DNA from: Tranquillimonas alkanivorans
Lineage (GTDB): Bacteria; Pseudomonadota; Alphaproteobacteria; Rhodobacterales; Rhodobacteraceae
Assembly: GCF_900115595.1 (NCBI RefSeq)
Contig: NZ_FOXA01000001.1
Coordinates: forward strand, 186,001-250,000
Length of the DNA stretch: 64,000 bases
Direction: 5' to 3'
Below are positions 1 to 64,000 of the stretch, piece after piece (position 1 is the stretch's first letter; each line of letters begins with the position of its first letter). Under the pieces are notes generated by a model that saw only the letters and a list, made by a program, of their open reading frames with translations, ran no database searches and was not told where the DNA came from. Made by a program: the position numbers and the translations under genes.

Positions 1-61
1 CGCAGGCGCGCTTGGCGGCGACGAACTTGGCGGTGTCGATCGGGGACAACTGACCGGGCAT
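1..61 (-). CDS. rpiA: Ribose-5-phosphate isomerase A, N-terminal fragment
   Basis: Only the first 20 codons are inside the window; the gene runs off the left edge. The ATG is at 61 on the minus strand and the peptide begins MPGQLSPIDTAKFVAAK. That start resembles the N-terminus I know from RpiA of Rhodobacterales, in which a short lead is followed by LSPIDxAKFxAA. RpiA interconverts ribose 5-phosphate and ribulose 5-phosphate in the cytoplasm. An rpiA gene next to a DUF454 gene and sdaA is familiar in this group, which supports the call. The identification rests on 20 residues, so it is tentative. Confidence 0.6.
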   Translation of the reverse strand, partial: MPGQLSPIDTAKFVAAKRAC

Positions 62-270
62 GGAAAAGCGACCTCTTGAGACGATGCTGGGGTTATAGGC
101 AACTTGCACGCCCCGGGCGAGGGGGCAATGCGGGCAAGGCCGGCGCGGGCCGAAAAGGCCGAGAAAATGGCCTCGAAGCCGCATCCGCAGTGCAATCCGG
201 CGGCCGGCGGGACTATATCCGCGTCGTCGGCGTTGCGTCGTCATCAGAAACCGTCGGACGAGGATCGAAG

Positions 271-624
271 GTGCAAAGGATTCTGCTGCTCGGGGCGGGC
301 TGGGCCGCCGTGGCGCTGGGGGCGCTCGGCGTCCTGCTGCCGCTGCTGCCGACGACGCCCTTCCTGATTCTCGCCGCCTTCTGCTTCGGGCGCGGCAGCC
401 CGCGAGCCCGTGCCTGGCTGGTGGACCACGCCCATCTCGGCCCGCCGATCCGGCGGTGGGAGGAGGACGGCGCGATTTCGCGCCGCGCCAAGTGGCTCGC
501 TTGCACCATGATGGCCGCGGCCTTCCTGCTGTCGGTGGCGTTGGGGCTGCGGCCGATGCTGCTGGCGATCCAGGCCGTCTGCCTTCTGGGTGCCGCCGCC
601 TTTATCCTCACCCGGCCCGACTGA
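271..624 (+). CDS. DUF454 (YbaN-like) inner-membrane protein
   Basis: This is a 117-residue membrane protein of the DUF454/YbaN family, whose function is unknown. The family signature is visible near the N-terminus: an LGxxGVLLPLLPTTPFLILAA stretch followed by a cytoplasmic Cys/Gly/Arg-rich turn. Two further hydrophobic segments lie at about residues 75-112. I chose the GTG at 271 because GAGGA lies 6 nt upstream and because the protein then has the normal family length; longer starts at 76 would add a low-complexity Arg/Gly leader. It is transcribed away from rpiA and its stop lies about 70 nt before sdaA. Confidence 0.8.
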   Translation: MQRILLLGAGWAAVALGALGVLLPLLPTTPFLILAAFCFGRGSPRARAWLVDHAHLGPPIRRWEEDGAISRRAKWLACTMMAAAFLLSVALGLRPMLLAIQAVCLLGAAAFILTRPD

Positions 625-692
625 CCGCGCCCGGCGCGGGAGGAGTCGCATTCCGCCTGTCCGTCCGCCCGGCGATGTGCGACACAAGGTTC

Positions 693-2066
693 ATGTTTCT
701 GTCCGTCTTCGAGATGTTCAAGATCGGCATCGGCCCGTCGTCCTCGCACACGATGGGCCCGATGGTCGCCGCCGCGCGCTTCCTCGACCGCCTGCGGACC
801 GGTCCGTTCACGCCGCGCGGACTGCGCGCCTCGCTCCACGGCTCGCTCGCCTTTACCGGCGCGGGACACGCCACCGACCGCGCCACCATCCTGGGCCTCG
901 CCGGCTTCACGCCCGAAGGGTACGACGCCGAGGCGGCGGAGGCCGAGCTGGCGCGTGTCCGAAAAGACGCGACCGTCCGCCCCAAGGGGCTGGGCGAACT
1001 GCGCTTCGACCCCGAGCGCGACCTCGTCTTCGACTACGACCGCACCCTGCCCGGCCATGCCAACGGCATGATCCTGATGGCGACCGACGCGCAGGGCGAC
1101 GTGATCGCGCAGGAGACGTTCTACAGCGTCGGCGGCGGGTTCGTACTGACCGAGGCCGAGTTGCAAGCCGGCGCCGACAAGGAAGAAGGCGCGCCCGTCC
1201 CCTACCCGTTCAAGACGGCAGCCGAGATGCTCGCCATGTGCGCCGAGAGCGGAAAGAGCATCGCGCAGCTCAAGCGCGCCAACGAGTTGACCCGACGCAA
1301 GCCGCGCGACCTGGACGAGGGGCTCGACCGGATCTGGGAAGTCATGTCGGACTGCATCGACCGGGGCCTCTCGGCCTCGGGCGAACTTCCCGGTGGCCTC
1401 CGCGTGAAGCGCCGGGCCAAGCACATTCACGACGCGCTCCTGGCCGAGCGGGGCATGAACCTTTCGGCCCCGCACACCATCAACGACTGGATGTCCTGCT
1501 ACGCCATGGCGGTGAACGAAGAGAACGCCGCCGGCGGACAGGTCGTCACCGCCCCCACCAACGGCGCGGCGGGCGTGATTCCGGCGACCATCCGCTACTG
1601 GCTGACCCACGTGCCGGGGGCGAGCCGGGCGAAGCTGCCCGACTTTCTGCTGACCGCCGCCGCTATCGGCGGGCTGATCAAGTACAACGCCTCGATCAGC
1701 GGGGCGGAGTGCGGCTGCCAGGCCGAAGTCGGCTCGGCCTCGGCCATGGCCGCCGCGGGTCTCGCCGCCGTCATGGGCGCGACGCCCGAGCAGGTGGAAA
1801 ACGCTGCGGAAATCGCGCTCGAGCATCACCTCGGCATGACCTGCGACCCAGTGAAGGGGCTGGTTCAGGTGCCCTGCATCGAACGCAACGGGCTGGGTTC
1901 GATCAAGGCGGTCTCGGCCGCGTCGCTGTCGCTGCGCGGCGACGGCTCGCACTTCGTCCCGCTCGACGCCGCCATCGAGACGATGCGCCAGACGGGTCAG
2001 GACATGAGCGAGAAGTACAAGGAGACCGCCCTGGGCGGTCTCGCCGTCAACGTTCCGAACTGCTGA
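693..2066 (+). CDS. sdaA: L-serine ammonia-lyase, iron-sulfur type, single chain
   Basis: The 457-residue product deaminates L-serine to pyruvate and ammonia in the cytoplasm using a [4Fe-4S] cluster. It is the fused alpha+beta form. The N-terminus has the [13 protein letters not shown] serine-binding motif at about residues 13-25. Candidate cluster cysteines are C342 (in ECGCQ), C384 (in TCDPVKG) and C395 (in VPCIERN). The protein ends in a cysteine, C457, which matches the tail-in-mouth C-terminal Cys described for the Legionella enzyme. I prefer ATG 693 (AAGG five nt upstream) to the in-frame ATG at 675. Its stop abuts the purD stop, the two sharing the hexamer TGATCA. Confidence 0.95.
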
Positions 2067-3332
2067 TCACTTGAGGGCGCGCCACCCGATGTCGCGCCGG
2101 AAGACCGCACCGGGCCACTCGATCGCATCGCACACGGCATAGGCCCGCTCCCGCGCCTCGGCCAGCGTGTCGCCCCGTGCGGTGACGTTCAGCACCCGGC
2201 CGCCCGCGGCCACGATGCGCCCGTCCTTCTCGGCCGTGCCGGCGTGGAACACCATGTTGCGGCTGTCTTCCGGCAGCCTCTCGAGCCCGCCGATGGTCGC
2301 GCCCTTCTCGTAGGCTCCGGGATAGCCCTCGGCCGCCATCACGACGGTCATCGCGTGATCGTCGGCCCAGTTCACCCGCGCCTCGTCCAGCCGCCCCTCG
2401 GCGCAGGCGTGCATCAGGTCCAGCGCCTGCGCCCCGAGACGCATCATCAGAACCTGACACTCGGGGTCGCCGAAGCGCACGTTGTATTCCACCAGCCGCG
2501 GCCGCCCGTCCTCGATCATCAGCCCGACGTAGAGCACGCCCTGGTACGGCGTCCCGCGCCGCGCCATCTCGGCCATCGTCGGGCGCACGATTTCTTCCAG
2601 CGCAAGCTCGGCCACGGCGTCCGTCATGATCGGCGCCGGGGAATACGCGCCCATCCCGCCGGTGTTCGGCCCGGTGTCGCCCTCGCCGATGCGCTTGTGA
2701 TCCTGCGCCGTGCCGACCGGCAGCACCGTCTCGCCATCGCAGAGGACGAAGAACGACGCCTCCTCGCCCGTCATGAACTCCTCGACCACGACCTCGGCGC
2801 CCGCCGCGCCGAAGGCGCCGCCAAACATCTCGTCGATAGCCTCGATCGCCTGCTCGACCGTCTCGGCCACGACGACGCCCTTGCCGGCGGCCAGCCCGTC
2901 TGCCTTCACCACGATCGGCGCACCCTGCGCCTGCACGTAGTCCTTCGCCGGCCCGGCCTCGGTGAACCTGCGCCAGGCGGCCGTCGGCGCGCCGGCCGCA
3001 TCACATATTTCCTTGGTGAAGCTCTTCGACGCCTCCAGCTTCGCCGCCGCCGCCGAGGGGCCGAAAACCAGCAGTCCCGCCTCGCGCAGCATGTCGGAAA
3101 CGCCTGCCGCCAGCGGCGCCTCGGGTCCCACGATCACGAAGTCGATGGAGTTCGCGACGGCGAAATCCACCACGCGCGCCCCGTCTTCGATGTCGAGTGA
3201 AGCGCACTCGGCGATCATGGCGATGCCGGCGTTGCCGGGTGCGACGATGAGCTTGTCGCACTTCGGGTTCTGCATCACCGCCCAGGCCAGCGCGTGTTCG
3301 CGCCCGCCGCCGCCGAGGATCAGGATATTCAT
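2067..3332 (-). CDS. purD: Phosphoribosylamine-glycine ligase (GAR synthetase)
   Basis: This 421-residue ATP-grasp enzyme joins glycine to 5-phosphoribosylamine in the second step of de novo purine synthesis. The N-terminal motif MNILILGGGGREHALAW is diagnostic. The ATP-grasp core follows, with GPSAAAAKLEASKSF (about 105-120), VVKADGLAAGKGV (about 142-155), the DHKRIGEGDTGPNTGGMGAYSP loop (about 215-236) and RFGDPE near 290. Length is normal for the family. It is convergent with sdaA with no gap and divergent from xseA across 67 nt, so the two promoters must lie within that short region or in the flanking genes. Confidence 0.98.
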   Translation of the reverse strand: MNILILGGGGREHALAWAVMQNPKCDKLIVAPGNAGIAMIAECASLDIEDGARVVDFAVANSIDFVIVGPEAPLAAGVSDMLREAGLLVFGPSAAAAKLEASKSFTKEICDAAGAPTAAWRRFTEAGPAKDYVQAQGAPIVVKADGLAAGKGVVVAETVEQAIEAIDEMFGGAFGAAGAEVVVEEFMTGEEASFFVLCDGETVLPVGTAQDHKRIGEGDTGPNTGGMGAYSPAPIMTDAVAELALEEIVRPTMAEMARRGTPYQGVLYVGLMIEDGRPRLVEYNVRFGDPECQVLMMRLGAQALDLMHACAEGRLDEARVNWADDHAMTVVMAAEGYPGAYEKGATIGGLERLPEDSRNMVFHAGTAEKDGRIVAAGGRVLNVTARGDTLAEARERAYAVCDAIEWPGAVFRRDIGWRALK

Positions 3333-3399
3333 GCGCGCCCGCCTTTCGCTCGTGACGCCCGCGTTCTAAGGTCGCCCCCCGAGCAGCACAAGGCACGCC

Positions 3400-4944
3400 A
3401 TGTCCGACCTGATCGACGCCCCCCTCTTCGGTGAGAACGCGCCCGAGTTCACCGTTTCCGAAATCTCGGGCGCCATCAAGCGCGTGATCGAGGGCGAGTT
3501 CGGCCGCGTCCGCGTGCGCGGCGAGGTCGGCCGCGTCTTCCGCGCCCGCTCGGGCCACCTCTACTTCGACATCAAGGACGACCGCTGCGTGCTCGCCTCG
3601 GTCACCTGGAAGGGGCAGGTCGGCGCGCTCTCCGCCCTGCCCGAGGAGGGGATGGAGGTCGTCGCCACCGGCAAGCTCACCACCTTCGGCTCTCAATCCA
3701 AGTACCAGCTCAACGTCGAGGATCTGCGCCCGGCCGGCGTCGGTGCGCTGATGGCGATGCTCGAGAAGCGCAAGAAGGCGCTCGAGGCCGAGGGGCTCTT
3801 TGCGGCCGAACGCAAGCGCCCTCTGCCCTTCCTTCCCGAGGTCATCGGCGTCGTCACCTCGCCCTCGGGTGCGGTGATCCGCGACATCCTCCACCGCCTG
3901 CGCGACCGCTTCCCGCGCAAGGTGCTGGTCTGGCCGGTTGCCGTGCAGGGGCAGAGCTGCGCGGCCGAGGTCGCCCGCGCCATCGAGGGCTTCAACCGCC
4001 TGACACCCGGCGGTGCGCTGCCGCGCCCCGACCTTCTGATCGTCGCGCGCGGCGGCGGCTCGATCGAGGATCTATGGGGCTTCAACGAGGAAGTCGTCGC
4101 CCGCGCCGCCGCGGCCAGCGAAATTCCCCTGATCTCGGCCGTGGGGCACGAGACCGATACGACGCTGATCGACTACGTCTCGGACCACCGCGCGCCCACG
4201 CCCACCGCCGCCGCCGAACTCGCGGTGCCGGTGCGCATGGAGCTTCTGGCCTGGACCGACCAGCAGGGCGCGCGCCTGACGCGTGCGATGACCCAGGGCC
4301 TGTCGCTGCGCGGCCAGCGCCTGCGCGACCTCTCGCGTGCGCTGCCGCGGCCCGAGTCGCTTCTCGACCCTGCGCGCCAGCGGCTCGACTGGCTCGATGC
4401 GCGGCTTCCGGCGGCGCTGAAGGCGCTCGCCCAGACCCGGCGCGGCCGCCTGACCGAGTTGGCCGCCGTCCTGCGCCCCGCGACGCTGCGCAGCCGCGTC
4501 ACGGCAGAGAACCAGCGGCTTCACCACCTCCCGCCCCGCCTCGACGCGGCCCTCGCCCGTACGCGCCGGCAGTCGCAGGACAGCTTCGCAAAATGCGCCG
4601 CCCGCCTGTCGCCGCTTCCCATCCGGCGCGAGATCGACCGCAAGCGCAAGGAACTCGACAAGCTCTCGGCCCGCCTCACGCCTTGCTACGAATCGCGCAT
4701 CCGCACCGCCCGCGACAGGCTCGACGGGCTCGAGCGCCTGCGCGTGACGCTGGGCTACGAGGCAACTCTCCAGCGCGGCTACGCCGTCGTCTGGAGCGGG
4801 GACCACGTCCTGACGACGAAGGGCGCTGCGGAACAGGCCCCGGCGCTGGAAATCCAGTTCCGCGACGGCCGCCTCGCGCTCGGCAAGACGCAGAAGAAGC
4901 GCAAGCCGTCGGACCCGTCGCCGGAACAGGGCTCGCTGCTCTGA
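3400..4944 (+). CDS. xseA: Exodeoxyribonuclease VII large subunit
   Basis: XseA is the catalytic subunit of exonuclease VII, which degrades single-stranded DNA from both ends during repair. The 514-residue protein has an N-terminal OB fold (about 20-115, with [25 protein letters not shown]), then the nuclease domain with [14 protein letters not shown] at about 213-226 and [24 protein letters not shown] from about 244. An Arg/Leu-rich coiled-coil region follows, and a conserved [14 protein letters not shown] motif lies near 450. The small subunit XseB is not in the window. The gene ends 4 nt before the stop of a convergent hypothetical gene. Confidence 0.97.
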
Positions 4945-4948
4945 CGGT

Positions 4949-5305
4949 TCAGTCCACCGGCGGCGGCAGCGCCCCGGCGGTCTCGGGCTCGTCTCGCGCG
5001 AAATCGACCGGCGGGCGTTCGGCGGCCGGCGTGTTGCGCTTGAACTCGAACACCATCTCGTCCCCATCCTCGGCCGAGGCGACGATCAGGCACTGTCCGA
5101 CATGCCGCGCCCCGTCGTAAAGGTCGCCGTAGCCCCGCAGGTGCGGCGCATCCTCGACGTCGAGCGCGAAGCCCTCGTCCCAGTACCGCAGGATGGTGAA
5201 GCTCTGGCCGCCCACTTCGATGCGCATCCGCGCGCTCTTGCGGCGCTCGCACTTGCGGGCCGCTTCCAGCCCCTCGCGCACCTCGCGCGGCAGGAAATCC
5301 GTCAT
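4949..5305 (-). CDS. Conserved hypothetical protein next to xseA
   Basis: The product is a 118-residue soluble protein with no signal peptide or membrane segment. I do not recognise a named domain. It looks genuine: it starts MTDFLPREVREGLE, it has a compact core with a GQSFTILRYWDEGFALD stretch and a DLYDGARHVGQCLIV stretch, and proteins of this shape occur beside xseA in related Rhodobacterales. The C-terminal 20 residues are Pro/Glu-rich and probably disordered. The ATG at 5305 has no competing start nearby. It is convergent with xseA (4-nt gap). Function is unknown. Confidence 0.75.
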   Translation of the reverse strand: MTDFLPREVREGLEAARKCERRKSARMRIEVGGQSFTILRYWDEGFALDVEDAPHLRGYGDLYDGARHVGQCLIVASAEDGDEMVFEFKRNTPAAERPPVDFARDEPETAGALPPPVD

Positions 5306-5407
5306 CGCCGTATCCTCCCCAGGACCAAGGAAGATCAGGATGCCACGAATCCGCCGCCGGTCAAGATGCTGGAGGGCAAGTGGATGAAAAGCCGCGGCTT
5401 TCCGGCG

Positions 5408-6172
5408 TCAGCGTCTCACCGGTCTCAGAACATGCGGCTGCGCCGGATCGTAGAGCGCGGAATCCTCGAACCCCTCGACCTCACCCATGGCCGGCCCCAC
5501 CAGGATCAGCGCCGTGCGCGTGATCTTCGCCGTGCGCACTTTTTCGCGGATGTCGCTCAACGTCCCCCGTAGGATTTCCTGGTCCGGCCAGCCCACGCGA
5601 TAGACGACCGCCACCGGGCACTCCGCCCCGTAGTGCGGCACCAGCTGCCGCTCGATTTCCCGCAGCGCCCGAACACCCAGGTGGATCGCCAGCGTCGCAC
5701 CCGACCGCGCGAACGTCTCCAGGGTCTCGCCCTCGGGCATCGAGGTCGACTTCATCGACATCCGCGTCAGCACGATCGACTGCGCTACACCGGGCACGGT
5801 CAACTCCTGCCCCATCGCGGCCGCCGCGGCGGCATAGGCCGGCACGCCCGGCACGATCTCGTATTCGATGCCATCCCGCTTCAGAAGCCGGATCTGCTCG
5901 GCGATCGCTCCATAAAGCGACGGGTCCCCGGAATGCACCCGCGCCACGTCCTCACCCCGCGTTTGCGCCGCCAGGATCTCGGCATGCGTCTCGGCCAGCG
6001 TCATCGGCGCGGTGTCCCGCACCAGCGCCCCCTCCGGCGCGCCCGCCACGACCTCGGGCGGCACCAGCGACCCGGCATAGAGGCATACCGGGCACGCCGC
6101 TATCACCCGCTGCGCCTTCAGCGTCAGAAGCTCCGGGTCCCCCGGACCCGCACCGACGAAGAACACCTTCAT
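5408..6172 (-). CDS. cobM: Precorrin-4 C11-methyltransferase
   Basis: CobM adds the C11 methyl group to the corrin ring from S-adenosylmethionine. The 254-residue protein is a typical single tetrapyrrole methylase domain. It has the N-terminal glycine-rich MKVFFVGAGPGDPELLTLKA loop, YAGSLV (about 32-37), the ARVHSGDPSLYGAIAEQ motif (about 78-94) and EIVPGVPAYAAAAA (about 105-118). It is the last gene of the minus-strand cob run. It is separated from the upstream cbiG-cobJ gene by 174 nt holding a CTCTCCCCGG hairpin and one copy of the 19-nt repeat; the other methylase genes overlap, so cobM may have its own transcript ends. Confidence 0.96.
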   Translation of the reverse strand: MKVFFVGAGPGDPELLTLKAQRVIAACPVCLYAGSLVPPEVVAGAPEGALVRDTAPMTLAETHAEILAAQTRGEDVARVHSGDPSLYGAIAEQIRLLKRDGIEYEIVPGVPAYAAAAAAMGQELTVPGVAQSIVLTRMSMKSTSMPEGETLETFARSGATLAIHLGVRALREIERQLVPHYGAECPVAVVYRVGWPDQEILRGTLSDIREKVRTAKITRTALILVGPAMGEVEGFEDSALYDPAQPHVLRPVRR

Positions 6173-6195
6173 GCCCCGTCCCTTCCTCTTGCCTC

Positions 6196-6214
6196 AAATA
6201 CTCCCGCCGGAGGC
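6196..6214. repeat. 19-nt intergenic motif, copy 1
   Basis: The sequence is AAATACTCCCGCCGGAGGC on the plus strand, so in the direction of cobM it reads GCCTCCGGCGGGAGTATTT, followed by a purine-rich stretch up to the cobM start. The CCTCCGG/CCGGAGG part is self-complementary. Related copies are at 10722-10740, 60655-60673 and, more diverged, 44264-44282. All lie between genes. This copy sits 23 nt upstream of cobM. Confidence 0.6.
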
Positions 6215-6346
6215 GTCCCGCCGCCCGCCACGCGCACCACGCCCCTCAGACGAGCTCGCCCCGCCACGCGCTCCCTCTCCCCGGACCGGGGAGAGGACAG
6301 GAGAGGGGCCGATGCGCCGCGTGCAGGCGCAGCCTGCGCCGATGAG

Positions 6347-8155
6347 TCAGCCATGGGCGAGATCCCCGTCGATCTTCCGCGCATAGCCCCGCGGCGTGTA
6401 CATCCGCGGCCCCTCGCCCATCCGCGCGAGGCGCGATTGGGAGGAGCCGACCAGCACCACCGTCAGCATGTCCACCTCGTCCACCTCCAGCTCGTCCAGC
6501 CGGCGATAACGCAGGCTCTCCTCCGGCCGCCCCAGAGAAGTCGCCAGCAGCACCGGCGTGTCCGCGGGGCGGTGTTCCAGCAGCACCTCGCGTGCCTCGG
6601 CCAGCAGCGTGCGGCGGCGCTTCGAGACGGGGTTGTAGAAGGCGACGATGAAGTCGCCCTCCGCCGCCGCGCGGATGCGGCGTTGGATGTCCTCGCGCGG
6701 GGTCAGCAGGTCGCTCAGCGAGATGGCGCAGAAGTCGTGGCCCAGCGGCGCCCCCGCCCGCGCGGCCGCCGCCTGCAGCGCCGAGATGCCGGGCGCGCAG
6801 ACGACCTCCACCCGCTTCGCCGCGTCGCTCACGCCGTGCGCCTCGCGGCCCAGAAGCTCGAACACCAGCGCGCCCATGGCGTAGATTCCGGCGTCGCCCG
6901 AGCACACCAGAGCCACGTTCCGCCCCTCGCCGGCACGTTCGAGGGCATAGCGGCAGCGGTCTTCCTCGCCGCCCAGCGGGAAGTCCGACCGCGCCTTCCC
7001 CGCCGCCAGCGGCCCCAGCAGGTCGATATACAGGCCGTAGCCCACCAGCTCCTCGGCCTCGGCGATCAGCCGCGACGCCTCCGGCGTGCGCCATGCCGCT
7101 TGGCCCGGCCCGATGCCCACGACCGACAGCCGTCCGCGCGCCCGGCCCCGCAGGTCCGCGATCGGTGCCGGCGCGAGTGCGACGGCGCAGGTGGCGCGCT
7201 CGGTCTTGCGCTTGGTCACACGCAGCGCCGCCTCCGGCCCCGCCCCGGCCAGCGCGGCGGCCTCCGAGACGCCGTGGCAGCCGACCTCGGCGAAGACCAC
7301 GTCAGAGGGATTGGCCAGCCGCGGCGTCTCCGCCTCCAACTCCTCCGCCCCGAACACCCGCAGCGGCGCGTCGAGCCGCCGCGCAAGTTCCAGCACCGCC
7401 GGCTCGTCCGCCTTCAGGTCCAGCGTGAAGACGCCCCGCAGCGCGCCCGGCGCGACGCCCGTCTCGGACAGCGTCGCCGCGACCAGCTCGGCCAGTTCCT
7501 CCGGCGGGCAGTTGCGCGCGCAGCCCACGCCGAGCGTCGCCCGCTGCGGGTGGAAAGCCAGCGCGCCCTCCGACGGCGGGCCCAGCGTCGCCTCGACCGA
7601 CACGTCGTCGCCCTTCGGCAGTCCGGCCAGCCACTCGGCCGCTCCGGCCTCGCTGCCGGTCAAGCGCGCGCCGCTGCCCGACAAAAGGGCCGCCATCGCG
7701 GATTTCGCCCGCTCCGGCGTGCCGAGCTTCCAGCCCTCCGGCGGCTCGTCCAGCGATACGCCCAGCGCCACGTCGCCCGCCGTGGTCACCGCCGCCCTGC
7801 CCTCGAGCGCCCGCGCGATGTCCCGCGCCAGCCGGTTCGCGCCACGGTGACCGCCGAGAAGCGGCACCACCACCGCGCCGTCGTCGCTGACCGACACCAC
7901 CGGCGGCTCGGTCGTCTTGTCGGCAAGCAGCGGCGCGACCGCGCGGATCAGGATGCCTGATGCGCAGACGCCGACCACCGGCACGCCCGCCGCGAACAGG
8001 TCGCGCGCATGGGCCAGTGCGTCGGGGAAGAACGCGTCAGCGCGCTCCACCCGCTCCTCGCGCCCATGAACGGGGGCCGAAAGGGCGGCGGCGACGCGGT
8101 GCGCGACCGCCTCGCCCGAGCGGGACAGGGCAAGAACCACCGGGGTCACAGCCAT
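6347..8155 (-). CDS. cobJ: CbiG/CobE-like domain fused to precorrin-3B C17-methyltransferase CobJ
   Basis: This 602-residue protein joins two corrin enzymes. Residues 1 to about 340 resemble CbiG: an N-terminal part with VVGVCASGILIRAVAPLL and PLLGGHRGANRLA (about 60-110), and a C-terminal CobE-like part with LGVGCARNCPPEE (about 208-220) and FAEVGCHGVSEAAAL (about 288-302). From about residue 342 (LSVVGIGPG) to the end it is a CobJ methylase, with VCSGDAGIYAMG, CAPGISALQAAAARAG and FYNPVSKRR. CobJ methylates C17 and contracts the ring. I chose ATG 8155 (MAVTPVVLAL) because an upstream in-frame start would lie inside cobI. It overlaps cobI by 10 nt. The CbiG part could act as a precorrin-5A deacylase or serve a CobE-like role. 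Confidence 0.92.
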   Translation of the reverse strand: MAVTPVVLALSRSGEAVAHRVAAALSAPVHGREERVERADAFFPDALAHARDLFAAGVPVVGVCASGILIRAVAPLLADKTTEPPVVSVSDDGAVVVPLLGGHRGANRLARDIARALEGRAAVTTAGDVALGVSLDEPPEGWKLGTPERAKSAMAALLSGSGARLTGSEAGAAEWLAGLPKGDDVSVEATLGPPSEGALAFHPQRATLGVGCARNCPPEELAELVAATLSETGVAPGALRGVFTLDLKADEPAVLELARRLDAPLRVFGAEELEAETPRLANPSDVVFAEVGCHGVSEAAALAGAGPEAALRVTKRKTERATCAVALAPAPIADLRGRARGRLSVVGIGPGQAAWRTPEASRLIAEAEELVGYGLYIDLLGPLAAGKARSDFPLGGEEDRCRYALERAGEGRNVALVCSGDAGIYAMGALVFELLGREAHGVSDAAKRVEVVCAPGISALQAAAARAGAPLGHDFCAISLSDLLTPREDIQRRIRAAAEGDFIVAFYNPVSKRRRTLLAEAREVLLEHRPADTPVLLATSLGRPEESLRYRRLDELEVDEVDMLTVVLVGSSQSRLARMGEGPRMYTPRGYARKIDGDLAHG

Positions 8156-8847
8156 GGATCGGTGCCTTTCGTCAGGAGGATCATCGAGAAATACGGCGCG
8201 CTTTCCGGGGCCTCGGCCAGCGGGCACACCCGCTCGTCGCCCAGCGTCGCACGCTCGACATAGACGGCGCGGTCGGTCAGCCCGAGCCGGTCGATCACCG
8301 CGCGGATCTTTGGCAGGTGGCGCCCGACCTTCATCACCGCAACGCTCTCCGCGCCCTCGAGCCTCGCGCGCAACTCGGACTCGGGCAATGGTCCCGGCAG
8401 CACCGTCACCCGCTCGTTCCGCGCCGCGAGCGGGCGTCCGGCGCGGGCGGCGCAGGCGGTGAGGGACGTGACGCCGGGCACGACCTCGACCGCGAAGCGC
8501 GGGGCGAGGCGGGCGTGAAGGTACATGAACGAGCCATAGAAGAACGGGTCGCCCTCACACAGGCAGACCACGTCGCGCCCCGTGTCGAGCTCGGCTGCGA
8601 TCTCGGCGGCGGCGGCGTCGTAAGCCGCCTGAGCCGGGGCGCGCTCGGTCGTCATCGGGACTTGCATGGCGATCTCGCGGCAGCCCGCCGGGATCAGGTC
8701 GGCGGCGATGGCGCGGGCGAGGCTGGGCGCACCGGCGAGCGCCGGGTAGGCGACGACTTCCGCACCCTCGATCAGCCGCGCGGCGCGCAGGGTGATGAGG
8801 CCCGGGTCGCCCGGACCCAGACCAACGCCGAACAGGGTCCCGCTCAT
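8146..8847 (-). CDS. cobI: Precorrin-2 C20-methyltransferase
   Basis: CobI converts precorrin-2 to precorrin-3A by SAM-dependent methylation at C20. The 233-residue protein is one tetrapyrrole methylase domain. It has LFGVGLGPGDPGLITLRAAR at the N-terminus, VVCLCEGDPFFYGSFMYLHARL (about 88-109), VEVVPGVTSLTACAARAG (about 114-131) and a conserved MKVGRHLPKI near 167. Length is normal. The ATG at 8847 overlaps the cobL stop by 4 nt and the gene overlaps cobJ by 10 nt, so cobL, cobI and cobJ are almost certainly translationally coupled. Confidence 0.96.
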   Translation of the reverse strand: MSGTLFGVGLGPGDPGLITLRAARLIEGAEVVAYPALAGAPSLARAIAADLIPAGCREIAMQVPMTTERAPAQAAYDAAAAEIAAELDTGRDVVCLCEGDPFFYGSFMYLHARLAPRFAVEVVPGVTSLTACAARAGRPLAARNERVTVLPGPLPESELRARLEGAESVAVMKVGRHLPKIRAVIDRLGLTDRAVYVERATLGDERVCPLAEAPESAPYFSMILLTKGTDPWL

Positions 8848-10046
8848 CGCTTCACCAGGCTCCACTGCGTGACCGGCATCAGCGGCCGCCAACCGGTGAG
8901 CGGCCCCACCGGCTCGGCGCGGTTCACCTGCATCTTCACCAACTCGCCGCCGTAACGGGCGTGCAGGGCCAGCAGGATCGCCTCGGATTCCAGCGTCACC
9001 GCGTTGGCGACGAGGCGGCCGAGGGGCTTCAGCGCGGCCCATGCGGCGGCGAAGGTTTCCTCGGACAGCCCGCCGCCGAGGAACACCGCGTCGGGCGCAG
9101 GCAAGTCGGAAAGCGCCGACGGAGCTTCGCCTTCCACCAGTTCGAGCTTCGGCGCGCCCAGCGCCAGCGCGTTCTCGGCGGCCATGGCGCGGCGCTCGGC
9201 GCGCGGCTCGATGCCGATGGCGCGGGCCTCGGGCGCGGCGCGCATCCACTCGACGGCGACCGAGCCGCAGCCGGTGCCGATGTCCCACAGCAGTGCCCCG
9301 CGCATCGGCATGAGCTTGGCGAGCGTCACCGCCCGCACCTCGCGCTTGGTCATCTTGCCGTCGTGGCGGAACGCCTCGTCCGGCAGGCCCGCGATCCGGG
9401 GCATCAGCACCGCGTTAGGCCCCGCCACGCACTCGACCGCCAGCGTGTTGAACGACGGGACCTCGTGCGACCAGCTTTCGGCGATGCCGTCGAAGCGCGC
9501 TTCGTCGGCTCCGCCCATCGCGGCGAGGACGGTCATCGGGCTGCGGCCATAGCCGCGCTCGCTCAGGAACCCGGCGATGCGGGCGGGGGTGTCCGAGCCC
9601 GTCGTCAGGATCAGCAGCCGCTGGCCCGGCTGGATGAACGGGATCATTTGCTCGGGCGGGCGGCCGTGGACGGTGAGCGTCTCGACGTCCGGCAGGCTCC
9701 ATCCCATCCGCGCGGCGGCGAGCTGGAAGGCCGAGAGCTGCGGGTGATAGACGATCTCGGCCGGGTCGATGGCGCGGCCGATGCGGGCACCGACCGAGTA
9801 CCAGAGCGGGTCGCCGGTCACGAGCACGACTGCGCGGCGGCCCTTGAGCCCGCGGATCGTGTCGATCATGGCATTGAAGGGCGACGGCCAGGCGATACGC
9901 TCCGCGGTCACCGCGTCCGAGAGCCGGTGGTGCCGGTCTCCGCCGACGATGACCTCGGCGGACTCGACGATCGCGCGGGTGGCGGGGGTGAGCCCGTCCA
10001 TTCCGTCTTCGCCGATGCCGACGATGTGGAGCCAGGGCGTCGTCAT
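8844..10046 (-). CDS. cobL: Precorrin-6Y C5,15-methyltransferase (decarboxylating)
   Basis: CobL methylates C5 and C15 of precorrin-6B and decarboxylates the C12 acetate to give precorrin-8X. The 400-residue protein is the usual CbiE-CbiT fusion. The CbiE methylase half starts with IVGIGEDGMDGLTPATR (about 8-24) and has VLVTGDPLWYSVG near 78-90. The CbiT half from about 225 has the SAM-binding LLWDIGTGCGSVAVEW motif and PDAVFLGGGL. I chose ATG 10046 because it overlaps the cobH stop by 4 nt; longer in-frame starts would run through cobH. Confidence 0.96.
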   Translation of the reverse strand: MTTPWLHIVGIGEDGMDGLTPATRAIVESAEVIVGGDRHHRLSDAVTAERIAWPSPFNAMIDTIRGLKGRRAVVLVTGDPLWYSVGARIGRAIDPAEIVYHPQLSAFQLAAARMGWSLPDVETLTVHGRPPEQMIPFIQPGQRLLILTTGSDTPARIAGFLSERGYGRSPMTVLAAMGGADEARFDGIAESWSHEVPSFNTLAVECVAGPNAVLMPRIAGLPDEAFRHDGKMTKREVRAVTLAKLMPMRGALLWDIGTGCGSVAVEWMRAAPEARAIGIEPRAERRAMAAENALALGAPKLELVEGEAPSALSDLPAPDAVFLGGGLSEETFAAAWAALKPLGRLVANAVTLESEAILLALHARYGGELVKMQVNRAEPVGPLTGWRPLMPVTQWSLVKR

Positions 10047-10684
10047 CGGGCAGCCTCCTCCGGCAACCCCGCGGCGAGCGCGTTGACGGCGGCCGAGGCC
10101 ATCGCCGAGCCGCCGCGGCGTCCCCGCAGGGCTACGAATTCGGTCCCGCGCGGGTGGCGGGCCAGCTCGGCCTTCGACTCCGCCGCGCCGACGAAGCCGA
10201 CGGGAAAGCCGAGGATCACCGCAGGTGTAGGCCAGCCGTCGTCCAGCAGCTCGAGCAGGTGGAACAGAGCCGTGGGCGCGTTGCCGACGGCCACGACCGC
10301 GCCTGCGAGGTGCGGCTTCCACAGCTCCACCGCGGCGGCTGAGCGGGTGTTGCCGATGGCTGCGGCGCGATCCGGCACGCCGGCGTCGTTCAGCGTGCAG
10401 ATCACCGGGTTCGCGGCGGGCAAGCGGCCGCGGATGATGCCGGCGGCGACCATCTCGCAATCGCATAGCACCGGCGCGCCCGAGGCGAGCGCGGCGTTCC
10501 CGGCCTCGTACGCGCCCGGCGAGAAGGCGAGGCGGTCGGCGACCTCGACCATGCCGCAGGCGTGGATCAGGCGGACGGCCAGCGCTTCCATGCCCGGGCC
10601 GAAGCGGCCCAGCCGGGCCTCGGCACGCACCGTGGCGAAGCTTTGCGCGTAGATCGCGGCGGGATCTTTCTCGTAGGGGCGCAC
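10043..10684 (-). CDS. cobH: Precorrin-8X methylmutase
   Basis: CobH moves the C11 methyl group to C12 and yields hydrogenobyrinic acid. The 213-residue protein has the expected core: VRLIHACGMVEVADRLAFSPGA (about 37-58, with the catalytic His in RLIHACG), VLCDCEMVAAGI, a NPVICTLND stretch and VAVGNAPTALFHLLELLDDG. The start is a GTG at 10684 with GGAGGTGA just upstream. Its stop overlaps the cobL start by 4 nt. The 77-nt gap to cbiX holds a repeat copy. Confidence 0.96.
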   Translation of the reverse strand: MRPYEKDPAAIYAQSFATVRAEARLGRFGPGMEALAVRLIHACGMVEVADRLAFSPGAYEAGNAALASGAPVLCDCEMVAAGIIRGRLPAANPVICTLNDAGVPDRAAAIGNTRSAAAVELWKPHLAGAVVAVGNAPTALFHLLELLDDGWPTPAVILGFPVGFVGAAESKAELARHPRGTEFVALRGRRGGSAMASAAVNALAAGLPEEAAR

Positions 10685-10721
10685 GTCACCTCCGGCCGTG
10701 GCGCGGGCCGAAAGGCAGGGA

Positions 10722-10740
10722 GCCTCCGGCGGGGATATTT
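10722..10740. repeat. 19-nt intergenic motif, copy 2
   Basis: GCCTCCGGCGGGGATATTT lies between cbiX and cobH. Relative to the genes it reads in the opposite direction from copy 1. It matches copy 3 (60655-60673) exactly when one is reverse-complemented. A purine-rich run (GGACAGAAGAAG) follows the ATATTT end, as at copy 1. Confidence 0.6.
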
Positions 10741-10761
10741 AAGGACAGAAGAAGCAGCGGG

Positions 10762-11826
10762 TCACGCTTTCGTCTTCCGCGCACTTTCGGGCCCGTGCGG
10801 ATGGTCCGCGTGCGGGTACGGCGCGTGGTGGTGGTGGTCGTGCTCGTGGTGATGGTGGTGATGATGCCCGTGATCCGCCTCAAGCCGGCAGAGCCCGGTG
10901 CAGAAGTCGTCGCAGAGCGCGCAGTCCTCGACGTTCGAGCCGGGGGCCGAGGCGCCCTGCCCCTCGACGTGGTGGTGGTGGCTTTCCTGCACCGCGCCGA
11001 CTTCGCCCTCGAAGCCGAGGACCTGCGTGCGGTACTTGCACATGGCGCAGTTCGGCGGCGGCACCTCGCCCACCTGTTCGGTCACCCGCTCGGCGAAGGT
11101 TTCCAGCACCTTCGGATGGTCGTTCAGGTAGCCGGCCTTGACGAAGTCGATCTCGGGGTGCGCGGCCGCGACCCGGTCGGTGAAGCCGTAGATGCGGTCG
11201 ATCAGGATGCCGGTGAACAGGAAGTAGGGAAAGACGACGACCCGGCGGTAGCCGAGCCGGGTCACGTGCTCCAGGCACGGCTCGACCAGGGGGAAAGTGA
11301 CCCCGGAATAGCCGACCTCGCACCAGCCGAAGCCCATCCCCTCCCACAGCATCCGCGCGATCTTTGACACGTTGCCGTTGGCGTCCGGGTCCGAGGCGCC
11401 ACGGCCGATGACGACGAGGCAGGTTTCGTGCAGCGGCACCTCTTCGCGGGCGTTGGCGGCGTCGAGCGCCTCCTGCACCCGGGCACCTGCGGCGGCGATC
11501 ATCTTCGGGTCGACGCCCAGCTCTCGGCCGTAGGAGACCTCGATGCCGTGGGTGGCGGCGTAGGTATTGAGCACGGTGGGGATGTCGTTCTTCGCGTGCA
11601 TCGCGGCGAAGAGCATGCCCGGCACCGCGAGGATGCGCTCGCAGCCCTTGTCGCGCAGCCGGTCGAGTCCGTCTCGGATCACCGGATTGGCGAACTCGAG
11701 GTAGCCGTAATCGACCTCCCACTCGTCGGGCAGATAGCCGGGCAGCTTCTGTGCGAGCACGGCGAATTCGTCCACGGCGGCTTGGCTGCGCGAGCCGTGG
11801 CCGCAGATCATCACACCGGTCTTCAC
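10762..11826 (-). CDS. cbiX: Sirohydrochlorin cobaltochelatase CbiX, long form with Fe-S and poly-His tail
   Basis: CbiX inserts cobalt into sirohydrochlorin. The 354-residue protein starts (GTG 11826) VKTGVMICGHGSRSQAAVDEF, the classic chelatase GHGS motif, and has a second half-domain with CLVVIGRGASDPDANGNV. From about residue 265 it carries cysteine motifs (CAMCKY, CALCDDFCTGLC). It ends with a histidine-rich tail in which about 17 of 30 residues are His. A similar Fe-S centre plus His-rich segment is known from Bacillus megaterium CbiX. The tail may store or deliver cobalt. The start overlaps the upstream gene stop by 4 nt (GTGA). Confidence 0.93.
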   Translation of the reverse strand: MKTGVMICGHGSRSQAAVDEFAVLAQKLPGYLPDEWEVDYGYLEFANPVIRDGLDRLRDKGCERILAVPGMLFAAMHAKNDIPTVLNTYAATHGIEVSYGRELGVDPKMIAAAGARVQEALDAANAREEVPLHETCLVVIGRGASDPDANGNVSKIARMLWEGMGFGWCEVGYSGVTFPLVEPCLEHVTRLGYRRVVVFPYFLFTGILIDRIYGFTDRVAAAHPEIDFVKAGYLNDHPKVLETFAERVTEQVGEVPPPNCAMCKYRTQVLGFEGEVGAVQESHHHHVEGQGASAPGSNVEDCALCDDFCTGLCRLEADHGHHHHHHHEHDHHHHAPYPHADHPHGPESARKTKA

Positions 11827-12056
11827 GCCTGCTGCTCCTCGGCGTCCGCCCCGGCCTCGTCCTGGTCTGATGCCTCGTCTTCGGAGCGGGCCCTGGCCCC
11901 CTTCTCCTTCCAGATCGCCCAGAGCGACAGGCCGATGGCCACGCCGATGGCCGCGCCGGCGACCCAGTGGTCGTGGCCGGCGACCTCTCCGACATGTCCG
12001 GTATGGGCCTGCGCCACGCCGGGCGCGAGGATCGTGAGGAGGGTGAGGGTCTTCAT
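11823..12056 (-). CDS. Small His-containing membrane protein (DUF6732-like) upstream of cbiX
   Basis: This 77-residue protein has an N-terminal signal-like segment (MKTLTLLTILAPGVAQA), then HTGHVGEVAGHDHW, then one hydrophobic span (about 31-48), and an acidic Glu/Asp/Ala tail. It resembles the small proteins called DUF6732 in Rhodobacterales. Its GTGA overlap with cbiX and the four histidines just after the signal region suggest a link to cobalt handling, but that is inference. ATG 12056 is preferred since upstream in-frame sequence looks non-coding. Confidence 0.7.
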   Translation of the reverse strand: MKTLTLLTILAPGVAQAHTGHVGEVAGHDHWVAGAAIGVAIGLSLWAIWKEKGARARSEDEASDQDEAGADAEEQQA

Positions 12057-12370
12057 CGCGGGTCCTTTCCGGGCCGGGCCGACGGACCGCAAGGCATCGG
12101 GGCGGACGCATGGCGCGACCTCCCACCGACGACGCCGCGCCGCGACCCCCTGTTTGGGTCGGCCGGCCGCGCGGCCCCCTCTCCGGCCCCTCGGGGCTTC
12201 GTCTGCTCTTCGTATAGGAACGCGGGCCGCGCCACGCAAACGATTATGCGGCGACCGGCACCGGGAAAGCGACTTGTGCAGGAACGCACCGCCGCCCTGC
12301 CCCGTTCGGCGTTAAGTTACGCGCTCCGCGACGCTAGGTCGGGGGAGAAGCAGGGAAACGGGAGGACGAC
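12057..12370. other. Divergent 314-nt intergenic region between the cob arm and the GST-like gene
   Basis: It holds the putative minus-strand promoter at 12211-12239 and therefore a likely leader of about 145 nt before the gene at 12056. That leader is GC-rich and can fold. A stretch reading GGGAGGTCGCGCCA in the minus direction recalls part of some cobalamin riboswitches, but I cannot find the B12-box core, so I do not call one. On the plus side GGGAGG lies just before the ATG at 12371. Confidence 0.5.
12211..12239 (-). promoter_or_regulatory. Putative sigma-70 type promoter of the cob arm
   Basis: On the minus strand TTGCGT (12239-12234) and TATACG (12216-12211) are separated by exactly 17 nt, a good housekeeping promoter layout. 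It would drive the small membrane protein gene, cbiX and the cob methylase genes. No transcription start data are available. Confidence 0.45.
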
Positions 12371-13369
12371 ATGGGCCAACTGGTCGACGGCAAATGGGAA
12401 GACACGTGGTACGACACGTCGAAGACCGGGGGGAAGTTCGTCCGGTCCGAGACGAAGTTCCACAACTGGATCACGCCCGACGGGTCGCCCGGCCCGCGCG
12501 GCGAGGGCGGGTTCCCGGCCGAGGCCGGACGTTACCACCTTTATGTCAGCTATGCCTGCCCATGGGCCAACCGCGCGCTGTTCTTTCGCCGGCTCAAGGG
12601 GCTCGAGGGCCTCATCGACGTCTCGGTCGTCCACCCCGACATGCTGTCGGAGGGGTGGGAGTTCCGCACCGATTTCCCCGGCGCCACGGGCGACAAGCTT
12701 TACGGCCTGCCGTTCCTGCGCGACCTCTACCTCAAGGCCGACCCGACGATCTCGGGCCGCGTCACGGTTCCCGTGCTCTGGGACAAGAAGCGCGAGACGA
12801 TCGTGTCGAACGAGAGCGCCGAGATCATCCGGATGTTCAACTCGGCCTTCGACGGGATGACCGGCAACACCGCCGACTTCTGGCCCGAGGATCTGCGCGA
12901 TGCGATCGAACCGGTGAACGACCGCATCTACGACACCCTCAACAACGGCGTCTACAAGGCCGGCTTCGCCACCTCGCAGGAGGCCTATGACGACGCCGTG
13001 CACCCGCTGTTCGACACGCTCGACTGGCTGGAGGAGAGGCTGTCCGAGAACCGCTATCTGATGGGCGACCGGATCACGGAGGCCGACTGGCGCCTGTTTT
13101 CGACGCTGGTGCGCTTCGACCTCGTCTATCACATGCACTTCAAGTGCAACCGCCGGCGGATCACCGACTATCCGAACCTATGGGGATACACGCGCGAGCT
13201 GTACCAGTGGCCGGGGATCGCGGATGAGGTGGAGTTCGACCACATCGTGCGGCACTACCACTACAGCCACGACACGATTAACCCGCACCGCATCATCCCC
13301 ATCAACCCGGTGCTCGACTGGACCGCCACGCACGGGCGCGAGGCGGTCGGAGAGGCAGTCGCGCCGTAG
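12371..13369 (+). CDS. Glutathionyl-hydroquinone reductase (YqjG/Xi-class GST)
   Basis: The 332-residue protein matches the Xi-class glutathione transferases that reduce glutathionyl-hydroquinones. The thioredoxin-fold active site SYACPWANRALFFR (about 59-72) contains the catalytic cysteine in CPWA. Further family features are VTVPVLWDKKRETIVSNESAEIIRMFN (about 133-159) and the C-terminal helical domain with MGDRITEADWRLFSTLVRFD (about 231-250). GGGAGG lies 6 nt before the ATG. It lies between the two cob arms but has no evident role in cobalamin synthesis; detoxification of quinones from aromatic catabolism is plausible. Confidence 0.93.
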   Translation: MGQLVDGKWEDTWYDTSKTGGKFVRSETKFHNWITPDGSPGPRGEGGFPAEAGRYHLYVSYACPWANRALFFRRLKGLEGLIDVSVVHPDMLSEGWEFRTDFPGATGDKLYGLPFLRDLYLKADPTISGRVTVPVLWDKKRETIVSNESAEIIRMFNSAFDGMTGNTADFWPEDLRDAIEPVNDRIYDTLNNGVYKAGFATSQEAYDDAVHPLFDTLDWLEERLSENRYLMGDRITEADWRLFSTLVRFDLVYHMHFKCNRRRITDYPNLWGYTRELYQWPGIADEVEFDHIVRHYHYSHDTINPHRIIPINPVLDWTATHGREAVGEAVAP

Positions 13370-13412
13370 GTTTTGACTTGATTGCGGCGGCGCACGGTGG
13401 CAGCGGAGCCGC

Positions 13413-13778
13413 ATGACGACCTGGATCACGATCTGCGACACCTGCAAGCGCGAGGGCTGGGAGCCCGGCGCCGATGGCAGGACCGATGGCGAGGCGCTGG
13501 CCGAGCAGGTGGAGGCCGTGGTGCGGCCTCCGCTGAGGACGCGCCGCGTCTCGTGCCTGATGGGGTGCAGCCACGGCTGCAATGTGGCGGTGCAGGCGGC
13601 GGGCAAGCTCTGCTACACTCTCGGCCGGTTCGAGCCGGCGGAGGAGGCGGCGCAGGCGATCGTCGACTGGGCCGCGCTGCACGCTGAAAGCGAAAGCGGG
13701 CAGGTCCCTTATCGCCAGTGGCCACAGGGGGTGAAGGGGCACTTCGTGACCCGCCACCCGCCGCTGCCCGAGGAATGA
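13413..13778 (+). CDS. DUF1636 metal-binding protein, cobalamin-associated
   Basis: The 121-residue protein belongs to DUF1636, small ferredoxin-like proteins that cluster with cobalamin genes. The cysteine pattern is clear: TICDTCKREGW at about 6-16 and VSCLMGCSHGCNVAVQAAGKL at about 46-66, giving five cysteines suited to an iron-sulfur cluster, plus a sixth in KLCYTLGRF. It overlaps the cobC start (ATGA), so it is the first gene of the DUF1636-cobC-cobD operon. Its exact function is not established. Confidence 0.85.
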   Translation: MTTWITICDTCKREGWEPGADGRTDGEALAEQVEAVVRPPLRTRRVSCLMGCSHGCNVAVQAAGKLCYTLGRFEPAEEAAQAIVDWAALHAESESGQVPYRQWPQGVKGHFVTRHPPLPEE

Positions 13779-14716
13779 GCGCACCGCGCGACCATGGCGG
13801 CGGCCTCGATGCCGCGGCCGCCCGCTGGGGCGGGATTCGCGGCGACTGGCTGGACCTGTCGACGGGAATCAATCCGGTGCCGTATCCGGTGGCCGAGATT
13901 CCGACCGAGGCTTGGACCGCACTGCCCGACCGAACAGCGCAAGAGCGGCTGATCACGGCGGCACGACGGTTCTGGTACGTGCCGGACGGGGCGGCGGTCG
14001 TGGCGGCGCCGGGGGCGTCTGCGCTGATCGCGCGGCTTCCGGCGGCCGCCGACGCCCCCCGCGTCCACATCCCCGGCCCCACGTATAACGAACACGCCGC
14101 TGCCTTCCGGGCGGCTGGGGCGGATGTCGAGGCGGGCGAGGATGCGCCGGTCCATGTCTATGTCCACCCGAACAACCCGGACGGGCGGCTGTGGGAGGGC
14201 GCGCATATCGGCGGCCGCCCCTTGACGGTGATCGACGAAAGCTTCTGCGACGTGACGCCGGGCGAGAGCCACGTGGCGCGGGCGGCGGAGCCGGGCGTCG
14301 TCGTGCTCAAGAGCTTCGGCAAGTTCTGGGGCCTCGCCGGCCTGCGGCTGGGTTTCGCCATCGCCGCGCCCGAAACGGCAGAGCGGCTGGTCGAGATGCT
14401 CGGCCCCTGGCCGGTCTCCGGCCCCGCACTCGAAATCGGCGCGCGGGCGCTGGAGGACGAGGGCTGGGCCCGGACGAGACGGGCGCGGCTGTGCGAGGAC
14501 GCGGCGCGCCTTGATGCGCTGCTGACCGGGTGCGGTGCGCGCACCGTCGGTGGCACGACGCTGTTCCGCCTTTACGACGTCGACGATGCCGCCGCGTGGC
14601 AGGAGCGTCTTGCCCAAGGTCGTGTCTGGACGCGCGTCTTTCCCTATTCCCGCCACTGGCTCCGCCTCGGCCTGCCGCACCCGGACCGGTGGGAGCAACT
14701 CGAGGCCGCACTGTGA
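13775..14716 (+). CDS. cobC: L-threonine-O-3-phosphate decarboxylase-like aminotransferase
   Basis: This 313-residue PLP enzyme of aminotransferase fold class I belongs to the CobC/CobD group that supplies the (R)-1-amino-2-propanol phosphate linker of cobalamin. LDLSTGINPVPYPV (about 27-40) is the family N-terminal motif. VYVHPNNPDGRLW (about 128-140) and VIDESFCDV follow. The PLP lysine is in VLKSFGKFWGLAGLRLGF (about 176-193). The start ATG 13775 overlaps the DUF1636 stop (ATGA), and the end overlaps cobD (GTGA). Confidence 0.92.
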   Translation: MSAPRDHGGGLDAAAARWGGIRGDWLDLSTGINPVPYPVAEIPTEAWTALPDRTAQERLITAARRFWYVPDGAAVVAAPGASALIARLPAAADAPRVHIPGPTYNEHAAAFRAAGADVEAGEDAPVHVYVHPNNPDGRLWEGAHIGGRPLTVIDESFCDVTPGESHVARAAEPGVVVLKSFGKFWGLAGLRLGFAIAAPETAERLVEMLGPWPVSGPALEIGARALEDEGWARTRRARLCEDAARLDALLTGCGARTVGGTTLFRLYDVDDAAAWQERLAQGRVWTRVFPYSRHWLRLGLPHPDRWEQLEAAL

Positions 14717-15627
14717 CGCACGCCGGCGCTCTGGCTCTCGCTCTGCTCATCGACGCGCTGCTCGGCGAGCCGCGGTGGGTGTGGGATCGGTACCCGCACC
14801 CCGCCGTGCTGATGGGCCGCGCCGTGGCGGCGCTGGACCGGTCGCTGAACCACGGGGAGAACCGGAAGGCCAGGGGCGTGCTCGCGCTTGCCTCGCTGGC
14901 GGTCCCGGCATGGGTGCTGGGCGGCTTCTTCGCCGCCCTTCCCTTCGGCTGGCTGGTCGAAATCGTTGCCGCCGCGATCCTTTTGGCGCAGCGCAGCCTG
15001 GTGGACCACGTGCGCGACGTGGCAAACGCCCTGCGCATCTCGCTTGGCGAAGGCCGCCGCGCCGTGGCGCGCATCGTGGGCCGAGACACCGCTGGGATGG
15101 ACGCCTCCGCCGTCTCGCGCGCGGCCATCGAGTCGGCGGCCGAGAACTTCTCGGACGGCGTCATCGCGCCGGCCTTCTGGTTCCTGCTGCTCGGTCTGCC
15201 GGGGCTGCTGGTCTACAAGATCGTCAATACCGCCGACAGCATGATCGGCTACCGCACGCCGAGGTATGCCGAGTTCGGCTGGGCCTCGGCCCGCTTCGAC
15301 GATCTGCTGAACTGGGTGCCGGCGCGCCTGACGGCAGCCTTGCTCGCCCTCGCCCATCCGTCCTCCAACGCGTGGCCGGTGATCCGGCGCGACGCCGGGC
15401 TCCACCGCTCGCCCAACGCCGGCTGGCCCGAGGCGGCGATGGCGGCGGTGTTGGGCGCGGCGCTGTCGGGGCCGCGCTCCTACCACGGCGAGGTGCGCGA
15501 CTATCCGTACGTCCACCCCGAGGGCCGCCGCGCGCTCGGCCCCGACGACATCGAGGCGGCGGTCCGCGTGCTGTGGCGCGGATGGTTGCTGACCTTCGGC
15601 ATCGTGACCGCGCTGGCCATTGCCTGA
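14713..15627 (+). CDS. cobD: Adenosylcobinamide-phosphate synthase
   Basis: CobD/CbiB attaches the aminopropanol linker to adenosylcobyric acid at the inner membrane. The 304-residue protein starts with a GTG inside the cobC stop. It has LALLIDALLGEPRWVWDRYPHPAVLMG at the N-terminus, ESAAENFSDGVIAPAFWF (about 137-154) and YKIVNTADSMIGYRTPRY (about 166-183), all conserved in the family. There are four or five hydrophobic spans. The product is unambiguous; the GTG start is chosen because of the overlap. Confidence 0.95.
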   Translation: MTHAGALALALLIDALLGEPRWVWDRYPHPAVLMGRAVAALDRSLNHGENRKARGVLALASLAVPAWVLGGFFAALPFGWLVEIVAAAILLAQRSLVDHVRDVANALRISLGEGRRAVARIVGRDTAGMDASAVSRAAIESAAENFSDGVIAPAFWFLLLGLPGLLVYKIVNTADSMIGYRTPRYAEFGWASARFDDLLNWVPARLTAALLALAHPSSNAWPVIRRDAGLHRSPNAGWPEAAMAAVLGAALSGPRSYHGEVRDYPYVHPEGRRALGPDDIEAAVRVLWRGWLLTFGIVTALAIA

Positions 15628-15681
15628 GCGAGCAAGGCTGCTACCGTCCCGCGGCCAACGAGATAACCCCGAGGTCCATCG

Positions 15682-16857
15682 ATGCGCTTTCCCCTGGCCG
15701 CTCTCGCCGTCGCCCTGTCCGCCACCGCGTCGCAAGCGGCGGTGCCCTGCGGCGGCAGCTTCTCCGGCTTCGTTAAGAAGATGAAGCAGGAGGCCGTCGC
15801 CCGCGGCCACGCCCCCTCGACCGTCGACAGCTTCTTCCGCACCGTCCGGCAGGACCTCGAAACGATCGCGGCCGACCGGCGGCAGGGCGTGTTCCAGCTG
15901 CCATTCCTCGACTTCTCGCAGCGCCTCATCAGCCAGAACCGCATCCAGCGCGGCCGGCAGATGGAGCAGAAGTGGGACGACGTCTTCGAGCGGATCGAGG
16001 CCGAATACGGCGTGCCGCGCGGTGTGCTCCTGGCGTTCTGGGCGTTCGAGACCGACTACGGCGCGGTCCAGGGCGACTTCAACACGGTGAACTCGCTGAT
16101 GACGCTTGCGCACGATTGCCGCCGCCCCGACCTTTTCCGCCCGCAGGTCTTCTCGGCCATCGAGCTTTACGAGCAAGGCGGGCTGGATCCGGCTTCGACG
16201 ACCGGCGCCTGGGCGGGAGAGATCGGCATGGTGCAGATGCTGCCGGGCGACATCATCGAAAGCGGCGTCGACGCGGACGGCGACGGCGCGGTCCGATTGA
16301 AGACCTCTCCGCCCGACGCGCTGACCTCGGGCGCGAAGATGCTGCGCCATCTCGGCTGGCGCCCGAACGAGCCGTGGCTGCAGGAGGTCGAGGTGCCGGC
16401 AGAGATGGACTGGGCGCAGACGGGCCTCGACACGAAGAAGACGGCAAGCGACTGGCTCGAGATGGGCGTGCGCCCGCGCAGCGGGTCGCTGCAACGGCCG
16501 GACCTGCCCGCGTCTCTCCTTCTGCCGCAGGGGCATGAGGGACCGGCCTTCCTCGCCTACCCGAATTTCGACGTCTACTTCGAGTGGAACGAGAGCTTCG
16601 TGTACGTGATGACCGCGGCCTACTTCGCCACGCGGCTTGAAGGGGCGCCGGTGTATGACGCGGGCGATCCCGAGCCGGGCCTGAACGAGCGGCAGATGAT
16701 CCGCCTGCAAGAGACCCTCAAGGCACGCGGCTATGACGTGGGCGGCGTCGACGGCATCCTGGGCGAAATGACGCGCAAGGCGGTTCAGGCAGAACAGGAG
16801 CGGCTGGGCCTTCCCGCAGACGCCTGGCCGACGCCGAGCCTATTGGAGCGGCTTTAA
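15682..16857 (+). CDS. Periplasmic lytic murein transglycosylase with peptidoglycan-binding domain
   Basis: The 391-residue protein is an MltB-family lytic transglycosylase that cleaves the glycan strand of peptidoglycan. A signal peptide (MRFPLAALAVALSATASQAA) precedes the mature chain. The catalytic region has GVPRGVLLAFWAFETDYGAVQGDFN (about 112-136), where the Glu in WAFETDYG is the expected acid, then GAWAGEIGMVQMLPGDI (about 175-191). A C-terminal peptidoglycan-binding domain from about 332 has LQETLKARGYDVGGVDGILGEMTRKAV. A strong terminator follows at 16961. Confidence 0.93.
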   Translation: MRFPLAALAVALSATASQAAVPCGGSFSGFVKKMKQEAVARGHAPSTVDSFFRTVRQDLETIAADRRQGVFQLPFLDFSQRLISQNRIQRGRQMEQKWDDVFERIEAEYGVPRGVLLAFWAFETDYGAVQGDFNTVNSLMTLAHDCRRPDLFRPQVFSAIELYEQGGLDPASTTGAWAGEIGMVQMLPGDIIESGVDADGDGAVRLKTSPPDALTSGAKMLRHLGWRPNEPWLQEVEVPAEMDWAQTGLDTKKTASDWLEMGVRPRSGSLQRPDLPASLLLPQGHEGPAFLAYPNFDVYFEWNESFVYVMTAAYFATRLEGAPVYDAGDPEPGLNERQMIRLQETLKARGYDVGGVDGILGEMTRKAVQAEQERLGLPADAWPTPSLLERL

Positions 16858-16960
16858 AGTCGTTAATCATCCTCGGCGGCGAGGTTTGGAGATCGGTAGG
16901 ACTTCGCCTGTAGTCCGGAGGCACGAAAGCTGTTCTCTTGGAGGTCACCTCCAAACGATA

Positions 16961-16997
16961 GCCCGGCAGAGCTGCTACTCTGCCGGGCTTCTTTTTG
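16961..16997 (+). terminator. Rho-independent terminator after the lytic transglycosylase gene
   Basis: An 11-bp perfect stem (GCCCGGCAGAG with CTCTGCCGGGC) encloses a 6-nt loop (CTGCTA) and is followed on the plus strand by TTCTTTTTG. On the minus strand the downstream tract is not T-rich, so termination of plus-strand transcripts is the likely role. Confidence 0.85.
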
Positions 16998-17002
16998 CGG
17001 CG

Positions 17003-17098
17003 TCAGCCGATCAAGAGCCTGATGATGGCGACCGCGAGCGATGCTGCGGCGATCGCCACCATCCATCTTCGAAAACTGTCCTCTGTCAGACCAACCAC
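17003..17098 (-). CDS. Possible 31-residue single-span membrane peptide downstream of smc
   Basis: On the minus strand an AAGGAGGT ribosome-binding sequence precedes a short frame of 31 codons. The peptide has a charged N-terminal half (TEDSFRRW) and a hydrophobic second half (MVAIAAASLAVAIIRLLIG). The GTG taken as start lies within the Shine-Dalgarno run, which is awkward; an ATG at codon 13 is the other option but has no such site. It lies 75 nt after smc and could be co-transcribed. This is a guess from layout and hydrophobicity. Confidence 0.3.
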   Translation of the reverse strand: MVGLTEDSFRRWMVAIAAASLAVAIIRLLIG

Positions 17099-17173
17099 CT
17101 CCTTCCACCGCCAAGGGTCGCGGCGGGGGCAGGCTCGGTCGGAAAGGCTGCGTCAGGGTAGCTGGCGGCCGGA

Positions 17174-20100
17174 TCAGGCCACCAGCTGCTCGGCTTTCTT
17201 GAGGTCGACGCTCACCAGCTGACTGACCCCCTGCTCGCCCATCGTCACGCCGAACAGCCGGTCCATGCGCGCCATCGTCACCGCGTGGTGGGTGATGATC
17301 AGGAATCGCGTCTCGGTCTGACGCGTCATCTCGTCCAGCAGGTCGCAGAAGCGGGTCACGTTGGCGTCGTCGAGCGGCGCGTCGACCTCGTCGAGCACGC
17401 AGATCGGCGCGGGGTTCGCCAGGAACACGCCGAAGATCAGGGCCAGCGCCGTCAGCGTCTGCTCGCCCCCCGACAGGAGCGACAGGGTCGAAAGCTTCTT
17501 GCCCGGCGGCTGGCACATGATCTCGAGCCCGGCTTCCAGCGGGTCGTCGGACTCCACCAGCACCAGCTTCGCCTCGCCCCCGCCGAAGAGGTGGGTGAAG
17601 AGCATCGAGAAGTTGCTGTTCACCTGCTCGAACGCCGCCAGAAGCCGCTCGCGCCCCTCCCGGTTCAAGGCCGAGATACCTGAGCGGAGGGCGCGGATGG
17701 CCTCTTCCAGGTCGGTCTTTTCGCGCACCAGCGTGTCGTGCTCGTCCTGCACCTCTTGGGCGTCTTCCTCGGCGCGTAGATTCACCGCGCCCAGCGAATC
17801 CCGCTGGCGGCGCAGCTTTGCGACATCCGCTTCCAGCGCGGGGACAGCCGGCATGTGCTCGGCGTCCGTCTCCAGCCCCGCCAGCAAATCCTGCGGCGTC
17901 GTCTCCTGCTCTTCCGCGATGCGCTCGGCTGCCGCGGCGACCGCGTCTCGGGCGGCCTCGGCCCGGGCTTCGGCGGCGGCCCGCGCCTCGCGCGCGTCGC
18001 CCGCATGACGTTCGGCGTCGCGTTCCGTGGTCACCGCCTCGCGCAGCGCGGCCTCGGCTTGCGACAGAGCCTCCCCCGCAGAATGCCGCCGTGCCTCGGC
18101 CTCCTCGATCGAGCGGGCGAGGTCCTCGCGCTGCTCGGCGATTTCCTCGGGCGCGGCGGCGGCGTCCTCCAGCTCGGCGCGGGACTCCTCGAGCCGCGCC
18201 TGGATCTCGGCCACCCGCTTGCCGGCGTTGTCCAGCCGGCTGCGCCAGCTGGCGATCTCGCGCGCGACCTCCTGCGCCCGCCGGGTCCGCGCCTCGCCCT
18301 CGCGGCGGAGTTCGTCGTGCTGGGCGCGCGCGGTCATCATGGTGATGCGCGCGGCCTCGACCTGCATCTTCAGAGTCTCCACCTCGGCGCGCACGGCGTC
18401 GAAGTCGTCCAGCTCGTCCAGCCCCGCCTCGGCTTCCTTCAGCCGCGCGCGGGCCGACATCGCCTCTTCCTCGTGGCGGGTGACGGCGAGCCGCTGGCTT
18501 TCCAGCTTCCCCCCGGCGATGTTGCGGTCCGCCTCGGCCCGGCTGAGCGCGCGGCTGGCCTCGGCCACGCGCGCGTCGGCATCGCGGCGGGCCTGCCGGG
18601 CCGCCTGGTCGGCGCGGGTCAGGTCTTCCAGCCGTGCCCGCAGCGCCTCGTGCTCGTGCGCCGCGGTCTCGACCTTCGCCTCGGCGGCCTTGATCTGGCG
18701 GTTGAGTTCGTCCAGCCGGTTGATCTGCTGAAGCCGCAGCGCGGCGGCGGAAGGCGCATCCTCGCCCCCGGCGCGGAAGCCGTCCCAGCGCCATAGGTCG
18801 CCCTCGACGCTGACCAGCCGCTGCCCTGGCCGCAGCGCCGATTGCAAACGGGCCCCTTCGGCGGCGTCCACCACGCCCACCTGCCCGACCCGGCGCTGGA
18901 GCACGCCCGGCACCGTCACGACCTCGGCCAGCGGGCGCGCACCGTCGGGCAGCGCGGGTGCATCGGCATAGGCCGCGAGCTCCACCCAGCCGGAGGGCGC
19001 GTCGGCGTCGATGGCCGGGGCGCGCAGGTCGTCGGCCAATGCCGCGCCAAGCGCTTTCTCGAATCCCGGCTGCACCTGCACGAGGTCGAGCACCTGGCCG
19101 CCGTCGCCTTCGTCCCGCGCCACGAGTTTCGCCAGCGCCCCGGCCTCGGCCTTCAGCGCGTTCAGCTCGCCCTCGAGCGAGGAACGCCCCGCCCGCGCAT
19201 CTGCCTCGCGCGACTGCGCCTCACCCCGGGCCTCGTCAGCGGCGAGCAGCGCGTCCTCGGCGCGGTCCGAGAGTTCCTGCGCCGCCTCCTGTGCCTCATC
19301 TGCGGCGGCGTAGGCGTCGGAGGACTCCTCCAGCGCCGCCTCGGCCTCTTCCACCGCCTGCCGGGCACGGGCGGCCTCGGCCTCGGCCTTGTCGCGCAGG
19401 CGCGCGGTTTCCTCGACGAAGCGGCGGGCGGATTGGTGGCGGGCGGACAGTCGCGCGGCCTCTTCGGTCAGCTCGGCCAACTGCGCCTCGCGCTCGCCCA
19501 GCAGCACGCGAGCGACCTCGGCGGCCTCTTCGGCCTGCTCCAGCTCGACTTCGAAGCCGTCGCCGGCGTCCTCGAGCTCGGCGCGCTCGTCTTCGAGCCG
19601 GGCTATGGTGTCGCCCGCGTCACGGTTCAGCGCCTCTTCCCGCTCCCCGTCGCGGGACAGCTGGTCGATGCGGGCCTTCAGCGTGTCGATCGTCCGCAGC
19701 GCCTGCGCCTCCTGCTGGCTCAGCGTGTCGCGCTGGACCTGAAGCTTCTGGAGGACCGCGACGGCAATGGCCTCCTCCTCGCGCAGGGGCGGCAGGGCCT
19801 CTTCCCGCTCTTCGCGGATCGCCGCCGCCTCGCGCGCCGTGCGCTCCGCCTCGGTGGCGCGGCGCGCACGCTCGGTCAGCAGCGCCTCGGCGTCCGTGCG
19901 CGCCGTGTCGGCGTCGCGCCAGCGGCGGTAAAGCAGCATGCCCTCGGCCATCCGCAACTCTTCGCCGATCTTGCGGTAACGCGCCGCCTGCTTCGCCTGC
20001 CGGGCCAGCGTGGCAAGTTGCGCGGCCAGCTGCTCGACCACGTCCTGCACGCGCTCAAGGTTGCTTTCGGCGCCCTTCAGCTTCAACTCGGCCTCGTGGC

Positions 20101-20629
20101 GGCGCTGATACAGGCCGCCGATGCCCGCCGCGTCCTCGAGGATGCGCCGCCGGGCCTTGGGCTTGGCGTTGATGAGCTCCGAGATCTGCCCCTGCCGCAC
20201 CAGCGCCGGGGACTGCGCCCCGGTCGAGGCGTCGGCGAACATCATCTGCACGTCGCGCGCGCGGATGTCCTTGGTGTTCGCCTTGTAGGCCGATCCGGCG
20301 TCGCGCGTGATCCGGCGCACGATTTCCAGCATGTCGGCGTCGTTGAAACCCGCCGGGGCCAGCCTGTCGGAGTTGTCGATGTGCAGCGACACCTCGGCGA
20401 AGTGGCGGGCGGGCCGCGTGGCGGTGCCCGCGAAGATCACGTCCTCCATCCCGCCGCCGCGCATGGCCGTGGGGCGGTTCTCGCCCATCACCCAGCGCAG
20501 GGCCTCGAGCAGGTTCGACTTGCCGCAGCCGTTCGGGCCGACCACGCCGGTCAGTCCGTCGTTGATCACCAGGTCGGTGGGGTCGACGAAGCTCTTGAAG
20601 CCGTTGAGACGCAGGCGGGTGAAGCGCAA
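17174..20629 (-). CDS. smc: Chromosome segregation protein SMC
   Basis: This 1151-residue SMC ATPase is the core of bacterial condensin, acting with ScpA and ScpB (not in the window) to organise the chromosome. The N-terminal head has VVGPNGCGKSNLLEALRW (Walker A, about 29-46). Two long coiled coils rich in Glu, Ala and Arg flank a hinge at about 500-620. The C-terminal head has LLSGGEQTLTALAL (signature, about 1050) and PICVLDEVDAPLDD (Walker B, about 1078). The start codon is TTG at 20629 (MRFTRLRLNGFKSF), with GAGG 5 nt upstream; no ATG fits. Confidence 0.98.
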   Translation of the reverse strand: MRFTRLRLNGFKSFVDPTDLVINDGLTGVVGPNGCGKSNLLEALRWVMGENRPTAMRGGGMEDVIFAGTATRPARHFAEVSLHIDNSDRLAPAGFNDADMLEIVRRITRDAGSAYKANTKDIRARDVQMMFADASTGAQSPALVRQGQISELINAKPKARRRILEDAAGIGGLYQRRHEAELKLKGAESNLERVQDVVEQLAAQLATLARQAKQAARYRKIGEELRMAEGMLLYRRWRDADTARTDAEALLTERARRATEAERTAREAAAIREEREEALPPLREEEAIAVAVLQKLQVQRDTLSQQEAQALRTIDTLKARIDQLSRDGEREEALNRDAGDTIARLEDERAELEDAGDGFEVELEQAEEAAEVARVLLGEREAQLAELTEEAARLSARHQSARRFVEETARLRDKAEAEAARARQAVEEAEAALEESSDAYAAADEAQEAAQELSDRAEDALLAADEARGEAQSREADARAGRSSLEGELNALKAEAGALAKLVARDEGDGGQVLDLVQVQPGFEKALGAALADDLRAPAIDADAPSGWVELAAYADAPALPDGARPLAEVVTVPGVLQRRVGQVGVVDAAEGARLQSALRPGQRLVSVEGDLWRWDGFRAGGEDAPSAAALRLQQINRLDELNRQIKAAEAKVETAAHEHEALRARLEDLTRADQAARQARRDADARVAEASRALSRAEADRNIAGGKLESQRLAVTRHEEEAMSARARLKEAEAGLDELDDFDAVRAEVETLKMQVEAARITMMTARAQHDELRREGEARTRRAQEVAREIASWRSRLDNAGKRVAEIQARLEESRAELEDAAAAPEEIAEQREDLARSIEEAEARRHSAGEALSQAEAALREAVTTERDAERHAGDAREARAAAEARAEAARDAVAAAAERIAEEQETTPQDLLAGLETDAEHMPAVPALEADVAKLRRQRDSLGAVNLRAEEDAQEVQDEHDTLVREKTDLEEAIRALRSGISALNREGRERLLAAFEQVNSNFSMLFTHLFGGGEAKLVLVESDDPLEAGLEIMCQPPGKKLSTLSLLSGGEQTLTALALIFGVFLANPAPICVLDEVDAPLDDANVTRFCDLLDEMTRQTETRFLIITHHAVTMARMDRLFGVTMGEQGVSQLVSVDLKKAEQLVA

Positions 20630-20767
20630 GGGAGCCTCGCTTGATTCCGTTGATCCGCGAGTTTCCGGGTGCGGGCGCGGCCTGTCAACGCAGGCCGCGC
20701 CGGATATGGAGCGGAATTCCGCCTTATCCCCAAGATATGGGGCCGCTACGCGAGATGTGCCGCCAAG

Positions 20768-23302
20768 TCACTCGCGCGCCCGCAGGACCCGCGCCGGGCG
20801 CGCCGCCAGTGGACCCCAGGCAAAGGCCAGCCCGGCCAGCGTCGTCAGCATTACGCCGCCCAGCACGATCAGCACGGCCGAGACCGGCTCGAACGCGAAA
20901 GACGTCTCCATCACGAAGCGGCTGACGGCCCAGCCGGCCAGGCCACCCGCCACGATCGCCAGCGCCCCCGCCGCTGCACCCAGAAGCGCCGAGCGCAGGG
21001 CGAAGCTGAGCAGGATCGTGCGGCGGCTCGCCCCCAGCGTCTTGAGCACCGCCGCCTCGTACGTACGGGCCCGGACGCCGGCCGCCGCCGCACCGATGAG
21101 GACGACGAAGCCGGTGATCAGCGTGGCAAGCGCGCCATAGGTGATCGCGGCGGCGATGCCGGCCAGAACCTCGGACACCCGGTCGATGGCGTCGCGCACG
21201 CGGATCGCCGTGATGTTGGGATAGGCCGAGGCGAGGTCGCGCAGGATCTGCGCCTCGGCCTCCTCCTCGGCGTGGATCGTGGCGATGTAGGTGTGCGGTG
21301 CGCCGCGCAGCGCCGCCGGGTTCATCGTCAGCACGAAGCCGATTCCGGCGGTCGAAAAGTCGACCTCGCGGAAGCTGGTGATGGTGCCGGTGATGTCGCG
21401 GCCCAGCACGTTGAGCGTCAGCGTGTCACCCAATTCCAGCCCGATCTCTTCGGCTTCCTCGGCGGCGAAGCTGATCTGCGGGGGGCCGTCGTAATCCTCG
21501 GGCCACCACTCGCCCGCCGTCACGCGTGTATCCTCTGACGGCCGGTCGGCGTAGGTCACGCCCCGATCGCCGCTGACGACCCAGTGGTCCCCCGCCACCT
21601 CGCGTGCCGGGCGGTCGTTGATGCGGGTGACGATGCCGCGCAGCATTGGTGCGGTCTCGACCTGCGACACCGCCGGATCGTCGTTCAGGCGGTCGAGGAA
21701 GCCGTCGATCTGGTTCGGCTGGATGTCGACCATGAAATACGACGGCGCGACGTCGGGCAGGTCGCGGGCGATGGCGTTGCGCAAGTTGCTGTCGATCTGC
21801 CCGATCGCCGCCAGCACCGTCAGCCCGAGGCCGAGCGACAGGACCACCGACGCGGCCTCGCCCCCCGGTCCGCCGACCGCGCCGAGCGCCAGCCGCAGGG
21901 CGCTGCGCCCCTGTGCCGCGCGGGTCGAGGCGAGGTGCCGCGCCAGCGCCCGCACGCCCCATGCCACCAGCAGGAGTGCCACGAACGCCGCCGCGATGCC
22001 TCCCGCGGACCAAAGCGTGAGCTTCGCCAGCCCCGAAAGCCATGCCGCCGAGCCCACGAGCGCCGCCAGGATCGCCGCCAGCACCACCAAGTAGATGGGC
22101 CGGGGCAGCCCCCGCGTGCGGCCCACCGCGTCACGGAACAGCTGTGCCGCGCGAATGTCCTCGGTCCGGGCGAGCGGCCACAGGGTGAAGAGCAAAGCCG
22201 CCAGAAGGCCGTAGAGCGCAGCCTCGAGCAGCGGGCCCGGATGCAGCCCGAACTCGACCGGGACTGGCAGCTGCGCCTGAATCAGCGGCGAGAAGGCCAG
22301 CGGAACGCCCGCACCCAGCACCAGCCCGATCGCCAGCCCCAGCGCGGTCAACGCCCCGATCTGCATGAGGTAGACCATGAAGATGGTCCGCCCCTCGGCG
22401 CCCAGCGTCTTGAGCGTGGCAATGGTGCCGGTTTTCTCCTCCAGATGCGCCCGCACCGCCGAGGCGACCCCCACGCCGCCAACGGCGAGCCCCGCCAGCC
22501 CGACCAGCACCAGGAAGGCCGCCAGCCGATCGACAAAGCGTTCGACGCCCGGCGCGCCGTTGCGCCGGTCGCGCCAGCGGAAGCCGGTCTCGGCCAGAGC
22601 CTCCTCGGCCCGCGCCTCCAGCGCGTCGAGATCGGCGTCCTCGGGCAGCGCGAGGTAGTATTCGCTTTCGAACAGCGTTCCGGGCTGAAGCAGCTCTGCG
22701 CCGTCGAGGTCCCGCGTCAGCACCATCGTGCGCGGCCCCAGGTCGAAGCCGCCGCCCGCATCGTCCGGCTCGCGCGTGATGGCGGCCATCAGGACGAAAT
22801 CCTTGGTGCCCAGCCGGAAAGTATCGCCCGGCGACAGACCGAGCCGGTCAATCAGGATCGGGTCCATCACGGCGCCCGGCCTCCCGTCGCGGCCTTCGAA
22901 CGCCTCGGCCAGCGGCATATCGGGCTCCAGCCGCACCTCGCCGTAGATCGGATAACCGTCGTCGACGCCCTTCACCTCGGTCAAGGCGCGCTCGCTCTCG
23001 CCGCCGCGGTCGACGACGGCCATCGAGCGGAAGTCGGTGATCTCGACCACCTCGGTGGCGATGCCGTCGAGAAATGCGCGTTCCTCGGGCGAGGCGAAGC
23101 GATACGTGAACTCGACCGACGCGTCACCCCCCAGCAGCACCGCGCCCTCGCGATCCAGCCCGGCGCGAATGCTTTCACGGACAAGCCCCACGGCGGCGAT
23201 GGCCGCGATGCCCAGCGCGAGGCAGGCGAGGAACACGCGGAAGCCCTTGAGGCCGCCGCGCAACTCGCGGCGGGCGATGCGGGCTGCGACGGCGGCGCTC
23301 AT
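20768..23302 (-). CDS. ybbP: ABC transporter permease, YbbP/FtsX type
   Basis: The 844-residue integral membrane protein has two FtsX-like domains and about ten hydrophobic spans in the YbbP arrangement, with large periplasmic loops after span 1 (about 50-250) and mid-protein (about 480-700). The N-terminal ARRELRGGLKGFRVFLACLALGI and the FtsX cores (VEEKTGTIATLKTLGAEGRTIF-like, about 295-320; TYEAAVLKTLGASRRTIL, about 750) are clear. I chose ATG 23302 (GGGAG 8 nt upstream) over an ATG 7 codons earlier. With YbbA and TesA it forms an envelope lipid or hydrophobic-substrate export system in E. coli. Confidence 0.93.
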   Translation of the reverse strand: MSAAVAARIARRELRGGLKGFRVFLACLALGIAAIAAVGLVRESIRAGLDREGAVLLGGDASVEFTYRFASPEERAFLDGIATEVVEITDFRSMAVVDRGGESERALTEVKGVDDGYPIYGEVRLEPDMPLAEAFEGRDGRPGAVMDPILIDRLGLSPGDTFRLGTKDFVLMAAITREPDDAGGGFDLGPRTMVLTRDLDGAELLQPGTLFESEYYLALPEDADLDALEARAEEALAETGFRWRDRRNGAPGVERFVDRLAAFLVLVGLAGLAVGGVGVASAVRAHLEEKTGTIATLKTLGAEGRTIFMVYLMQIGALTALGLAIGLVLGAGVPLAFSPLIQAQLPVPVEFGLHPGPLLEAALYGLLAALLFTLWPLARTEDIRAAQLFRDAVGRTRGLPRPIYLVVLAAILAALVGSAAWLSGLAKLTLWSAGGIAAAFVALLLVAWGVRALARHLASTRAAQGRSALRLALGAVGGPGGEAASVVLSLGLGLTVLAAIGQIDSNLRNAIARDLPDVAPSYFMVDIQPNQIDGFLDRLNDDPAVSQVETAPMLRGIVTRINDRPAREVAGDHWVVSGDRGVTYADRPSEDTRVTAGEWWPEDYDGPPQISFAAEEAEEIGLELGDTLTLNVLGRDITGTITSFREVDFSTAGIGFVLTMNPAALRGAPHTYIATIHAEEEAEAQILRDLASAYPNITAIRVRDAIDRVSEVLAGIAAAITYGALATLITGFVVLIGAAAAGVRARTYEAAVLKTLGASRRTILLSFALRSALLGAAAGALAIVAGGLAGWAVSRFVMETSFAFEPVSAVLIVLGGVMLTTLAGLAFAWGPLAARPARVLRARE

Positions 23303-23336
23303 GCCGGCGCTCCCGCGATGCACACGACTGCCCGGC

Positions 23337-24035
23337 TCATTCCGCCGCCGCCCGCGCGACGTCGGGCGCGGCGATGCGCCCGTCTTCGAGACGGATAACC
23401 CGGTCGCAGCGTTCTGCCAGTTCGGGCGCGTGGGTCACCAGGATCAGCGTCGCCCCGTGCCGGTCGCGCAGCCCGAACAGCAGGTCCATGATCGCCTGTC
23501 CGGTCGTGCCGTCCAGGTTGCCGGTCGGCTCGTCCGCCAGCAGGATCTCGGGCCGTGTCGCCGCCGCGCGGGCCAGCGCCACGCGCTGCTGCTCGCCTCC
23601 CGAGAGCTGCGCCGGGTAATGGTCGCGCCGGTGGTCCAGCCCGACCGCCTCCAGCTCTTCCGATGCGCGGTCGAAGGCGTCGCGGTGTCCGGCCAGTTCA
23701 AGCGGCGTCGCCACGTTCTCGAGCGCGGTCATGGTGGGAATAAGGTGGAAGGACTGGAACACCACGCCCATATGGTCCCTTCGGAACCGGGCCAGCGCGT
23801 CCTCGCCCATCGCAGTCAGGTCGTGGCCCAAAACGTCGACATCGCCGCCCGTGGCGCGGTCCAGGCCGCCCATCAGCATCAGGAGAGACGATTTGCCAGA
23901 CCCGCTCGGACCCGTCAGCCCCAGCGTTTCGCCCCGCGCCACCTGGAGCGTGATCCCCTTCAGGATCTCGACCCGCCCCGCGTTGCCGTCGAGCGAAAGC
24001 CGGGCGTCCCTGAGGGACAGGATCGTGTCGGTCAT
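23337..24035 (-). CDS. ybbA: ABC transporter ATP-binding protein, YbbA type
   Basis: This 232-residue ATPase powers the YbbP permease, whose gene starts 34 nt downstream. Walker A is GPSGSGKSSLLMLMGGLDRA (about 44-63), the signature LSGGEQQRVALARAAATRP lies at about 147-165, and Walker B ILLADEPTGNLD at about 167-178. It is of the MacB/LolD class. Its ATG at 24035 overlaps the divergent tesA start by two bases, so each gene promoter must lie inside the other gene. Confidence 0.95.
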   Translation of the reverse strand: MTDTILSLRDARLSLDGNAGRVEILKGITLQVARGETLGLTGPSGSGKSSLLMLMGGLDRATGGDVDVLGHDLTAMGEDALARFRRDHMGVVFQSFHLIPTMTALENVATPLELAGHRDAFDRASEELEAVGLDHRRDHYPAQLSGGEQQRVALARAAATRPEILLADEPTGNLDGTTGQAIMDLLFGLRDRHGATLILVTHAPELAERCDRVIRLEDGRIAAPDVARAAAE

Positions 24036-24717
24036 GGCGCGTCCCCTGCAATTCACGTCCACGGGATATGGGGCGATCCGCATCCTCCGCAACCTTGCGG
24101 TGGCGGGGCTCGTCGCCGCATCCCCCGCCGCGGCCGAGACGGTGACCCTCGCCGCGCTCGGCGACTCACTGACGCAAGGGTACGGGCTGCCGCAGGAGCA
24201 GGGGTTCGTTCCGCAGCTCGAAGGCTGGCTGGAAGAGCACGGCGAGGACGTGGACATCGTCAACGCCGGGGTTTCGGGCGACACCACCGCCGGCGGACTG
24301 TCGCGCGTGGACTGGACCCTGACACCCGACGTGGACGGCCTGATCGTCGCGCTTGGCGGCAACGACCTGCTGCGCGGCATCGATCCGTCGGTCAGCCGCG
24401 GGAATCTGGATGGCCTACTGCAGGTCGCGCAGGCGAAGGACGTACCGACGATGCTGATCGGCCTCACCGCGCCCGGCAATTACGGGCCGGACTACAAGCA
24501 GGCGTTCGACGCGATGTATCCCGAGCTCGCGAAAACCTATGGCTCCGTCTACGTCGAAAGCTTTCTCGCTCCGCTGGAAGAGATGGACGACCGACAGGGC
24601 GCAATGCGCGACTACATGCAGGCCGACGGCATTCATCCGAACGCCGAAGGCGTGAAGCTGATCGTCGAAGCGCTCGGCCCACGCGTGCAGCAGTTGATCG
24701 GGCGCATCGTGGACTGA
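24034..24717 (+). CDS. tesA: Periplasmic SGNH arylesterase / lysophospholipase (TesA family)
   Basis: The 227-residue SGNH hydrolase has an N-terminal signal peptide ending near SPAAAE (about residue 35). The catalytic blocks are intact: GDSLTQGYG with the nucleophile Ser at about 43-51, GGNDLLRG at about 108-115, and DGIHPNAEG with Asp198 and His201. TesA hydrolyses thioesters, aryl esters and lysophospholipids. The ATG 24034 is the only good start that keeps the signal peptide. Divergent tesA and ybbA-ybbP is the E. coli arrangement, where the three proteins work together. Confidence 0.93.
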   Translation: MARPLQFTSTGYGAIRILRNLAVAGLVAASPAAAETVTLAALGDSLTQGYGLPQEQGFVPQLEGWLEEHGEDVDIVNAGVSGDTTAGGLSRVDWTLTPDVDGLIVALGGNDLLRGIDPSVSRGNLDGLLQVAQAKDVPTMLIGLTAPGNYGPDYKQAFDAMYPELAKTYGSVYVESFLAPLEEMDDRQGAMRDYMQADGIHPNAEGVKLIVEALGPRVQQLIGRIVD

Positions 24718-24740
24718 GGATTCCTCTGGAATCTCTCCCG

Positions 24741-24752
24741 CTGGTATACCAG
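24741..24752. promoter_or_regulatory. Palindromic CTGGTATACCAG, candidate GntR-family operator
   Basis: A perfect 12-nt palindrome lies 27 nt upstream of the dehydrogenase ATG. The TGGTNNNACCA/TGGTATACCA layout is that of FadR-subfamily GntR repressors, many of which control hydroxy-acid or keto-acid genes. No GntR gene is in the window. Confidence 0.45.
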
Positions 24753-24779
24753 AACACGCGCGACGAAAGGGAGAGAGAC

Positions 24780-26186
24780 ATGGACCTGCTGGACAGACTG
24801 CGCGACGCGATCGGCGAGAAGTACGTGCTGACGGGGAACGACTGCGCCGCATACGCGCGGGACTGGACCGGCAAGTACGAGGCGCAGCCGATGGCCGTGC
24901 TGCGCCCTGCCTCCACCGCCGAGGTCAGCGCGATCATGAAGATCGCCTCGGACACCGGCACACCGGTCGTGCCCATAGCAGGGAACACGGGGCTGAACGG
25001 CGGCGCGCAGGCCCCCGACCAGCTGCTCCTGACGCTCGACCGGATGACGGCCATCCGCGAGATTCGGCCCAAGGCCCGCACCGCGATCGTCGAGGCCGGA
25101 GTGATCCTGTCTCAGATGCACGACGCCGCCGATGCCGAGGGGCTGATCTTCCCCCTCACCTTCGGCGCGCGCGGCTCAGCCCGGATCGGCGGCGTGCTCT
25201 CGACGAACGCCGGCGGCTCGAACGTCCTGCGCTATGGCAACACCCGCGCACTGACGCTGGGGATCGAGGTCGTGCTGCCCTCGGGCGAAGTGCTCGACCT
25301 GATGAGCGAACTGCACAAGGACAACTCGGGCTACGACCTGCGCGACCTGTTCATCGGGGCGGAAGGCACGCTTGGCATCATCACCGCCGCGGTCCTCAAG
25401 CTCGCCCCGAAGCCCCGCGCCTATGCCACGGCAATGGTCGCGCTGCCGTCGCTGGACGAGGCTCTGGTACTGCTGAACCGCCTGCAAGAGGTCTCGGGCG
25501 GCGCGGTCGAGGCGTTCGAGTACATGCCAGGGTTCTATATCGAGACGCACCTGGAGCACGTCGAGGGCGCGCGGCCGCCGTTCGAGCAGACGCACGACAT
25601 CAACGTGATGGTCGAAATCGGCGCCACTTCGCCGCGCGACGCGACGCCGGGCGAAGACGGCACGGTGCCGGTGGTCGCGATGTTGCAGGACACGTTGATG
25701 GAGATGGTTGAGGCCGGCACCGTGCTCGACGCCGTCGTGGCCCAGAACGAGGCGCAGCGGCGCGAGATGTGGGAGCGGCGCGAGCGGGCGGCTGAACTGT
25801 CGGTGGTCAGGCGTCCGCTGGTGATTACTGACGTGGCGGTGCCGCTCGACAAGGTGGCGACGTTCCTGAGCGAGGCCACGGCGCGGATCGCCGAGATCGA
25901 CGCGGAGGCGCAGGATTTGACGGTGGCGCACCTGGGCGACGGCAACATTCACTATGTCGTCTGGCCGGGCCAGGACGACCCGGCGCATCAGGACCGGATC
26001 ATGGAGATCGTCGAGGACGTGGTGACGGAACTGCGCGGCAGCTTCTCGGCCGAGCACGGTGTGGGACTGGCCAAAAAGCCGTCGATGCAGCGACGCAAGG
26101 ACGCGACAGCGCTCAAGGTGATGGGTCAGATCAAGGCGGCGCTCGACCCGCAGGACATCATGAACCCCGGCAAGGTTCTGCCGTAA
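24780..26186 (+). CDS. FAD-binding D-2-hydroxy-acid dehydrogenase (D-2-hydroxyglutarate/lactate type)
   Basis: The 468-residue protein belongs to the FAD-linked GlcD/D2HGDH family. The PCMH-type FAD domain has VVPIAGNTGLNGGAQAP (about 62-78), GGVLSTNAGGSNVLRYGNTR (about 138-157) and LFIGAEGTLGIIT (about 189-201). The C-terminal oxidase domain has VAHLGDGNIHYVVW (about 382-395, a conserved metal/substrate HLGDGNxH motif) and ends in DIMNPGKVLP. It likely oxidises D-2-hydroxyglutarate or D-lactate; the sequence alone does not settle which. GGGAGAG precedes the ATG. It stands alone and is followed by the double palindrome repeat. Confidence 0.9.
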   Translation: MDLLDRLRDAIGEKYVLTGNDCAAYARDWTGKYEAQPMAVLRPASTAEVSAIMKIASDTGTPVVPIAGNTGLNGGAQAPDQLLLTLDRMTAIREIRPKARTAIVEAGVILSQMHDAADAEGLIFPLTFGARGSARIGGVLSTNAGGSNVLRYGNTRALTLGIEVVLPSGEVLDLMSELHKDNSGYDLRDLFIGAEGTLGIITAAVLKLAPKPRAYATAMVALPSLDEALVLLNRLQEVSGGAVEAFEYMPGFYIETHLEHVEGARPPFEQTHDINVMVEIGATSPRDATPGEDGTVPVVAMLQDTLMEMVEAGTVLDAVVAQNEAQRREMWERRERAAELSVVRRPLVITDVAVPLDKVATFLSEATARIAEIDAEAQDLTVAHLGDGNIHYVVWPGQDDPAHQDRIMEIVEDVVTELRGSFSAEHGVGLAKKPSMQRRKDATALKVMGQIKAALDPQDIMNPGKVLP

Positions 26187-26201
26187 CGCGCGTCACCGGC
26201 A

Positions 26202-26251
26202 GCGAATTTTCGTCGAAAATTCGCACGTCCGATTTTTCGGCGAAAAATCGG
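26202..26251. repeat. 50-nt double palindrome, copy 1
   Basis: Two perfect 23-nt palindromes (each 11-nt arm, one central base, 11-nt arm) are separated by ACGT. The first has arm GCGAATTTTCG and the second arm CCGATTTTTCG. It lies between two convergent genes (dehydrogenase stop 26186, yejF stop 26266), which suits a bidirectional terminator. Copies 2 and 3 are at 37523-37572 (inverted) and 63496-63545. Confidence 0.85.
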
Positions 26252-26265
26252 TGGGCGGGCGGCCC

Positions 26266-27873
26266 TCAGGCCGCGTCGCCCGCCGCTTTCAGATCGAAGG
26301 CCGCCGCCATCAGGGTCCGAGTGTACTCGGTGCGCGGGGCGTCGAAGACCTCGTCCGCCGACCCCTCCTCGACCACATCGCCGCGCTTCATCACCATGAC
26401 CTTGTGGCTCAGCGCGCGCACGACCTTCAGGTCGTGGCTGATGAAGAGATACGCCAGCTGGTACTTCTTCTGCAGGTCGCGCAGCAGCTTCACGATCTGC
26501 ACCTGCACCGTCATGTCCAGCGCCGAGGTCGGCTCGTCCAGCACCACCAGCTTAGGCCGCAGGATCATGGCGCGGGCGATGGCGATGCGCTGGCGCTGCC
26601 CGCCCGAGAATTCGTGCGGATAGCGGTGCATGGTCGCCGGGTCCAGCCCGACCTCGGCCATAATCTCGGCCACCATCTCGCGCTTGTCGCGGCCCTTCTC
26701 GACGCCGTGGACCGATAGTCCCTCGGAGATGATCTCCTCGACCGTCATGCGCGGCGAGAGCGAGCCATAAGGGTCCTGGAACACGATCTGCATGGCCGAG
26801 CGTAGCGGCCGCAGCTGGCGCGACTTCCAGCCCTGGATGTCATCGCCCAGGAACACCACCCGGCCGTCGGACGAGATCAGGCGCATGATCGCCAGCGCCA
26901 GCGTAGTCTTGCCCGACCCGGACTCGCCCACGATGCCCACCGTCTCGCCCGCCCGGACCGACAGGGAGGCCGAATTGACCGCCTTCACGAAGCCCACTGT
27001 CCGGCGCAGCAGGCCGCGCTGGATCGGGAACCAGATGCGCAAATCCTCGGTCCGCACGATCTCGGGCGCGTCCTGCTCGACCGGGTCGGGGACGCCGGTC
27101 GATTGCGCGTTCAGCAGCATCTTGGTGTAAGGGTGCTGCGGGGCGGCGAAGATCTCGCGCGTGTCACCGCGCTCGACGATTTCGCCGCTCTTCATCACGC
27201 AGACCCGGTCGGCGAAGGCCTTCACGATGCCGAGGTCGTGGGTGATGAACAGCATCGACATGCCGAGCTTGCGCTTGAGGTCCGCGAGCAATTCGAGGAT
27301 CTGCGCCTGGATCGTCACGTCGAGCGCGGTCGTCGGCTCATCCGCCACCAGAAGGTCGGGCTCGTTCGCCAGCGCCATGGCGATCATCACGCGCTGGCGC
27401 TGGCCGCCGGACAGCTGGTGCGGATACGAACTCAGCCGGCTCTCCGGGTCCTGAATGCCGACCTGGTCCAGAAGTTCGAGGATGCGCGCCTTCGCCTGCG
27501 GCCCCGTCAGCCCCTGGTGCAGCAGGAGTGTCTCGCCCAGCTGCTTTTCCAGCGTGTGGAGCGGGTTGAGCGATGTCATCGGCTCCTGGAAGATGAAGCT
27601 GATCTTGTTGCCGCGCACCTTGCGCAGAAGCGCCTCGGACGCGCCCACCATCTCCTGCCCTTGGAAGGTGATGGAGCCCGAGAGCTTCGCGCTGTCGGCC
27701 AGCAGGTCGACGGTGGACAGTGCGGTGACGGACTTGCCCGACCCGCTTTCGCCCACCAGCGCGACGGTCTCGCCCTTGCCGACCTCGAACGACACGCCGC
27801 GCACCGCCTGCGTCTCGACCGCGTCCTGCCGGAAGCTTACGGTCAGGTCTTTCACTTCGAGAACGGCGCTCAT
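26266..27873 (-). CDS. yejF: Peptide ABC importer, double ATPase subunit YejF
   Basis: The 535-residue protein contains two ATPase domains in one chain, as in YejF. The first has [17 protein letters not shown] (about 35-51) and [32 protein letters not shown] around 160-190. The second has [19 protein letters not shown] (about 315) and [32 protein letters not shown] around 435-465. Each is followed by an oligopeptide-binding type C-terminal segment. It energises the YejBE channel that takes up peptides (microcin C in E. coli). The ATG at 27873 overlaps the yejE stop by 4 nt. Confidence 0.95.
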
Positions 27874-29117
27874 TGGAAGGTCTTTCTCGGGTCGAACGCG
27901 TCGCGCACGCCTTCGAAGATGAAGACGAGGAGCGACAGCATGATGGCGAAGGTGAAGAATGCGGTGAAGCCCAGCCACGGCGCCTGCAGGTTCTGCTTGG
28001 CCTGAAGCGTGAGCTCGCCCAGCGACGGGGCCGAGGACGGCAGGCCGAAGCCCAGGAAGTCGAGCGAGGCCAGCGTCGAGATCGTGCCGGTGATGATGAA
28101 CGGCAGAAGCGTGACGGTCGCGACCATCGCGTTTGGCAGCATGTGCCGCATCATGATGGTCCAGTTCGACACGCCCAGCGCCCGCGCCGCCCGCACGTAT
28201 TCGAAGTTGCGTGCGCGCAGGAACTCGGCTCGGACCACGCCGACCAGCGCAGGCCAGCCGAACAGCACCGTGACGAACACCAGAAGCCAGAAACTTCGGC
28301 CCAAGATCGCGAACAGGATGATGATGATGTAGAGGGACGGCGTCGACACCCAGATCTCGATGATCCGCTGGAAGATCAGGTCCAGCCAGCCCCCGAAGAA
28401 GCCCTGCACCGCCCCGGCAATGATGCCGATGATGGATGTCAGCACCGTGACGATCAGCGTGAACAGGATCGACAGCCGGAAGCCGTAGATCACCCGCGCC
28501 GCCACGTCCCGCGCCGTGTCGTCGGTACCCAGGATGTGGGCCGAATCCGGTGCGGACGGGGCGGCGCCGCCGATGTCATTGATCGTGTCGTAGGAATACG
28601 GGATCGGCGGCCAGAGCAGCCAGCCCTCCTCGATCGCCTGCCCGTCGTAGCTGCCCGTGGTCTCGGCCGCGGCAAGCACTTCCTCGGGCTCGTAGAAGCA
28701 GTCTTCGAGCCCGCCGGACACGATGAGGCACTGCACCTCGATGTCGGAATAGACCGCCTCGGTCCGGAAATCGCCGCCGAACTCGGTCTCGGGATAGAAG
28801 TTGAAGATCGGCGTGTAGTAGTCGCCGCGGTAGTTCACGAGGATCGGCTTGTCGTTCGCGATGAACTCGGCGAACAGCGACAGCCCGAAGATGATCGCGA
28901 ACAGCCACAGGCTCCACAGGGCGCGGCGATTGCGCTTGAAGTTGCGCCAGCGGCGCTGGTTCAGCGGCGACAGCCACATCCGCCGGCGGCGCGGATCGAC
29001 TGGCGGCGGGGCGAGGTGCCCGCCCGGCCCCGGATGGGGCGGCGGGGTCGCGACGCCCGGCTCGGTGGGCTCGGCCGGCTCGTTCTCGATCTCGGGGCGG
29101 TAGTCGGGATGCGCCAT
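27870..29117 (-). CDS. yejE: Peptide ABC importer permease YejE
   Basis: The 415-residue inner-membrane permease has a Pro/Glu-rich cytoplasmic N-terminus (about 1-45), a first span (LWSLWLFAIIFGLSLFAEF), a large periplasmic loop and five further spans. The YejE/DppC signature is present: HILGTDDTARDVAARVIYGFRLS and, near 315-335, VRAARALGVSNWTIMMRHMLP, the EAA loop that contacts the ATPase. It overlaps yejF by 4 nt and lies 1 nt after yejB. The N-terminal extension is longer than in E. coli YejE. Confidence 0.94.
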   Translation of the reverse strand: MAHPDYRPEIENEPAEPTEPGVATPPPHPGPGGHLAPPPVDPRRRRMWLSPLNQRRWRNFKRNRRALWSLWLFAIIFGLSLFAEFIANDKPILVNYRGDYYTPIFNFYPETEFGGDFRTEAVYSDIEVQCLIVSGGLEDCFYEPEEVLAAAETTGSYDGQAIEEGWLLWPPIPYSYDTINDIGGAAPSAPDSAHILGTDDTARDVAARVIYGFRLSILFTLIVTVLTSIIGIIAGAVQGFFGGWLDLIFQRIIEIWVSTPSLYIIIILFAILGRSFWLLVFVTVLFGWPALVGVVRAEFLRARNFEYVRAARALGVSNWTIMMRHMLPNAMVATVTLLPFIITGTISTLASLDFLGFGLPSSAPSLGELTLQAKQNLQAPWLGFTAFFTFAIMLSLLVFIFEGVRDAFDPRKTFQ

Positions 29118-29118
29118 G

Positions 29119-30198
29119 TCAGGTCTCCCGCGACTCGAAGTCGATGCGCGGATCGACGAAGACGTACATCATGTCGGACAGGATGCCGACGACGAGGCCG
29201 ATGAGGCCGAAGAAGAACAGCGTGCCGAAGATCACCGGGTAATCCCGCGCCACCGCAGCCTCGAAGCCCAGCCGGCCCAGCCCGTCGAGCGAGAAGATGG
29301 TCTCGATGATCAGCGAGCCGCCGAAGAACACGCCGATGAACACGCTCGGGAAGCCCGCGATCACGATTAGCATCGCGTTGCGGAACACGTGGCCATAGAG
29401 CACGCGGCTTTCCTTCAGCCCCTTGGCCTTGGCGGTGACGACGTACTGCTTCTTGATCTCGTCCAGGAACGAGTTCTTGGTCAGCAGCGTCAGCGTCGCG
29501 AAGGCCGAGATGGTCGAGGCCGCCACCGGCAGCGCGATGTGCCAGAAATAGTCCACGACCTTGCCGAACAGCGAAAGCTGCTCCCAGTTGTCCGAGGTCA
29601 GGCCCCGCAGCGGGAACCACTGGAAGTACGACCCGCCCGCGAACAGCACGAGCAGAAGGATCGCGAACAGGAAGCCCGGGATGGCGTAGGCCACGATGAT
29701 CAGGCCACTCGTCCAGGTGTCGAAGCTGGTCCCGTCGCGCACCGCCTTGCGGATACCCAGCGGGATCGACACGACATAGGCGATGAGGGTGGACCACAGC
29801 CCCAGCGTGATCGACACCGGCATCTTCTCGAGCACCAGGTCGATGACGCTGATCGAGCGGAAATAACTCTCGCCGAAGTCGAACTGGATGTAGTTCCACA
29901 TCATCGTCAGGAAGCGTTCGAGCGGCGGCTTGTCGAAACCGAACTCGCGCTCGAGCTGCTCGATGAATTCGGGCGGCAGGCCGCGGGCGCCGGCGTAGTC
30001 GCTTTCGCCGCCCCCACCCACGGTTTCCGAGCCGGTGCCGGCGATGCCTTCGAACACATCGCCCTCGCCCTCGATCTGGGCCAGGACCTGTTCGATCGGC
30101 CCGCCGGGGACGAACTGCGTGAGGACGAAGTTGACGATCATGATCCCCAGCAGCGTGGGGATCACAAGCAGCATTCGCCGGAGGATGTATGCTCCCAT
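29119..30198 (-). CDS. yejB: Peptide ABC importer permease YejB
   Basis: The 359-residue DppB-type permease begins [34 protein letters not shown], the standard first span and PGGP turn. A Gly/Glu-rich stretch at about 45-75 is typical of YejB. The EAA loop [24 protein letters not shown] lies at about 250-273. There are six hydrophobic spans. Spacing of 10 nt from yejA and 1 nt to yejE shows a single operon. With YejE it forms the inner-membrane pore. Confidence 0.95.
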
Positions 30199-30208
30199 TA
30201 GTCGGACC

Positions 30209-32110
30209 TCAGAGCTTGCCGGCGGCTTCGAGCTCGGCGGCCCGGTCGGCGTCGTACCACCAGAAGTCGAGGTTGCCGAGCGCGTAGGGCGGCAGCGGCT
30301 CGGGATGGTCGAAGACGTCGTAGTAGGCCACGGTGTGCACGTCCTTGAACCACTGCGGCACCCAGAACCGCTTGGCCCGCAACACGCGGTCGAGCGCCAT
30401 CACGGCCGTGTAGAGCTCGTCCTGCGTCTCGGCCGCCATCACCGTCTCGATCAGGCTGTCCACGGCCGGATCGCACAGGCCCGGCGAGTTGAAGACGTCG
30501 TCCACGCCTTCGCACCCGAAGTACTGCATCAGGCCCGCCCCCGGCTCGTACCCTGTGGGGAACTGGTCCACGATGATGTCGAACTGATGGCTGCGGGTCA
30601 GGTCGGTGTACTGCGCCGGGTCCACCCGGTTGTAGCGCGCGTCGATGCCCAGCGCCTGAAGGTTCGACACGAAGGGCTGGTGCACTCGGTCGAAGGTCGG
30701 GCTGTCCTCGAGGATCTCGACCGTCAGTACCTCGCCGGCCTCGTTGCGGCGCACGCCGTCGTCGCCAACGATCCACCCGGCCTCTTCCAGCAGCTTCGAG
30801 GCGCGGCGCAGGTTGCGGCGGTCGAGCTGCCGCTCGCCGCTTTCCGGCGCGGGCGTCGGCGCGGCCTCCAATATGGCCTCGTCCAGCAGTCCCTCGTCCA
30901 CCAGCGGCTGAAGCAGCGCGACCTCGGCTTCGGTGGGCGTGCCCAAGGATTCGAGCGGTGAATTCTCCCAGAAGCTGTCGATGCGATCGTAGATGCCGTA
31001 GAACAGCGTGTCGTTCGACCACTCGAAGTTGAACATCAGGCCGATCGCCTCGCGCACACGCGGGTCCTGGAACTTCTCACGCCGCAGGTTCATCACGTAG
31101 GACTGGCCGGTGGCGATGGTGCCGTCCGGCAGCTCGGCCTTGATGATGGTGCCATCCTCGACCGCGGGAAAGTCGTACGAAGTCGCCCAGTTCTTCGAGC
31201 TGTTTTCGTTCCGGAACGTATAGGCGCCGGCCTTGAAGCCTTCGAGCGCGGCGTTGGAGTCGCCAAAATACTCGATCCGGATGGTGTCGAAGTTCGACCG
31301 GCCCCGGTTGATCGGCAGGTCCGCGCCCCAGTAGTCGGGATTGCGGCTGTAGACGATCTGCTGGTTGATGTCGTAGCTGTCGAGCACGTAGGGCCCCGAG
31401 CCAACGCCGGGATCCAGCCGGCTTTCGTCCAGCCCCGCACCCGTCTCCTCGAACCAGGCCTTCGACATTACCGGCAGCCCGGCCGCGACCTGCACCCGGT
31501 CACGCGGCGGTGTGCCGTCCTTGAAGTTGTACCGGACGCGCTTGGGGCCCAGCACCTCGACGCTTTCGACGTACTCGTCGAGCACGGTGCGAAACGACAA
31601 CAGCCCCTCGTCGCGGAACAGCTCGTAGGTGAACTTCACGTCCTCTGCGGTGAGCGGCGTGCCGTCCGAAAACTCGGCCCCTTCGCGGATGTTGAAGATC
31701 GCCCAGGATCGATCCTCGGGGTACTCGACCGTCTCGCACAGCAGGCAGTAGAGCGACCCGATCTCGTCCGCGACCGACACCATCATCTCTTCATAGATCG
31801 ACGACGCCAGCAGGCCCGAACGGCCCTTGCGGGTGAAGGGGTTCATGCTGTCGAAGGTGCCCAGCCACGGGATCGACATCTCGCCGCCCTTGGGCGCGTC
31901 CGGATTGACGTAGTCGAGATGCGTGAAATGCGCCGGGTACTTCAGTTCGCCGAAGGTCGAGATGCCGTGGCTGACCGTGACGTCCGCATCCTCCTGCGCC
32001 GGGACCGCGACGCTCGTCGCCAGCAGGGCCACGCCGGCGGCGGACAGCGACCGCGACAGACGCGTACGTGGCGTACGGGGTGCGCGGCGACGGGTGCGGC
32101 ATGAGATCAT
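30209..32110 (-). CDS. yejA: Periplasmic peptide-binding protein YejA
   Basis: This 633-residue extracellular solute-binding protein (SBP family 5) captures oligopeptides for YejBEF. An Arg-rich N-terminus and hydrophobic segment ([19 protein letters not shown]) form the signal peptide. Family features include [34 protein letters not shown] (about 110-145) and [11 protein letters not shown] (about 86-96). I use ATG 32110, which has GGAGGA 7 nt upstream, rather than an in-frame ATG 69 nt earlier that lacks a site. It is the first gene of yejABEF. Confidence 0.95.
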
Positions 32111-32250
32111 GCGTCGATCCTCCGTAAACTGATGACGTCGATGGGTCTCCGGTCGACGAGGTAAGCTATTTTTGGGCATGTCGATGTTTCAAGACGAAAC
32201 TCCGTGATGCCGCGTGAAGGTCCGGAGCCCGGCTTCAGGGGTCGTATAAC

Positions 32251-32280
32251 GAAAAAGGCCCGGCTGTGCCGGGCCTTTTG
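32251..32280 (-). terminator. Rho-independent terminator of the cytochrome c gene (possibly bidirectional)
   Basis: AAGGCCCGGC and GCCGGGCCTT form the stem around a 3-nt loop. On the minus strand it is followed by TTTTT, so it ends the cytochrome c transcript 26 nt after the stop codon. On the plus strand a TTTTG tail is also present, but no plus-strand gene ends here. Confidence 0.8.
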
Positions 32281-32306
32281 TTCAACTTGCCGAAAGCGGT
32301 GCGTTA

Positions 32307-32822
32307 TCACTCGGTCGACGCCAGGTACGCGATCAGGTTCGCGCGATCCTCGAGCTTGGGCAGACCGGCGAAGCCCATCGAGGTGCCGGGCGCATAGCCG
32401 CGCGGGCTTTCCAGAAAGCCGTTCAGGTTCTCGGGCGTCCAAACGTCGGCCGCGTCGCTCAGCGCACCCGAGTAGTTGAAGCCGGCGACCGACGCGACCT
32501 CGCGGCCGACTACGCCGTTCAGGTGCGGGCCGGTGCCGTCCGATCCGTCAAGGGCATGGCAGGCGCGGCACTTGCCGAAGACGCGCTCGCCCGCGCCGGG
32601 ATCGGCGGCGGCCATCACCTCCGCGAAGTCGACCTCGACCACTTCCTCGGCCCCTTCTTCCTCGCCGGTGTCGATCACATAGGCCTGCGCGATCTCTTCG
32701 CCATGACCCCCGTCCTCGCTCACGTGGTAAAGTCCTTCAGCGGCCCAGTTGCCGAGGAGAAAGATCAGGAGCGTGCCGCAGAAGCCGCCCACGATCTTGG
32801 TCAGAGTCATTGTGTCGAACAT
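32307..32822 (-). CDS. Membrane-anchored c-type cytochrome (cytochrome cy/c552-like)
   Basis: The 171-residue protein has an uncleaved N-terminal anchor ([19 protein letters not shown], about 10-28), an acidic linker rich in Glu (about 45-70) and one cytochrome c domain. The heme site is C85-R-A-C88-H89 and the axial Met is in [10 protein letters not shown] near 150. This is the plan of cytochrome cy, which carries electrons from the bc1 complex to terminal oxidases or the reaction centre. Start ATG 32822 (MFDTMTLTK) fits relatives; ATG 32810 is possible. It is divergent from pheA. Confidence 0.92.
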
Positions 32823-32964
32823 GTCGCGTTGCGTCCCGTCTGGATGTCGGGCGCTATCTATCCGCTTCCGCGCCGGGCTTTCAAGCGATATGCCCGCGAC
32901 GAAACGCCCGCAGCGGCCGCCGTTGCGCGGGGTGATCCAAGAACAACACCATGAGGGGGGGAGA

Positions 32965-33798
32965 ATGCCGGGACGCATCGCATTCCAGGGCGAGCCGGGA
33001 GCCTATTCCCACCAGGCCTGCCGCGAGAAACGACCGGACATGGAGGCGCTGCCCTGCCGCACCTTCGAAGACGTGATCGAGGCCGTGCGCAAGGGTGACG
33101 CCGAACTTGCCATGCTGCCGGTCGAGAACTCGACCTATGGCCGCGTCGCTGACATCCACCGCCTTCTGCCCTCGTCGGGCCTGCACATCGTGGACGAGGC
33201 CTTCGTCCGCGTGCACATCAACCTGCTGGGCGTGCGTGGCGCGAAGCTGGCGAACGTACGCGAGGCGCTGTGCCACCTCGTCTTGCTGCCGCAATGCGGC
33301 GAGTTCCTGCGCGAGCACGGAATCAACGGGCTGGTCAGCCCCGACAACGCCCGCGCCGCCCGCGAAGTGTCCGAGCGCGGCGATCCGTCGGTGGCGGCGC
33401 TGGCCTCGGACCTGGCGGCCGAGATCTACGGCCTCGACATCCTTGCCCGGCATATTGAGGATCACGACCGCAACACCACGCGCTTCCTCCTGATGTCGCG
33501 CGAGGCCGACTTCAAGCGCCGCGGCACCGCCGGCATGATCACCTCGTTCGTCTTCCGCGTGCGCAACATCCCCGCCGCGCTCTACAAGGCGATGGGCGGC
33601 TTCGCCACGAACGGCGTGAACATGACCAAGCTGGAAAGCTACATGGTCGACGGGTCCTTCTCGGCCACGCAGTTCTATGCCGATATCGAGGGGCACCCCG
33701 ACGACCGGCACGTGCAGCTTGCGCTGGACGAACTCGACTACTTCACATCCGAGATCCGCGTCCTCGGAGTCTACCCGGCGGATCCCCGCCGCCGCTGA
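32965..33798 (+). CDS. pheA: Prephenate dehydratase
   Basis: The 277-residue enzyme turns prephenate into phenylpyruvate for phenylalanine synthesis. The catalytic domain starts [15 protein letters not shown] and has [17 protein letters not shown] (about 53-69) and the [11 protein letters not shown] motif (about 171-181) with the catalytic Thr. A C-terminal ACT domain (about 190-270) has the [32 protein letters not shown] pattern expected for feedback control by phenylalanine. There is no chorismate mutase domain. GGGGGGAG precedes the ATG. Confidence 0.96.
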
Positions 33799-34260
33799 TC
33801 AGGCGGTGACGGCGTAGCGCCCGGCGATGTCGGCGCCGTACTTCGCCACCCGCTCCTCGAACCGGCGATCGAGTTTGCCCTTGGCCAGCTTCAACGACTG
33901 CACCAGCAGCCGCGCCGTCAGCGTCGAAGGTCGCAGGTCCAGCGACACGAGCACCCGCGTGCTTTTCGCCGACAGCGGCACCAGCTCGACGCGCAGTTCG
34001 GTTTGCACGCCTTCGACCCGGCCCCGCGCCACGATCAGCTCGGGCGCGACGTACTCGGCGATCTCCATTTCGATCCGGCGCCGGTGACCGCGCAGGTCGA
34101 AGGCGCCCTTCCATGCCGTGCCCGCCCCCTGCGCGTCGCGGGTGCGCGTGACCTCGGCGCCGCGGCGCTCGGCCTGCTGCTCGAAGCGGCGGAAGTCGGA
34201 AAGTTGCTCGAAGACGAAGGCCTGCGGCGCCTCGACATCGGTGCGGGTGGAAAACTTCAT
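33799..34260 (-). CDS. SRPBCC-fold protein (CoxG/START-like)
   Basis: The 153-residue protein begins MKFSTRTDVEAPQAFVFEQLSDFRRFEQQAERRG, the pattern of SRPBCC (Bet v1-like) proteins that bind hydrophobic ligands. The rest alternates strands and ends in a long helix (LLVQSLKLAKGKLDRRFEERVAKYG), as in this fold. No signal peptide or metal site is seen. It abuts the pheA stop (convergent) and is 37 nt downstream of nudC on the same strand, so both may share a transcript. Ligand unknown. Confidence 0.8.
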   Translation of the reverse strand: MKFSTRTDVEAPQAFVFEQLSDFRRFEQQAERRGAEVTRTRDAQGAGTAWKGAFDLRGHRRRIEMEIAEYVAPELIVARGRVEGVQTELRVELVPLSAKSTRVLVSLDLRPSTLTARLLVQSLKLAKGKLDRRFEERVAKYGADIAGRYAVTA

Positions 34261-34297
34261 GTGTCTGCCCGTTCGCCTGTTTCCCGGAACGCTGACC

Positions 34298-35263
34298 TCA
34301 ATCCAACCGGTCCGCAAGCCAGTTGGCGATGATGAAATGCGCGATGGCGCCCGGGCGCGCCGGTTTCAGCGTCGGATCCTCCCCGGCATAGGCCGCCATC
34401 ATCTCCTCGCGCGTGACCCAGCGCGCATCCTCGAGCTCGGCGGGGTCGAGCGTGATCTCGTCCGTAAGCGCCACGCCCCGGCAGCCGAACATCAGCGACG
34501 ACGGGAACGGCCAGGGCTGGCAGGCGAGGTATTTCACCTTCCCCACGCGCACGCCCGCCTCCTCGAACGTCTCGCGCCGGACGGCCGCCTCGATCGTCTC
34601 TCCGGGTTCGACGAAGCCCGCCAGCAGCGAATACATCCCCACGGGCCAGCCGGGCGACCGGCCGATGAGCACGCTGTTTCCGCGAGTGATCAGCATGATC
34701 GCCACCGGGTCCGTGCGCGGGAAGTGGTGTGCACCGCAGGCCGGGCAGAGGCGCTGCCAGCCCGCCATGGCGACATGGCTTTCGTGCCCGCAGCGCGCGC
34801 AGAAGCGGTGCGTGGCGTGCCAGCCGAGAATTCCGCGCGCCGTCGCCACAAGTTCCGCGTCCCGCGCCGTGAGCCGGGTCATCGCGGCGCGCAGCTCGGC
34901 GAAGCGGTGGGTGTCGGACATGGCCGGATGGCGCTGCTCGGACGGGTCGTGGAAGGCGCCCAGCGTCTCGGGCGTCTCTTCGGGCTCCCACGCCGAAAGG
35001 TCGCAAGCGAACCGCGGCCGCCCCTCGTCCAGTCCCAGGAACACCCGGTCCGGCGCATCCGCCAGCGCGGCGTCGTCGGCGGCAAGCCATCCCGGCGCCT
35101 CGGTCTCGGCCGCGCCGACCAGCAGCGGCTTGCCGCGCCAGAGCGGCAGGACGCCTGCCTCGGGATCGCGGGCCATGAGGCCAAGCTCTTCCGGCCGGTT
35201 GCGCAGGTGCGCCGCCCGGTCCAGTCCCGAGCCGCCGAATGTCACCGTTTCGCCGATCCGCAT
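34298..35263 (-). CDS. nudC: NAD(+) diphosphatase NudC
   Basis: The 321-residue Nudix hydrolase cleaves NADH/NAD+ to NMN and AMP and can remove NAD caps from RNA. A zinc ribbon (CARCG at about 154 and CPACG at about 172) precedes the Nudix domain. The Nudix box GFVEPGETIEAAVRRETFEEAG (about 215-236) is complete, and the NudC-specific QPWPFPSSLMFG motif follows at about 248-259. The N-terminal third is the usual variable NUDIX-like domain. Confidence 0.95.
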   Translation of the reverse strand: MRIGETVTFGGSGLDRAAHLRNRPEELGLMARDPEAGVLPLWRGKPLLVGAAETEAPGWLAADDAALADAPDRVFLGLDEGRPRFACDLSAWEPEETPETLGAFHDPSEQRHPAMSDTHRFAELRAAMTRLTARDAELVATARGILGWHATHRFCARCGHESHVAMAGWQRLCPACGAHHFPRTDPVAIMLITRGNSVLIGRSPGWPVGMYSLLAGFVEPGETIEAAVRRETFEEAGVRVGKVKYLACQPWPFPSSLMFGCRGVALTDEITLDPAELEDARWVTREEMMAAYAGEDPTLKPARPGAIAHFIIANWLADRLD

Positions 35264-35464
35264 GCGCCGCCTCCTTCACCTGGTGCGTCCGTGCCACGGT
35301 CGGGGACTGAGGTAAACTCTCCCGCAACGCCATTTGCAACCTAAGGTTGTTATGCCATCTTGGCCGAGCGCTGACGTCGCGACACCCCCGCACTTGTTTG
35401 GCTACTCTCGAAGGAATGTCATGAAGTACCGTTACCGGCAGGACGTCATTCTCAGGAGACCCGA

Positions 35465-37444
35465 ATGTCCAAGCGACACTTCCCGGCCATGAGCCGCCGC
35501 CAGTTCCTCACGACCACCGCAGCCAGCGCCTCGCTGGTGATGCTGCACCCCTTCTCGGCCCGCGCCGCCGCCAACCAGGCGCACCTGCGGCTGATGGAGA
35601 CGACGGACCTGCACGTCCACGTCTTCCCCTACGACTACTATGCCGACAAGCCGGTCGACACGGTCGGCCTCGCCCGCACCGCTGCGCACATCGCCGACAT
35701 CCGGTCCGAGGCAACGAACTCGCTGCTGCTGGACAACGGCGACTTCCTTCAGGGCAACCCGATGGGCGACTACATCGCCTACGAGCGGGGCATGAAGGAC
35801 GGCGACATGCACCCGGTCATCACCGCGATGAACACACTGGGCTTCGACGCCTCGACGCTGGGCAACCACGAGTTCAACTACGGCCTCGACTTCCTGGCCA
35901 AGTCGCTGGCCGGGGCGAACTATCCGGTCGTCTCGGCCAACGTGGTCAAGGAGCAGGGCGCAGACCCGACCAAGGACGTCACGCTGATCAAGCCTTACGT
36001 CATCCTCGACCGCGAGCTGACGGACGGCGCGGGCAACACGCACCCGATCCGCGTGGGCATCATCGGTTTCGTCCCGCCGCAGATCATGAACTGGGATCGC
36101 AAGCACCTGGAAGGCAACGTCACCGCGCGCGACATCGTCGAGACCGCCCGCGCCTACGTGCCCCAGATGAAGGAAGAGGGCGCGGACGTCGTCATCGCCC
36201 TGTCCCACTCGGGCATCGGCGCGGCCGAGGCCGAGGACATGATGGAGAACGCCTCGAACGCGCTCGGCGGCGTCGACTGCTTCGACGCGATCATGACCGG
36301 CCACAGCCACCTCGTCTTCCCGTCGCCGGCCTATGAAAGCCAGGCGGGCGTGGACCTCGCCAACGCCACGCTGCGCGGCACGCCCGCCGTCATGGGCGGC
36401 TTCTGGGGGTCGCACCTGGGCGTCATCGACCTGCTGCTCGAGCGCGACGGCAACGAATGGCGCGTCCTGAACCACTCGGTCGAGACGCGCCCGATCTCGA
36501 AACGCGAGGAGGACCGCTCGGTCACCGCGCTGGTCGAGAGCGAGGACGAGGTGCTCGATTCGGTCCGCGACGTCCACGAAGAGACGCTGGCCTATGTCCG
36601 CCGCGCCGTGGGCAAGACCGACGCGCCGCTGCACTCGTACTTCGCACTCGTCGCCGACGACCCGTCGGTGCAGATCGTGAGCCAGGCGCAGCGCTGGTAC
36701 ATCGAGCAGATGATGAAGGGTACCGAGTACGAGGGCCTGCCGATCCTGTCGGCGGCGGCGCCGTTCAAGGCCGGCGGCCGGGGCGGCCCGGACTACTACA
36801 CCGACGTGCCGGTGGGCGACGTGGCGATCAAGAACGTGGCCGACCTGTACCTGTATCCGAACACCGTGCGCGCGGTGAAGGTGACGGGTGCGCAGCTCAA
36901 GGACTGGCTGGAGCGCTCGGCCGGCATGTTCAACCAGGTCCCCGAGGGCGCGGACGACGTCGTGCTGCTGAACCCCGACTTCCCCAGCTACAACTTCGAC
37001 GTCGTCGACGGCGTGACCTACCAGATCGACCTGAGCGAGCCGTCGAAGTTCGACCGCGAGGGCAACGTGGTGAACCCCGATGCCAACCGGATCGTGAACC
37101 TCGAATACGAGGGGATGCCGGTGAAGCCCGACCAGGAGTTCGTGATTGCCACCAACAACTACCGCGCCTCGGGCGGCGGCAGCTTCCCCGGTGCGAAGGG
37201 CGACACGGTCATCTTCGAAGGTCCGGATACCAACCGCGACGTTATCGTGCGCTACATCGTTGAGCAGGGCACGGTGAACCCGAAGGCCGACGGTAACTGG
37301 ACCTTCAAGTCCATGCCCGGCACCACGGTGCTGTTCGACACCGGCCCGAAGGCGGCGGAATACGCCGACAAGGTGCCCGGCGTCGTCATCTCGCCCGCCG
37401 GCGAGGGTCCCGACGGCTTCGCCCGCTTCCGCATCGAGCTCTGA
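35465..37444 (+). CDS. cpdB: 2',3'-cyclic-nucleotide 2'-phosphodiesterase / 3'-nucleotidase, Tat-exported
   Basis: The 659-residue periplasmic enzyme releases nucleosides and phosphate from 2',3'-cyclic and 3'-nucleotides. A Tat signal is present: MSRRQFLTTTAASASLVML (about 9-27). The metallophosphatase domain has METTDLHVHVFPYDYY (about 45-60), LDNGDFLQGNPMGDY (about 93-107), TLGNHEFNYGLDF (about 137-149), LSHSGIG and TGHSHLVFP (about 279-287). A C-terminal 5'-nucleotidase domain (about 385-590) follows. The call to cpdB rather than ushA rests on the LHVHVFPYDYY motif. Confidence 0.94.
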   Translation: MSKRHFPAMSRRQFLTTTAASASLVMLHPFSARAAANQAHLRLMETTDLHVHVFPYDYYADKPVDTVGLARTAAHIADIRSEATNSLLLDNGDFLQGNPMGDYIAYERGMKDGDMHPVITAMNTLGFDASTLGNHEFNYGLDFLAKSLAGANYPVVSANVVKEQGADPTKDVTLIKPYVILDRELTDGAGNTHPIRVGIIGFVPPQIMNWDRKHLEGNVTARDIVETARAYVPQMKEEGADVVIALSHSGIGAAEAEDMMENASNALGGVDCFDAIMTGHSHLVFPSPAYESQAGVDLANATLRGTPAVMGGFWGSHLGVIDLLLERDGNEWRVLNHSVETRPISKREEDRSVTALVESEDEVLDSVRDVHEETLAYVRRAVGKTDAPLHSYFALVADDPSVQIVSQAQRWYIEQMMKGTEYEGLPILSAAAPFKAGGRGGPDYYTDVPVGDVAIKNVADLYLYPNTVRAVKVTGAQLKDWLERSAGMFNQVPEGADDVVLLNPDFPSYNFDVVDGVTYQIDLSEPSKFDREGNVVNPDANRIVNLEYEGMPVKPDQEFVIATNNYRASGGGSFPGAKGDTVIFEGPDTNRDVIVRYIVEQGTVNPKADGNWTFKSMPGTTVLFDTGPKAAEYADKVPGVVISPAGEGPDGFARFRIEL

Positions 37445-37467
37445 TCCGGCGCGGATAGCACCAACTG

Positions 37468-37494
37468 GCGGCCGGTCCCGACGGGACCGGCCGC
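37468..37494 (+). terminator. GC-rich hairpin after cpdB
   Basis: GCGGCCGGTCCC pairs perfectly with GGGACCGGCCGC around a GAC loop, 23 nt after the cpdB stop. There is no T-tract, so it may act as an mRNA 3' end stabiliser or a weak terminator. Confidence 0.55.
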
Positions 37495-37522
37495 TCCCGT
37501 TCCGGGCGCCGCGGTGACGCCA

Positions 37523-37572
37523 CCGGATTCTCGCTGAGCATTCGATCCCGCAAATCTTCGACGAAGAGTTGC
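37523..37572. repeat. 50-nt double palindrome, copy 2 (inverted, diverged)
   Basis: A degenerate CCGGATT..ATTCGA 23-nt unit (37523-37545), a 4-nt spacer (TCCC) and a 23-nt near-perfect palindrome with arm GCAAATCTTCG (37550-37572). The unit order is the reverse of copies 1 and 3, so the element is present in inverted orientation. Confidence 0.6.
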
Positions 37573-37747
37573 CTCCGCCCTCACCGGCGGTCGCACCATC
37601 ACCAAATTGCACAATCCGCGGGCAGCCGCGCCCCGATTGCCTGCATTGCGGGCACGGCGGCGCTTGGCCCAAGCCACGGCGCGCCCTGCTCTGGTGACCG
37701 CCGCGCCTGCCGTGGATCATCGACGCAAAGACCAACGGGAGTCGTCA

Positions 37748-38758
37748 ATGTTCCTCAGACCGATCGCCACCGCGACCCTTGTCCTGGGCAGCCTCACCGG
37801 GGCCGCGCTGGCGCAGACGCAGACGCCGTTTGCGCTCGACTGGAAGTTCGAGGGGCCCGCCGCTCCCTACTTCGTCGCCGTTGACGAAGGCTACTTCGCC
37901 GACGAGGGGCTGGAGGTCGAGATCGCCGCCGGCCAGGGCTCGCTCGACGCGATCCCGAAGGTAGCGACCGGCGCCTTCCCCTTCGGCTTCGCCGACATCA
38001 ACTCGCTCATCAAGTTTCTCGACCAGAACCCCGGCGCGCCCGTCACGGCGGTGATGATGGTCTATGACAAGCCGCCCTTCGCCGTCGTCGGCCGCAAGAG
38101 CCTGGGCGTCGAGGCGCCCGCCGACCTCGAGGGCAAGGTGCTGGGCGCGCCGCCGCCCGACGGCGCCTGGGCGCAGTTCCCCGCCTTCGCCAGCGCCAAC
38201 GACCTGGACCTGCAGGCCATCACGGTCGAACCCGTGGGCTTCCCGACGCGCGAGCCGATGCTGGCCGAGGGCGAGGTCGACGCGGTGACCGGCTTCTCCT
38301 TCTCGTCCTTCCTCAACCTCGTGCGCCTGGGCGTGCCCGAGGACGACATCTCGACCATCCTGATGGCCGATCACGGGCTGGCCCTCTACGGCAACGCGAT
38401 CATCGTGAACACCGACTTCGCCGAGGAGAACCCCGACGTGGTCGAGGGCTTCATCCGCGCCGTGGCCAAGGGCTGGGCCGACGCCATCGCAGACCCCGAG
38501 GGCGCCATCGCCTCGCTGGTCGAGCGCAACCCGGCCGCCGATGCCGAACTCGAGCAGCGCCGCCTTCAGCTGGCCATCGATGCGAACGTGCTGACCGAGT
38601 CGGCCATGGCCGAGGGCATGGGCGGCGTCGACCCGGCCCGGATGGAGCGTGCGCTCGAGCAGATCGCGGAAACCTACGAGTTCCAGGGCGAGCCCGACGC
38701 TGCCCTGTATTTCACCGACGCATACCTGCCCGACGACGGCAGCCTCATGCTGAAGTGA
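37748..38758 (+). CDS. ABC transporter substrate-binding protein, NMT1/THI5-like
   Basis: The 336-residue periplasmic binding protein has a signal peptide (MFLRPIATATLVLGSLTGAALA). The mature N-terminus FALDWKFEGPAAPYFVAVDEGYFADEGLEVEI is the classic start of the NMT1/THI5/SsuA family, which binds pyrimidine precursors, sulfonates, nitrate and similar small molecules. The ATPase and permease genes follow. The ligand cannot be read from sequence. Proximity to cpdB hints at a nucleobase-like compound, but the genes are 300 nt apart with a hairpin between, so this is weak. Confidence 0.88.
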   Translation: MFLRPIATATLVLGSLTGAALAQTQTPFALDWKFEGPAAPYFVAVDEGYFADEGLEVEIAAGQGSLDAIPKVATGAFPFGFADINSLIKFLDQNPGAPVTAVMMVYDKPPFAVVGRKSLGVEAPADLEGKVLGAPPPDGAWAQFPAFASANDLDLQAITVEPVGFPTREPMLAEGEVDAVTGFSFSSFLNLVRLGVPEDDISTILMADHGLALYGNAIIVNTDFAEENPDVVEGFIRAVAKGWADAIADPEGAIASLVERNPAADAELEQRRLQLAIDANVLTESAMAEGMGGVDPARMERALEQIAETYEFQGEPDAALYFTDAYLPDDGSLMLK

Positions 38759-38765
38759 TTCCCTC

Positions 38766-38811
38766 GCGCGGGCGGGACCTCTCTCCTCCCTTCTTCCCGG
38801 CCCGCCCGCGC
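38766..38811 (+). promoter_or_regulatory. Long-loop hairpin between binding-protein and ATPase genes
   Basis: GCGCGGGCGGG (38766-38776) is exactly complementary to CCCGCCCGCGC (38801-38811), with a 24-nt pyrimidine-rich loop. Such stem-loops after binding-protein genes commonly stabilise the upstream message so that the binding protein is made in excess over the membrane subunits. Confidence 0.5.
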
Positions 38812-38825
38812 ACTCTGGACCCCAC

Positions 38826-39662
38826 ATGACCGGCCTCATCGACATCAAGGGCGTGACCCTCGCCTACCGGACCGACACCGGCCCGCTTCCCGTTCTGGAC
38901 GACCTCAACATCTCGGTGCCCGAAGGCGGGTTCTGCGCCGTCGTCGGCCCCTCGGGCTGCGGCAAGTCCACCCTCACCCGCCTGATCGCCGGCCTCATGC
39001 GCCCCGACGAGGGCGAGGTCTGGCTCCACGGCGCGCGCGTGACCTCGCCCCGTGCCACCGTCGGCATGGCTTTCCAGAACCCGGTGCTGCTGGAATGGCG
39101 GACGATCCTGCAGAACGTGATCCTCCCGCTCGAGATCGTGCCGAACAAGCAGACGAAGGCCCAGCGCGAGGCGCGGGCGCGCGAACTGCTGGCGCTGGTC
39201 GGGCTCGAAGGGTTCGAGGACAAGCGCCCCTCCGAGCTGTCGGGCGGCATGCGCCAGCGCGCCTCGCTCTGCCGCGCGCTCGTCCACAAGCCCGACGTGT
39301 TGATCCTTGACGAACCCTTCGGCGCGCTCGACGCCTTCACGCGCGAAGACCTGTGGCAGACCATGCACCAGCTGCGTGCGGAAGAGCCGTTCACCAGCGT
39401 CCTGATCACCCACGACCTGCGCGAATCGATCTTCTTGGCCGACGAGGTGATCGTGCTTTCGGGCCGGCCCGCCACCGTGCAGTACCGCATGGCCGTTCCC
39501 GACACCGGCCCGCGCGACCTCGACCACCTTTACACGCCCGAGGCCGCCGAGATGCTCAACATCCTGCGCCACCAGATCGAGGTCGCGCAGGGCCGCGCCC
39601 CGGCCGACCCCGAGCCCGCGACCGCCACGCCGCCCGGCTCGGCCGCGCAGGCGATGCACTGA
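38826..39662 (+). CDS. ABC transporter ATP-binding protein, SsuB/TauB-like
   Basis: The 278-residue ATPase has Walker A VVGPSGCGKSTLTRLIAGL (about 39-57), a Q-loop in MAFQNPVLLEWRTI, the signature LSGGMRQRASLCRALVHKP (about 139-157) and Walker B VLILDEPFGALD (about 159-170). FQNPxLLEWRT is typical of the nitrate/sulfonate/pyrimidine-precursor importers. The C-terminal 30 residues are Pro/Ala-rich and probably disordered. It pairs with the flanking binding protein and permease. Confidence 0.93.
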   Translation: MTGLIDIKGVTLAYRTDTGPLPVLDDLNISVPEGGFCAVVGPSGCGKSTLTRLIAGLMRPDEGEVWLHGARVTSPRATVGMAFQNPVLLEWRTILQNVILPLEIVPNKQTKAQREARARELLALVGLEGFEDKRPSELSGGMRQRASLCRALVHKPDVLILDEPFGALDAFTREDLWQTMHQLRAEEPFTSVLITHDLRESIFLADEVIVLSGRPATVQYRMAVPDTGPRDLDHLYTPEAAEMLNILRHQIEVAQGRAPADPEPATATPPGSAAQAMH

Positions 39663-39672
39663 GAGCCGCGCC

Positions 39673-40509
39673 ATGACAGACGTCCCCTCCCCCGTCACGC
39701 GCCCCCGGCAGATCGCGGGCCTGAGCGCCGACCGCCTGAAAAAGACGCTCTTCAGCCGCTCCGTCCTCGCCCCCGTCGCCGCCGTCCTGGTCTTCCTCGC
39801 CCTGTGGGAGCTGCTGGTGCAGGCCAACGGCTGGCCCGACTACGTGATGGCCGCGCCCTCGGACCTGCCGCAGGCCTACATCCGGTACTGGGAGCTGTTC
39901 CTGGTGATGGGCTGGCAGACGCTGTGGCGCACGGTCGTCGGGCTGGCCGTGGCCGTGGTGTTCGGCGTGCTCGTCGGCATGGTGATGGGCTTCTCGCGCG
40001 TCATGCGCGACGCGCTCTATCCCCTGCTCGTGGGCTTCAACGCAATTCCAAAGGCGACCGTGGTGCCCATCGTCGCGCTGTTGTTCGTCGGCCAGCACGA
40101 CTTCAACACGGCACTCATCGCCTTCATGATCTCGTTCTTCCCGATCGCGGTCTCGGTCTCAATCGGCTTGTCCACGCTCGAGCCCGAATACCGCGATATC
40201 CTGCGCTCGCTCGGCGCGAGCCAGGCGATGATCTTCTGGAAGATCGCCCTGCCCAAGACGCTGCCCGAGTTCTTCGGCGCGTTGAAGGTGGCCGTGACGC
40301 TCGCCTTCATCGGCACGAACCTGATGGAAATCGTCAGCCCCCATGGCCGCGGGCTGGGCGCGCTGTTCGATTCGGGCAAGACGAACTCGGACTACCCGCT
40401 GATGTTCGCCGTGCTCATCGCGCTCGCCTTTTTGGGCATCGTGCTGTTCTACGTGGTCGTGGCGCTGGAAAAGATCTTCGCCGGCTGGGCCGAACGTCCC
40501 GCCACCTGA
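39673..40509 (+). CDS. ABC transporter permease, SsuC/TauC-like
   Basis: The 278-residue permease has six spans in the BPD_transp_1 fold. The EAA loop RDILRSLGASQAMIFWKIALPKTLPEFFGALK lies at about 172-203, which is the ATPase contact. The first span is VLAPVAAVLVFLALWELLVQ. It begins 10 nt after the ATPase gene and completes a three-gene importer of the nitrate/sulfonate/bicarbonate type. Substrate unknown. Confidence 0.93.
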   Translation: MTDVPSPVTRPRQIAGLSADRLKKTLFSRSVLAPVAAVLVFLALWELLVQANGWPDYVMAAPSDLPQAYIRYWELFLVMGWQTLWRTVVGLAVAVVFGVLVGMVMGFSRVMRDALYPLLVGFNAIPKATVVPIVALLFVGQHDFNTALIAFMISFFPIAVSVSIGLSTLEPEYRDILRSLGASQAMIFWKIALPKTLPEFFGALKVAVTLAFIGTNLMEIVSPHGRGLGALFDSGKTNSDYPLMFAVLIALAFLGIVLFYVVVALEKIFAGWAERPAT

Positions 40510-40583
40510 CCGCGCGCGCCTCGGGTCCCCTCCGGTCCCTCCCCGCGAAGAGGGACGGCAGGACCGATGAGCCGCGCGCGGGG

Positions 40584-40611
40584 TTGCAAGCCGCCCGCGC
40601 CCTCCTTATGT
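40584..40611 (+). promoter_or_regulatory. Putative promoter of the SRP RNA gene
   Basis: TTGCAA (40584-40589) and TTATGT (40606-40611) are 16 nt apart, which would start transcription at about 40618-40620, exactly where the RNA stem begins. Confidence 0.5.
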
Positions 40612-40619
40612 CTCGCCGC

Positions 40620-40712
40620 GAGAGGCCGGCGCGGGCAGGCGCCTCGCCAACCCGGTCAGGTCCGGAAGGAAGCAGCCGTAACGAGTCCCGCCTGGGTCGT
40701 GTCCGGTCTCTC
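40620..40712 (+). ncRNA. ffs: Signal recognition particle RNA (4.5S type)
   Basis: The conserved SRP domain IV is plain: GGTCAGGTCCGGAAGGAAGC, then AGCC at 40677, which binds Ffh. The outer ends GAGAGGCCGG (40620) and CCGGTCTCTC (40703-40712) pair with one G-U, giving a hairpin of about 93 nt, the small bacterial form. With Ffh it delivers nascent membrane proteins to the inner membrane. It lies upstream of dnaX, its usual place in this group. The exact ends are estimated from base pairing. Confidence 0.95.
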
Positions 40713-40750
40713 ACCTTTTCCCCGAGAATCGACGCTGCTAGCCTGCCGCC

Positions 40751-41113
40751 ATGGACGGCAAGCAGAAACTGGCGAAGGAACGCACCGACTGGGCCGAGGA
40801 CCGGACGCTCCTGGCCAACGAGCGCACCTTCGCCGGCTGGGTGCGCACCGCGCTCGGCGCGGTCGTAGTCGCCATCGGCCTGCACGCCGTGTTCCGCTCG
40901 ATCCAGCCCGACTGGCCGGCCAAGGCGGTCGCGACGGTGTTTCTCGCCGCCGCGCTCTTCACCGCCTTCTTCTCGTGGCGGCGCGCTGAGGAAACACACC
41001 GCCGCCTGCACGCCCACGACGCCAACGCCCAGCCGCCGCGCAACTTCGCGGTGCTGACCGCACTGCTCGCCCTCGGGATCGTGTTGACCGGCGTGGTGCT
41101 CTGGAGCCTCTGA
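40751..41113 (+). CDS. DUF202 (YidH-like) inner-membrane protein
   Basis: The 120-residue protein has the DUF202 start (DWAEDRTLLANERTFAGWVRTALG, about 13-36), then three hydrophobic spans: about 32-50, 60-77 and 98-118. DUF202 proteins are small membrane proteins of unknown function. The ATG follows the SRP RNA by 38 nt and the stop is 61 nt before dnaX, so it may be co-transcribed with dnaX-ybaB-recR. Confidence 0.85.
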   Translation: MDGKQKLAKERTDWAEDRTLLANERTFAGWVRTALGAVVVAIGLHAVFRSIQPDWPAKAVATVFLAAALFTAFFSWRRAEETHRRLHAHDANAQPPRNFAVLTALLALGIVLTGVVLWSL

Positions 41114-41174
41114 GCCGGTGGACGAAGCCGCCCCGGCCCCCTAGATTGGCCGCGCCCGATCTCCAGGACCACGC

Positions 41175-42920
41175 ATGACCGACACCCCCCGCCCCTACCA
41201 GGTGCTCGCCCGCAAGTACCGGCCCGAAACGTTCGCCGACCTCGTCGGGCAGGACGCGATGGTACGCACGCTGAAGAACGCCTTCGCCGCCGACCGGATC
41301 GCGCAGGCCTTCATCATGACGGGCATCCGCGGGACGGGTAAGACTACCACGGCCCGCATCATCGCGAAGGGCATGAACTGCGTCGGCCCGGACGGGAACG
41401 GCGGCCCGACCACCGAACCCTGCGGCGTGTGCGAGCACTGCAAGGCGATCATGGAAGGACGCCACGTCGACGTGCTGGAAATGGACGCCGCGTCCAACAC
41501 CAGCGTCAACGACATCCGCGAGATCATCGACAGCGTGCACTATCGGGCGGCCTCGGCGCGCTACAAGATCTACATCATCGACGAGGTCCACATGCTCTCG
41601 ACGAGCGCGTTCAACGCGCTCCTCAAGACGCTCGAGGAACCGCCCGCCCACGTGAAGTTCATTTTCGCCACGACCGAGATCCGCAAGGTCCCGGTCACGG
41701 TTCTCTCGCGCTGCCAGCGCTTCGACCTGCGCCGGATCGAGCCCGAGGTGATGCTGAAGCTCCTGCGCCGCATCGCCGACGCCGAGACCGCCGAGATCAC
41801 CGACGACGCGCTCGCGCTGATTACCCGCGCCGCCGAAGGCTCGGCGCGCGACGCGACCTCGCTCCTCGACCAAGCGATCAGCCACGGCGCGGGCGAGACG
41901 ACGGCTGACCAGGTGCGCGCGATGCTGGGGCTGGCCGACCGCGGCCGGGTGCTCGACCTGTTCGACATGGTGATGGCCGGGGACGCCGCCGGCGCGCTGA
42001 CCGAGCTTTCGGCGCAGTATGCCGACGGCGCCGATCCGATGGCCGTGCTGCGCGACCTGGCCGAGATCACCCACTGGATCAGCGTCATCAAGATCACGCC
42101 CGACGCCGCCGAGGACCCCACCATCGGCCCCGACGAGCGCGCCCGCGGCCTTGCGATGGCCGAGAGGCTGCCGATGCGCATCCTCACCCGCATGTGGCAG
42201 ATGCTGCTCAAGTCGCTCGAAGAGGTCAGCCAGGCGCCGAACGCCATGATGGCCGCCGAGATGGCGATCATCCGCCTCACCCATGTCGCCGATCTGCCCG
42301 CGCCCGAGGACCTGGTGCGCAAGTTGCAGGACCAGCCTCCCGCGCCGCGTCCGCCCAACGGCGGTGGTGGCGGCGGCGCCCCGCAGCCGGGCAGCGCCCC
42401 GGTGCACGCGCCCCAGCGCATGACCCACGCCCCCGGCCCCTCCGGCGCGACCACGGCGCTCGCCCGCGCGCCCGAGACCTCGCTCGCCCGCTACGCCAGC
42501 TTCGAGCAGGTGGTCGAGCTGATCCGCGCCAACCGCGACGCCAAGCTCCTGATCGAGGTCGAGACCTGCGTCCGCCTCGCCGCCTACGCCCCCGGCCGCA
42601 TAGAGTTCGAGCCGACCGAGGACGCCCCCCGCGACCTCGCAGCGCGCCTGGCCCAGCGGCTTCAGGCCTGGACCGGCGTGCGCTGGGGCGTCAGCGTCGT
42701 GGGCAGCGGCGGCAAGCCCACCATCGCCGAAACCCGCGACGCCGAGGACATGGCCCGCAAGGCCGAGGCCGAGAGGCACCCGCTGGTCCGGGCCGCCCTC
42801 GCCGCCTTCCCCAAGGCCCGCATCACCGAGATCCGCAGCGTCGAGGAAATCACCGCCGAAGCCGCCGTCGAGGCCCTCCCCGAGGTCGAGGACGAGTGGG
42901 ACCCGTTCGAAGAGGACTGA
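41175..42920 (+). CDS. dnaX: DNA polymerase III subunits gamma and tau
   Basis: The 581-residue clamp-loader ATPase has YRPETFADLVGQ (about 14-25), Walker A MTGIRGTGKTTTARIIAKG (about 46-64), zinc cysteines (C in GMNCVG, CGVCEHC), DEVHMLSTSAFNALLKTLEEPP (about 136-157) and ATTEIRKVPVTVLSRCQRFDLRR with the Arg finger. Domain III extends to about 370. A Gly-rich linker (about 393-405) leads to a short tau C-terminal region rich in acidic residues. I see no obvious slippery sequence for a gamma frameshift. Confidence 0.97.
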   Translation: MTDTPRPYQVLARKYRPETFADLVGQDAMVRTLKNAFAADRIAQAFIMTGIRGTGKTTTARIIAKGMNCVGPDGNGGPTTEPCGVCEHCKAIMEGRHVDVLEMDAASNTSVNDIREIIDSVHYRAASARYKIYIIDEVHMLSTSAFNALLKTLEEPPAHVKFIFATTEIRKVPVTVLSRCQRFDLRRIEPEVMLKLLRRIADAETAEITDDALALITRAAEGSARDATSLLDQAISHGAGETTADQVRAMLGLADRGRVLDLFDMVMAGDAAGALTELSAQYADGADPMAVLRDLAEITHWISVIKITPDAAEDPTIGPDERARGLAMAERLPMRILTRMWQMLLKSLEEVSQAPNAMMAAEMAIIRLTHVADLPAPEDLVRKLQDQPPAPRPPNGGGGGGAPQPGSAPVHAPQRMTHAPGPSGATTALARAPETSLARYASFEQVVELIRANRDAKLLIEVETCVRLAAYAPGRIEFEPTEDAPRDLAARLAQRLQAWTGVRWGVSVVGSGGKPTIAETRDAEDMARKAEAERHPLVRAALAAFPKARITEIRSVEEITAEAAVEALPEVEDEWDPFEED

Positions 42921-43152
42921 CCGCCCCGTGTCCTACCCGCGAAAGCGGATACTTCCTGCCGCACCCGCACCTTTCCCCCGCCTGCGCCGGCGGTGAAAGG
43001 TTCCCGCGTCCGCGCGAATGGCGACGCTTCCGCCCGACCGCCGCCTCCCCCACACGTCACCCGCCCTTGAAGATCGCCGCCCGCGCTGCAATCTGTGTCC
43101 CCGACGCGACACCCACACGCGGCCGCACGCGCCGCCTGCAAGGAGAGACGAG

Positions 43153-43497
43153 ATGTTCAAGGGAATGGGCGGCCTGGGCGACATGGGCAAGATGATGAAG
43201 GCCGCGCAGGAGATGCAGGGCAAGATGGGCGAGCTGCAGGAGCGGCTCGAGACCATGACCGTCACCGGCGAATCCGGCACCGGCCTCGTCAAGGCGACCG
43301 CCACGGCCAAGGGCGAGCTGACCGCGCTCGACATCGACCCGTCGATCTTCAACCCCGACGAAAAGGAAGTCGTCGAGGATTTGATCCTTGCCGCGATCAA
43401 GGACGCGCAGCAGAAAGCCCAGGCGAAAAGCCAGGAAGAGATGCAGAAGCTGACGCAGGAACTCGGCCTGCCCGCCGGCATGAACCTGCCATTCTGA
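43153..43497 (+). CDS. ybaB: Nucleoid-associated protein YbaB/EbfC
   Basis: The 114-residue protein starts [21 protein letters not shown] and has the YbaB core [20 protein letters not shown] (about 52-71) between two long helices. YbaB dimers bind and bridge DNA. AAGGAGAG precedes the ATG. The gene sits 232 nt after dnaX and 7 nt before recR, its standard position. The dnaX-ybaB gap has GC-rich sequence and a CCCGCGAAAGCGG hairpin, and no further gene. Confidence 0.94.
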
Positions 43498-43504
43498 GGC
43501 GCGC

Positions 43505-44104
43505 TTGGCCGACTCCCCACGCGAAATCGAGACGCTCATCGGCCTGATGGCGAAGTTGCCGGGGCTCGGCCCCCGGTCGGCCCGCCGCGCCGTGCTGCAC
43601 CTGATCAAGAAGCGCGACGTCCAGCTCACGCCGCTCGCCGAAGCGATGCGCGCCGTGGCCGAAACGGCGCGTGAATGCCTCAACTGCGGCAACATCTCGA
43701 CCTCGGACATCTGCGACATCTGCAGCAGCGAGAAGCGCGCCATCGGCGAAATCTGCGTGGTCGAGGACGTCTCGGACCTCTGGGCGATGGAGCGGTCGCA
43801 GGTGTTCCGCGGCCGCTACCACGTGCTCGGCGGCACGCTCTCGGCGCTCGACAACGTCGGGCCCGAGGACCTGCGCATCCCGCAGCTCCGCGACCGCGTG
43901 GCGGCCGAGGAGGTGAGCGAAGTCATCCTCGCCCTCAACGCCACGATCGACGGCCAGACCACGGCGCATTACATCGCCGACCAGCTCGACGGCACCGGCG
44001 TGCGCGTGACCTCGCTTGCCCAGGGCGTCCCGATCGGCGGCGAGCTCGACTACCTCGACGACGGCACCATCACCGCCGCCCTGAAGGCCCGGAAGGCGTT
44101 CTGA
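43505..44104 (+). CDS. recR: Recombination mediator RecR
   Basis: The 199-residue protein works with RecF and RecO to load RecA on gapped DNA. It has the helix-hairpin-helix [21 protein letters not shown] (about 14-34), a four-cysteine zinc finger CLNCGN and CDICSSE (about 58-78), and the Toprim motif [15 protein letters not shown] (about 84-98). The start is TTG 43505 with GAGG 5 nt before; the next in-frame ATG would remove conserved sequence. Confidence 0.96.
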
Positions 44105-44263
44105 CGCGCCACGAAAACCCGTCAGCGGCCCGCTTCAGACGCTCGGCCCAGGCGCCGCGCCGCCCGGCCAGGCGTTCGGCCGGGTCCCGTCCCGCTCCCC
44201 AATCACCTCCGCTCGAGAACACGCCAGCAGGTGCGTCCCGTCCCCGCACCATCTTCGGTCCCG

Positions 44264-44282
44264 AAATATCCGCAGGGGGAGC
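44264..44282. repeat. 19-nt intergenic motif, diverged copy 4
   Basis: AAATATCCGCAGGGGGAGC keeps the AAATATC end, but the CCGCCGGAGG part is altered. It is included because its setting, between genes with GC-rich flanks, matches the other copies. Confidence 0.35.
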
Positions 44283-44418
44283 CCCGCAGGCGCGGGGGGC
44301 AGACAGCCCTCCTGCCGGCCTCTCCACCCGACTTCGCCCTTCCGATCTTTGCCCCGCGCGCGCATCATGTCGGGGCCCCTTGCGCCCGGGGCGCGCTTTC
44401 GCGTACCCGCAGCCGGAA

Positions 44419-45639
<1,221 letters not shown>

Positions 45640-45649
45640 GGAGGACGCC

Positions 45650-46438
45650 ATGAAGATCGCCGACCTCGGTGACGTGAAGATCCATTACCGCGACGACGGC
45701 GATCCCTCCGGCGCGCCCGTCGTCTTCTCCAACTCTCTGGGGACCGACCTGCGGCTGTGGGACGACGTGCTGCCGCATCTGCCCGGCGGCCTGCGCCTGA
45801 TCCGCTACGACAAGCGCGGGCACGGCCTGTCCGACTGCCCGCCGGGCCCCTACTCGATGGGTGCGCTGGTGACGGATGCCGAGCGGCTTCTGGACCATCT
45901 GGGCGTGAAGGAGTGCGTGTTCGTCGGCCTGTCGATCGGCGGGATGATCGCGCAGGGGCTGGCGGTGAAGCGGCTGGACCTGGTGCGCGGCATGGTGATC
46001 TCGAACACCGCGGCCAAGATCGGCACGCCCGAGATGTGGCAGGAGCGGATCGACGGCGTGCGCAAGGGCGGGATCGAGGCTCTGGCGGACGCGGTTCTCG
46101 AACGCTGGTTCGCCAGGCCCTTCCGCGAAACCGACGCCTTCGCCGCCTGGCGCAACATGCTCGTCCGGCAGCCGGTCGAGGGCTATGCCGGCTGCTCGGC
46201 CGCCATCGCCGGGACCGACATGCTGGCCGCGACGGCGCAGCTCACCCTGCCCACGCTCGCCATCGCGGGGAGCGAGGACGGCTCCACCCCGCCGGATCTC
46301 GTGCGCGAGACGGCGGAGCTGGTGAAGGGCGCGCGGTTCGAGCTGATCCGCGGCGCGGGCCACCTGCCCTGCGTCGAGAAGCCCGAGGAATACGCGGCGC
46401 TGCTGACCGGCTTCCTGAAGGAGATCGGGCATGTTTGA
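45650..46438 (+). CDS. pcaD: 3-Oxoadipate enol-lactonase
   Basis: The 262-residue alpha/beta hydrolase opens beta-ketoadipate enol-lactone to beta-ketoadipate. The nucleophile elbow GLSIGGMIAQGLA (Ser at about 96), the oxyanion SNSLGTDLRLWDDVLPHL (about 27-44) and the His in GAGHLPCVEKPEEY (about 240) are present. GAGGACGCC precedes the ATG. It is followed by 159 nt that hold a large repeat, the only sizeable gap in this operon. Confidence 0.95.
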   Translation: MKIADLGDVKIHYRDDGDPSGAPVVFSNSLGTDLRLWDDVLPHLPGGLRLIRYDKRGHGLSDCPPGPYSMGALVTDAERLLDHLGVKECVFVGLSIGGMIAQGLAVKRLDLVRGMVISNTAAKIGTPEMWQERIDGVRKGGIEALADAVLERWFARPFRETDAFAAWRNMLVRQPVEGYAGCSAAIAGTDMLAATAQLTLPTLAIAGSEDGSTPPDLVRETAELVKGARFELIRGAGHLPCVEKPEEYAALLTGFLKEIGHV

Positions 46439-46448
46439 TGCCTGCTCA

Positions 46449-46537
46449 ACAGAGGGCAGCGACCGCCCGTGGTGGGCGCGGAAGCGCCCGCATTGGGGGC
46501 GGGCGGGCGCTGCCCGGGCCGCTTGGCGACCCGGGCG
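46449..46537. repeat. ~88-nt GC-rich folded repeat, copy A, inside the pca operon
   Basis: It is about 95 percent identical by eye to copy B at 54060-54144. The outer arms GGGCAGCG and CGCTGCCC pair, the next arms CCGCCCG and CGGGCGG pair, and the centre is GGGCGC-GGAA-GCGCCC. It lies between pcaD and pcaC, which are otherwise parts of one tight operon. Confidence 0.8.
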
Positions 46538-46597
46538 GATGAGCTTCACCCTAAAAAGTTACATCCACAACAGTTACACCCGCAACGGAGTCTCCGC

Positions 46598-46978
46598 ATG
46601 ACCGACCGTTACGATCAGGGCATGGCCACCCGCCGCCGGACGCTGGGCGATGCGCACGTGGACCGGGCCGAGGCGAACAAGACCGCGTTCGACGAACCGT
46701 TCCAGACGATGATCACCGAGGGCGCCTGGGGCACCGTGTGGTCGTCGGACAAGATCACGCCGCGCGAACGCTCGATGCTGACCATCGCACTGCTCGCTGC
46801 GCTGGGGAACTTCGAGGAAGTGGCGATGCACATCCGCGCCACCGCCAACACCGGTGCCAGCAAGGACGACGTGATCGAGGCGCTGATGCACGTCGCCGTC
46901 TATGCCGGGGTGCCGCGCGCGAACCACGCCATCAAGATCGCCAAGGAGACATACGCAGCCATGGAGGCCGAGAAATGA
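46598..46978 (+). CDS. pcaC: 4-Carboxymuconolactone decarboxylase
   Basis: PcaC decarboxylates 4-carboxymuconolactone to the enol-lactone used by PcaD. The 126-residue protein of the AhpD-like fold has [13 protein letters not shown] (about 11-23), [29 protein letters not shown] (about 44-72) and [31 protein letters not shown] (about 80-110), all standard for PcaC. It is not fused to PcaD, as it is in some actinobacteria. It overlaps pcaH (ATGA). Confidence 0.96.
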
Positions 46979-47802
46979 CCGCCCCTGCCGATGACAAGCG
47001 CGTCGGCGGCGAACCGAACGCCGCCTTCCGCGAAAAGAAGTCCGCCCCCGGCCAGACCCCGGGCGGCCAGCGCGACAACGTTGGCAACAGCTACTTCATG
47101 CGCGACCGCTCGTGGCATGCGCCGGCGCTGACGCCGCTCTACAAGACCTCGGTCACGCGCAGCCCGCAGCGCGCGCCTTTGTCCTTCGCCACCACGCTCA
47201 GCGAAGAGACGAGCCCGGTCTTCGGCAACGACACGCTCGGGCCGCTCGACAACGACCTGATCCACAACTTCGCCAGCGACCCGGCGGGCGCCATCGGGCC
47301 GCGCATCGTGGTCTATGGCCGCGTGATCGACGAGATGGGCCGCCCGGTGCCGAACACGCTGATCGAGGTGTGGCAGGCCAACGCCGGCGGGCGCTATCGC
47401 CACAAGAAGGAAGGCTATCTCGCCCCGCTCGATCCCAACTTCGGCGGCTGCGGGCGCACGATCACCGACGAAAACGGCTGGTTCGAATTCCGCACCATCC
47501 AGCCCGGCCCCTATCCGTGGCCCAACGGTCCCAACGACTGGCGCCCGGCGCATATCCACTTCTCGATCTTCGGCCACGCATTCGCGCAGCGCCTGATCTC
47601 GCAGTTCTATTTCGAGGGCGACCCGATGATCTGGCAGTGCCCGATCGTCAAGACTATCCCGACGAAAGAGGCGATCGAGACGCTGGTCGCCAAGCTCGAC
47701 ATGGGCGCGACGATCCCGATGGACGCCCGCGCCTACCGCTTCGACATCGTGCTGCGCGGACGCCGCCAGACGCTCTTTGAAAATCGGATGGAGGGCCTGT
47801 GA
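46975..47802 (+). CDS. pcaH: Protocatechuate 3,4-dioxygenase beta subunit
   Basis: PcaH carries the non-heme Fe(III) that cleaves the protocatechuate ring between the hydroxyls. In the 275-residue chain the expected ligands are Tyr141 (GGRYRHK), Tyr180 (PGPYPW), His193 and His195 (RPAHIHFS). The core begins near residue 75 with [32 protein letters not shown]. The first 35 residues are a hydrophilic extension somewhat longer than in Pseudomonas. It overlaps pcaC (ATGA) and pcaG. Confidence 0.97.
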
Positions 47803-48419
47803 TGATCCGCCAGCTCGACCGTTACAAGGAAACCCCGTCGCAGACCGCGGGCCCCTACGTGCACATCGGCTGCACGCCCAACTTCTGCGAGATCGGCGGC
47901 GTGTATCCGCACGACCTGGGCTCGAAGATGATCCTGGGCGACGTGAAGGGGCAGGAGATCACGATCCGCGGCACCGTCTTCGACGGCACCGGCACGCCTT
48001 TGCGCGACGCGCTGATCGAGGTCTGGCAGGCCGACGCCGAAGGGCTCTACAACTCGGTCAACGAGACCCGCGGGAAGGCCGATCCCAACTTCACCGGCTT
48101 TGGCCGCTCGCCCGGCGACATGGACACCGGCGAGTTCACGTTCCGGACGGTGAAGCCCGGGCGCGTCCCCTTCCGCGACGGCCGGCTGATGGCACCGCAT
48201 GTTACCTTCTGGATCGTGGCGCGGGGGATCAACATGGGCCTGCACACCCGGATGTATTTCGCCGACGAGGACGCGGCGAACAAGGAAGACCCGATCCTGT
48301 CGCGGATCGAGCACCAGAACCGGGTGCCGACGCTGATGGCGAAGCCCGAAGGCGAGAACGCCTATCGCTTCGACATCCACCTCCAGGGGGAAAACGAGAC
48401 GATCTTCTTCGACGTCTGA
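47802..48419 (+). CDS. pcaG: Protocatechuate 3,4-dioxygenase alpha subunit
   Basis: PcaG is the structural partner of PcaH in the dioxygenase. The 205-residue protein has the same beta-sandwich, with PSQTAGPYVHIGCTPNF near the N-terminus, ITIRGTVFDGTGTPLRDALIEVWQADAEG (about 49-77) and HVTFWIVARGINMGLHTRMYF (about 132-152). The iron ligands are absent at the corresponding sites, as expected for alpha. I prefer ATG 47802 (GGAGGG 6 nt upstream, TGATG overlap with pcaH) to the GTG one codon earlier. Confidence 0.96.
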   Translation: MIRQLDRYKETPSQTAGPYVHIGCTPNFCEIGGVYPHDLGSKMILGDVKGQEITIRGTVFDGTGTPLRDALIEVWQADAEGLYNSVNETRGKADPNFTGFGRSPGDMDTGEFTFRTVKPGRVPFRDGRLMAPHVTFWIVARGINMGLHTRMYFADEDAANKEDPILSRIEHQNRVPTLMAKPEGENAYRFDIHLQGENETIFFDV

Positions 48420-49130
48420 ATGGCAAATTTCCTGCTGATCCACGGGTCGTGCCACGGTGCCTGGTGCTGGCGCGACGTGCTGCCCCGTCTGAACGCGCGC
48501 GGCCATGCCGCGCGCGCCATCGATCTGCCGTCCCACGGTCACGACGTGACGCCGGTGGAGGAGGTCACGCTCGACCTTTACGCTCGTGCCATCGTCGAGG
48601 CCCTGGAGGGCCCGACCATCGTCGTCGGTCATTCCATGGCGGGCTTTCCGATAACCGCCGCGGCGGAACTCGCGCCGGAGAAGATCGCGCGGCTCGTCTA
48701 CCTCTGCGCCTATGTGCCGAGGCCCGGCAAGTCGCTGGTGGACCTGCGGCTCGAGGCGCCGCGCCAGCCGCTGATGAAGGCCGTCGTGAAATCCGCCGGC
48801 GGGAAGAGCTTCACCATAGACCCGGCGCAGGCGCCCGACGTCTTCTATCACGACTGTCCGGCCGAGGCGGTCGAGTACGCCGGGCAGCGCCTGTGCCCGC
48901 AGGCCATCCTGCCGCAGGCGACGCCGCTGGCACTGAACCGCGCGCCGTCGGTGCCGCGCAGCTACATCATATGCAACGACGACCGCACCATCCCGCCGGA
49001 ATACCAGCGCACCATGACCGAGGACTGGCCGGCCGAGGACGTCTTCGAGATGTACGCCTCGCATTCGCCATTCTTCTCGCAGCCCGGTAAGCTAGCCGAG
49101 ATCCTTTTCCAGATCGCCGAGAGACCATGA
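48420..49130 (+). CDS. Alpha/beta hydrolase of the plant-esterase-like (EstC/MES) type
   Basis: The 236-residue hydrolase starts FLLIHGSCHGAWCWRDVLPRLNARGH, with the HGxxHGAW oxyanion motif of the methylesterase/hydroxynitrile-lyase group. The nucleophile is Ser in VVGHSMAGFPITAAAE (about 63-78), and the likely His is in YASHSPFFSQP near 214. The gene is inserted in the pca operon with no gap to pcaG and an ATGA overlap with the next gene. Hydrolysis of an aromatic ester feeding pobA or pcaHG is a fair guess; it is distinct from PcaD. Confidence 0.85.
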   Translation: MANFLLIHGSCHGAWCWRDVLPRLNARGHAARAIDLPSHGHDVTPVEEVTLDLYARAIVEALEGPTIVVGHSMAGFPITAAAELAPEKIARLVYLCAYVPRPGKSLVDLRLEAPRQPLMKAVVKSAGGKSFTIDPAQAPDVFYHDCPAEAVEYAGQRLCPQAILPQATPLALNRAPSVPRSYIICNDDRTIPPEYQRTMTEDWPAEDVFEMYASHSPFFSQPGKLAEILFQIAERP

Positions 49131-49960
49131 CAAACCCCTGCATCATCTGCGTCGCCATCACCGGCTCGCTTCCCCGCAAAGAGAACAACCCCGCCGTGCC
49201 GATCACGGTCGAGGAGCAGATCGAGTCCACGCACGACGCGTTCGAGGCCGGCGCTTCCATCGCGCACTGCCACGTCCGCAACGACGACCAGACGCCCACC
49301 TCGGACCCCGAGCGGTTCGCGCGACTGAAGGAGGGGCTGGGAAAGCACTGCCCCGGCATGATCGTGCAGCTTTCGACCGGCGGCCGCTCGGGCGCTGGAA
49401 AGGAGCGCGGCGGAATGCTGCCGCTGCGGCCCGACATGGCCTCTTTGTCCGTGGGGTCGAACAACTTTCCCACCCGCGTCTACGAGAACCCGCCTGATCT
49501 GGTGGACTGGCTGGCCTCCGAGATGCTGAAGCACGACGTGAAGCCCGAGATCGAGGCCTTCGACCTGTCCCACATCGTGCAGGCCACGCGGATGGAGCAG
49601 GACGGGCGACTGAAGGGGCCGCTCTACGTCCAGTTCGTGATGGGCGTGAAGAACGCGATGCCCGCCGACGAGCCGATCTTCGACTTCTACATCGAGACGC
49701 TGAAGCGGCTGGCCCCCGACGCGCAGTGGTGCGGCGCAGGGATCGGGGCGAACCAGCTCAAGGTCAACGAGTGGTGCATCTCGAAGGGCGGGCACACGCG
49801 CACCGGACTCGAGGACAACGTGCGGCTCGACCGTGACACGCTCGCGCCGTCGAACGCGGCGCTGGTGAAGCGCGCGGCCGAGTTGTGCGAGAAGTTCGAG
49901 CGTCCCGTCGCCACCTGGCAGCAGGCGCGCGAGATCCTCGGCCTGAGGATGCCCGCCTGA
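49127..49960 (+). CDS. Beta-keto acid cleavage enzyme (BKACE, former DUF849)
   Basis: The 277-residue TIM-barrel enzyme belongs to the BKACE family, which cleaves beta-keto acids with acetyl-CoA to give acetoacetate and an acyl-CoA. The zinc residues His47 and His49 are in ASIAHCHVRN, and GGHTRTGLEDNVRL lies at about 222-235. Its overlap with both neighbours in the pca operon suggests beta-ketoadipate as substrate, giving succinyl-CoA plus acetoacetate in one step. Beta-ketoadipate activity is established for part of this family; assignment here is inference from context. Confidence 0.9.
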   Translation: MTNPCIICVAITGSLPRKENNPAVPITVEEQIESTHDAFEAGASIAHCHVRNDDQTPTSDPERFARLKEGLGKHCPGMIVQLSTGGRSGAGKERGGMLPLRPDMASLSVGSNNFPTRVYENPPDLVDWLASEMLKHDVKPEIEAFDLSHIVQATRMEQDGRLKGPLYVQFVMGVKNAMPADEPIFDFYIETLKRLAPDAQWCGAGIGANQLKVNEWCISKGGHTRTGLEDNVRLDRDTLAPSNAALVKRAAELCEKFERPVATWQQAREILGLRMPA

Positions 49961-51288
49961 TGCCCGCGACCCCCTTCGACAGCGCGATCTATCGCAATCT
50001 TCTGCACGACGCCGAGACGGCCAGGCTGTTCACGGATTCCGCCGAGGTCCGGGCGATGCTGCTGGTCGAGGGGGCGCTTGCCAAGGCGCAGGGCGCGGTC
50101 GGGCTGATCCCCGAAACGGCCGCCGCCGCCATTCACCGGGCGAGCCTGGAGGTGCAGGTGGACCCGGCCGCGCTGGCGGGCGAGACCGGGCGCAGCGCCG
50201 TGACGGTCCCGGCGCTGGTCAAGGCGTTCCGGAGCGAGATGCAGGCGCCAGAGCACGCGCAATTCGTCCACTGGGGCGCGACCAGCCAGGACATCATGGA
50301 GACGGCGCAGATCCTGCGCCTTCGGCAGGTCCTGGCGCTGTGGGAGGACAGGCTGCGCGAGACGGTGCGCGCGCTCGGCACGCTGGCCGAGGCGCATGCC
50401 GAGACGCCGATGCCGGGCCGGACCTATGGCCAGATCGCCAGCCCCACGAGCTTCGGCGCGCTGGTGGCGAGCTGGGGGATGCCGCTGATCCGCCACCTCG
50501 ACCGGCTTGAGCAGATGCGCCCGAGGCTGCTGTGCGTCAGCCTTTCGGGGGCGGCGGGCACTCTGTCGGTGATGGGCGAGAAGGGTCCCGAGGTGCGGAC
50601 CCGAATGGCCGAGGCGCTGGACCTGCGCGACCCGGGCACCTCGTGGCACGCCACCCGCGACACGGTGGGAGAACTGGGCGCGTGGATGACGCAGGTGACG
50701 GCCTCGCTGGGGAAGATGGGAGAGGACCTGCTCCTGATGACGCAGAGCGGCATCGCCGAGGTCCGGCTGGCCTCGACCGGCGGCTCGTCGACCATGCCGC
50801 AGAAGCAGAACCCGGTGGGGCCGTCCCTGCTGGTGGCGCTGGCGCGCCTGACGGCGGCGCTGAACGCCGCGGTGCAGGGGGCGGTCGTGCACCGCCAGCA
50901 GCGTGACGGAGCCGCGTGGTTCACCGAGTGGCTCACCCTGCCGCAGATGTGCTTCGCCACGGGCCGCGCCACTACGCTGGCGGTGGAGGTGTCGAAGGGG
51001 CTGTCGCCCGATGCCGACCGGATGGCGGCGCACATCGACGATGGGCTCGGCCTGATATATGCCGAGGCGCTGTCCTTCGCGCTGGCCGCCCACATGCCGC
51101 GCCCCGACGCGCAGGCGTCGGTCAAGGCGCTGTGTGGCGAGGCGCTGGAAACGCGCACGCCCCTGCCCGACCTGATGACCCGCGACCATCCCGGGCGCGA
51201 CTGGGCGGCGCTCTGCACCCCCGCCGCGCAACTGGGCACCGCGCCCGACCAGGCGCGTCGCTTCGCGCGGTCCGCCGCGGCGCTTTGA
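49960..51288 (+). CDS. pcaB: 3-Carboxy-cis,cis-muconate cycloisomerase
   Basis: PcaB lactonises the ring-cleavage product of PcaHG. The 442-residue protein is of the fumarase/ASL superfamily: FVHWGATSQDIMETAQILRLR (about 102-122), MPGRTYGQIASPTSFG (about 150-165) and the signature TGGSSTMPQKQNPVGP (about 273-288). TGATG overlap with the BKACE gene shows coupling. It ends the operon and is convergent with a DUF1127 gene with a 1-nt gap. Confidence 0.96.
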   Translation: MPATPFDSAIYRNLLHDAETARLFTDSAEVRAMLLVEGALAKAQGAVGLIPETAAAAIHRASLEVQVDPAALAGETGRSAVTVPALVKAFRSEMQAPEHAQFVHWGATSQDIMETAQILRLRQVLALWEDRLRETVRALGTLAEAHAETPMPGRTYGQIASPTSFGALVASWGMPLIRHLDRLEQMRPRLLCVSLSGAAGTLSVMGEKGPEVRTRMAEALDLRDPGTSWHATRDTVGELGAWMTQVTASLGKMGEDLLLMTQSGIAEVRLASTGGSSTMPQKQNPVGPSLLVALARLTAALNAAVQGAVVHRQQRDGAAWFTEWLTLPQMCFATGRATTLAVEVSKGLSPDADRMAAHIDDGLGLIYAEALSFALAAHMPRPDAQASVKALCGEALETRTPLPDLMTRDHPGRDWAALCTPAAQLGTAPDQARRFARSAAAL

Positions 51289-51289
51289 C

Positions 51290-51481
51290 CTAGAGCCAGA
51301 TCGCGTCGCGGAAGACGTGACGTGGAATGTCGTCGCGCTTGAGCCCCATGCGGGCCAGTTCGTCGTCTGACTTGGCGTTCAGCGCATCGATCTGGTCGGT
51401 GCGCGCGAGGCGCTCGAGATAACCGCGCGTGCGGCCCCCGGCGGAGGGGCGGGCGGTGGAGCGGAAACGTGCGAAAGCCAT
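51290..51481 (-). CDS. DUF1127 small protein
   Basis: The 63-residue protein has an Arg/Ser-rich N-terminus and the DUF1127 C-terminal motif LNAKSDDELARMGLKRDDIPRHVFRD (about 34-59). DUF1127 proteins are small, basic and abundant in alphaproteobacteria; some help RNA turnover and metabolic control. GGGAGGAAACC lies further upstream. The promoter must be in the 141 nt before tex ends. No partner is evident. Confidence 0.85.
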   Translation of the reverse strand: MAFARFRSTARPSAGGRTRGYLERLARTDQIDALNAKSDDELARMGLKRDDIPRHVFRDAIWL

Positions 51482-51622
51482 TTGGAAACCTCATGCGGTT
51501 GCAGGTGTGGTTTCCTCCCTGTCCGCTAAGCTAGGGGCACCTTCCGCCGCAGTGCAGCGCCAAATGCGAAGGGCGGCCCTGCACGATACGCATGGAACCG
51601 CCCCTCACCGTTCTTGGCCCGC

Positions 51623-53926
51623 TCAGCGCTTGTGCAGGGCGTCGCGCAATGCGGCGGCCATGGCACCGCCGCCCGTCTCCTCGCGCTGCGGCTTGCCCCG
51701 CGCGGGCTTGACGCCCCCGCGCTTCGGGCCGCCGTCCCGGGCCGCCTTCGCGGGCGCCTCGTCCCGTTGCTTCTTCATCGACAGGCCGATCCGCTTCCGG
51801 GCCACGTCCACCTCGGTCACGCGCACCGTCACCACGTCGCCGGCCTTCACCACCTCGTGCGGGTCCTTCACGAAGCGGTCGGCCAGTTGCGACACGTGCA
51901 CCAGCCCGTCCTGGTGCACGCCGATGTCCACGAAGGCGCCGAAGGCCGCCACGTTCGTCACCGTCCCCTCGAGCCGCATCCCCGGCTTGAGATCCTTGAT
52001 GTCCTCGACGCCCTCCGCGAACTTGGCCGTCACGAAAGCCGGGCGTGGGTCGCGGCCCGGCTTGGCGAGCTCCGAGAGGATGTCCCGCACGGTCGGCAGA
52101 CCGAAGCTGTCGTCCACGAAGTCGCGCGGATCGACCGACTTCAGCGCCGCCTCGTCGCCCATCAGCGTGCGCAGGTCGCGTCCGCAAGCCTTCACGATGC
52201 GCCGCGCCACGCCATAGGCCTCGGGGTGGACCGCCGAGGCGTCGAGCGGTTCGGCCCCGTCGCGGATACGCAGGAAGCCGGCGCACTGCTCGAACGCACG
52301 GGGCCCGAGGCGCGACACCTTCAGCAACTCCTTGCGGCTGCGGAACGCCCCGTTGGCGTTGCGGTGCGCGACGATGGCCTCGGCCAGTGACGGCCCCACA
52401 CCCGACACCCGCGCCAGCAGCGGGGCCGACGCCATGTTCAGGTCCACGCCCACCGCGTTCACCGCGTCCTCGACCACCGCATCCAGCGACCGGCCCAGCT
52501 GATACTGGTCCACGTCGTGCTGGTACTGGCCCACGCCGATCGCCTTCGGCTCGATCTTCACCAGCTCGGCCAGCGGGTCCTGCAGCCGCCGCGCGATCGA
52601 GACCGCGCCGCGCAAGGAGACGTCCAGCCCCGGAAACTCCCGCGCCGCCAGTTCCGAGGCCGAGTAGACCGAGGCCCCGGCCTCGGACACGATCACCTTG
52701 GTCGGCTTGGGCGCAGGCAGCGCCGCCAGCACCTCGCCCACCAGCTTCTCGGTCTCGCGGCTCGCCGTGCCGTTTCCGATGGCGATCAGCTCGACGCCGT
52801 GCTTGCGGATCAGCCCCGCCAGCGTCGCCTGCGCCCCGCGCACATCGTTCTTCGGCTGGAAGGGATAGACCGTGTCCGTGTCCAGCACCTTCCCCGTCGC
52901 GTCCACCACAGCGACCTTCACGCCCGTCCGCACGCCGGGGTCGAGGCCCATCGTCGCCCGCGCCCCCGCCGGCGCGGCCAGCAGCAGGTCCTTGAGGTTG
53001 CGGGCGAAGACGCGGATCGCCTCTTCCTGCGCCCGTTGGCGCAGTTGGCCCATCAGGTCCATCATCATCGAAAGGCTCAGCTTCACCCGCCACGTCCAGC
53101 GCGCGACGTCCGCGAGCCAGAGGTCACCCGGCCGCTCGCCCTGCACGTCCAGTGCCGCGCGGATCATACCCTCGACCCGCGGCAGCCCCTCGGCCTGCTC
53201 GGGCCCGATATCCAGGCTCAGCACCCCCTCGTTGCTGCCCCGCATCATGGCGAGCGCGCGGTGGCTCGGCACGTCGGCCCAGCGTTCGGAATGGGCGAAG
53301 TAGTCCGAGAACTTCGCGCCCTTCTCCTCCTGCCCCTCGACCACGCGCGCGCTCATCAGCGCGTTCTTCTGCAGGAACGTCCGCAGCCGTCCGATCAGGT
53401 CGGCATCCTCGGTCAGCCGCTCGGCGATGATGTCGCGCGCCCCGTTCAGCGCGGCCTTCACGTCCGGCACGGCGTCGGTGACGTAGCCCTCGGCCAGCGC
53501 CTTCGGCTCCGCCCCTCGATCGGACAGAATGGCGTCGGCCAGCGGCTCCAGCCCGTTCTCGCGCGCGATCATCGCCTTGGTGCGCCGCTTGGGGCGGAAC
53601 GGCAGATAGAGGTCCTCGAGTTCGGTCTTGCTGGTGGCATCTGCGATCTTGCCCTCCAGCTCGTCCGTCAGGTTCCCCTGCTCGCGGATGGTGTCGAGGA
53701 TCGTCGCCCGCCGCGCCTCCATCTCGCGCAGGTAGCTCAGCCGGTCGGACAGGGTGCGCAGCTGGCTGTCGTCCAGCCCGCCCGTCGCCTCTTTCCGGTA
53801 TCGCGCGACGAAGGGCACGGTCGCCCCGCCGTCGAGCAGCGCCGCCGCCGCGGCCACCTGGTCGGGGCGCGCGCCGATCTCGGCCGCGATGGTCTGGGCG
53901 ATGCGTCTGGTGGTGTCCTGGGGCAT
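51623..53926 (-). CDS. tex: RNA-binding transcription accessory protein Tex
   Basis: The 767-residue Tex protein has the full domain series: an N-terminal helical region with [21 protein letters not shown] (about 39-59), the YqgF-like RNase H domain near 320-450 ([17 protein letters not shown]), HhH motifs around 490-560 ([22 protein letters not shown]) and a C-terminal S1 domain at about 640-715 ([38 protein letters not shown]). A Lys/Arg-rich tail ends it. Tex is a conserved factor for RNA polymerase and stress or toxin-gene expression. ATG 53926 is chosen; longer frames read into the repeat. Confidence 0.95.
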
Positions 53927-54059
53927 GGGGGGTCCGGGATTCTCGGGAGATGGGGAGAGGGAGAGGGAGAGTAGCGGGGTGCGGGGCCGCCGCCAATGGG
54001 GTGGACGGAGAGAGGCGCGACGGAAGCGGAAGCCCGCGGAGCATTTGAATGGTGTGCCG

Positions 54060-54144
54060 ACAGAGGGCAGCGGCCGCCCGTGGTGGGCGCGGAAGCGCCC
54101 GCCTGGGGGGCGGGCGGGCGCTGCCCGGGCCGCTGGCCCGGGCG
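54060..54144. repeat. ~88-nt GC-rich folded repeat, copy B
   Basis: It has the same sequence as copy A with a few substitutions and a 2-3 nt deletion near the right end. It lies upstream of tex and of the FNR-type promoter. Its nested arms and GGAA-capped central hairpin are conserved between the copies. Confidence 0.8.
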
Positions 54145-54214
54145 TGCAAGCCGAGAGCGCGGCACAGGTCTCTGGCAGACGTGGCACCGTCACAGCATGC
54201 ACCTCCTAAACTCG

Positions 54215-54228
54215 TTGACCTGCATCAA
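54215..54228 (+). promoter_or_regulatory. FNR/FnrL-type box in a class-II promoter position
   Basis: TTGACCTGCATCAA fits the FNR consensus TTGAT-N4-ATCAA with one change. A TCTAAT -10 at 54249-54254 puts the start near 54261, so the box is centred about 40 nt upstream, the class-II activation position. It would couple expression of the SHOCT gene, and perhaps copA, to low oxygen. Confidence 0.65.
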
Positions 54229-54296
54229 GGCGCCGCGCCGCGCCCGCGTCTAATCAGCAGTCAAAGGCGCACCCGCCGCACAAGAAGGAGCACCCC

Positions 54297-54611
54297 ATGT
54301 CCTCACGCATCGCACGCATCGCCGCGCCGCTCACCCTGCTTGCCGCGCCCGCCATCGCGCAGCCCTACAACGACGGCTACTATCATCACATGGACGGCTG
54401 GGGCTTCGGCCTCATGGGCTTCGGCATGATGATCCTGTTCTGGGGCGGTCTCGCCGTCCTGATCGTCCTCGCCATCCGCTGGCTGGGCGACGGGGGCGGC
54501 CAGCCGCTCGGCCGCAAGCCCTCGCCCCTCGACACGCTGAAGGAGCGTCTGGCCCGCGGCGAGATCGACGTCGAGGACTACGAGGCGCGGCGGAAAATCC
54601 TCGAGGGCTGA
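54297..54611 (+). CDS. SHOCT-domain small membrane protein ahead of copA
   Basis: The 104-residue protein has an N-terminal signal peptide (MSSRIARIAAPLTLLAAPAIA), a short periplasmic segment rich in Tyr, His and Met (YNDGYYHHMDGWGFGLMGFGMM), one membrane span (about 40-62) and a C-terminal SHOCT motif (PLDTLKERLARGEIDVEDYEARRKIL, about 77-102). The Met/His-rich part is suitable for copper binding, which fits its place before copA. Expression is probably FnrL-controlled. Exact role unknown. Confidence 0.85.
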   Translation: MSSRIARIAAPLTLLAAPAIAQPYNDGYYHHMDGWGFGLMGFGMMILFWGGLAVLIVLAIRWLGDGGGQPLGRKPSPLDTLKERLARGEIDVEDYEARRKILEG

Positions 54612-54638
54612 GCCCTCGCGAAGGCGTGAAGGAACATC

Positions 54639-54669
54639 TTGACCTTCCAGTCGCTGGAAGCCCCATATC
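54639..54669 (+). promoter_or_regulatory. CueR-type promoter of copA
   Basis: TTGACC (54639-54644) is followed by a 19-nt spacer and CATATC (54664-54669). The dyad CTTCCAGTCGCTGGAAG fills the spacer. This is the layout of the E. coli copA promoter, in which MerR-family CueR untwists an over-long spacer when Cu(I) binds. cueR itself lies downstream of copA. Confidence 0.8.
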
Positions 54670-54698
54670 GGCGGCAGCATTGGATTCGGAGGGTCGAG

Positions 54699-57203
54699 AT
54701 GACCGACAAGAACATCCGCCTGAACGTCGAGGGCATGTCCTGCGCGTCATGCGTGGGACGCGTCGACAAGGCGCTGCGGCAGGTGCCGGGGGTCCGTGAC
54801 GTTGCGGTGAACCTGGCGAGCGAGACGGCGGAGGTCCGCTTCGACGCCCCGGCCACGCCGCAGGGGCTGGCCGAGACGCTGCGCGACACGGGCTACCCCG
54901 CACGCACCCAGAAGGTGACGTTCAACGTCGAAGGCATGTCCTGCGCATCCTGCGTGGGACGCGTCGACAAGGCACTGGCCGCCGTGCCCGGCGTGCTCGA
55001 GGCGACAGTGAACCTCGCGGCCGAAACGGCGACCGTCACCTACCTCGAAGGGGCGGTCAGCGTGGCGGACCTTCAGAAGGCCTCCGCCGACATGGGCTAT
55101 CCCGCCACCGTCGCCGAAACCAGCGCACCCGAAACCGCCGCCGCCCGCAAGGACGCCGAGGCGCGGGTTCTCAAGCGCGACACCATCATCGCCGCCGGGC
55201 TCGCCCTGCCCGTCTTTCTGCTGGAGATGGGCAGCCACACGATCCCCGGCATGCACGGCCTGATCGGCAGCACGATCGGGCACGAGGCGAGCTGGCTTCT
55301 CCAGTTCGCGCTGACCACTGCCGTGCTCGCCGGCCCCGGCCGCCGGTTCTATGCCAAGGGGTTCCCCAACCTCTTCCGCGGCGCGCCCGACATGAACAGC
55401 CTCGTCGCGCTCGGCACCGCCGCCGCCTACCTGTTCTCGGTCGTCGCCACCTTCGCGCCGTCTCTGCTGCCCGAGGGCACCCGCGCGGTGTATTACGAGG
55501 CTGCGGCGGTGATCGTCGTCCTCATCCTGCTCGGCCGCTTCATGGAGGCGCGCGCCAAGGGCCGCACCGGCGCCGCGATCCAGAAGCTCCTGGGCATGCA
55601 GGCCAAGACCGCCCGCGTGGAGCGGAACGGCGAGACGGTCGAGCTGCCCATCGAGGAGATCGCGATCGGCGATGTGCTGGTGGTGCGTCCCGGTGAACGC
55701 GTGGCCGTGGACGGCGAGGTGATCGACGGCACCAGCCACGTGGACGAGAGCATGATCACGGGTGAGCCGGTGCCGGTGGCGAAGGCACAGGGCGATGCCG
55801 TGACCGGCGGCACCGTGAACGGCGCGGGCGGCTTCCGCTTCCGCGCAACCCGCGTGGGCGGCGACACCACGCTTGCCCAGATCATCCGCATGGTCGAGGA
55901 AGCGCAGGGCGCCAAGCTGCCCATCCAGGGTCTCGTGGACCGCATCACGCTGTGGTTCGTCCCCGTCGTGATGATGGTTGCACTTGCAACTATCCTCGCC
56001 TGGCTGGCCTTCGGCCCCTCCCCCGCGCTCGGGTATGCGCTGGTGGCGGGCGTCTCGGTCCTGATCATCGCCTGCCCCTGCGCCATGGGCCTCGCCACGC
56101 CGACCTCGATCATGGTCGGCACCGGGCGGGCGGCCGAGATGGGCGTGCTGTTCCGCAAGGGCGACGCCCTGCAGGAGCTGTCTCACGTCCAGGTCGTGGC
56201 GCTCGACAAGACCGGCACCTTGACCGAGGGCCGGCCCGAGCTCACCGACCTCGTCCCCGCCGAGGGCTTCGAGCGTGCCGAGGTGCTGGGCCTCGTCGCC
56301 GCCGTCGAGGATCGCTCGGAGCACCCGATCGCCGAGGCCATCGTCCGCGCCGCCCGCGCCGAACGCGCCACGCTGCCCGAGGTCGAGACGTTTACCTCGA
56401 TCACCGGGTACGGCGTGCAGGCCCGTGTGGGCGGCCGCGACGTGCTGGTCGGCGCCGACCGCCTGATGCAGCGCGACGGCATCGACACCTCGGCGCTGAG
56501 CGAGGCCGAGTCGAAGCTGGCCCGCGCCGGGCGCACCGCGCTTTTCGCTGCCATCGATGGCAAGGCCGCCGCGCTGATCGCCGTCGCCGACCCGGTGAAG
56601 CCCGCAAGCCGCGCCGCCATCGCCGCTTTGCACGACCTCGGGCTCAAGGTCGCCATGATCACCGGTGACAAGCAGGAGACGGCCGAGGCCATCGCGCGCG
56701 AGACCGGCATCGACCACGTGGTGGCCGGTGTCCTGCCCGACGGCAAGGTGGCCGCGCTGGACGAGCTGCGCGCAGACGGCGAGAAGCTCGCCTTCGTCGG
56801 CGACGGCATCAATGACGCCCCCGCGCTCGCCCATGCCGACGTGGGCATCGCCATCGGCACAGGCACCGACGTGGCGATCGAGAGCGCCGACGTGGTGCTG
56901 ATGTCGGGCGACCTGCGGGGCGTGGTCAACGCGGTCGAGGTTTCGACCCGCACCATGCGCAACATCAAGCAGAACCTGTTCTGGGCCTTCGGCTACAACA
57001 CGGCGCTGATCCCGGTGGCGGCGGGCGTGCTGTTCCCGGCGCTCGGCGTGCTGCTGTCGCCCGTGCTGGCGGCGGGCGCAATGGCGCTTTCGTCGGTCTT
57101 CGTCCTGTCCAACGCCCTGCGCCTGCGCCGCGTGCGCCCCGCCATGGACGAGAGGGAGGCGCCCCGCGCCTTCCCTGCCCCGCACCCGGCCCCGGCGGAA
57201 TGA
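54699..57203 (+). CDS. copA: Cu(+)-exporting P1B-type ATPase
   Basis: The 834-residue copper pump exports Cu(I) from the cytoplasm. Two N-terminal metal-binding domains carry GMSCASC (C15/C18 and C82/C85). The membrane CPC motif is C459-P-C461 in [13 protein letters not shown]. The phosphorylation site is D503 in DKTGTLTEG, the actuator has ITGEPVPV, and the ATP site has SEHPIAEAI; the hinge is [10 protein letters not shown] near 700. I use ATG 54699, since the frame upstream is the CueR promoter. It is followed by cueR after 10 nt. Confidence 0.97.
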
Positions 57204-57213
57204 GGAGAGAGCC

Positions 57214-57642
57214 ATGAACATCGGAGACGTCGCCAGCCTGTCGGGCCTGCCCGCCAAGACCATCCGCTACTACGAGGAGATCGGCCTGGTCTCTCCGCTG
57301 CGCGGCCCCAACGGTTACCGCCGGTTTCGCGACAGCGACCTGCACAAGCTGAACTTTCTCGGACGCGCCCGCTCGCTCGGGTTCAGCATCGAGGAGTGCC
57401 GCAATCTTCTGGCGATGTACGAGGATCAGGAGCGCGCCAGCGCCGACGTCAAGCGGCTGGCCGAGCAGCACCTGGAGAGCATCGATCGCAAGATCTCGGA
57501 ATTGCAGGACATGCGCTCGACGCTCGCCCACCTCGTGGACGCCTGCGCCGGAGATCACCGGCCAGACTGCCCGATCCTCGCCGACCTCGCGGCGGTGGAC
57601 GGGGAGGAGGACGAACGGCGCGACAGGCGGGCGACGGGCTGA
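57214..57642 (+). CDS. cueR: Cu(I)-responsive MerR-family regulator CueR
   Basis: The 142-residue regulator has an N-terminal MerR winged helix (MNIGDVASLSGLPAKTIRYYEEIGL), a dimerisation helix and the metal loop C111-A-G-D-H-R-P-D-C119, which matches the CueR CxGxxxxDC pattern for Cu(I). It should bind the operator at 54639-54669 and induce copA and itself. The last 20 residues are acidic then basic and vary in this family. It is co-transcribed with copA. Confidence 0.94.
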   Translation: MNIGDVASLSGLPAKTIRYYEEIGLVSPLRGPNGYRRFRDSDLHKLNFLGRARSLGFSIEECRNLLAMYEDQERASADVKRLAEQHLESIDRKISELQDMRSTLAHLVDACAGDHRPDCPILADLAAVDGEEDERRDRRATG

Positions 57643-57654
57643 ACGGGGCGCGCT

Positions 57655-57674
57655 TGGCCGACGCTGATCGGCCA
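57655..57674 (+). terminator. Hairpin after cueR
   Basis: TGGCCGA and TCGGCCA form a 7-bp stem with a 6-nt loop, 12 nt after the cueR stop. There is no T-tract, so it is a weak or Rho-assisted terminator candidate. Confidence 0.4.
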
Positions 57675-57732
57675 GGCGCCTTGGCGGCACATTCGTCCCA
57701 TCCGTCCTGAAAGCGCGGTAAGGCACCCGTTG

Positions 57733-57902
57733 TCAGACGATCTGCGGCTGGCCCGCCGCGCTCTGCCAAAAGCGCCGGACGAGCGCCGGCCCGTGCCCCC
57801 GGGCCGCGCTCACCCACCTGATCCTTCTTCGCCTGCTGTTCCCACGCCGGCGTGACCGGCACGAATGTCGCATCCCCTTGTCGCACCCGGTTCGTGAACA
57901 TA
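57733..57902 (-). pseudogene. Frameshifted small reading frame divergent from the radical SAM gene
   Basis: From ATG 57902 on the minus strand the frame reads MFTNRVRQGDATFVPVTPAW and continues to about DQV. A +1 shift at the GGTGGGTG run (57811-57818) then gives SAARGHGPALVRRFWQSAAG and a stop at 57733. Both halves have strongly GC-biased third positions, as genes here do, and join into a sensible protein of about 55 residues. The SOS-type box overlaps the start. I do not recognise the family. It may be a decayed gene, a sequencing error or a chance frame. Confidence 0.35.
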
Positions 57903-57910
57903 CCATGAAC
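57896..57910. promoter_or_regulatory. LexA/SOS-type box (GAAC-N7-GAAC)
   Basis: GAACATACCATGAAC is the reverse complement of the alphaproteobacterial LexA site GTTC-N7-GTTC. It overlaps a possible -10 (TACCAT, 57901-57906) that is 17 nt from TTGTCG (57878-57883), and covers the ATG at 57905. LexA bound here would block transcription of the radical SAM operon until DNA is damaged. Confidence 0.65.
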
Positions 57911-59149
57911 GCCATGGGACGACTCTCGCTTCAGGACAAGCTCGCGATCCTCTCGGACGCCGCGAAATACGACGCCTCCTGCGCCTCGAGCGGGACGGCC
58001 AGGCGCGACTCGCGCGACGGCAAGGGCTTGGGCTCCACCGAGGGCTCGGGCATCTGCCATGCCTACGCCCCCGACGGTCGCTGCATCAGCTTGCTGAAGA
58101 TCCTGATGACGAACTTCTGCATCTACGACTGCGCCTATTGCGTGAACCGCGTCTCGTCGAACGTCCGCCGCGCCCGCTTCTCGCCCGAAGAGGTCGTGCA
58201 CCTCACGCTCGAATTCTATCGCCGCAACTACATCGAAGGCTTGTTCCTGTCGTCCGGCATCATCCGGTCGCCCGACGCCACCATGGCCGACATGGTGCGC
58301 ATCGCGAAGACGCTGCGGGAGGAGCACGGCTTCCGCGGCTATATCCACCTAAAGACAATCCCCGACGCCGCGCCGGAGCTGCTTGAGCAGGCCGGGCTCT
58401 ACGCCGACCGCCTGTCGATCAACGTCGAGCTGCCCACCGACGCCAGCGTGAAATCCTACGCGCCCGAGAAGAACCCCGTCACGATCCGCAAGGCGATGTC
58501 GGAGGTCCGGCAGAAGCGCGAGGCGTCGCGCGACCGCTCGCATACCGGCAAGCGGCCCGCCCGCTTCGCCCCCGCGGGGCAGTCGACGCAGGTCATCGTC
58601 GGCGCGGACGGCGCGACCGATGCCACGATCCTTGGCCAGTCCACGCGGCTTTACACCGGCTTCGGGCTAAAGCGCGTCTACTACTCCGCCTTCTCGCCCA
58701 TCCCCGACGCAACGGCCAAGCTTCCCCTGATCCGCCCGCCGCTGGAGCGGGAACACCGCCTCTACCAGGCCGACTGGCTGCTGCGGTTCTACGGCTTCGC
58801 GGTCGAAGAGATCACGGCCGCCACGCCCGACGGCAACCTCGCGCTCGACATCGACCCAAAGCTCGCCTGGGCGCTCGCCAACCGCCACCTGTTCCCGGTC
58901 GACGTGAACCGGGCCGAGCGCGAGATGCTGCTGCGGGTCCCCGGCTTCGGGACGAAAACGGTGAACCGCATCCTGACGACCCGCCGCCACCGCACCCTGC
59001 GCTACGAGGACCTGTCTCGCATGGGTGCGCTGATGAAGAAGGCGCGGCCCTTCGTGACGCTCGCGGGCTGGTCGCCCGGCGCGCTGACCGACACGCCGGA
59101 CCTGCGCGCCCGCTTCGCACCGCCGCCCGAGCAGTTGTCGCTGTTCTGA
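57905..59149 (+). CDS. Putative DNA modification/repair radical SAM protein
   Basis: The 414-residue protein has the radical SAM motif C72-IYD-C76-AY-C79 (CX3CX2C), which binds a [4Fe-4S] cluster and SAM. Before it lies KYDASCASSGT, with extra cysteines (about 23-33). A C-terminal helix-hairpin-helix (LLRVPGFGTKTVNRILTTRRHR, about 340-361) is a DNA-binding motif. This matches the family described as putative DNA modification/repair radical SAM proteins, found with the next gene. Start could be ATG 57905 or 57914; the latter gives a leaderless message if the proposed promoter is real. It overlaps the next gene by 1 nt. Confidence 0.9.
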   Translation: MNAMGRLSLQDKLAILSDAAKYDASCASSGTARRDSRDGKGLGSTEGSGICHAYAPDGRCISLLKILMTNFCIYDCAYCVNRVSSNVRRARFSPEEVVHLTLEFYRRNYIEGLFLSSGIIRSPDATMADMVRIAKTLREEHGFRGYIHLKTIPDAAPELLEQAGLYADRLSINVELPTDASVKSYAPEKNPVTIRKAMSEVRQKREASRDRSHTGKRPARFAPAGQSTQVIVGADGATDATILGQSTRLYTGFGLKRVYYSAFSPIPDATAKLPLIRPPLEREHRLYQADWLLRFYGFAVEEITAATPDGNLALDIDPKLAWALANRHLFPVDVNRAEREMLLRVPGFGTKTVNRILTTRRHRTLRYEDLSRMGALMKKARPFVTLAGWSPGALTDTPDLRARFAPPPEQLSLF

Positions 59150-60627
59150 TGCGCACGGTCGCCCTGCCCGACCTCGACACCGCCCGCGCCTGGCGCGACG
59201 CCGCGCGGGCGTTGGTGGCCGAGAGCGTGCCGCCGGAAGACGTCCAGTGGACTTGCGGCGCACCGGAGCAGACTGACCTGTTCCAGGCGACCGGACAGGG
59301 ACGCGAAGCGGACGGGGCAGCCCGCACGTGCGCTCGGCGGCAGGCGTCCGTGTCCTTCAACGTTCCGAAGTCGTTCGTCGATCTCGCCGAAACGGTCGCC
59401 TGGCACAGCGACCCCGAACGCTTCGCCCGCCTTTACGCATTCCTCTGGCGCCTGCGCGACCGCCCCGTCCTGATCCACGACCGGGGCGACGCCGCGCTTG
59501 CCAAGCTGCGCGCGATGGAGAAGGAGGTGAACCGCGACAAGCACAAGATGAAGGCGTTCCTGCGCTTCCGCGAAATCGGTGCCCCCGACGCGCCCCGCCG
59601 CCGCTTCGCCGCCTGGTTCGAGCCCTCGCACAACGTCACCGAGCCGCTCGCCCCGTTCTTCGCCCGCCGCTTCGGCGACATGGACTGGCTGATCGTGACG
59701 CCCCGCCGCACCGCCTGCTTCGAAAGGGGCGAGATCAGCTTCGCCCCCGGCCAGCCCAAGCCGCTGCTTCCCGAGGACGCGACCGAGGACCTCTGGACCA
59801 CCTACTTCCGCTCGATCTTCAACCCGGCGCGCCTGAAGGTGAAGGCGATGCAGGCCGAGATGCCAAAGAAATACTGGAAGAACATGCCCGAGGCCGCGGC
59901 CATTCCCGGCCTCATCGCGCAGGCCGAATCCCGCGCCCGCGCAATGCAGGAGGCCGCGCCGACGCTGCCGCCCCTGCGCGCCGGGCGTATCCGGGAACGC
60001 CTGCACGCGCCCGGCGTTCTCCGCCCCATGGAGCTGACCTTCAACGACCTGCGCCGCAAGGCCGAGGACGAGACCCGCACCGCCCGCGACGGCTATGGCC
60101 GGGTCGTGCTGGGCGAGGGGCCGCACGACGCGCCGCTGATGGTCGTGGGCGAACAGCCCGGCGACGTCGAGGACCGCGAGGGGCGGCCCTTCGTCGGCCC
60201 CTCGGGCCAGCTCTTCGACAATGTGGCCGAGGAGGCGGGGCTCGACCGCAAGGCCGCCTACGTCACCAACGCCGTGAAGCAGTTCCGCTACGTCCAGCGC
60301 GGCAAGCGCCGCATCCACCAATCACCCGACCGCAGCGATATCGAGCACGGCCGCTGGTGGCTCGACGCCGAGATCAAGCTGGTGAAGCCGACGCTGATCC
60401 TGTCGATGGGCGGCACGGCGGCGGAAACGCTCACCGGCACCCGCAAGGGCATTCTCAAGCGCCGCGGCCATGTCGAGGAAACGGAACATGGCCCCGTCTT
60501 CCTGACCGTCCACCCTTCCTACATCCTGCGCATCCCCGACGCCGCGCGGAAGGCCAAGGAAACCGACCTCTTCCGCGCCGACCTCGCCGCCGCACAGGCG
60601 CATCTCGAGGAACTCCGCGCCGCCTGA
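59149..60627 (+). CDS. DUF4130-UdgX fusion, uracil-DNA-binding protein
   Basis: The 492-residue protein joins a DUF4130 domain (about 85-240, with VNRDKHKMKAFLRFREI and WLIVTPRRTACFERGE) to a C-terminal uracil-DNA glycosylase domain (about 320-490). The UDG part has MVVGEQPGDVEDREGRPFVGPSG (about 331-353) and the UdgX-specific loop KRRIH at 386-390; in Mycobacterium UdgX the histidine of this loop forms a covalent bond with uracil-DNA. HPSYILR is at about 455. The pair with the radical SAM gene is conserved in bacteria. Its physiological role is not settled. Confidence 0.92.
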   Translation: MRTVALPDLDTARAWRDAARALVAESVPPEDVQWTCGAPEQTDLFQATGQGREADGAARTCARRQASVSFNVPKSFVDLAETVAWHSDPERFARLYAFLWRLRDRPVLIHDRGDAALAKLRAMEKEVNRDKHKMKAFLRFREIGAPDAPRRRFAAWFEPSHNVTEPLAPFFARRFGDMDWLIVTPRRTACFERGEISFAPGQPKPLLPEDATEDLWTTYFRSIFNPARLKVKAMQAEMPKKYWKNMPEAAAIPGLIAQAESRARAMQEAAPTLPPLRAGRIRERLHAPGVLRPMELTFNDLRRKAEDETRTARDGYGRVVLGEGPHDAPLMVVGEQPGDVEDREGRPFVGPSGQLFDNVAEEAGLDRKAAYVTNAVKQFRYVQRGKRRIHQSPDRSDIEHGRWWLDAEIKLVKPTLILSMGGTAAETLTGTRKGILKRRGHVEETEHGPVFLTVHPSYILRIPDAARKAKETDLFRADLAAAQAHLEELRAA

Positions 60628-60654
60628 CCGGGAGCCCCACCATCTCTGGTCTGG

Positions 60655-60673
60655 AAATATCCCCGCCGGAGGC
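60655..60673. repeat. 19-nt intergenic motif, copy 3
   Basis: AAATATCCCCGCCGGAGGC lies between the stops of the UdgX gene and ychF (convergent). It is the exact reverse complement of copy 2. A GCGCCGGG/CCCGGCGC hairpin (60677-60698) follows. Confidence 0.6.
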
Positions 60674-60676
60674 ACC

Positions 60677-60698
60677 GCGCCGGGCGTCAGCCCGGCGC
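60677..60698. terminator. GC hairpin between convergent UdgX and ychF genes
   Basis: An 8-bp perfect stem (GCGCCGGG with CCCGGCGC) and a 6-nt loop lie in a 102-nt convergent gap. No T-tract follows on either strand. It may limit read-through in both directions. Confidence 0.45.
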
Positions 60699-60729
60699 AA
60701 CGCAATGTCTTGCGCCGAAGGCGCGCGAT

Positions 60730-61827
60730 TCAGGCGTTGAACAGGAAGTGCAGGACGTCGCCGTCCTTCACCTCGTACGACTTCCCCTCTACGCGCATCT
60801 TGCCGGCATCCTTCGCCCCCTGCTCGCCACCGAGTTCGACGAAATCATCATAGGCGATGGTCTCGGCGCGAATGAAGCCGCGCTCGAAGTCGCCGTGGAT
60901 CACCCCCGCCGCCTGGGGCGCCAGCGTGCCGTAGGGGATCGTCCAGGCGCGCGCTTCCTTCGGACCCACGGTGAAATAGGTCTGAAGGCCCAGCAGCTCG
61001 TAGCCCGCCTTGATCAGCCGGTCGAGGCCAGCTTCCTCCAGCCCCAGCTCCGACAGGAACATCTCGGCCTCTTCGCGGTCGAGCTGGCTGATCTCCTCCT
61101 CGATCTTGGCCGAGATCACAACCGTGCCCGCGCCCTGCGCCTCGGCCATCTCGCGCACCCGCTCGGACTGGGCGTTGCCGGTGGCGGCCTCGTCCTCGGC
61201 GACGTTGCAGACATAGAGGATGGGCTTGGTCGTCAGCAGTTGCAGCATCCGCCATGCCTTGGCGTCGTCCTCGGACACCTCGACCGTGCGGGCGGGCCTG
61301 CCCTCTTCCAGCGCGGCCTGCGCGGCTTTCAGCAGACGCTCCTGCTGGATCGCCTCCTTGTCGCCGCCGCGCACCTTGCGCACGAGGTTCTGAAGCCGCC
61401 GCTCGATCGATTCGAGGTCGGCAAGCATCAGCTCGGTTTCGATCGTGTCGGCGTCGGCCACCGGATCGACGCGGCCCTCGACGTGGGTAACGTCGTCGTC
61501 CTCGAAGCAGCGCAACACCTGGGCGATGGCGTCGCATTCGCGGATGTTGGCCAAGAACTGGTTGCCCAGCCCCTCGCCCTTGGACGCGCCCTTCACCAGC
61601 CCGGCGATGTCGACGAAGGTCATCCGCGTGGGGATAATCTGCTTCGACTTGGCGATCCCGGCCAGCGTGTCGAGCCGCGTGTCCGGCACCGCCACCTCGC
61701 CCACGTTGGGCTCGATCGTGCAGAAGGGAAAGTTCGCCGCCTGCGCCTCGGCGGTGCGCGTCAGCGCGTTGAACAGCGTGGACTTGCCGACGTTCGGCAG
61801 CCCGACGATCCCCATCTTGAAGCCCAT
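60730..61827 (-). CDS. ychF: Ribosome-binding ATPase YchF
   Basis: YchF is an Obg-family P-loop protein that prefers ATP and associates with ribosomes and stress responses. The 365-residue protein has [21 protein letters not shown] (about 4-24), [18 protein letters not shown] (about 37-54), a coiled-coil insertion (about 125-200) and the C-terminal TGS-like domain ending in VLHFLFNA. NxxE in place of the GTPase NKxD motif is seen as [10 protein letters not shown], as expected for ATP use. Confidence 0.97.
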
Positions 61828-61949
61828 GCGCGCGTCCTCCTTGAAATGCCGCGCCTACCTAGGCAGTGCACCGCCCGTTCGCAAGCGCCGCTTTGTCGCC
61901 GCGCCGCCCGATGGCATCCTTCGATGCGGGACCAGCGCGGGAGGACGCG

Positions 61950-62378
61950 ATGCAACCGATTCCCTATCTTTTCTTCAAAAGCACCTGTGCCGAGGCGATG
62001 CGCACATATGCCGGCATCTTCGGCGGCACGCCCGAGATCATGACCTTCGACCAGATGCCCGACGGCGGGCGCAGCGGGATGCCAGACATGCCCGGCGACG
62101 CAGTGATGCACGCCGCGCTGAAAATGGGCGACGGCTGGCTTTACGCCAGCGACGACCCCTCGTGCAAAAGCTCCGCGATGTCCGGCTGCTCGGTCGCCGT
62201 GTCGTTCCCCACGGTGGACGAAGCGCGGCGCGTCTACGATGCGCTGGCCGAGCGCGGCGAGGTCCGCATGGCCTTCGAGCCCACGTTCTGGTCGCCGGGC
62301 TTCGGCATGCTCAACGACCGGTTCGGCATCAGCTGGATGGTGATGACCGACGCGCCGAACGAGGGCGCGGCGGCCTGA
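61950..62378 (+). CDS. VOC-superfamily protein (PhnB/glyoxalase-like)
   Basis: The 142-residue protein begins [25 protein letters not shown] and has FGISWMVM near the end, the pattern of PhnB-type VOC proteins. VOC domains bind metals and small molecules; members include glyoxalases, dioxygenases and resistance proteins. No function can be given. GGGAGGA precedes the ATG at 61950. It lies alone, divergent from ychF. Confidence 0.88.
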
Positions 62379-62380
62379 GG

Positions 62381-62572
62381 TCACTGCACCCGGCGGTCCT
62401 GGCGCGCCTGGTAGATCAGCACCCAGGCCAGCAGGATGAACATCGGGTGGCTCAGCCCGCCCGAGATCAGGATCGCCGGGATCCAGATCAGGAAAGTGAC
62501 GATGGCGACGATCGGCCGCCCGGCCAGAAGGATCGACAGCGGCGGCAGGAAGAGAGCGAGTACGTAATTCAT
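62381..62572 (-). CDS. Pmp3/YqaE-like small membrane protein
   Basis: The 63-residue protein has two membrane spans: about 3-17 ([15 protein letters not shown]) and about 20-52, with HP at the turn, and a basic tail. The [15 protein letters not shown] start resembles YqaE/Pmp3 proteins, which modulate membrane potential in stress. It is convergent with the VOC gene (2-nt gap). The match is at the level of layout and short motifs. Confidence 0.7.
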
Positions 62573-62694
62573 GCCCGATCAGATAGGGTCGCGCGTGGCC
62601 TTACGGTATACCTCGCCCGCACTTTCCGCGCGGCGGCATTGATTTCCGCCTCGCGCTGCGGCACACCTCGCCCGGTTCGGGGACGGAGTGAGCC

Positions 62695-63486
62695 ATGACA
62701 CGCATCGACGACACCTTCGCGCGGCTGAAATCCGAGGGGCGCAAGGCGTTCGTCGCCTACGTCATGGCGGGCGATCCCGATTACGACACCTCGCTCGAGA
62801 TCGTGAAGGGCCTGCCGGCCGCCGGCGTCGACATCATCGAGCTGGGCCAGCCCTTCACCGACCCGATGGCCGACGGCCCGACGATCCAGCTTGCCGGGCA
62901 GCGCGCGCTTGAGGGCGGGCAGACCCTGCAGAAGACCCTCGACATGGCCCGCGAGTTCCGCAAGCAGGACGACACGACGCCGATCGTGATGATGGGTTAC
63001 TACAACCCGATCTACAGCCGGGGCGTGGCGAAGTTCCTGTCCGACGCCAAGGAGGCCGGGATCGACGGTCTGATCGTGGTGGACCTGCCGCCCGAGGAAG
63101 ACGACGAGCTTTGCATCCCGGCGCAGGAGGCGGACCTGAACTTCATCCGCCTCGCCACGCCCACGACGGACGACAAGCGCCTGCCCAAGGTGCTGCAGAA
63201 CACCAGCGGCTTCGTCTACTACGTCTCGATCACCGGGATCACCGGTGCGGCCGAGGCGCAAGCCGCCGATGTCGGCCCCGAGGTCACGCGCATCAAGGCG
63301 CAGACCGACCTTCCCATCGTCGTGGGCTTCGGCATCAAGACGCCCGCAGCGTCCGAGGCCATCGCCGGCGTCGCCGACGGCGCGGTCGTGGGCTCGGCCA
63401 TCGTCAGCAAGATCGCCGAAGGCCGCCCGGTGCCCGAGATCCTCGACTTCGTGAAGGGCCTCGCCGACGGCGCCCACCGCGCCTGA
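62695..63486 (+). CDS. trpA: Tryptophan synthase alpha chain
   Basis: TrpA cleaves indole-3-glycerol phosphate to indole, passed to TrpB (not in the window). The 263-residue TIM barrel has [10 protein letters not shown] (about 20-29), [26 protein letters not shown] (about 44-69, catalytic Glu and Asp), MMGYYNPIY (about 100-108), [10 protein letters not shown] and [15 protein letters not shown] 62695 is well placed. Isolated trpA away from trpB is unusual for E. coli but not in this group. The double palindrome follows its stop. Confidence 0.97.
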
Positions 63487-63495
63487 CGCCCGAAA

Positions 63496-63545
63496 GCAAA
63501 TCCTCGTCGAAGATTTGCCCGTCCGGATTTTTGTCGAAAATTCGG
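63496..63545. repeat. 50-nt double palindrome, copy 3
   Basis: It has the same layout as copy 1: a 23-nt unit with arm GCAAATCCTCG (one mismatch), spacer CCGT, and a second 23-nt unit with arm CCGGATTTTTG (pairing with G-U wobbles as RNA). It lies between convergent trpA and the ZIP gene, 9 nt after the trpA stop. Substitutions relative to copy 1 mostly preserve pairing. Confidence 0.8.
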
Positions 63546-63550
63546 CGGCG

Positions 63551-64000
63551 TCACCCCAGCGTGACGTCCAGGATCATCATCAGGATCAGGCCCGCCGTCA
63601 GGCCGGTCGTGGCCCAGTTCTGGTGCCCGTGCTTGTGCGTCTCGGGGATGATCTCGTGGCTGATGATATAAAGCATCGCGCCCGCCGCGAAGGTCAGGCC
63701 CCAGGGCAGCAACAGCTCCGACACCTGAAGCGCCGCCACTCCCAGCGCACCGCCCACCGGCTCGACCAGCCCAGTCGCGGCGGCGATGAGAAAGGCGTGC
63801 CACCGGCCATAGCCCTGCCCCCGCAGCGCCACCGCCACCGCCAGCCCCTCGGGCGCATTCTGGAGGCCGATGCCGGTGGCCAGCGGGATACCCTGCGCCA
63901 CGTCGCCCGAGCCGAAGCCGACGCCCACGGCCAGCCCCTCGGGAAAGTTGTGGATCGTGATCGCCAGGATGAACAGCCAGATACGCGCCAGCGCCGCGCT
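63551..64000 (-). CDS. ZIP-family metal transporter, C-terminal part
   Basis: The gene enters from the right edge; 149 codons are visible. The ZIP signature HNFPEGLAVGVGFG lies near the cut end (metal-binding His and Glu in the membrane), and a second ZIP motif, QNAPEGLAVAVALRGQG, about 34 residues later, has Gln in place of His. ISHEIIPETHKHGHQN follows, and the chain ends in a last span (GLILMMILDVTLG). ZIP proteins import zinc or other divalent cations. The protein resembles ZupT/GufA. Its start is outside the window. Confidence 0.9.
   Translation of the reverse strand, partial: SAALARIWLFILAITIHNFPEGLAVGVGFGSGDVAQGIPLATGIGLQNAPEGLAVAVALRGQGYGRWHAFLIAAATGLVEPVGGALGVAALQVSELLLPWGLTFAAGAMLYIISHEIIPETHKHGHQNWATTGLTAGLILMMILDVTLG

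Follow-up and report, generated by a model that had tools for sequence, protein, structure and literature searches.

An operon with a LexA box encoding a putative DNA-repair radical SAM protein and a DUF4130–UdgX fusion in Tranquillimonas alkanivorans

The operon and its known relatives

Within a 64,000-nucleotide stretch of the Tranquillimonas alkanivorans genome (the window), two coupled genes lie directly downstream of a LexA-type box. The features discussed below are, in order of position:

57878..57883, + strand: predicted −35 element TTGTCG, with 17 nt between it and the −10 (composite pattern match)
57896..57910, + strand: box GAACATACCATGAAC, a LexA (SOS) operator of the form GAAC-N7-GAAC, reading GTTC-N7-GTTC on the other strand
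57901..57906, + strand: TACCAT as the predicted −10, lying within the LexA box (from column frequencies of orthologues)
57914..59149, + strand: gene 1, putative DNA modification/repair radical SAM protein of 411 aa (TIGR03916), with an alternative start at 57905
57980..58084, + strand: codons of the near-invariant C23, C48, H49 and C57, a possible auxiliary Fe–S cluster
58118..58141, + strand: radical SAM cluster motif C69-x3-C73-x2-C76 (PF04055, 34.8 bits)
58850..58987, + strand: C-terminal helix-hairpin-helix (HhH)-like region, under the Pfam gathering score
59132..59146, + strand: C-terminal QLSLF, a beta-sliding-clamp-binding-type motif (pattern count in orthologues)
59149..60627, + strand: gene 2, DUF4130–UdgX fusion of 492 aa (profile matches)
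59176..59895, + strand: TIGR03915/DUF4130 domain, residues 10–249 of gene 2, the usual partner of gene 1
59902..60591, + strand: UdgX domain, residues 252–481, with motif A GEQPG and motif B HPSYILR (TIGR03914 match, fold)
60070..60351, + strand: positions 308, 311, 378 and 401, which are C, C, H, C in most relatives
60304..60318, + strand: KRRIH loop with the crosslinking histidine H390 (alignment; role of KRRIH from the available part of PMC10359453)

Gene 1 scores 578.7 bits against TIGR03916 (rSAM_link_UDG; cut-off 343.5) and carries the CX3CX2C motif, which places it in this family. Gene 2 reaches 266.7 bits with TIGR03914 (cut-off 189.95) and 215.8 bits with TIGR03915 (cut-off 112.25). 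All three NCBIfam models are thus exceeded here; their descriptions name no tested substrate, and the UdgX domain of the window differs in lacking the predicted Fe–S ligands. The sequence-only reading that preceded this analysis had described a 1-nt overlap of the two genes, which is present as TGATG at 59147–59151, and a DUF4130–UdgX product with KRRIH at residues 386–390, which the ORF translation confirms. It had also let the box overlap the start of gene 1: the box is indeed found on the forward strand, whereas the overlap probably does not hold, since the orthologues align from the ATG at 57914 and not from the in-box ATG at 57905, so that the box probably ends 3 nt upstream of the start codon. 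A TTG at 57878 was rejected as start codon, as it fits the −35 element instead and the orthologues start at 57914.

Both the operon and its damage control are already known. The SOS regulation of the radical SAM/UdgX pair is in print in PMC8565304, the available part of which cites work on Caulobacter from 2008 (PMC2238201) and on Verrucomicrobia from 2016 (PMC4951493). The SOS link was therefore set aside as a discovery, and the earlier suggestion of an undescribed pathway is not upheld in this respect. According to the same part of that source, the COG1573–COG4277 SOS operon of Bacteroidetes, Verrucomicrobia and Caulobacter combines the same two gene families with LexA control, although the Bacteroidetes LexA motifs differ from that of the present operon. 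PMC3765255, in its accessible text, likewise links DUF4130 to genes for radical SAM proteins and uracil-DNA glycosylases. Described here are the clamp tag, the extra Cys and His residues, the placing of the LexA box over the −10 of a promoter that is probably leaderless and the loss of the UdgX Fe–S ligands; the available portion of PMC8565304 does not mention a clamp tail, extra Cys, the promoter layout or an Fe–S-less UdgX. Terms for the pair had no match in the main texts of PMC6473078, PMC13384398, PMC12907096 and PMC4211646. Literature searches returned nothing joining a clamp-binding motif, or UdgX, with a radical SAM protein, and none of the 10 titles listed by a wider query concerns this pair.

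SOS control and promoter layout

GTTC-N7-GTTC occurs twice in the window, with the second copy inside gene 2 (59362–59376). As 1.58 occurrences are expected by chance, a lone box in the window was ruled out as evidence. The box is significant because it is conserved across loci and because the lexA and recA genes of the T. alkanivorans genome itself carry the same box. In one set of loci it was found in 82 of 85, equivalent to 81 of 84 genomes (L032 and L115 share one genome); at L114, the gene is broken or split and its start misplaced. For the wider promoter counts, 195 parsed loci gave 181 distinct gene 1 proteins, of which 180 were closed; the anchor motif together with 300 nt of upstream sequence was available for 175. 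The box lies at most 100 nt from the gene start in 162 of these 175 loci, compared with 0–6 matches for 11 permuted tetramers, 0–6 for other spacers and a single match inside the gene bodies, within 900 nt of the 175 genes. The promoter scan that the sequence-only reading had proposed is thus positive in both sets, and its SOS-type control of the gene pair is supported. At the level of sequence, SOS control of the operon is well supported, and an operator in the promoter that is conserved in orthologues makes gene 1 a probable LexA-regulated SOS gene of the alphaproteobacterial type. The operon is patchy, being present in 84 of 394 genomes of Rhodobacteraceae (two of the 84, G373 and G406, were left out of the loci), and is therefore no core SOS gene.

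A different LexA motif, CTGT-N8-ACAG, was found in 11 of 19 parsed loci from another class of the same phylum, its exact form being absent from the other 8; L236, L253 and L223 of this set yielded no ORF. At the Bacteroidota loci, none of the LexA motifs tried was found. Gram-positive-type LexA sites were seen at loci of other phyla, where they were counted without a chance control and come from few loci, since these phyla were sampled through plasmid and phage records only.

The composite promoter pattern has a single match within the window and none in shuffled sequences. Among 150 boxed orthologues, 69 have TTG at the −35 offset and 105 have their first ATG 2–3 nt past the box. These sequence features support a start-proximal promoter whose −10 is overlaid by the LexA box, with a transcript that probably starts at or adjoining the ATG, i.e., a leaderless mRNA. 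Once LexA is cleaved, the covered −10 would be released and transcription could begin at or next to the ATG.

The radical SAM protein and its DUF4130–UdgX partner

The cluster cysteines C69, C73 and C76 are kept in 205 of 206 aligned proteins. Further towards the N-terminus, C23, C48, H49 and C57 are each present in 204 of the 206, and these three extra cysteines and the histidine suggest a second cluster. In the structural model, the stretch 23–45, which holds C23, has a pLDDT below 50, and C48 and C57 fall in blocks of 50 and 68. In fold, the model resembles HydE and lipoyl synthase (Z 17–18, rmsd 2.4–3.6 over 214–231 residues, 12–17% identity in those rows); the lipoyl synthase alignment begins near residue 4 and so takes in the region of the extra cysteines. 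Unlike these two enzymes, gene 1 has a DNA-binding-type HhH, a clamp-type motif and SOS control. The spore photoproduct lyase SplB, to which the label 'SplB-like' in PMC3765255 refers, is likewise an SOS-associated radical SAM protein thought to act on DNA, as far as the accessible text of that paper goes. The fold matches of gene 1 are headed by HydE and lipoyl synthase, and gene 1 has the HhH, the clamp-type tail and a DUF4130 partner. SplB is absent from the 50 fold matches listed but may well follow further down.

The C-terminal DNA-binding HhH proposed from the sequence receives a divided answer: Pfam HHH_3 gives 18.7 bits against a gathering score of 27, while the profile of the gene 1 family resembles RuvA among PDB sequences (E 0.0082). 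Clients of the beta sliding clamp share a consensus motif of the QL[SD]LF type, and the QLSLF of gene 1 conforms to it. Of 180 radical SAM proteins, 179 match a clamp pattern, Q[LMF]x([LM][FLI] or [LF]x[LFI]), within their last 12 residues; shuffled tails would give 5.1 matches, and the base rate is 1 in 616 other ORFs, spurious ones included. Copies from Bacillota, a faecal phage record, Gemmatimonadota, Bacteroidota and Acinetobacter have QLSIF, QLSFF, QLSLW, QLILPF, QLLLDF and QLSLGF close to their C-terminal ends. Against the motif, 6 of the 19 other-class loci end in QASLF, QGSLF or QGALF. Since the motif is short and linear and the model has a pLDDT below 50 at residues 406–411, clamp binding is a matter of inference; judged by this motif, the protein is apparently carried to the replication clamp via QLSLF.

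DUF4130, for which the PDB holds no sequence relative at E 1, adjoins the radical SAM gene in 176 of 181 distinct loci. Among 167 closed partner ORFs, 155 are DUF4130–UdgX fusions and 12 consist of DUF4130 alone; in addition, two Bacteroidota records show TIGR03916 and TIGR03915 and no UdgX within the stretches shown. Genomes were searched for 8 of the 12 DUF4130-only loci, and in 7 of the 8 no UdgX exceeds the family cut-off. Of the 12, 11 retain the clamp tail; the exception is L219, whose alignment row ends in QRSLF. As radical SAM protein and DUF4130 stand without UdgX, what they do at the core cannot require a UdgX adduct, and the best reading of these sequences takes the two as the core and UdgX as an add-on.

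The KRRIH loop, GEQPG and the HPS motif B together identify the UdgX domain. Loss of the KRRIH histidine in orthologues would have spoken against UdgX chemistry; H390 is kept in 153 of 155 ungapped rows (out of 167). The domain model, with block pLDDT values of 95–98, aligns with UdgX structures at Z 25–27 over 185–197 residues, although family-4 UDGs also reach Z 25. Fold and all three motifs are shared with UdgX of Mycobacterium smegmatis (PDB 6AIL, 6IOD), which has a [4Fe-4S] cluster according to the available part of PMC10359453. The domain of the window differs from it in being fused to DUF4130 and in having E308, T311, Q378 and G401 in place of C, C, H, C. The full C, C, H, C set is kept in 138 of 155 fusion proteins, and we infer that these four positions, the histidine included, are the Fe–S ligands. 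The window UdgX lacks all four predicted ligands and retains the crosslinking histidine. Fifteen rows have fewer than two of the three cysteines; 12 of them belong to a single group of 18 rows in the tree, six of which keep the Cys.

Proposed function and alternatives

We slightly favour a LexA-repressed, SOS-induced and clamp-recruited lesion-processing enzyme with a DUF4130 partner and a UdgX add-on. After DNA damage, LexA cleavage would free the −10 and allow a transcript from at or next to the ATG. Its HhH would hold the radical SAM protein on DNA and its QLSLF would hold it on the beta sliding clamp, a placement that may direct it to stalled forks or gaps. There, together with DUF4130, it could use an adenosyl radical, and probably the second Fe–S cluster, to undo a base lesion or change it into another form. 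UdgX, fused to DUF4130 in most alphaproteobacterial loci examined, may be an accessory that excises uracil, or a product resembling it, from exposed single strands, stays covalently attached and so shields the abasic site while the gap awaits filling; in T. alkanivorans, it should act without an Fe–S cluster. More tentatively, and with somewhat less than even confidence, the operon may represent a widespread class of clamp-riding SOS radical SAM enzymes for direct DNA repair, with an auxiliary Fe–S cluster and DUF4130; in many proteobacteria these would be joined by a suicide uracil-capturing domain, and in a group of Rhodobacteraceae that domain would have come to work without its Fe–S cluster.

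UdgX is in use as a tool for base editing and uracil mapping, while its natural role is not established in those parts of the literature that were available. The split into a radical SAM/DUF4130 core and a UdgX add-on and the SOS control of the pair under two different LexA motifs narrow this question, and a clamp-type tag on the core enzyme would name the place and time of action, namely forks and gaps during SOS. A UdgX without predicted Fe–S ligands is a natural experiment on the purpose of the cluster.

A radical SAM enzyme that writes a base mark (e.g., thio or methyl) policed by UdgX would suit the NCBI family name 'putative DNA modification/repair', the fold near lipoyl synthase, a sulfur-inserting enzyme (Z about 17), and the further N-terminal cysteines. 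We regard it as unlikely, as a pair placed under SOS control by two unrelated LexA motifs is more readily understood as repair or tolerance than as a standing modification, and PADLOC gives no match. Slightly less likely still is an obligate single pathway, in which the radical SAM protein prepares the lesion that UdgX captures or uses radical chemistry to free UdgX from its DNA adduct. The one-base gene coupling in the window, the fusion in 155 of 167 partner ORFs and the loop histidine in 153 of 155 rows agree with this proposal, which goes back to the sequence-only reading. It is weakened by the 12 of 167 partners with DUF4130 alone, by the lack of any UdgX match above the cut-off in 7 of the 8 such genomes that were searched, by the two Bacteroidota records with TIGR03916 and TIGR03915 only and by the clamp tail persisting in 11 of the 12 DUF4130-only loci.

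Two further explanations appear improbable to a similar degree. PMC8565304, in its available part, reads COG1573–COG4277 as a base excision repair system, acting against nucleotides misincorporated by SOS polymerases with UdgX as the glycosylase, and the UDG fold of the domain is compatible with this. However, given the mechanism in the accessible portion of PMC10359453, a domain with a conserved crosslinking histidine should trap rather than turn over, and the radical SAM enzyme and its persistence without UdgX are left unexplained. Decay of the UdgX domain in this group, with the Fe–S ligands lost because function was lost, would account for the replacement of all four positions in the window. 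Yet GEQPG, the loop histidine and the motif B histidine are kept in 15 of 15 Cys-poor rows, 12 of which have R or Q at position 378, the concentration of 12 of the 15 in a single group of 18 of which six retain Cys argues against it, and the model preserves the UdgX fold at high pLDDT. The lesion-processing core with UdgX as an add-on remains our preferred reading.

With respect to anti-phage defence, neither protein has a PADLOC match at E 0.01. A phage origin was considered, and PHROGs matches appear only at E 0.0065 and 0.0054. Two relatives were seen in viral contigs, and 10 records are of phages.

The operon and its LexA operator

The operon couples a radical SAM gene to a DUF4130–UdgX fusion gene through a single base common to both ORFs, as the sequence-only reading had proposed, and the KRRIH motif is confirmed at residues 386–390 of gene 2. 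The family title of TIGR03916 is 'putative DNA modification/repair radical SAM protein'. The features below include lexA and recA on C39, a contig of the same genome (4.54 Mb in 92 contigs).

57896–57910: predicted LexA box
57914–59149, + strand: gene 1, TIGR03916 radical SAM (578.7 bits), 411 aa
59149–60627, + strand: gene 2, TIGR03915/DUF4130 joined to TIGR03914 UdgX, 492 aa (Pfam: DUF4130 137.9 bits, UDG 104.5 bits)
C39:192643–193320, − strand: lexA, boxes at 193367–193381 and 193378–193392
C39:80458–81420, + strand: recA, box at 80349–80363

The region directly upstream of the operon (54639–57642) has an ORF reading by eye as a copper P-type ATPase, followed by a CueR-type regulator (TIGR02044, above cut-off).

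A single GTTC-N7-GTTC site is uninformative alone, since the window holds 2 matches versus 1.58 expected; the whole genome has 118, and 55 of the pattern read backwards. The SOS link put forward from the sequence is upheld by conservation of the box over permuted controls. Among 85 loci (own genome, relatives in its family and one of the same class), 82 carry it within −250 to +60 of the aligned start, with 1 for the reversed control; the boxless loci have a half site (L083), one mismatch (L113) or a broken gene (L114). In a chiefly alphaproteobacterial set, 162 of 175 loci have the box at most 100 nt from the conserved start-near motif, while 11 permuted tetramers give 0–6 each, spacers other than 7 give 0–6, and the interior 900 nt of the 175 genes give 1 match in total. 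No box lies within 320 nt in seven of the 175 (L083, L113, L116, L159, L167, L219, L227); near-matches were seen by eye in L113, L159 and L167, and in L219 a near-match to CTGT-N8-ACAG instead.

A different LexA motif lends independent support: in another class of the same phylum (taken to be beta/gammaproteobacteria; 20 loci fetched, 19 parsed), exact CTGT-N8-ACAG stands near the start in 11/19 loci and is missing from 8. Candidate Gram-positive-type sites, 1–2 bases off CGAAC-N4-GTTCG, occur in L249 (Acetoanaerobium) and L255 (a faecal phage record); Bacteroidota copies have none of the motifs tried. An inverted repeat, TCTCATCCAATGAGA, just upstream of gene 1 in L229 and L247 and near the position of the relatives' LexA box, is possibly another operator. 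For Bacteroidetes, a part of PMC8565304 reports different motifs ahead of COG1573–COG4277, and a passage of PMC3765255 (2013) predicted that DUF4130 is an enzyme related to mutagenesis and linked it to radical SAM and uracil-DNA glycosylase proteins. The predicted SOS link of the pair is strong and, given these reports, already in print rather than new.

The 150 boxes in GAAC orientation (18 have the opposite one) were analysed for promoter layout. Their spacer starts with ATA (A 0.89, T 0.92, A 0.86), after which it stays AT-rich; TTG stands 18 nt ahead of the box in 69/150, 17 nt in 18 and 19 nt in 7, with other offsets from 13 to 27 nt in 1–9 loci each. Between the box and the first ATG there are 2 nt in 78 of the 150 loci and 3 nt in another 27. 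This layout, also present in the window, fits a −35/−10 pair with 17-nt spacing and the −10 element within the LexA box. The transcript would then be a leaderless mRNA whose first base is the A of the ATG or one adjacent to it. In one alphaproteobacterial group (L136–L139, L143, L144), the box lies not at the start codon but near −85.

A radical SAM–DUF4130 pair with optional UdgX

Across 181 distinct loci, 155 encode a closed DUF4130–UdgX fusion and 12 a closed DUF4130 alone; in 9 the DUF4130 ORF runs off the locus, and 5 lack a called partner ORF, three of them having too little sequence and a fourth, L105, giving a DUF4130 match by tblastn. Outside the class, tblastn with the window protein as query matched DUF4130 in 19/19 loci and UdgX in 9/19. 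For eight of the 12 DUF4130-alone loci the genome was searched: G799 has UdgX above cut-off elsewhere, and the other seven have only weaker UDG relatives. Parabacteroides and Bacteroides records have DUF4130 alone annotated beside gene 1. Since the pair occurs without UdgX in several genomes and records, the unit, judged by gene content, is radical SAM plus DUF4130, and UdgX is optional. These UdgX-less pairs argue against the earlier suggestion that the radical SAM enzyme prepares or releases the UdgX adduct as a common role of the pair; such a role may still apply in fused systems.

Residues 40–45 of gene 2 (59266–59283), a low-confidence stretch, read EQTDLF in the window and often xDLF in relatives. 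L44 and F45 are at least 90% kept in 167 rows, and the LF-containing motif is possibly a second docking motif.

A UdgX domain without the predicted Fe–S ligands

C308, C311 and C401 are present together in 139/155 fusion proteins, 138 of which also have H378, whose column aligns with VKHF of M. smegmatis UdgX. A cluster in the UdgX family is described in a part of PMC10359453, and from this and their co-conservation we infer that the four positions bind it. The window protein has E, T, Q and G at 308, 311, 378 and 401. Among the 15 rows with fewer than two Cys, position 378 is R or Q in 12 and H in 3, and GEQPG, the loop His (H390 of KRRIH) and the motif B His are kept in 15/15. A FastTree tree built with the putative ligand columns masked requires 5 changes of the Cys-loss label. 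One 18-row group (support 90) takes in 12 of the 15 Cys-poor rows alongside 6 that retain the Cys, and this mixture suggests that the losses were probably repeated. The modelled domain matches UdgX structures at Z 25–27 and, likewise, family-4 UDGs at Z 24–26. The N-terminal domain of a phage family-A DNA polymerase ('phiLo', PDB 9qhs) matches it at Z 16.5.

The radical SAM protein and its putative clamp-binding tail

The radical SAM cluster residues C69, C73 and C76 are kept in 205/206 proteins, and C23, C48, H49 and C57 each in 204/206. Some enzymes carry N-terminal auxiliary clusters, and the latter four residues suggest a second cluster here. The AlphaFold model (pLDDT 85, pTM 0.83) finds its best fold matches in HydE and lipoyl synthase (Z 17–18, rmsd 2.4–3.6, 214–231 residues). 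The HhH at about residues 313–358 is below the Pfam threshold and resembles RuvA.

The C-terminal QLSLF agrees with the clamp-binding consensus QL[SD]LF. Scored in the last 12 residues, the pattern Q[LMF]x followed by [LM][FLI] or [LF]x[LFI] occurs in 179/180 distinct proteins (5.1 expected from shuffled tails), the lone miss, L219, ending in QRSLF. Elsewhere in gene 1 proteins it occurs 10 times over 72,259 residues, and its base rate is 1/616 among other ORFs of at least 250 aa, spurious ORFs counted. Distant copies have QLSIF, QLSFF, QLSLW, QLILPF, QLLLDF or QLSLGF near the C-terminus; outside the class, 6/19 loci have QASLF, QGSLF or QGALF, and the remaining ones have forms like QMALW, QLSLL or QMNLF.

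The operon, the family names and SOS control were already known. A literature search covering few subscription journals found nothing on the clamp tail and no publication on UdgX together with radical SAM. Sequence comparison documents the LexA operator and the promoter-like sequence that it overlaps, as well as the motifs and the division into a core pair and an add-on. In the mechanism we propose, the gene 1 protein would bind the sliding clamp and carry a second cluster, DNA would be the substrate of the pair, and UdgX would protect gaps.

Extra genes separate the radical SAM gene from DUF4130–UdgX in L204 (5254–5877; by eye the inserted pair resembles HigA/HigB), L215 (5598–6215) and L221 (5275–6670). 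The radical SAM gene is on 158 plasmid records (58 from Phaeobacter), which places the operon on extrachromosomal replicons too. Copies are also held by viral contigs L226, with its own alphaproteobacterial LexA box, and L227, and by phage records H51–H60, all of which may be bacterial contigs mislabelled as viral.
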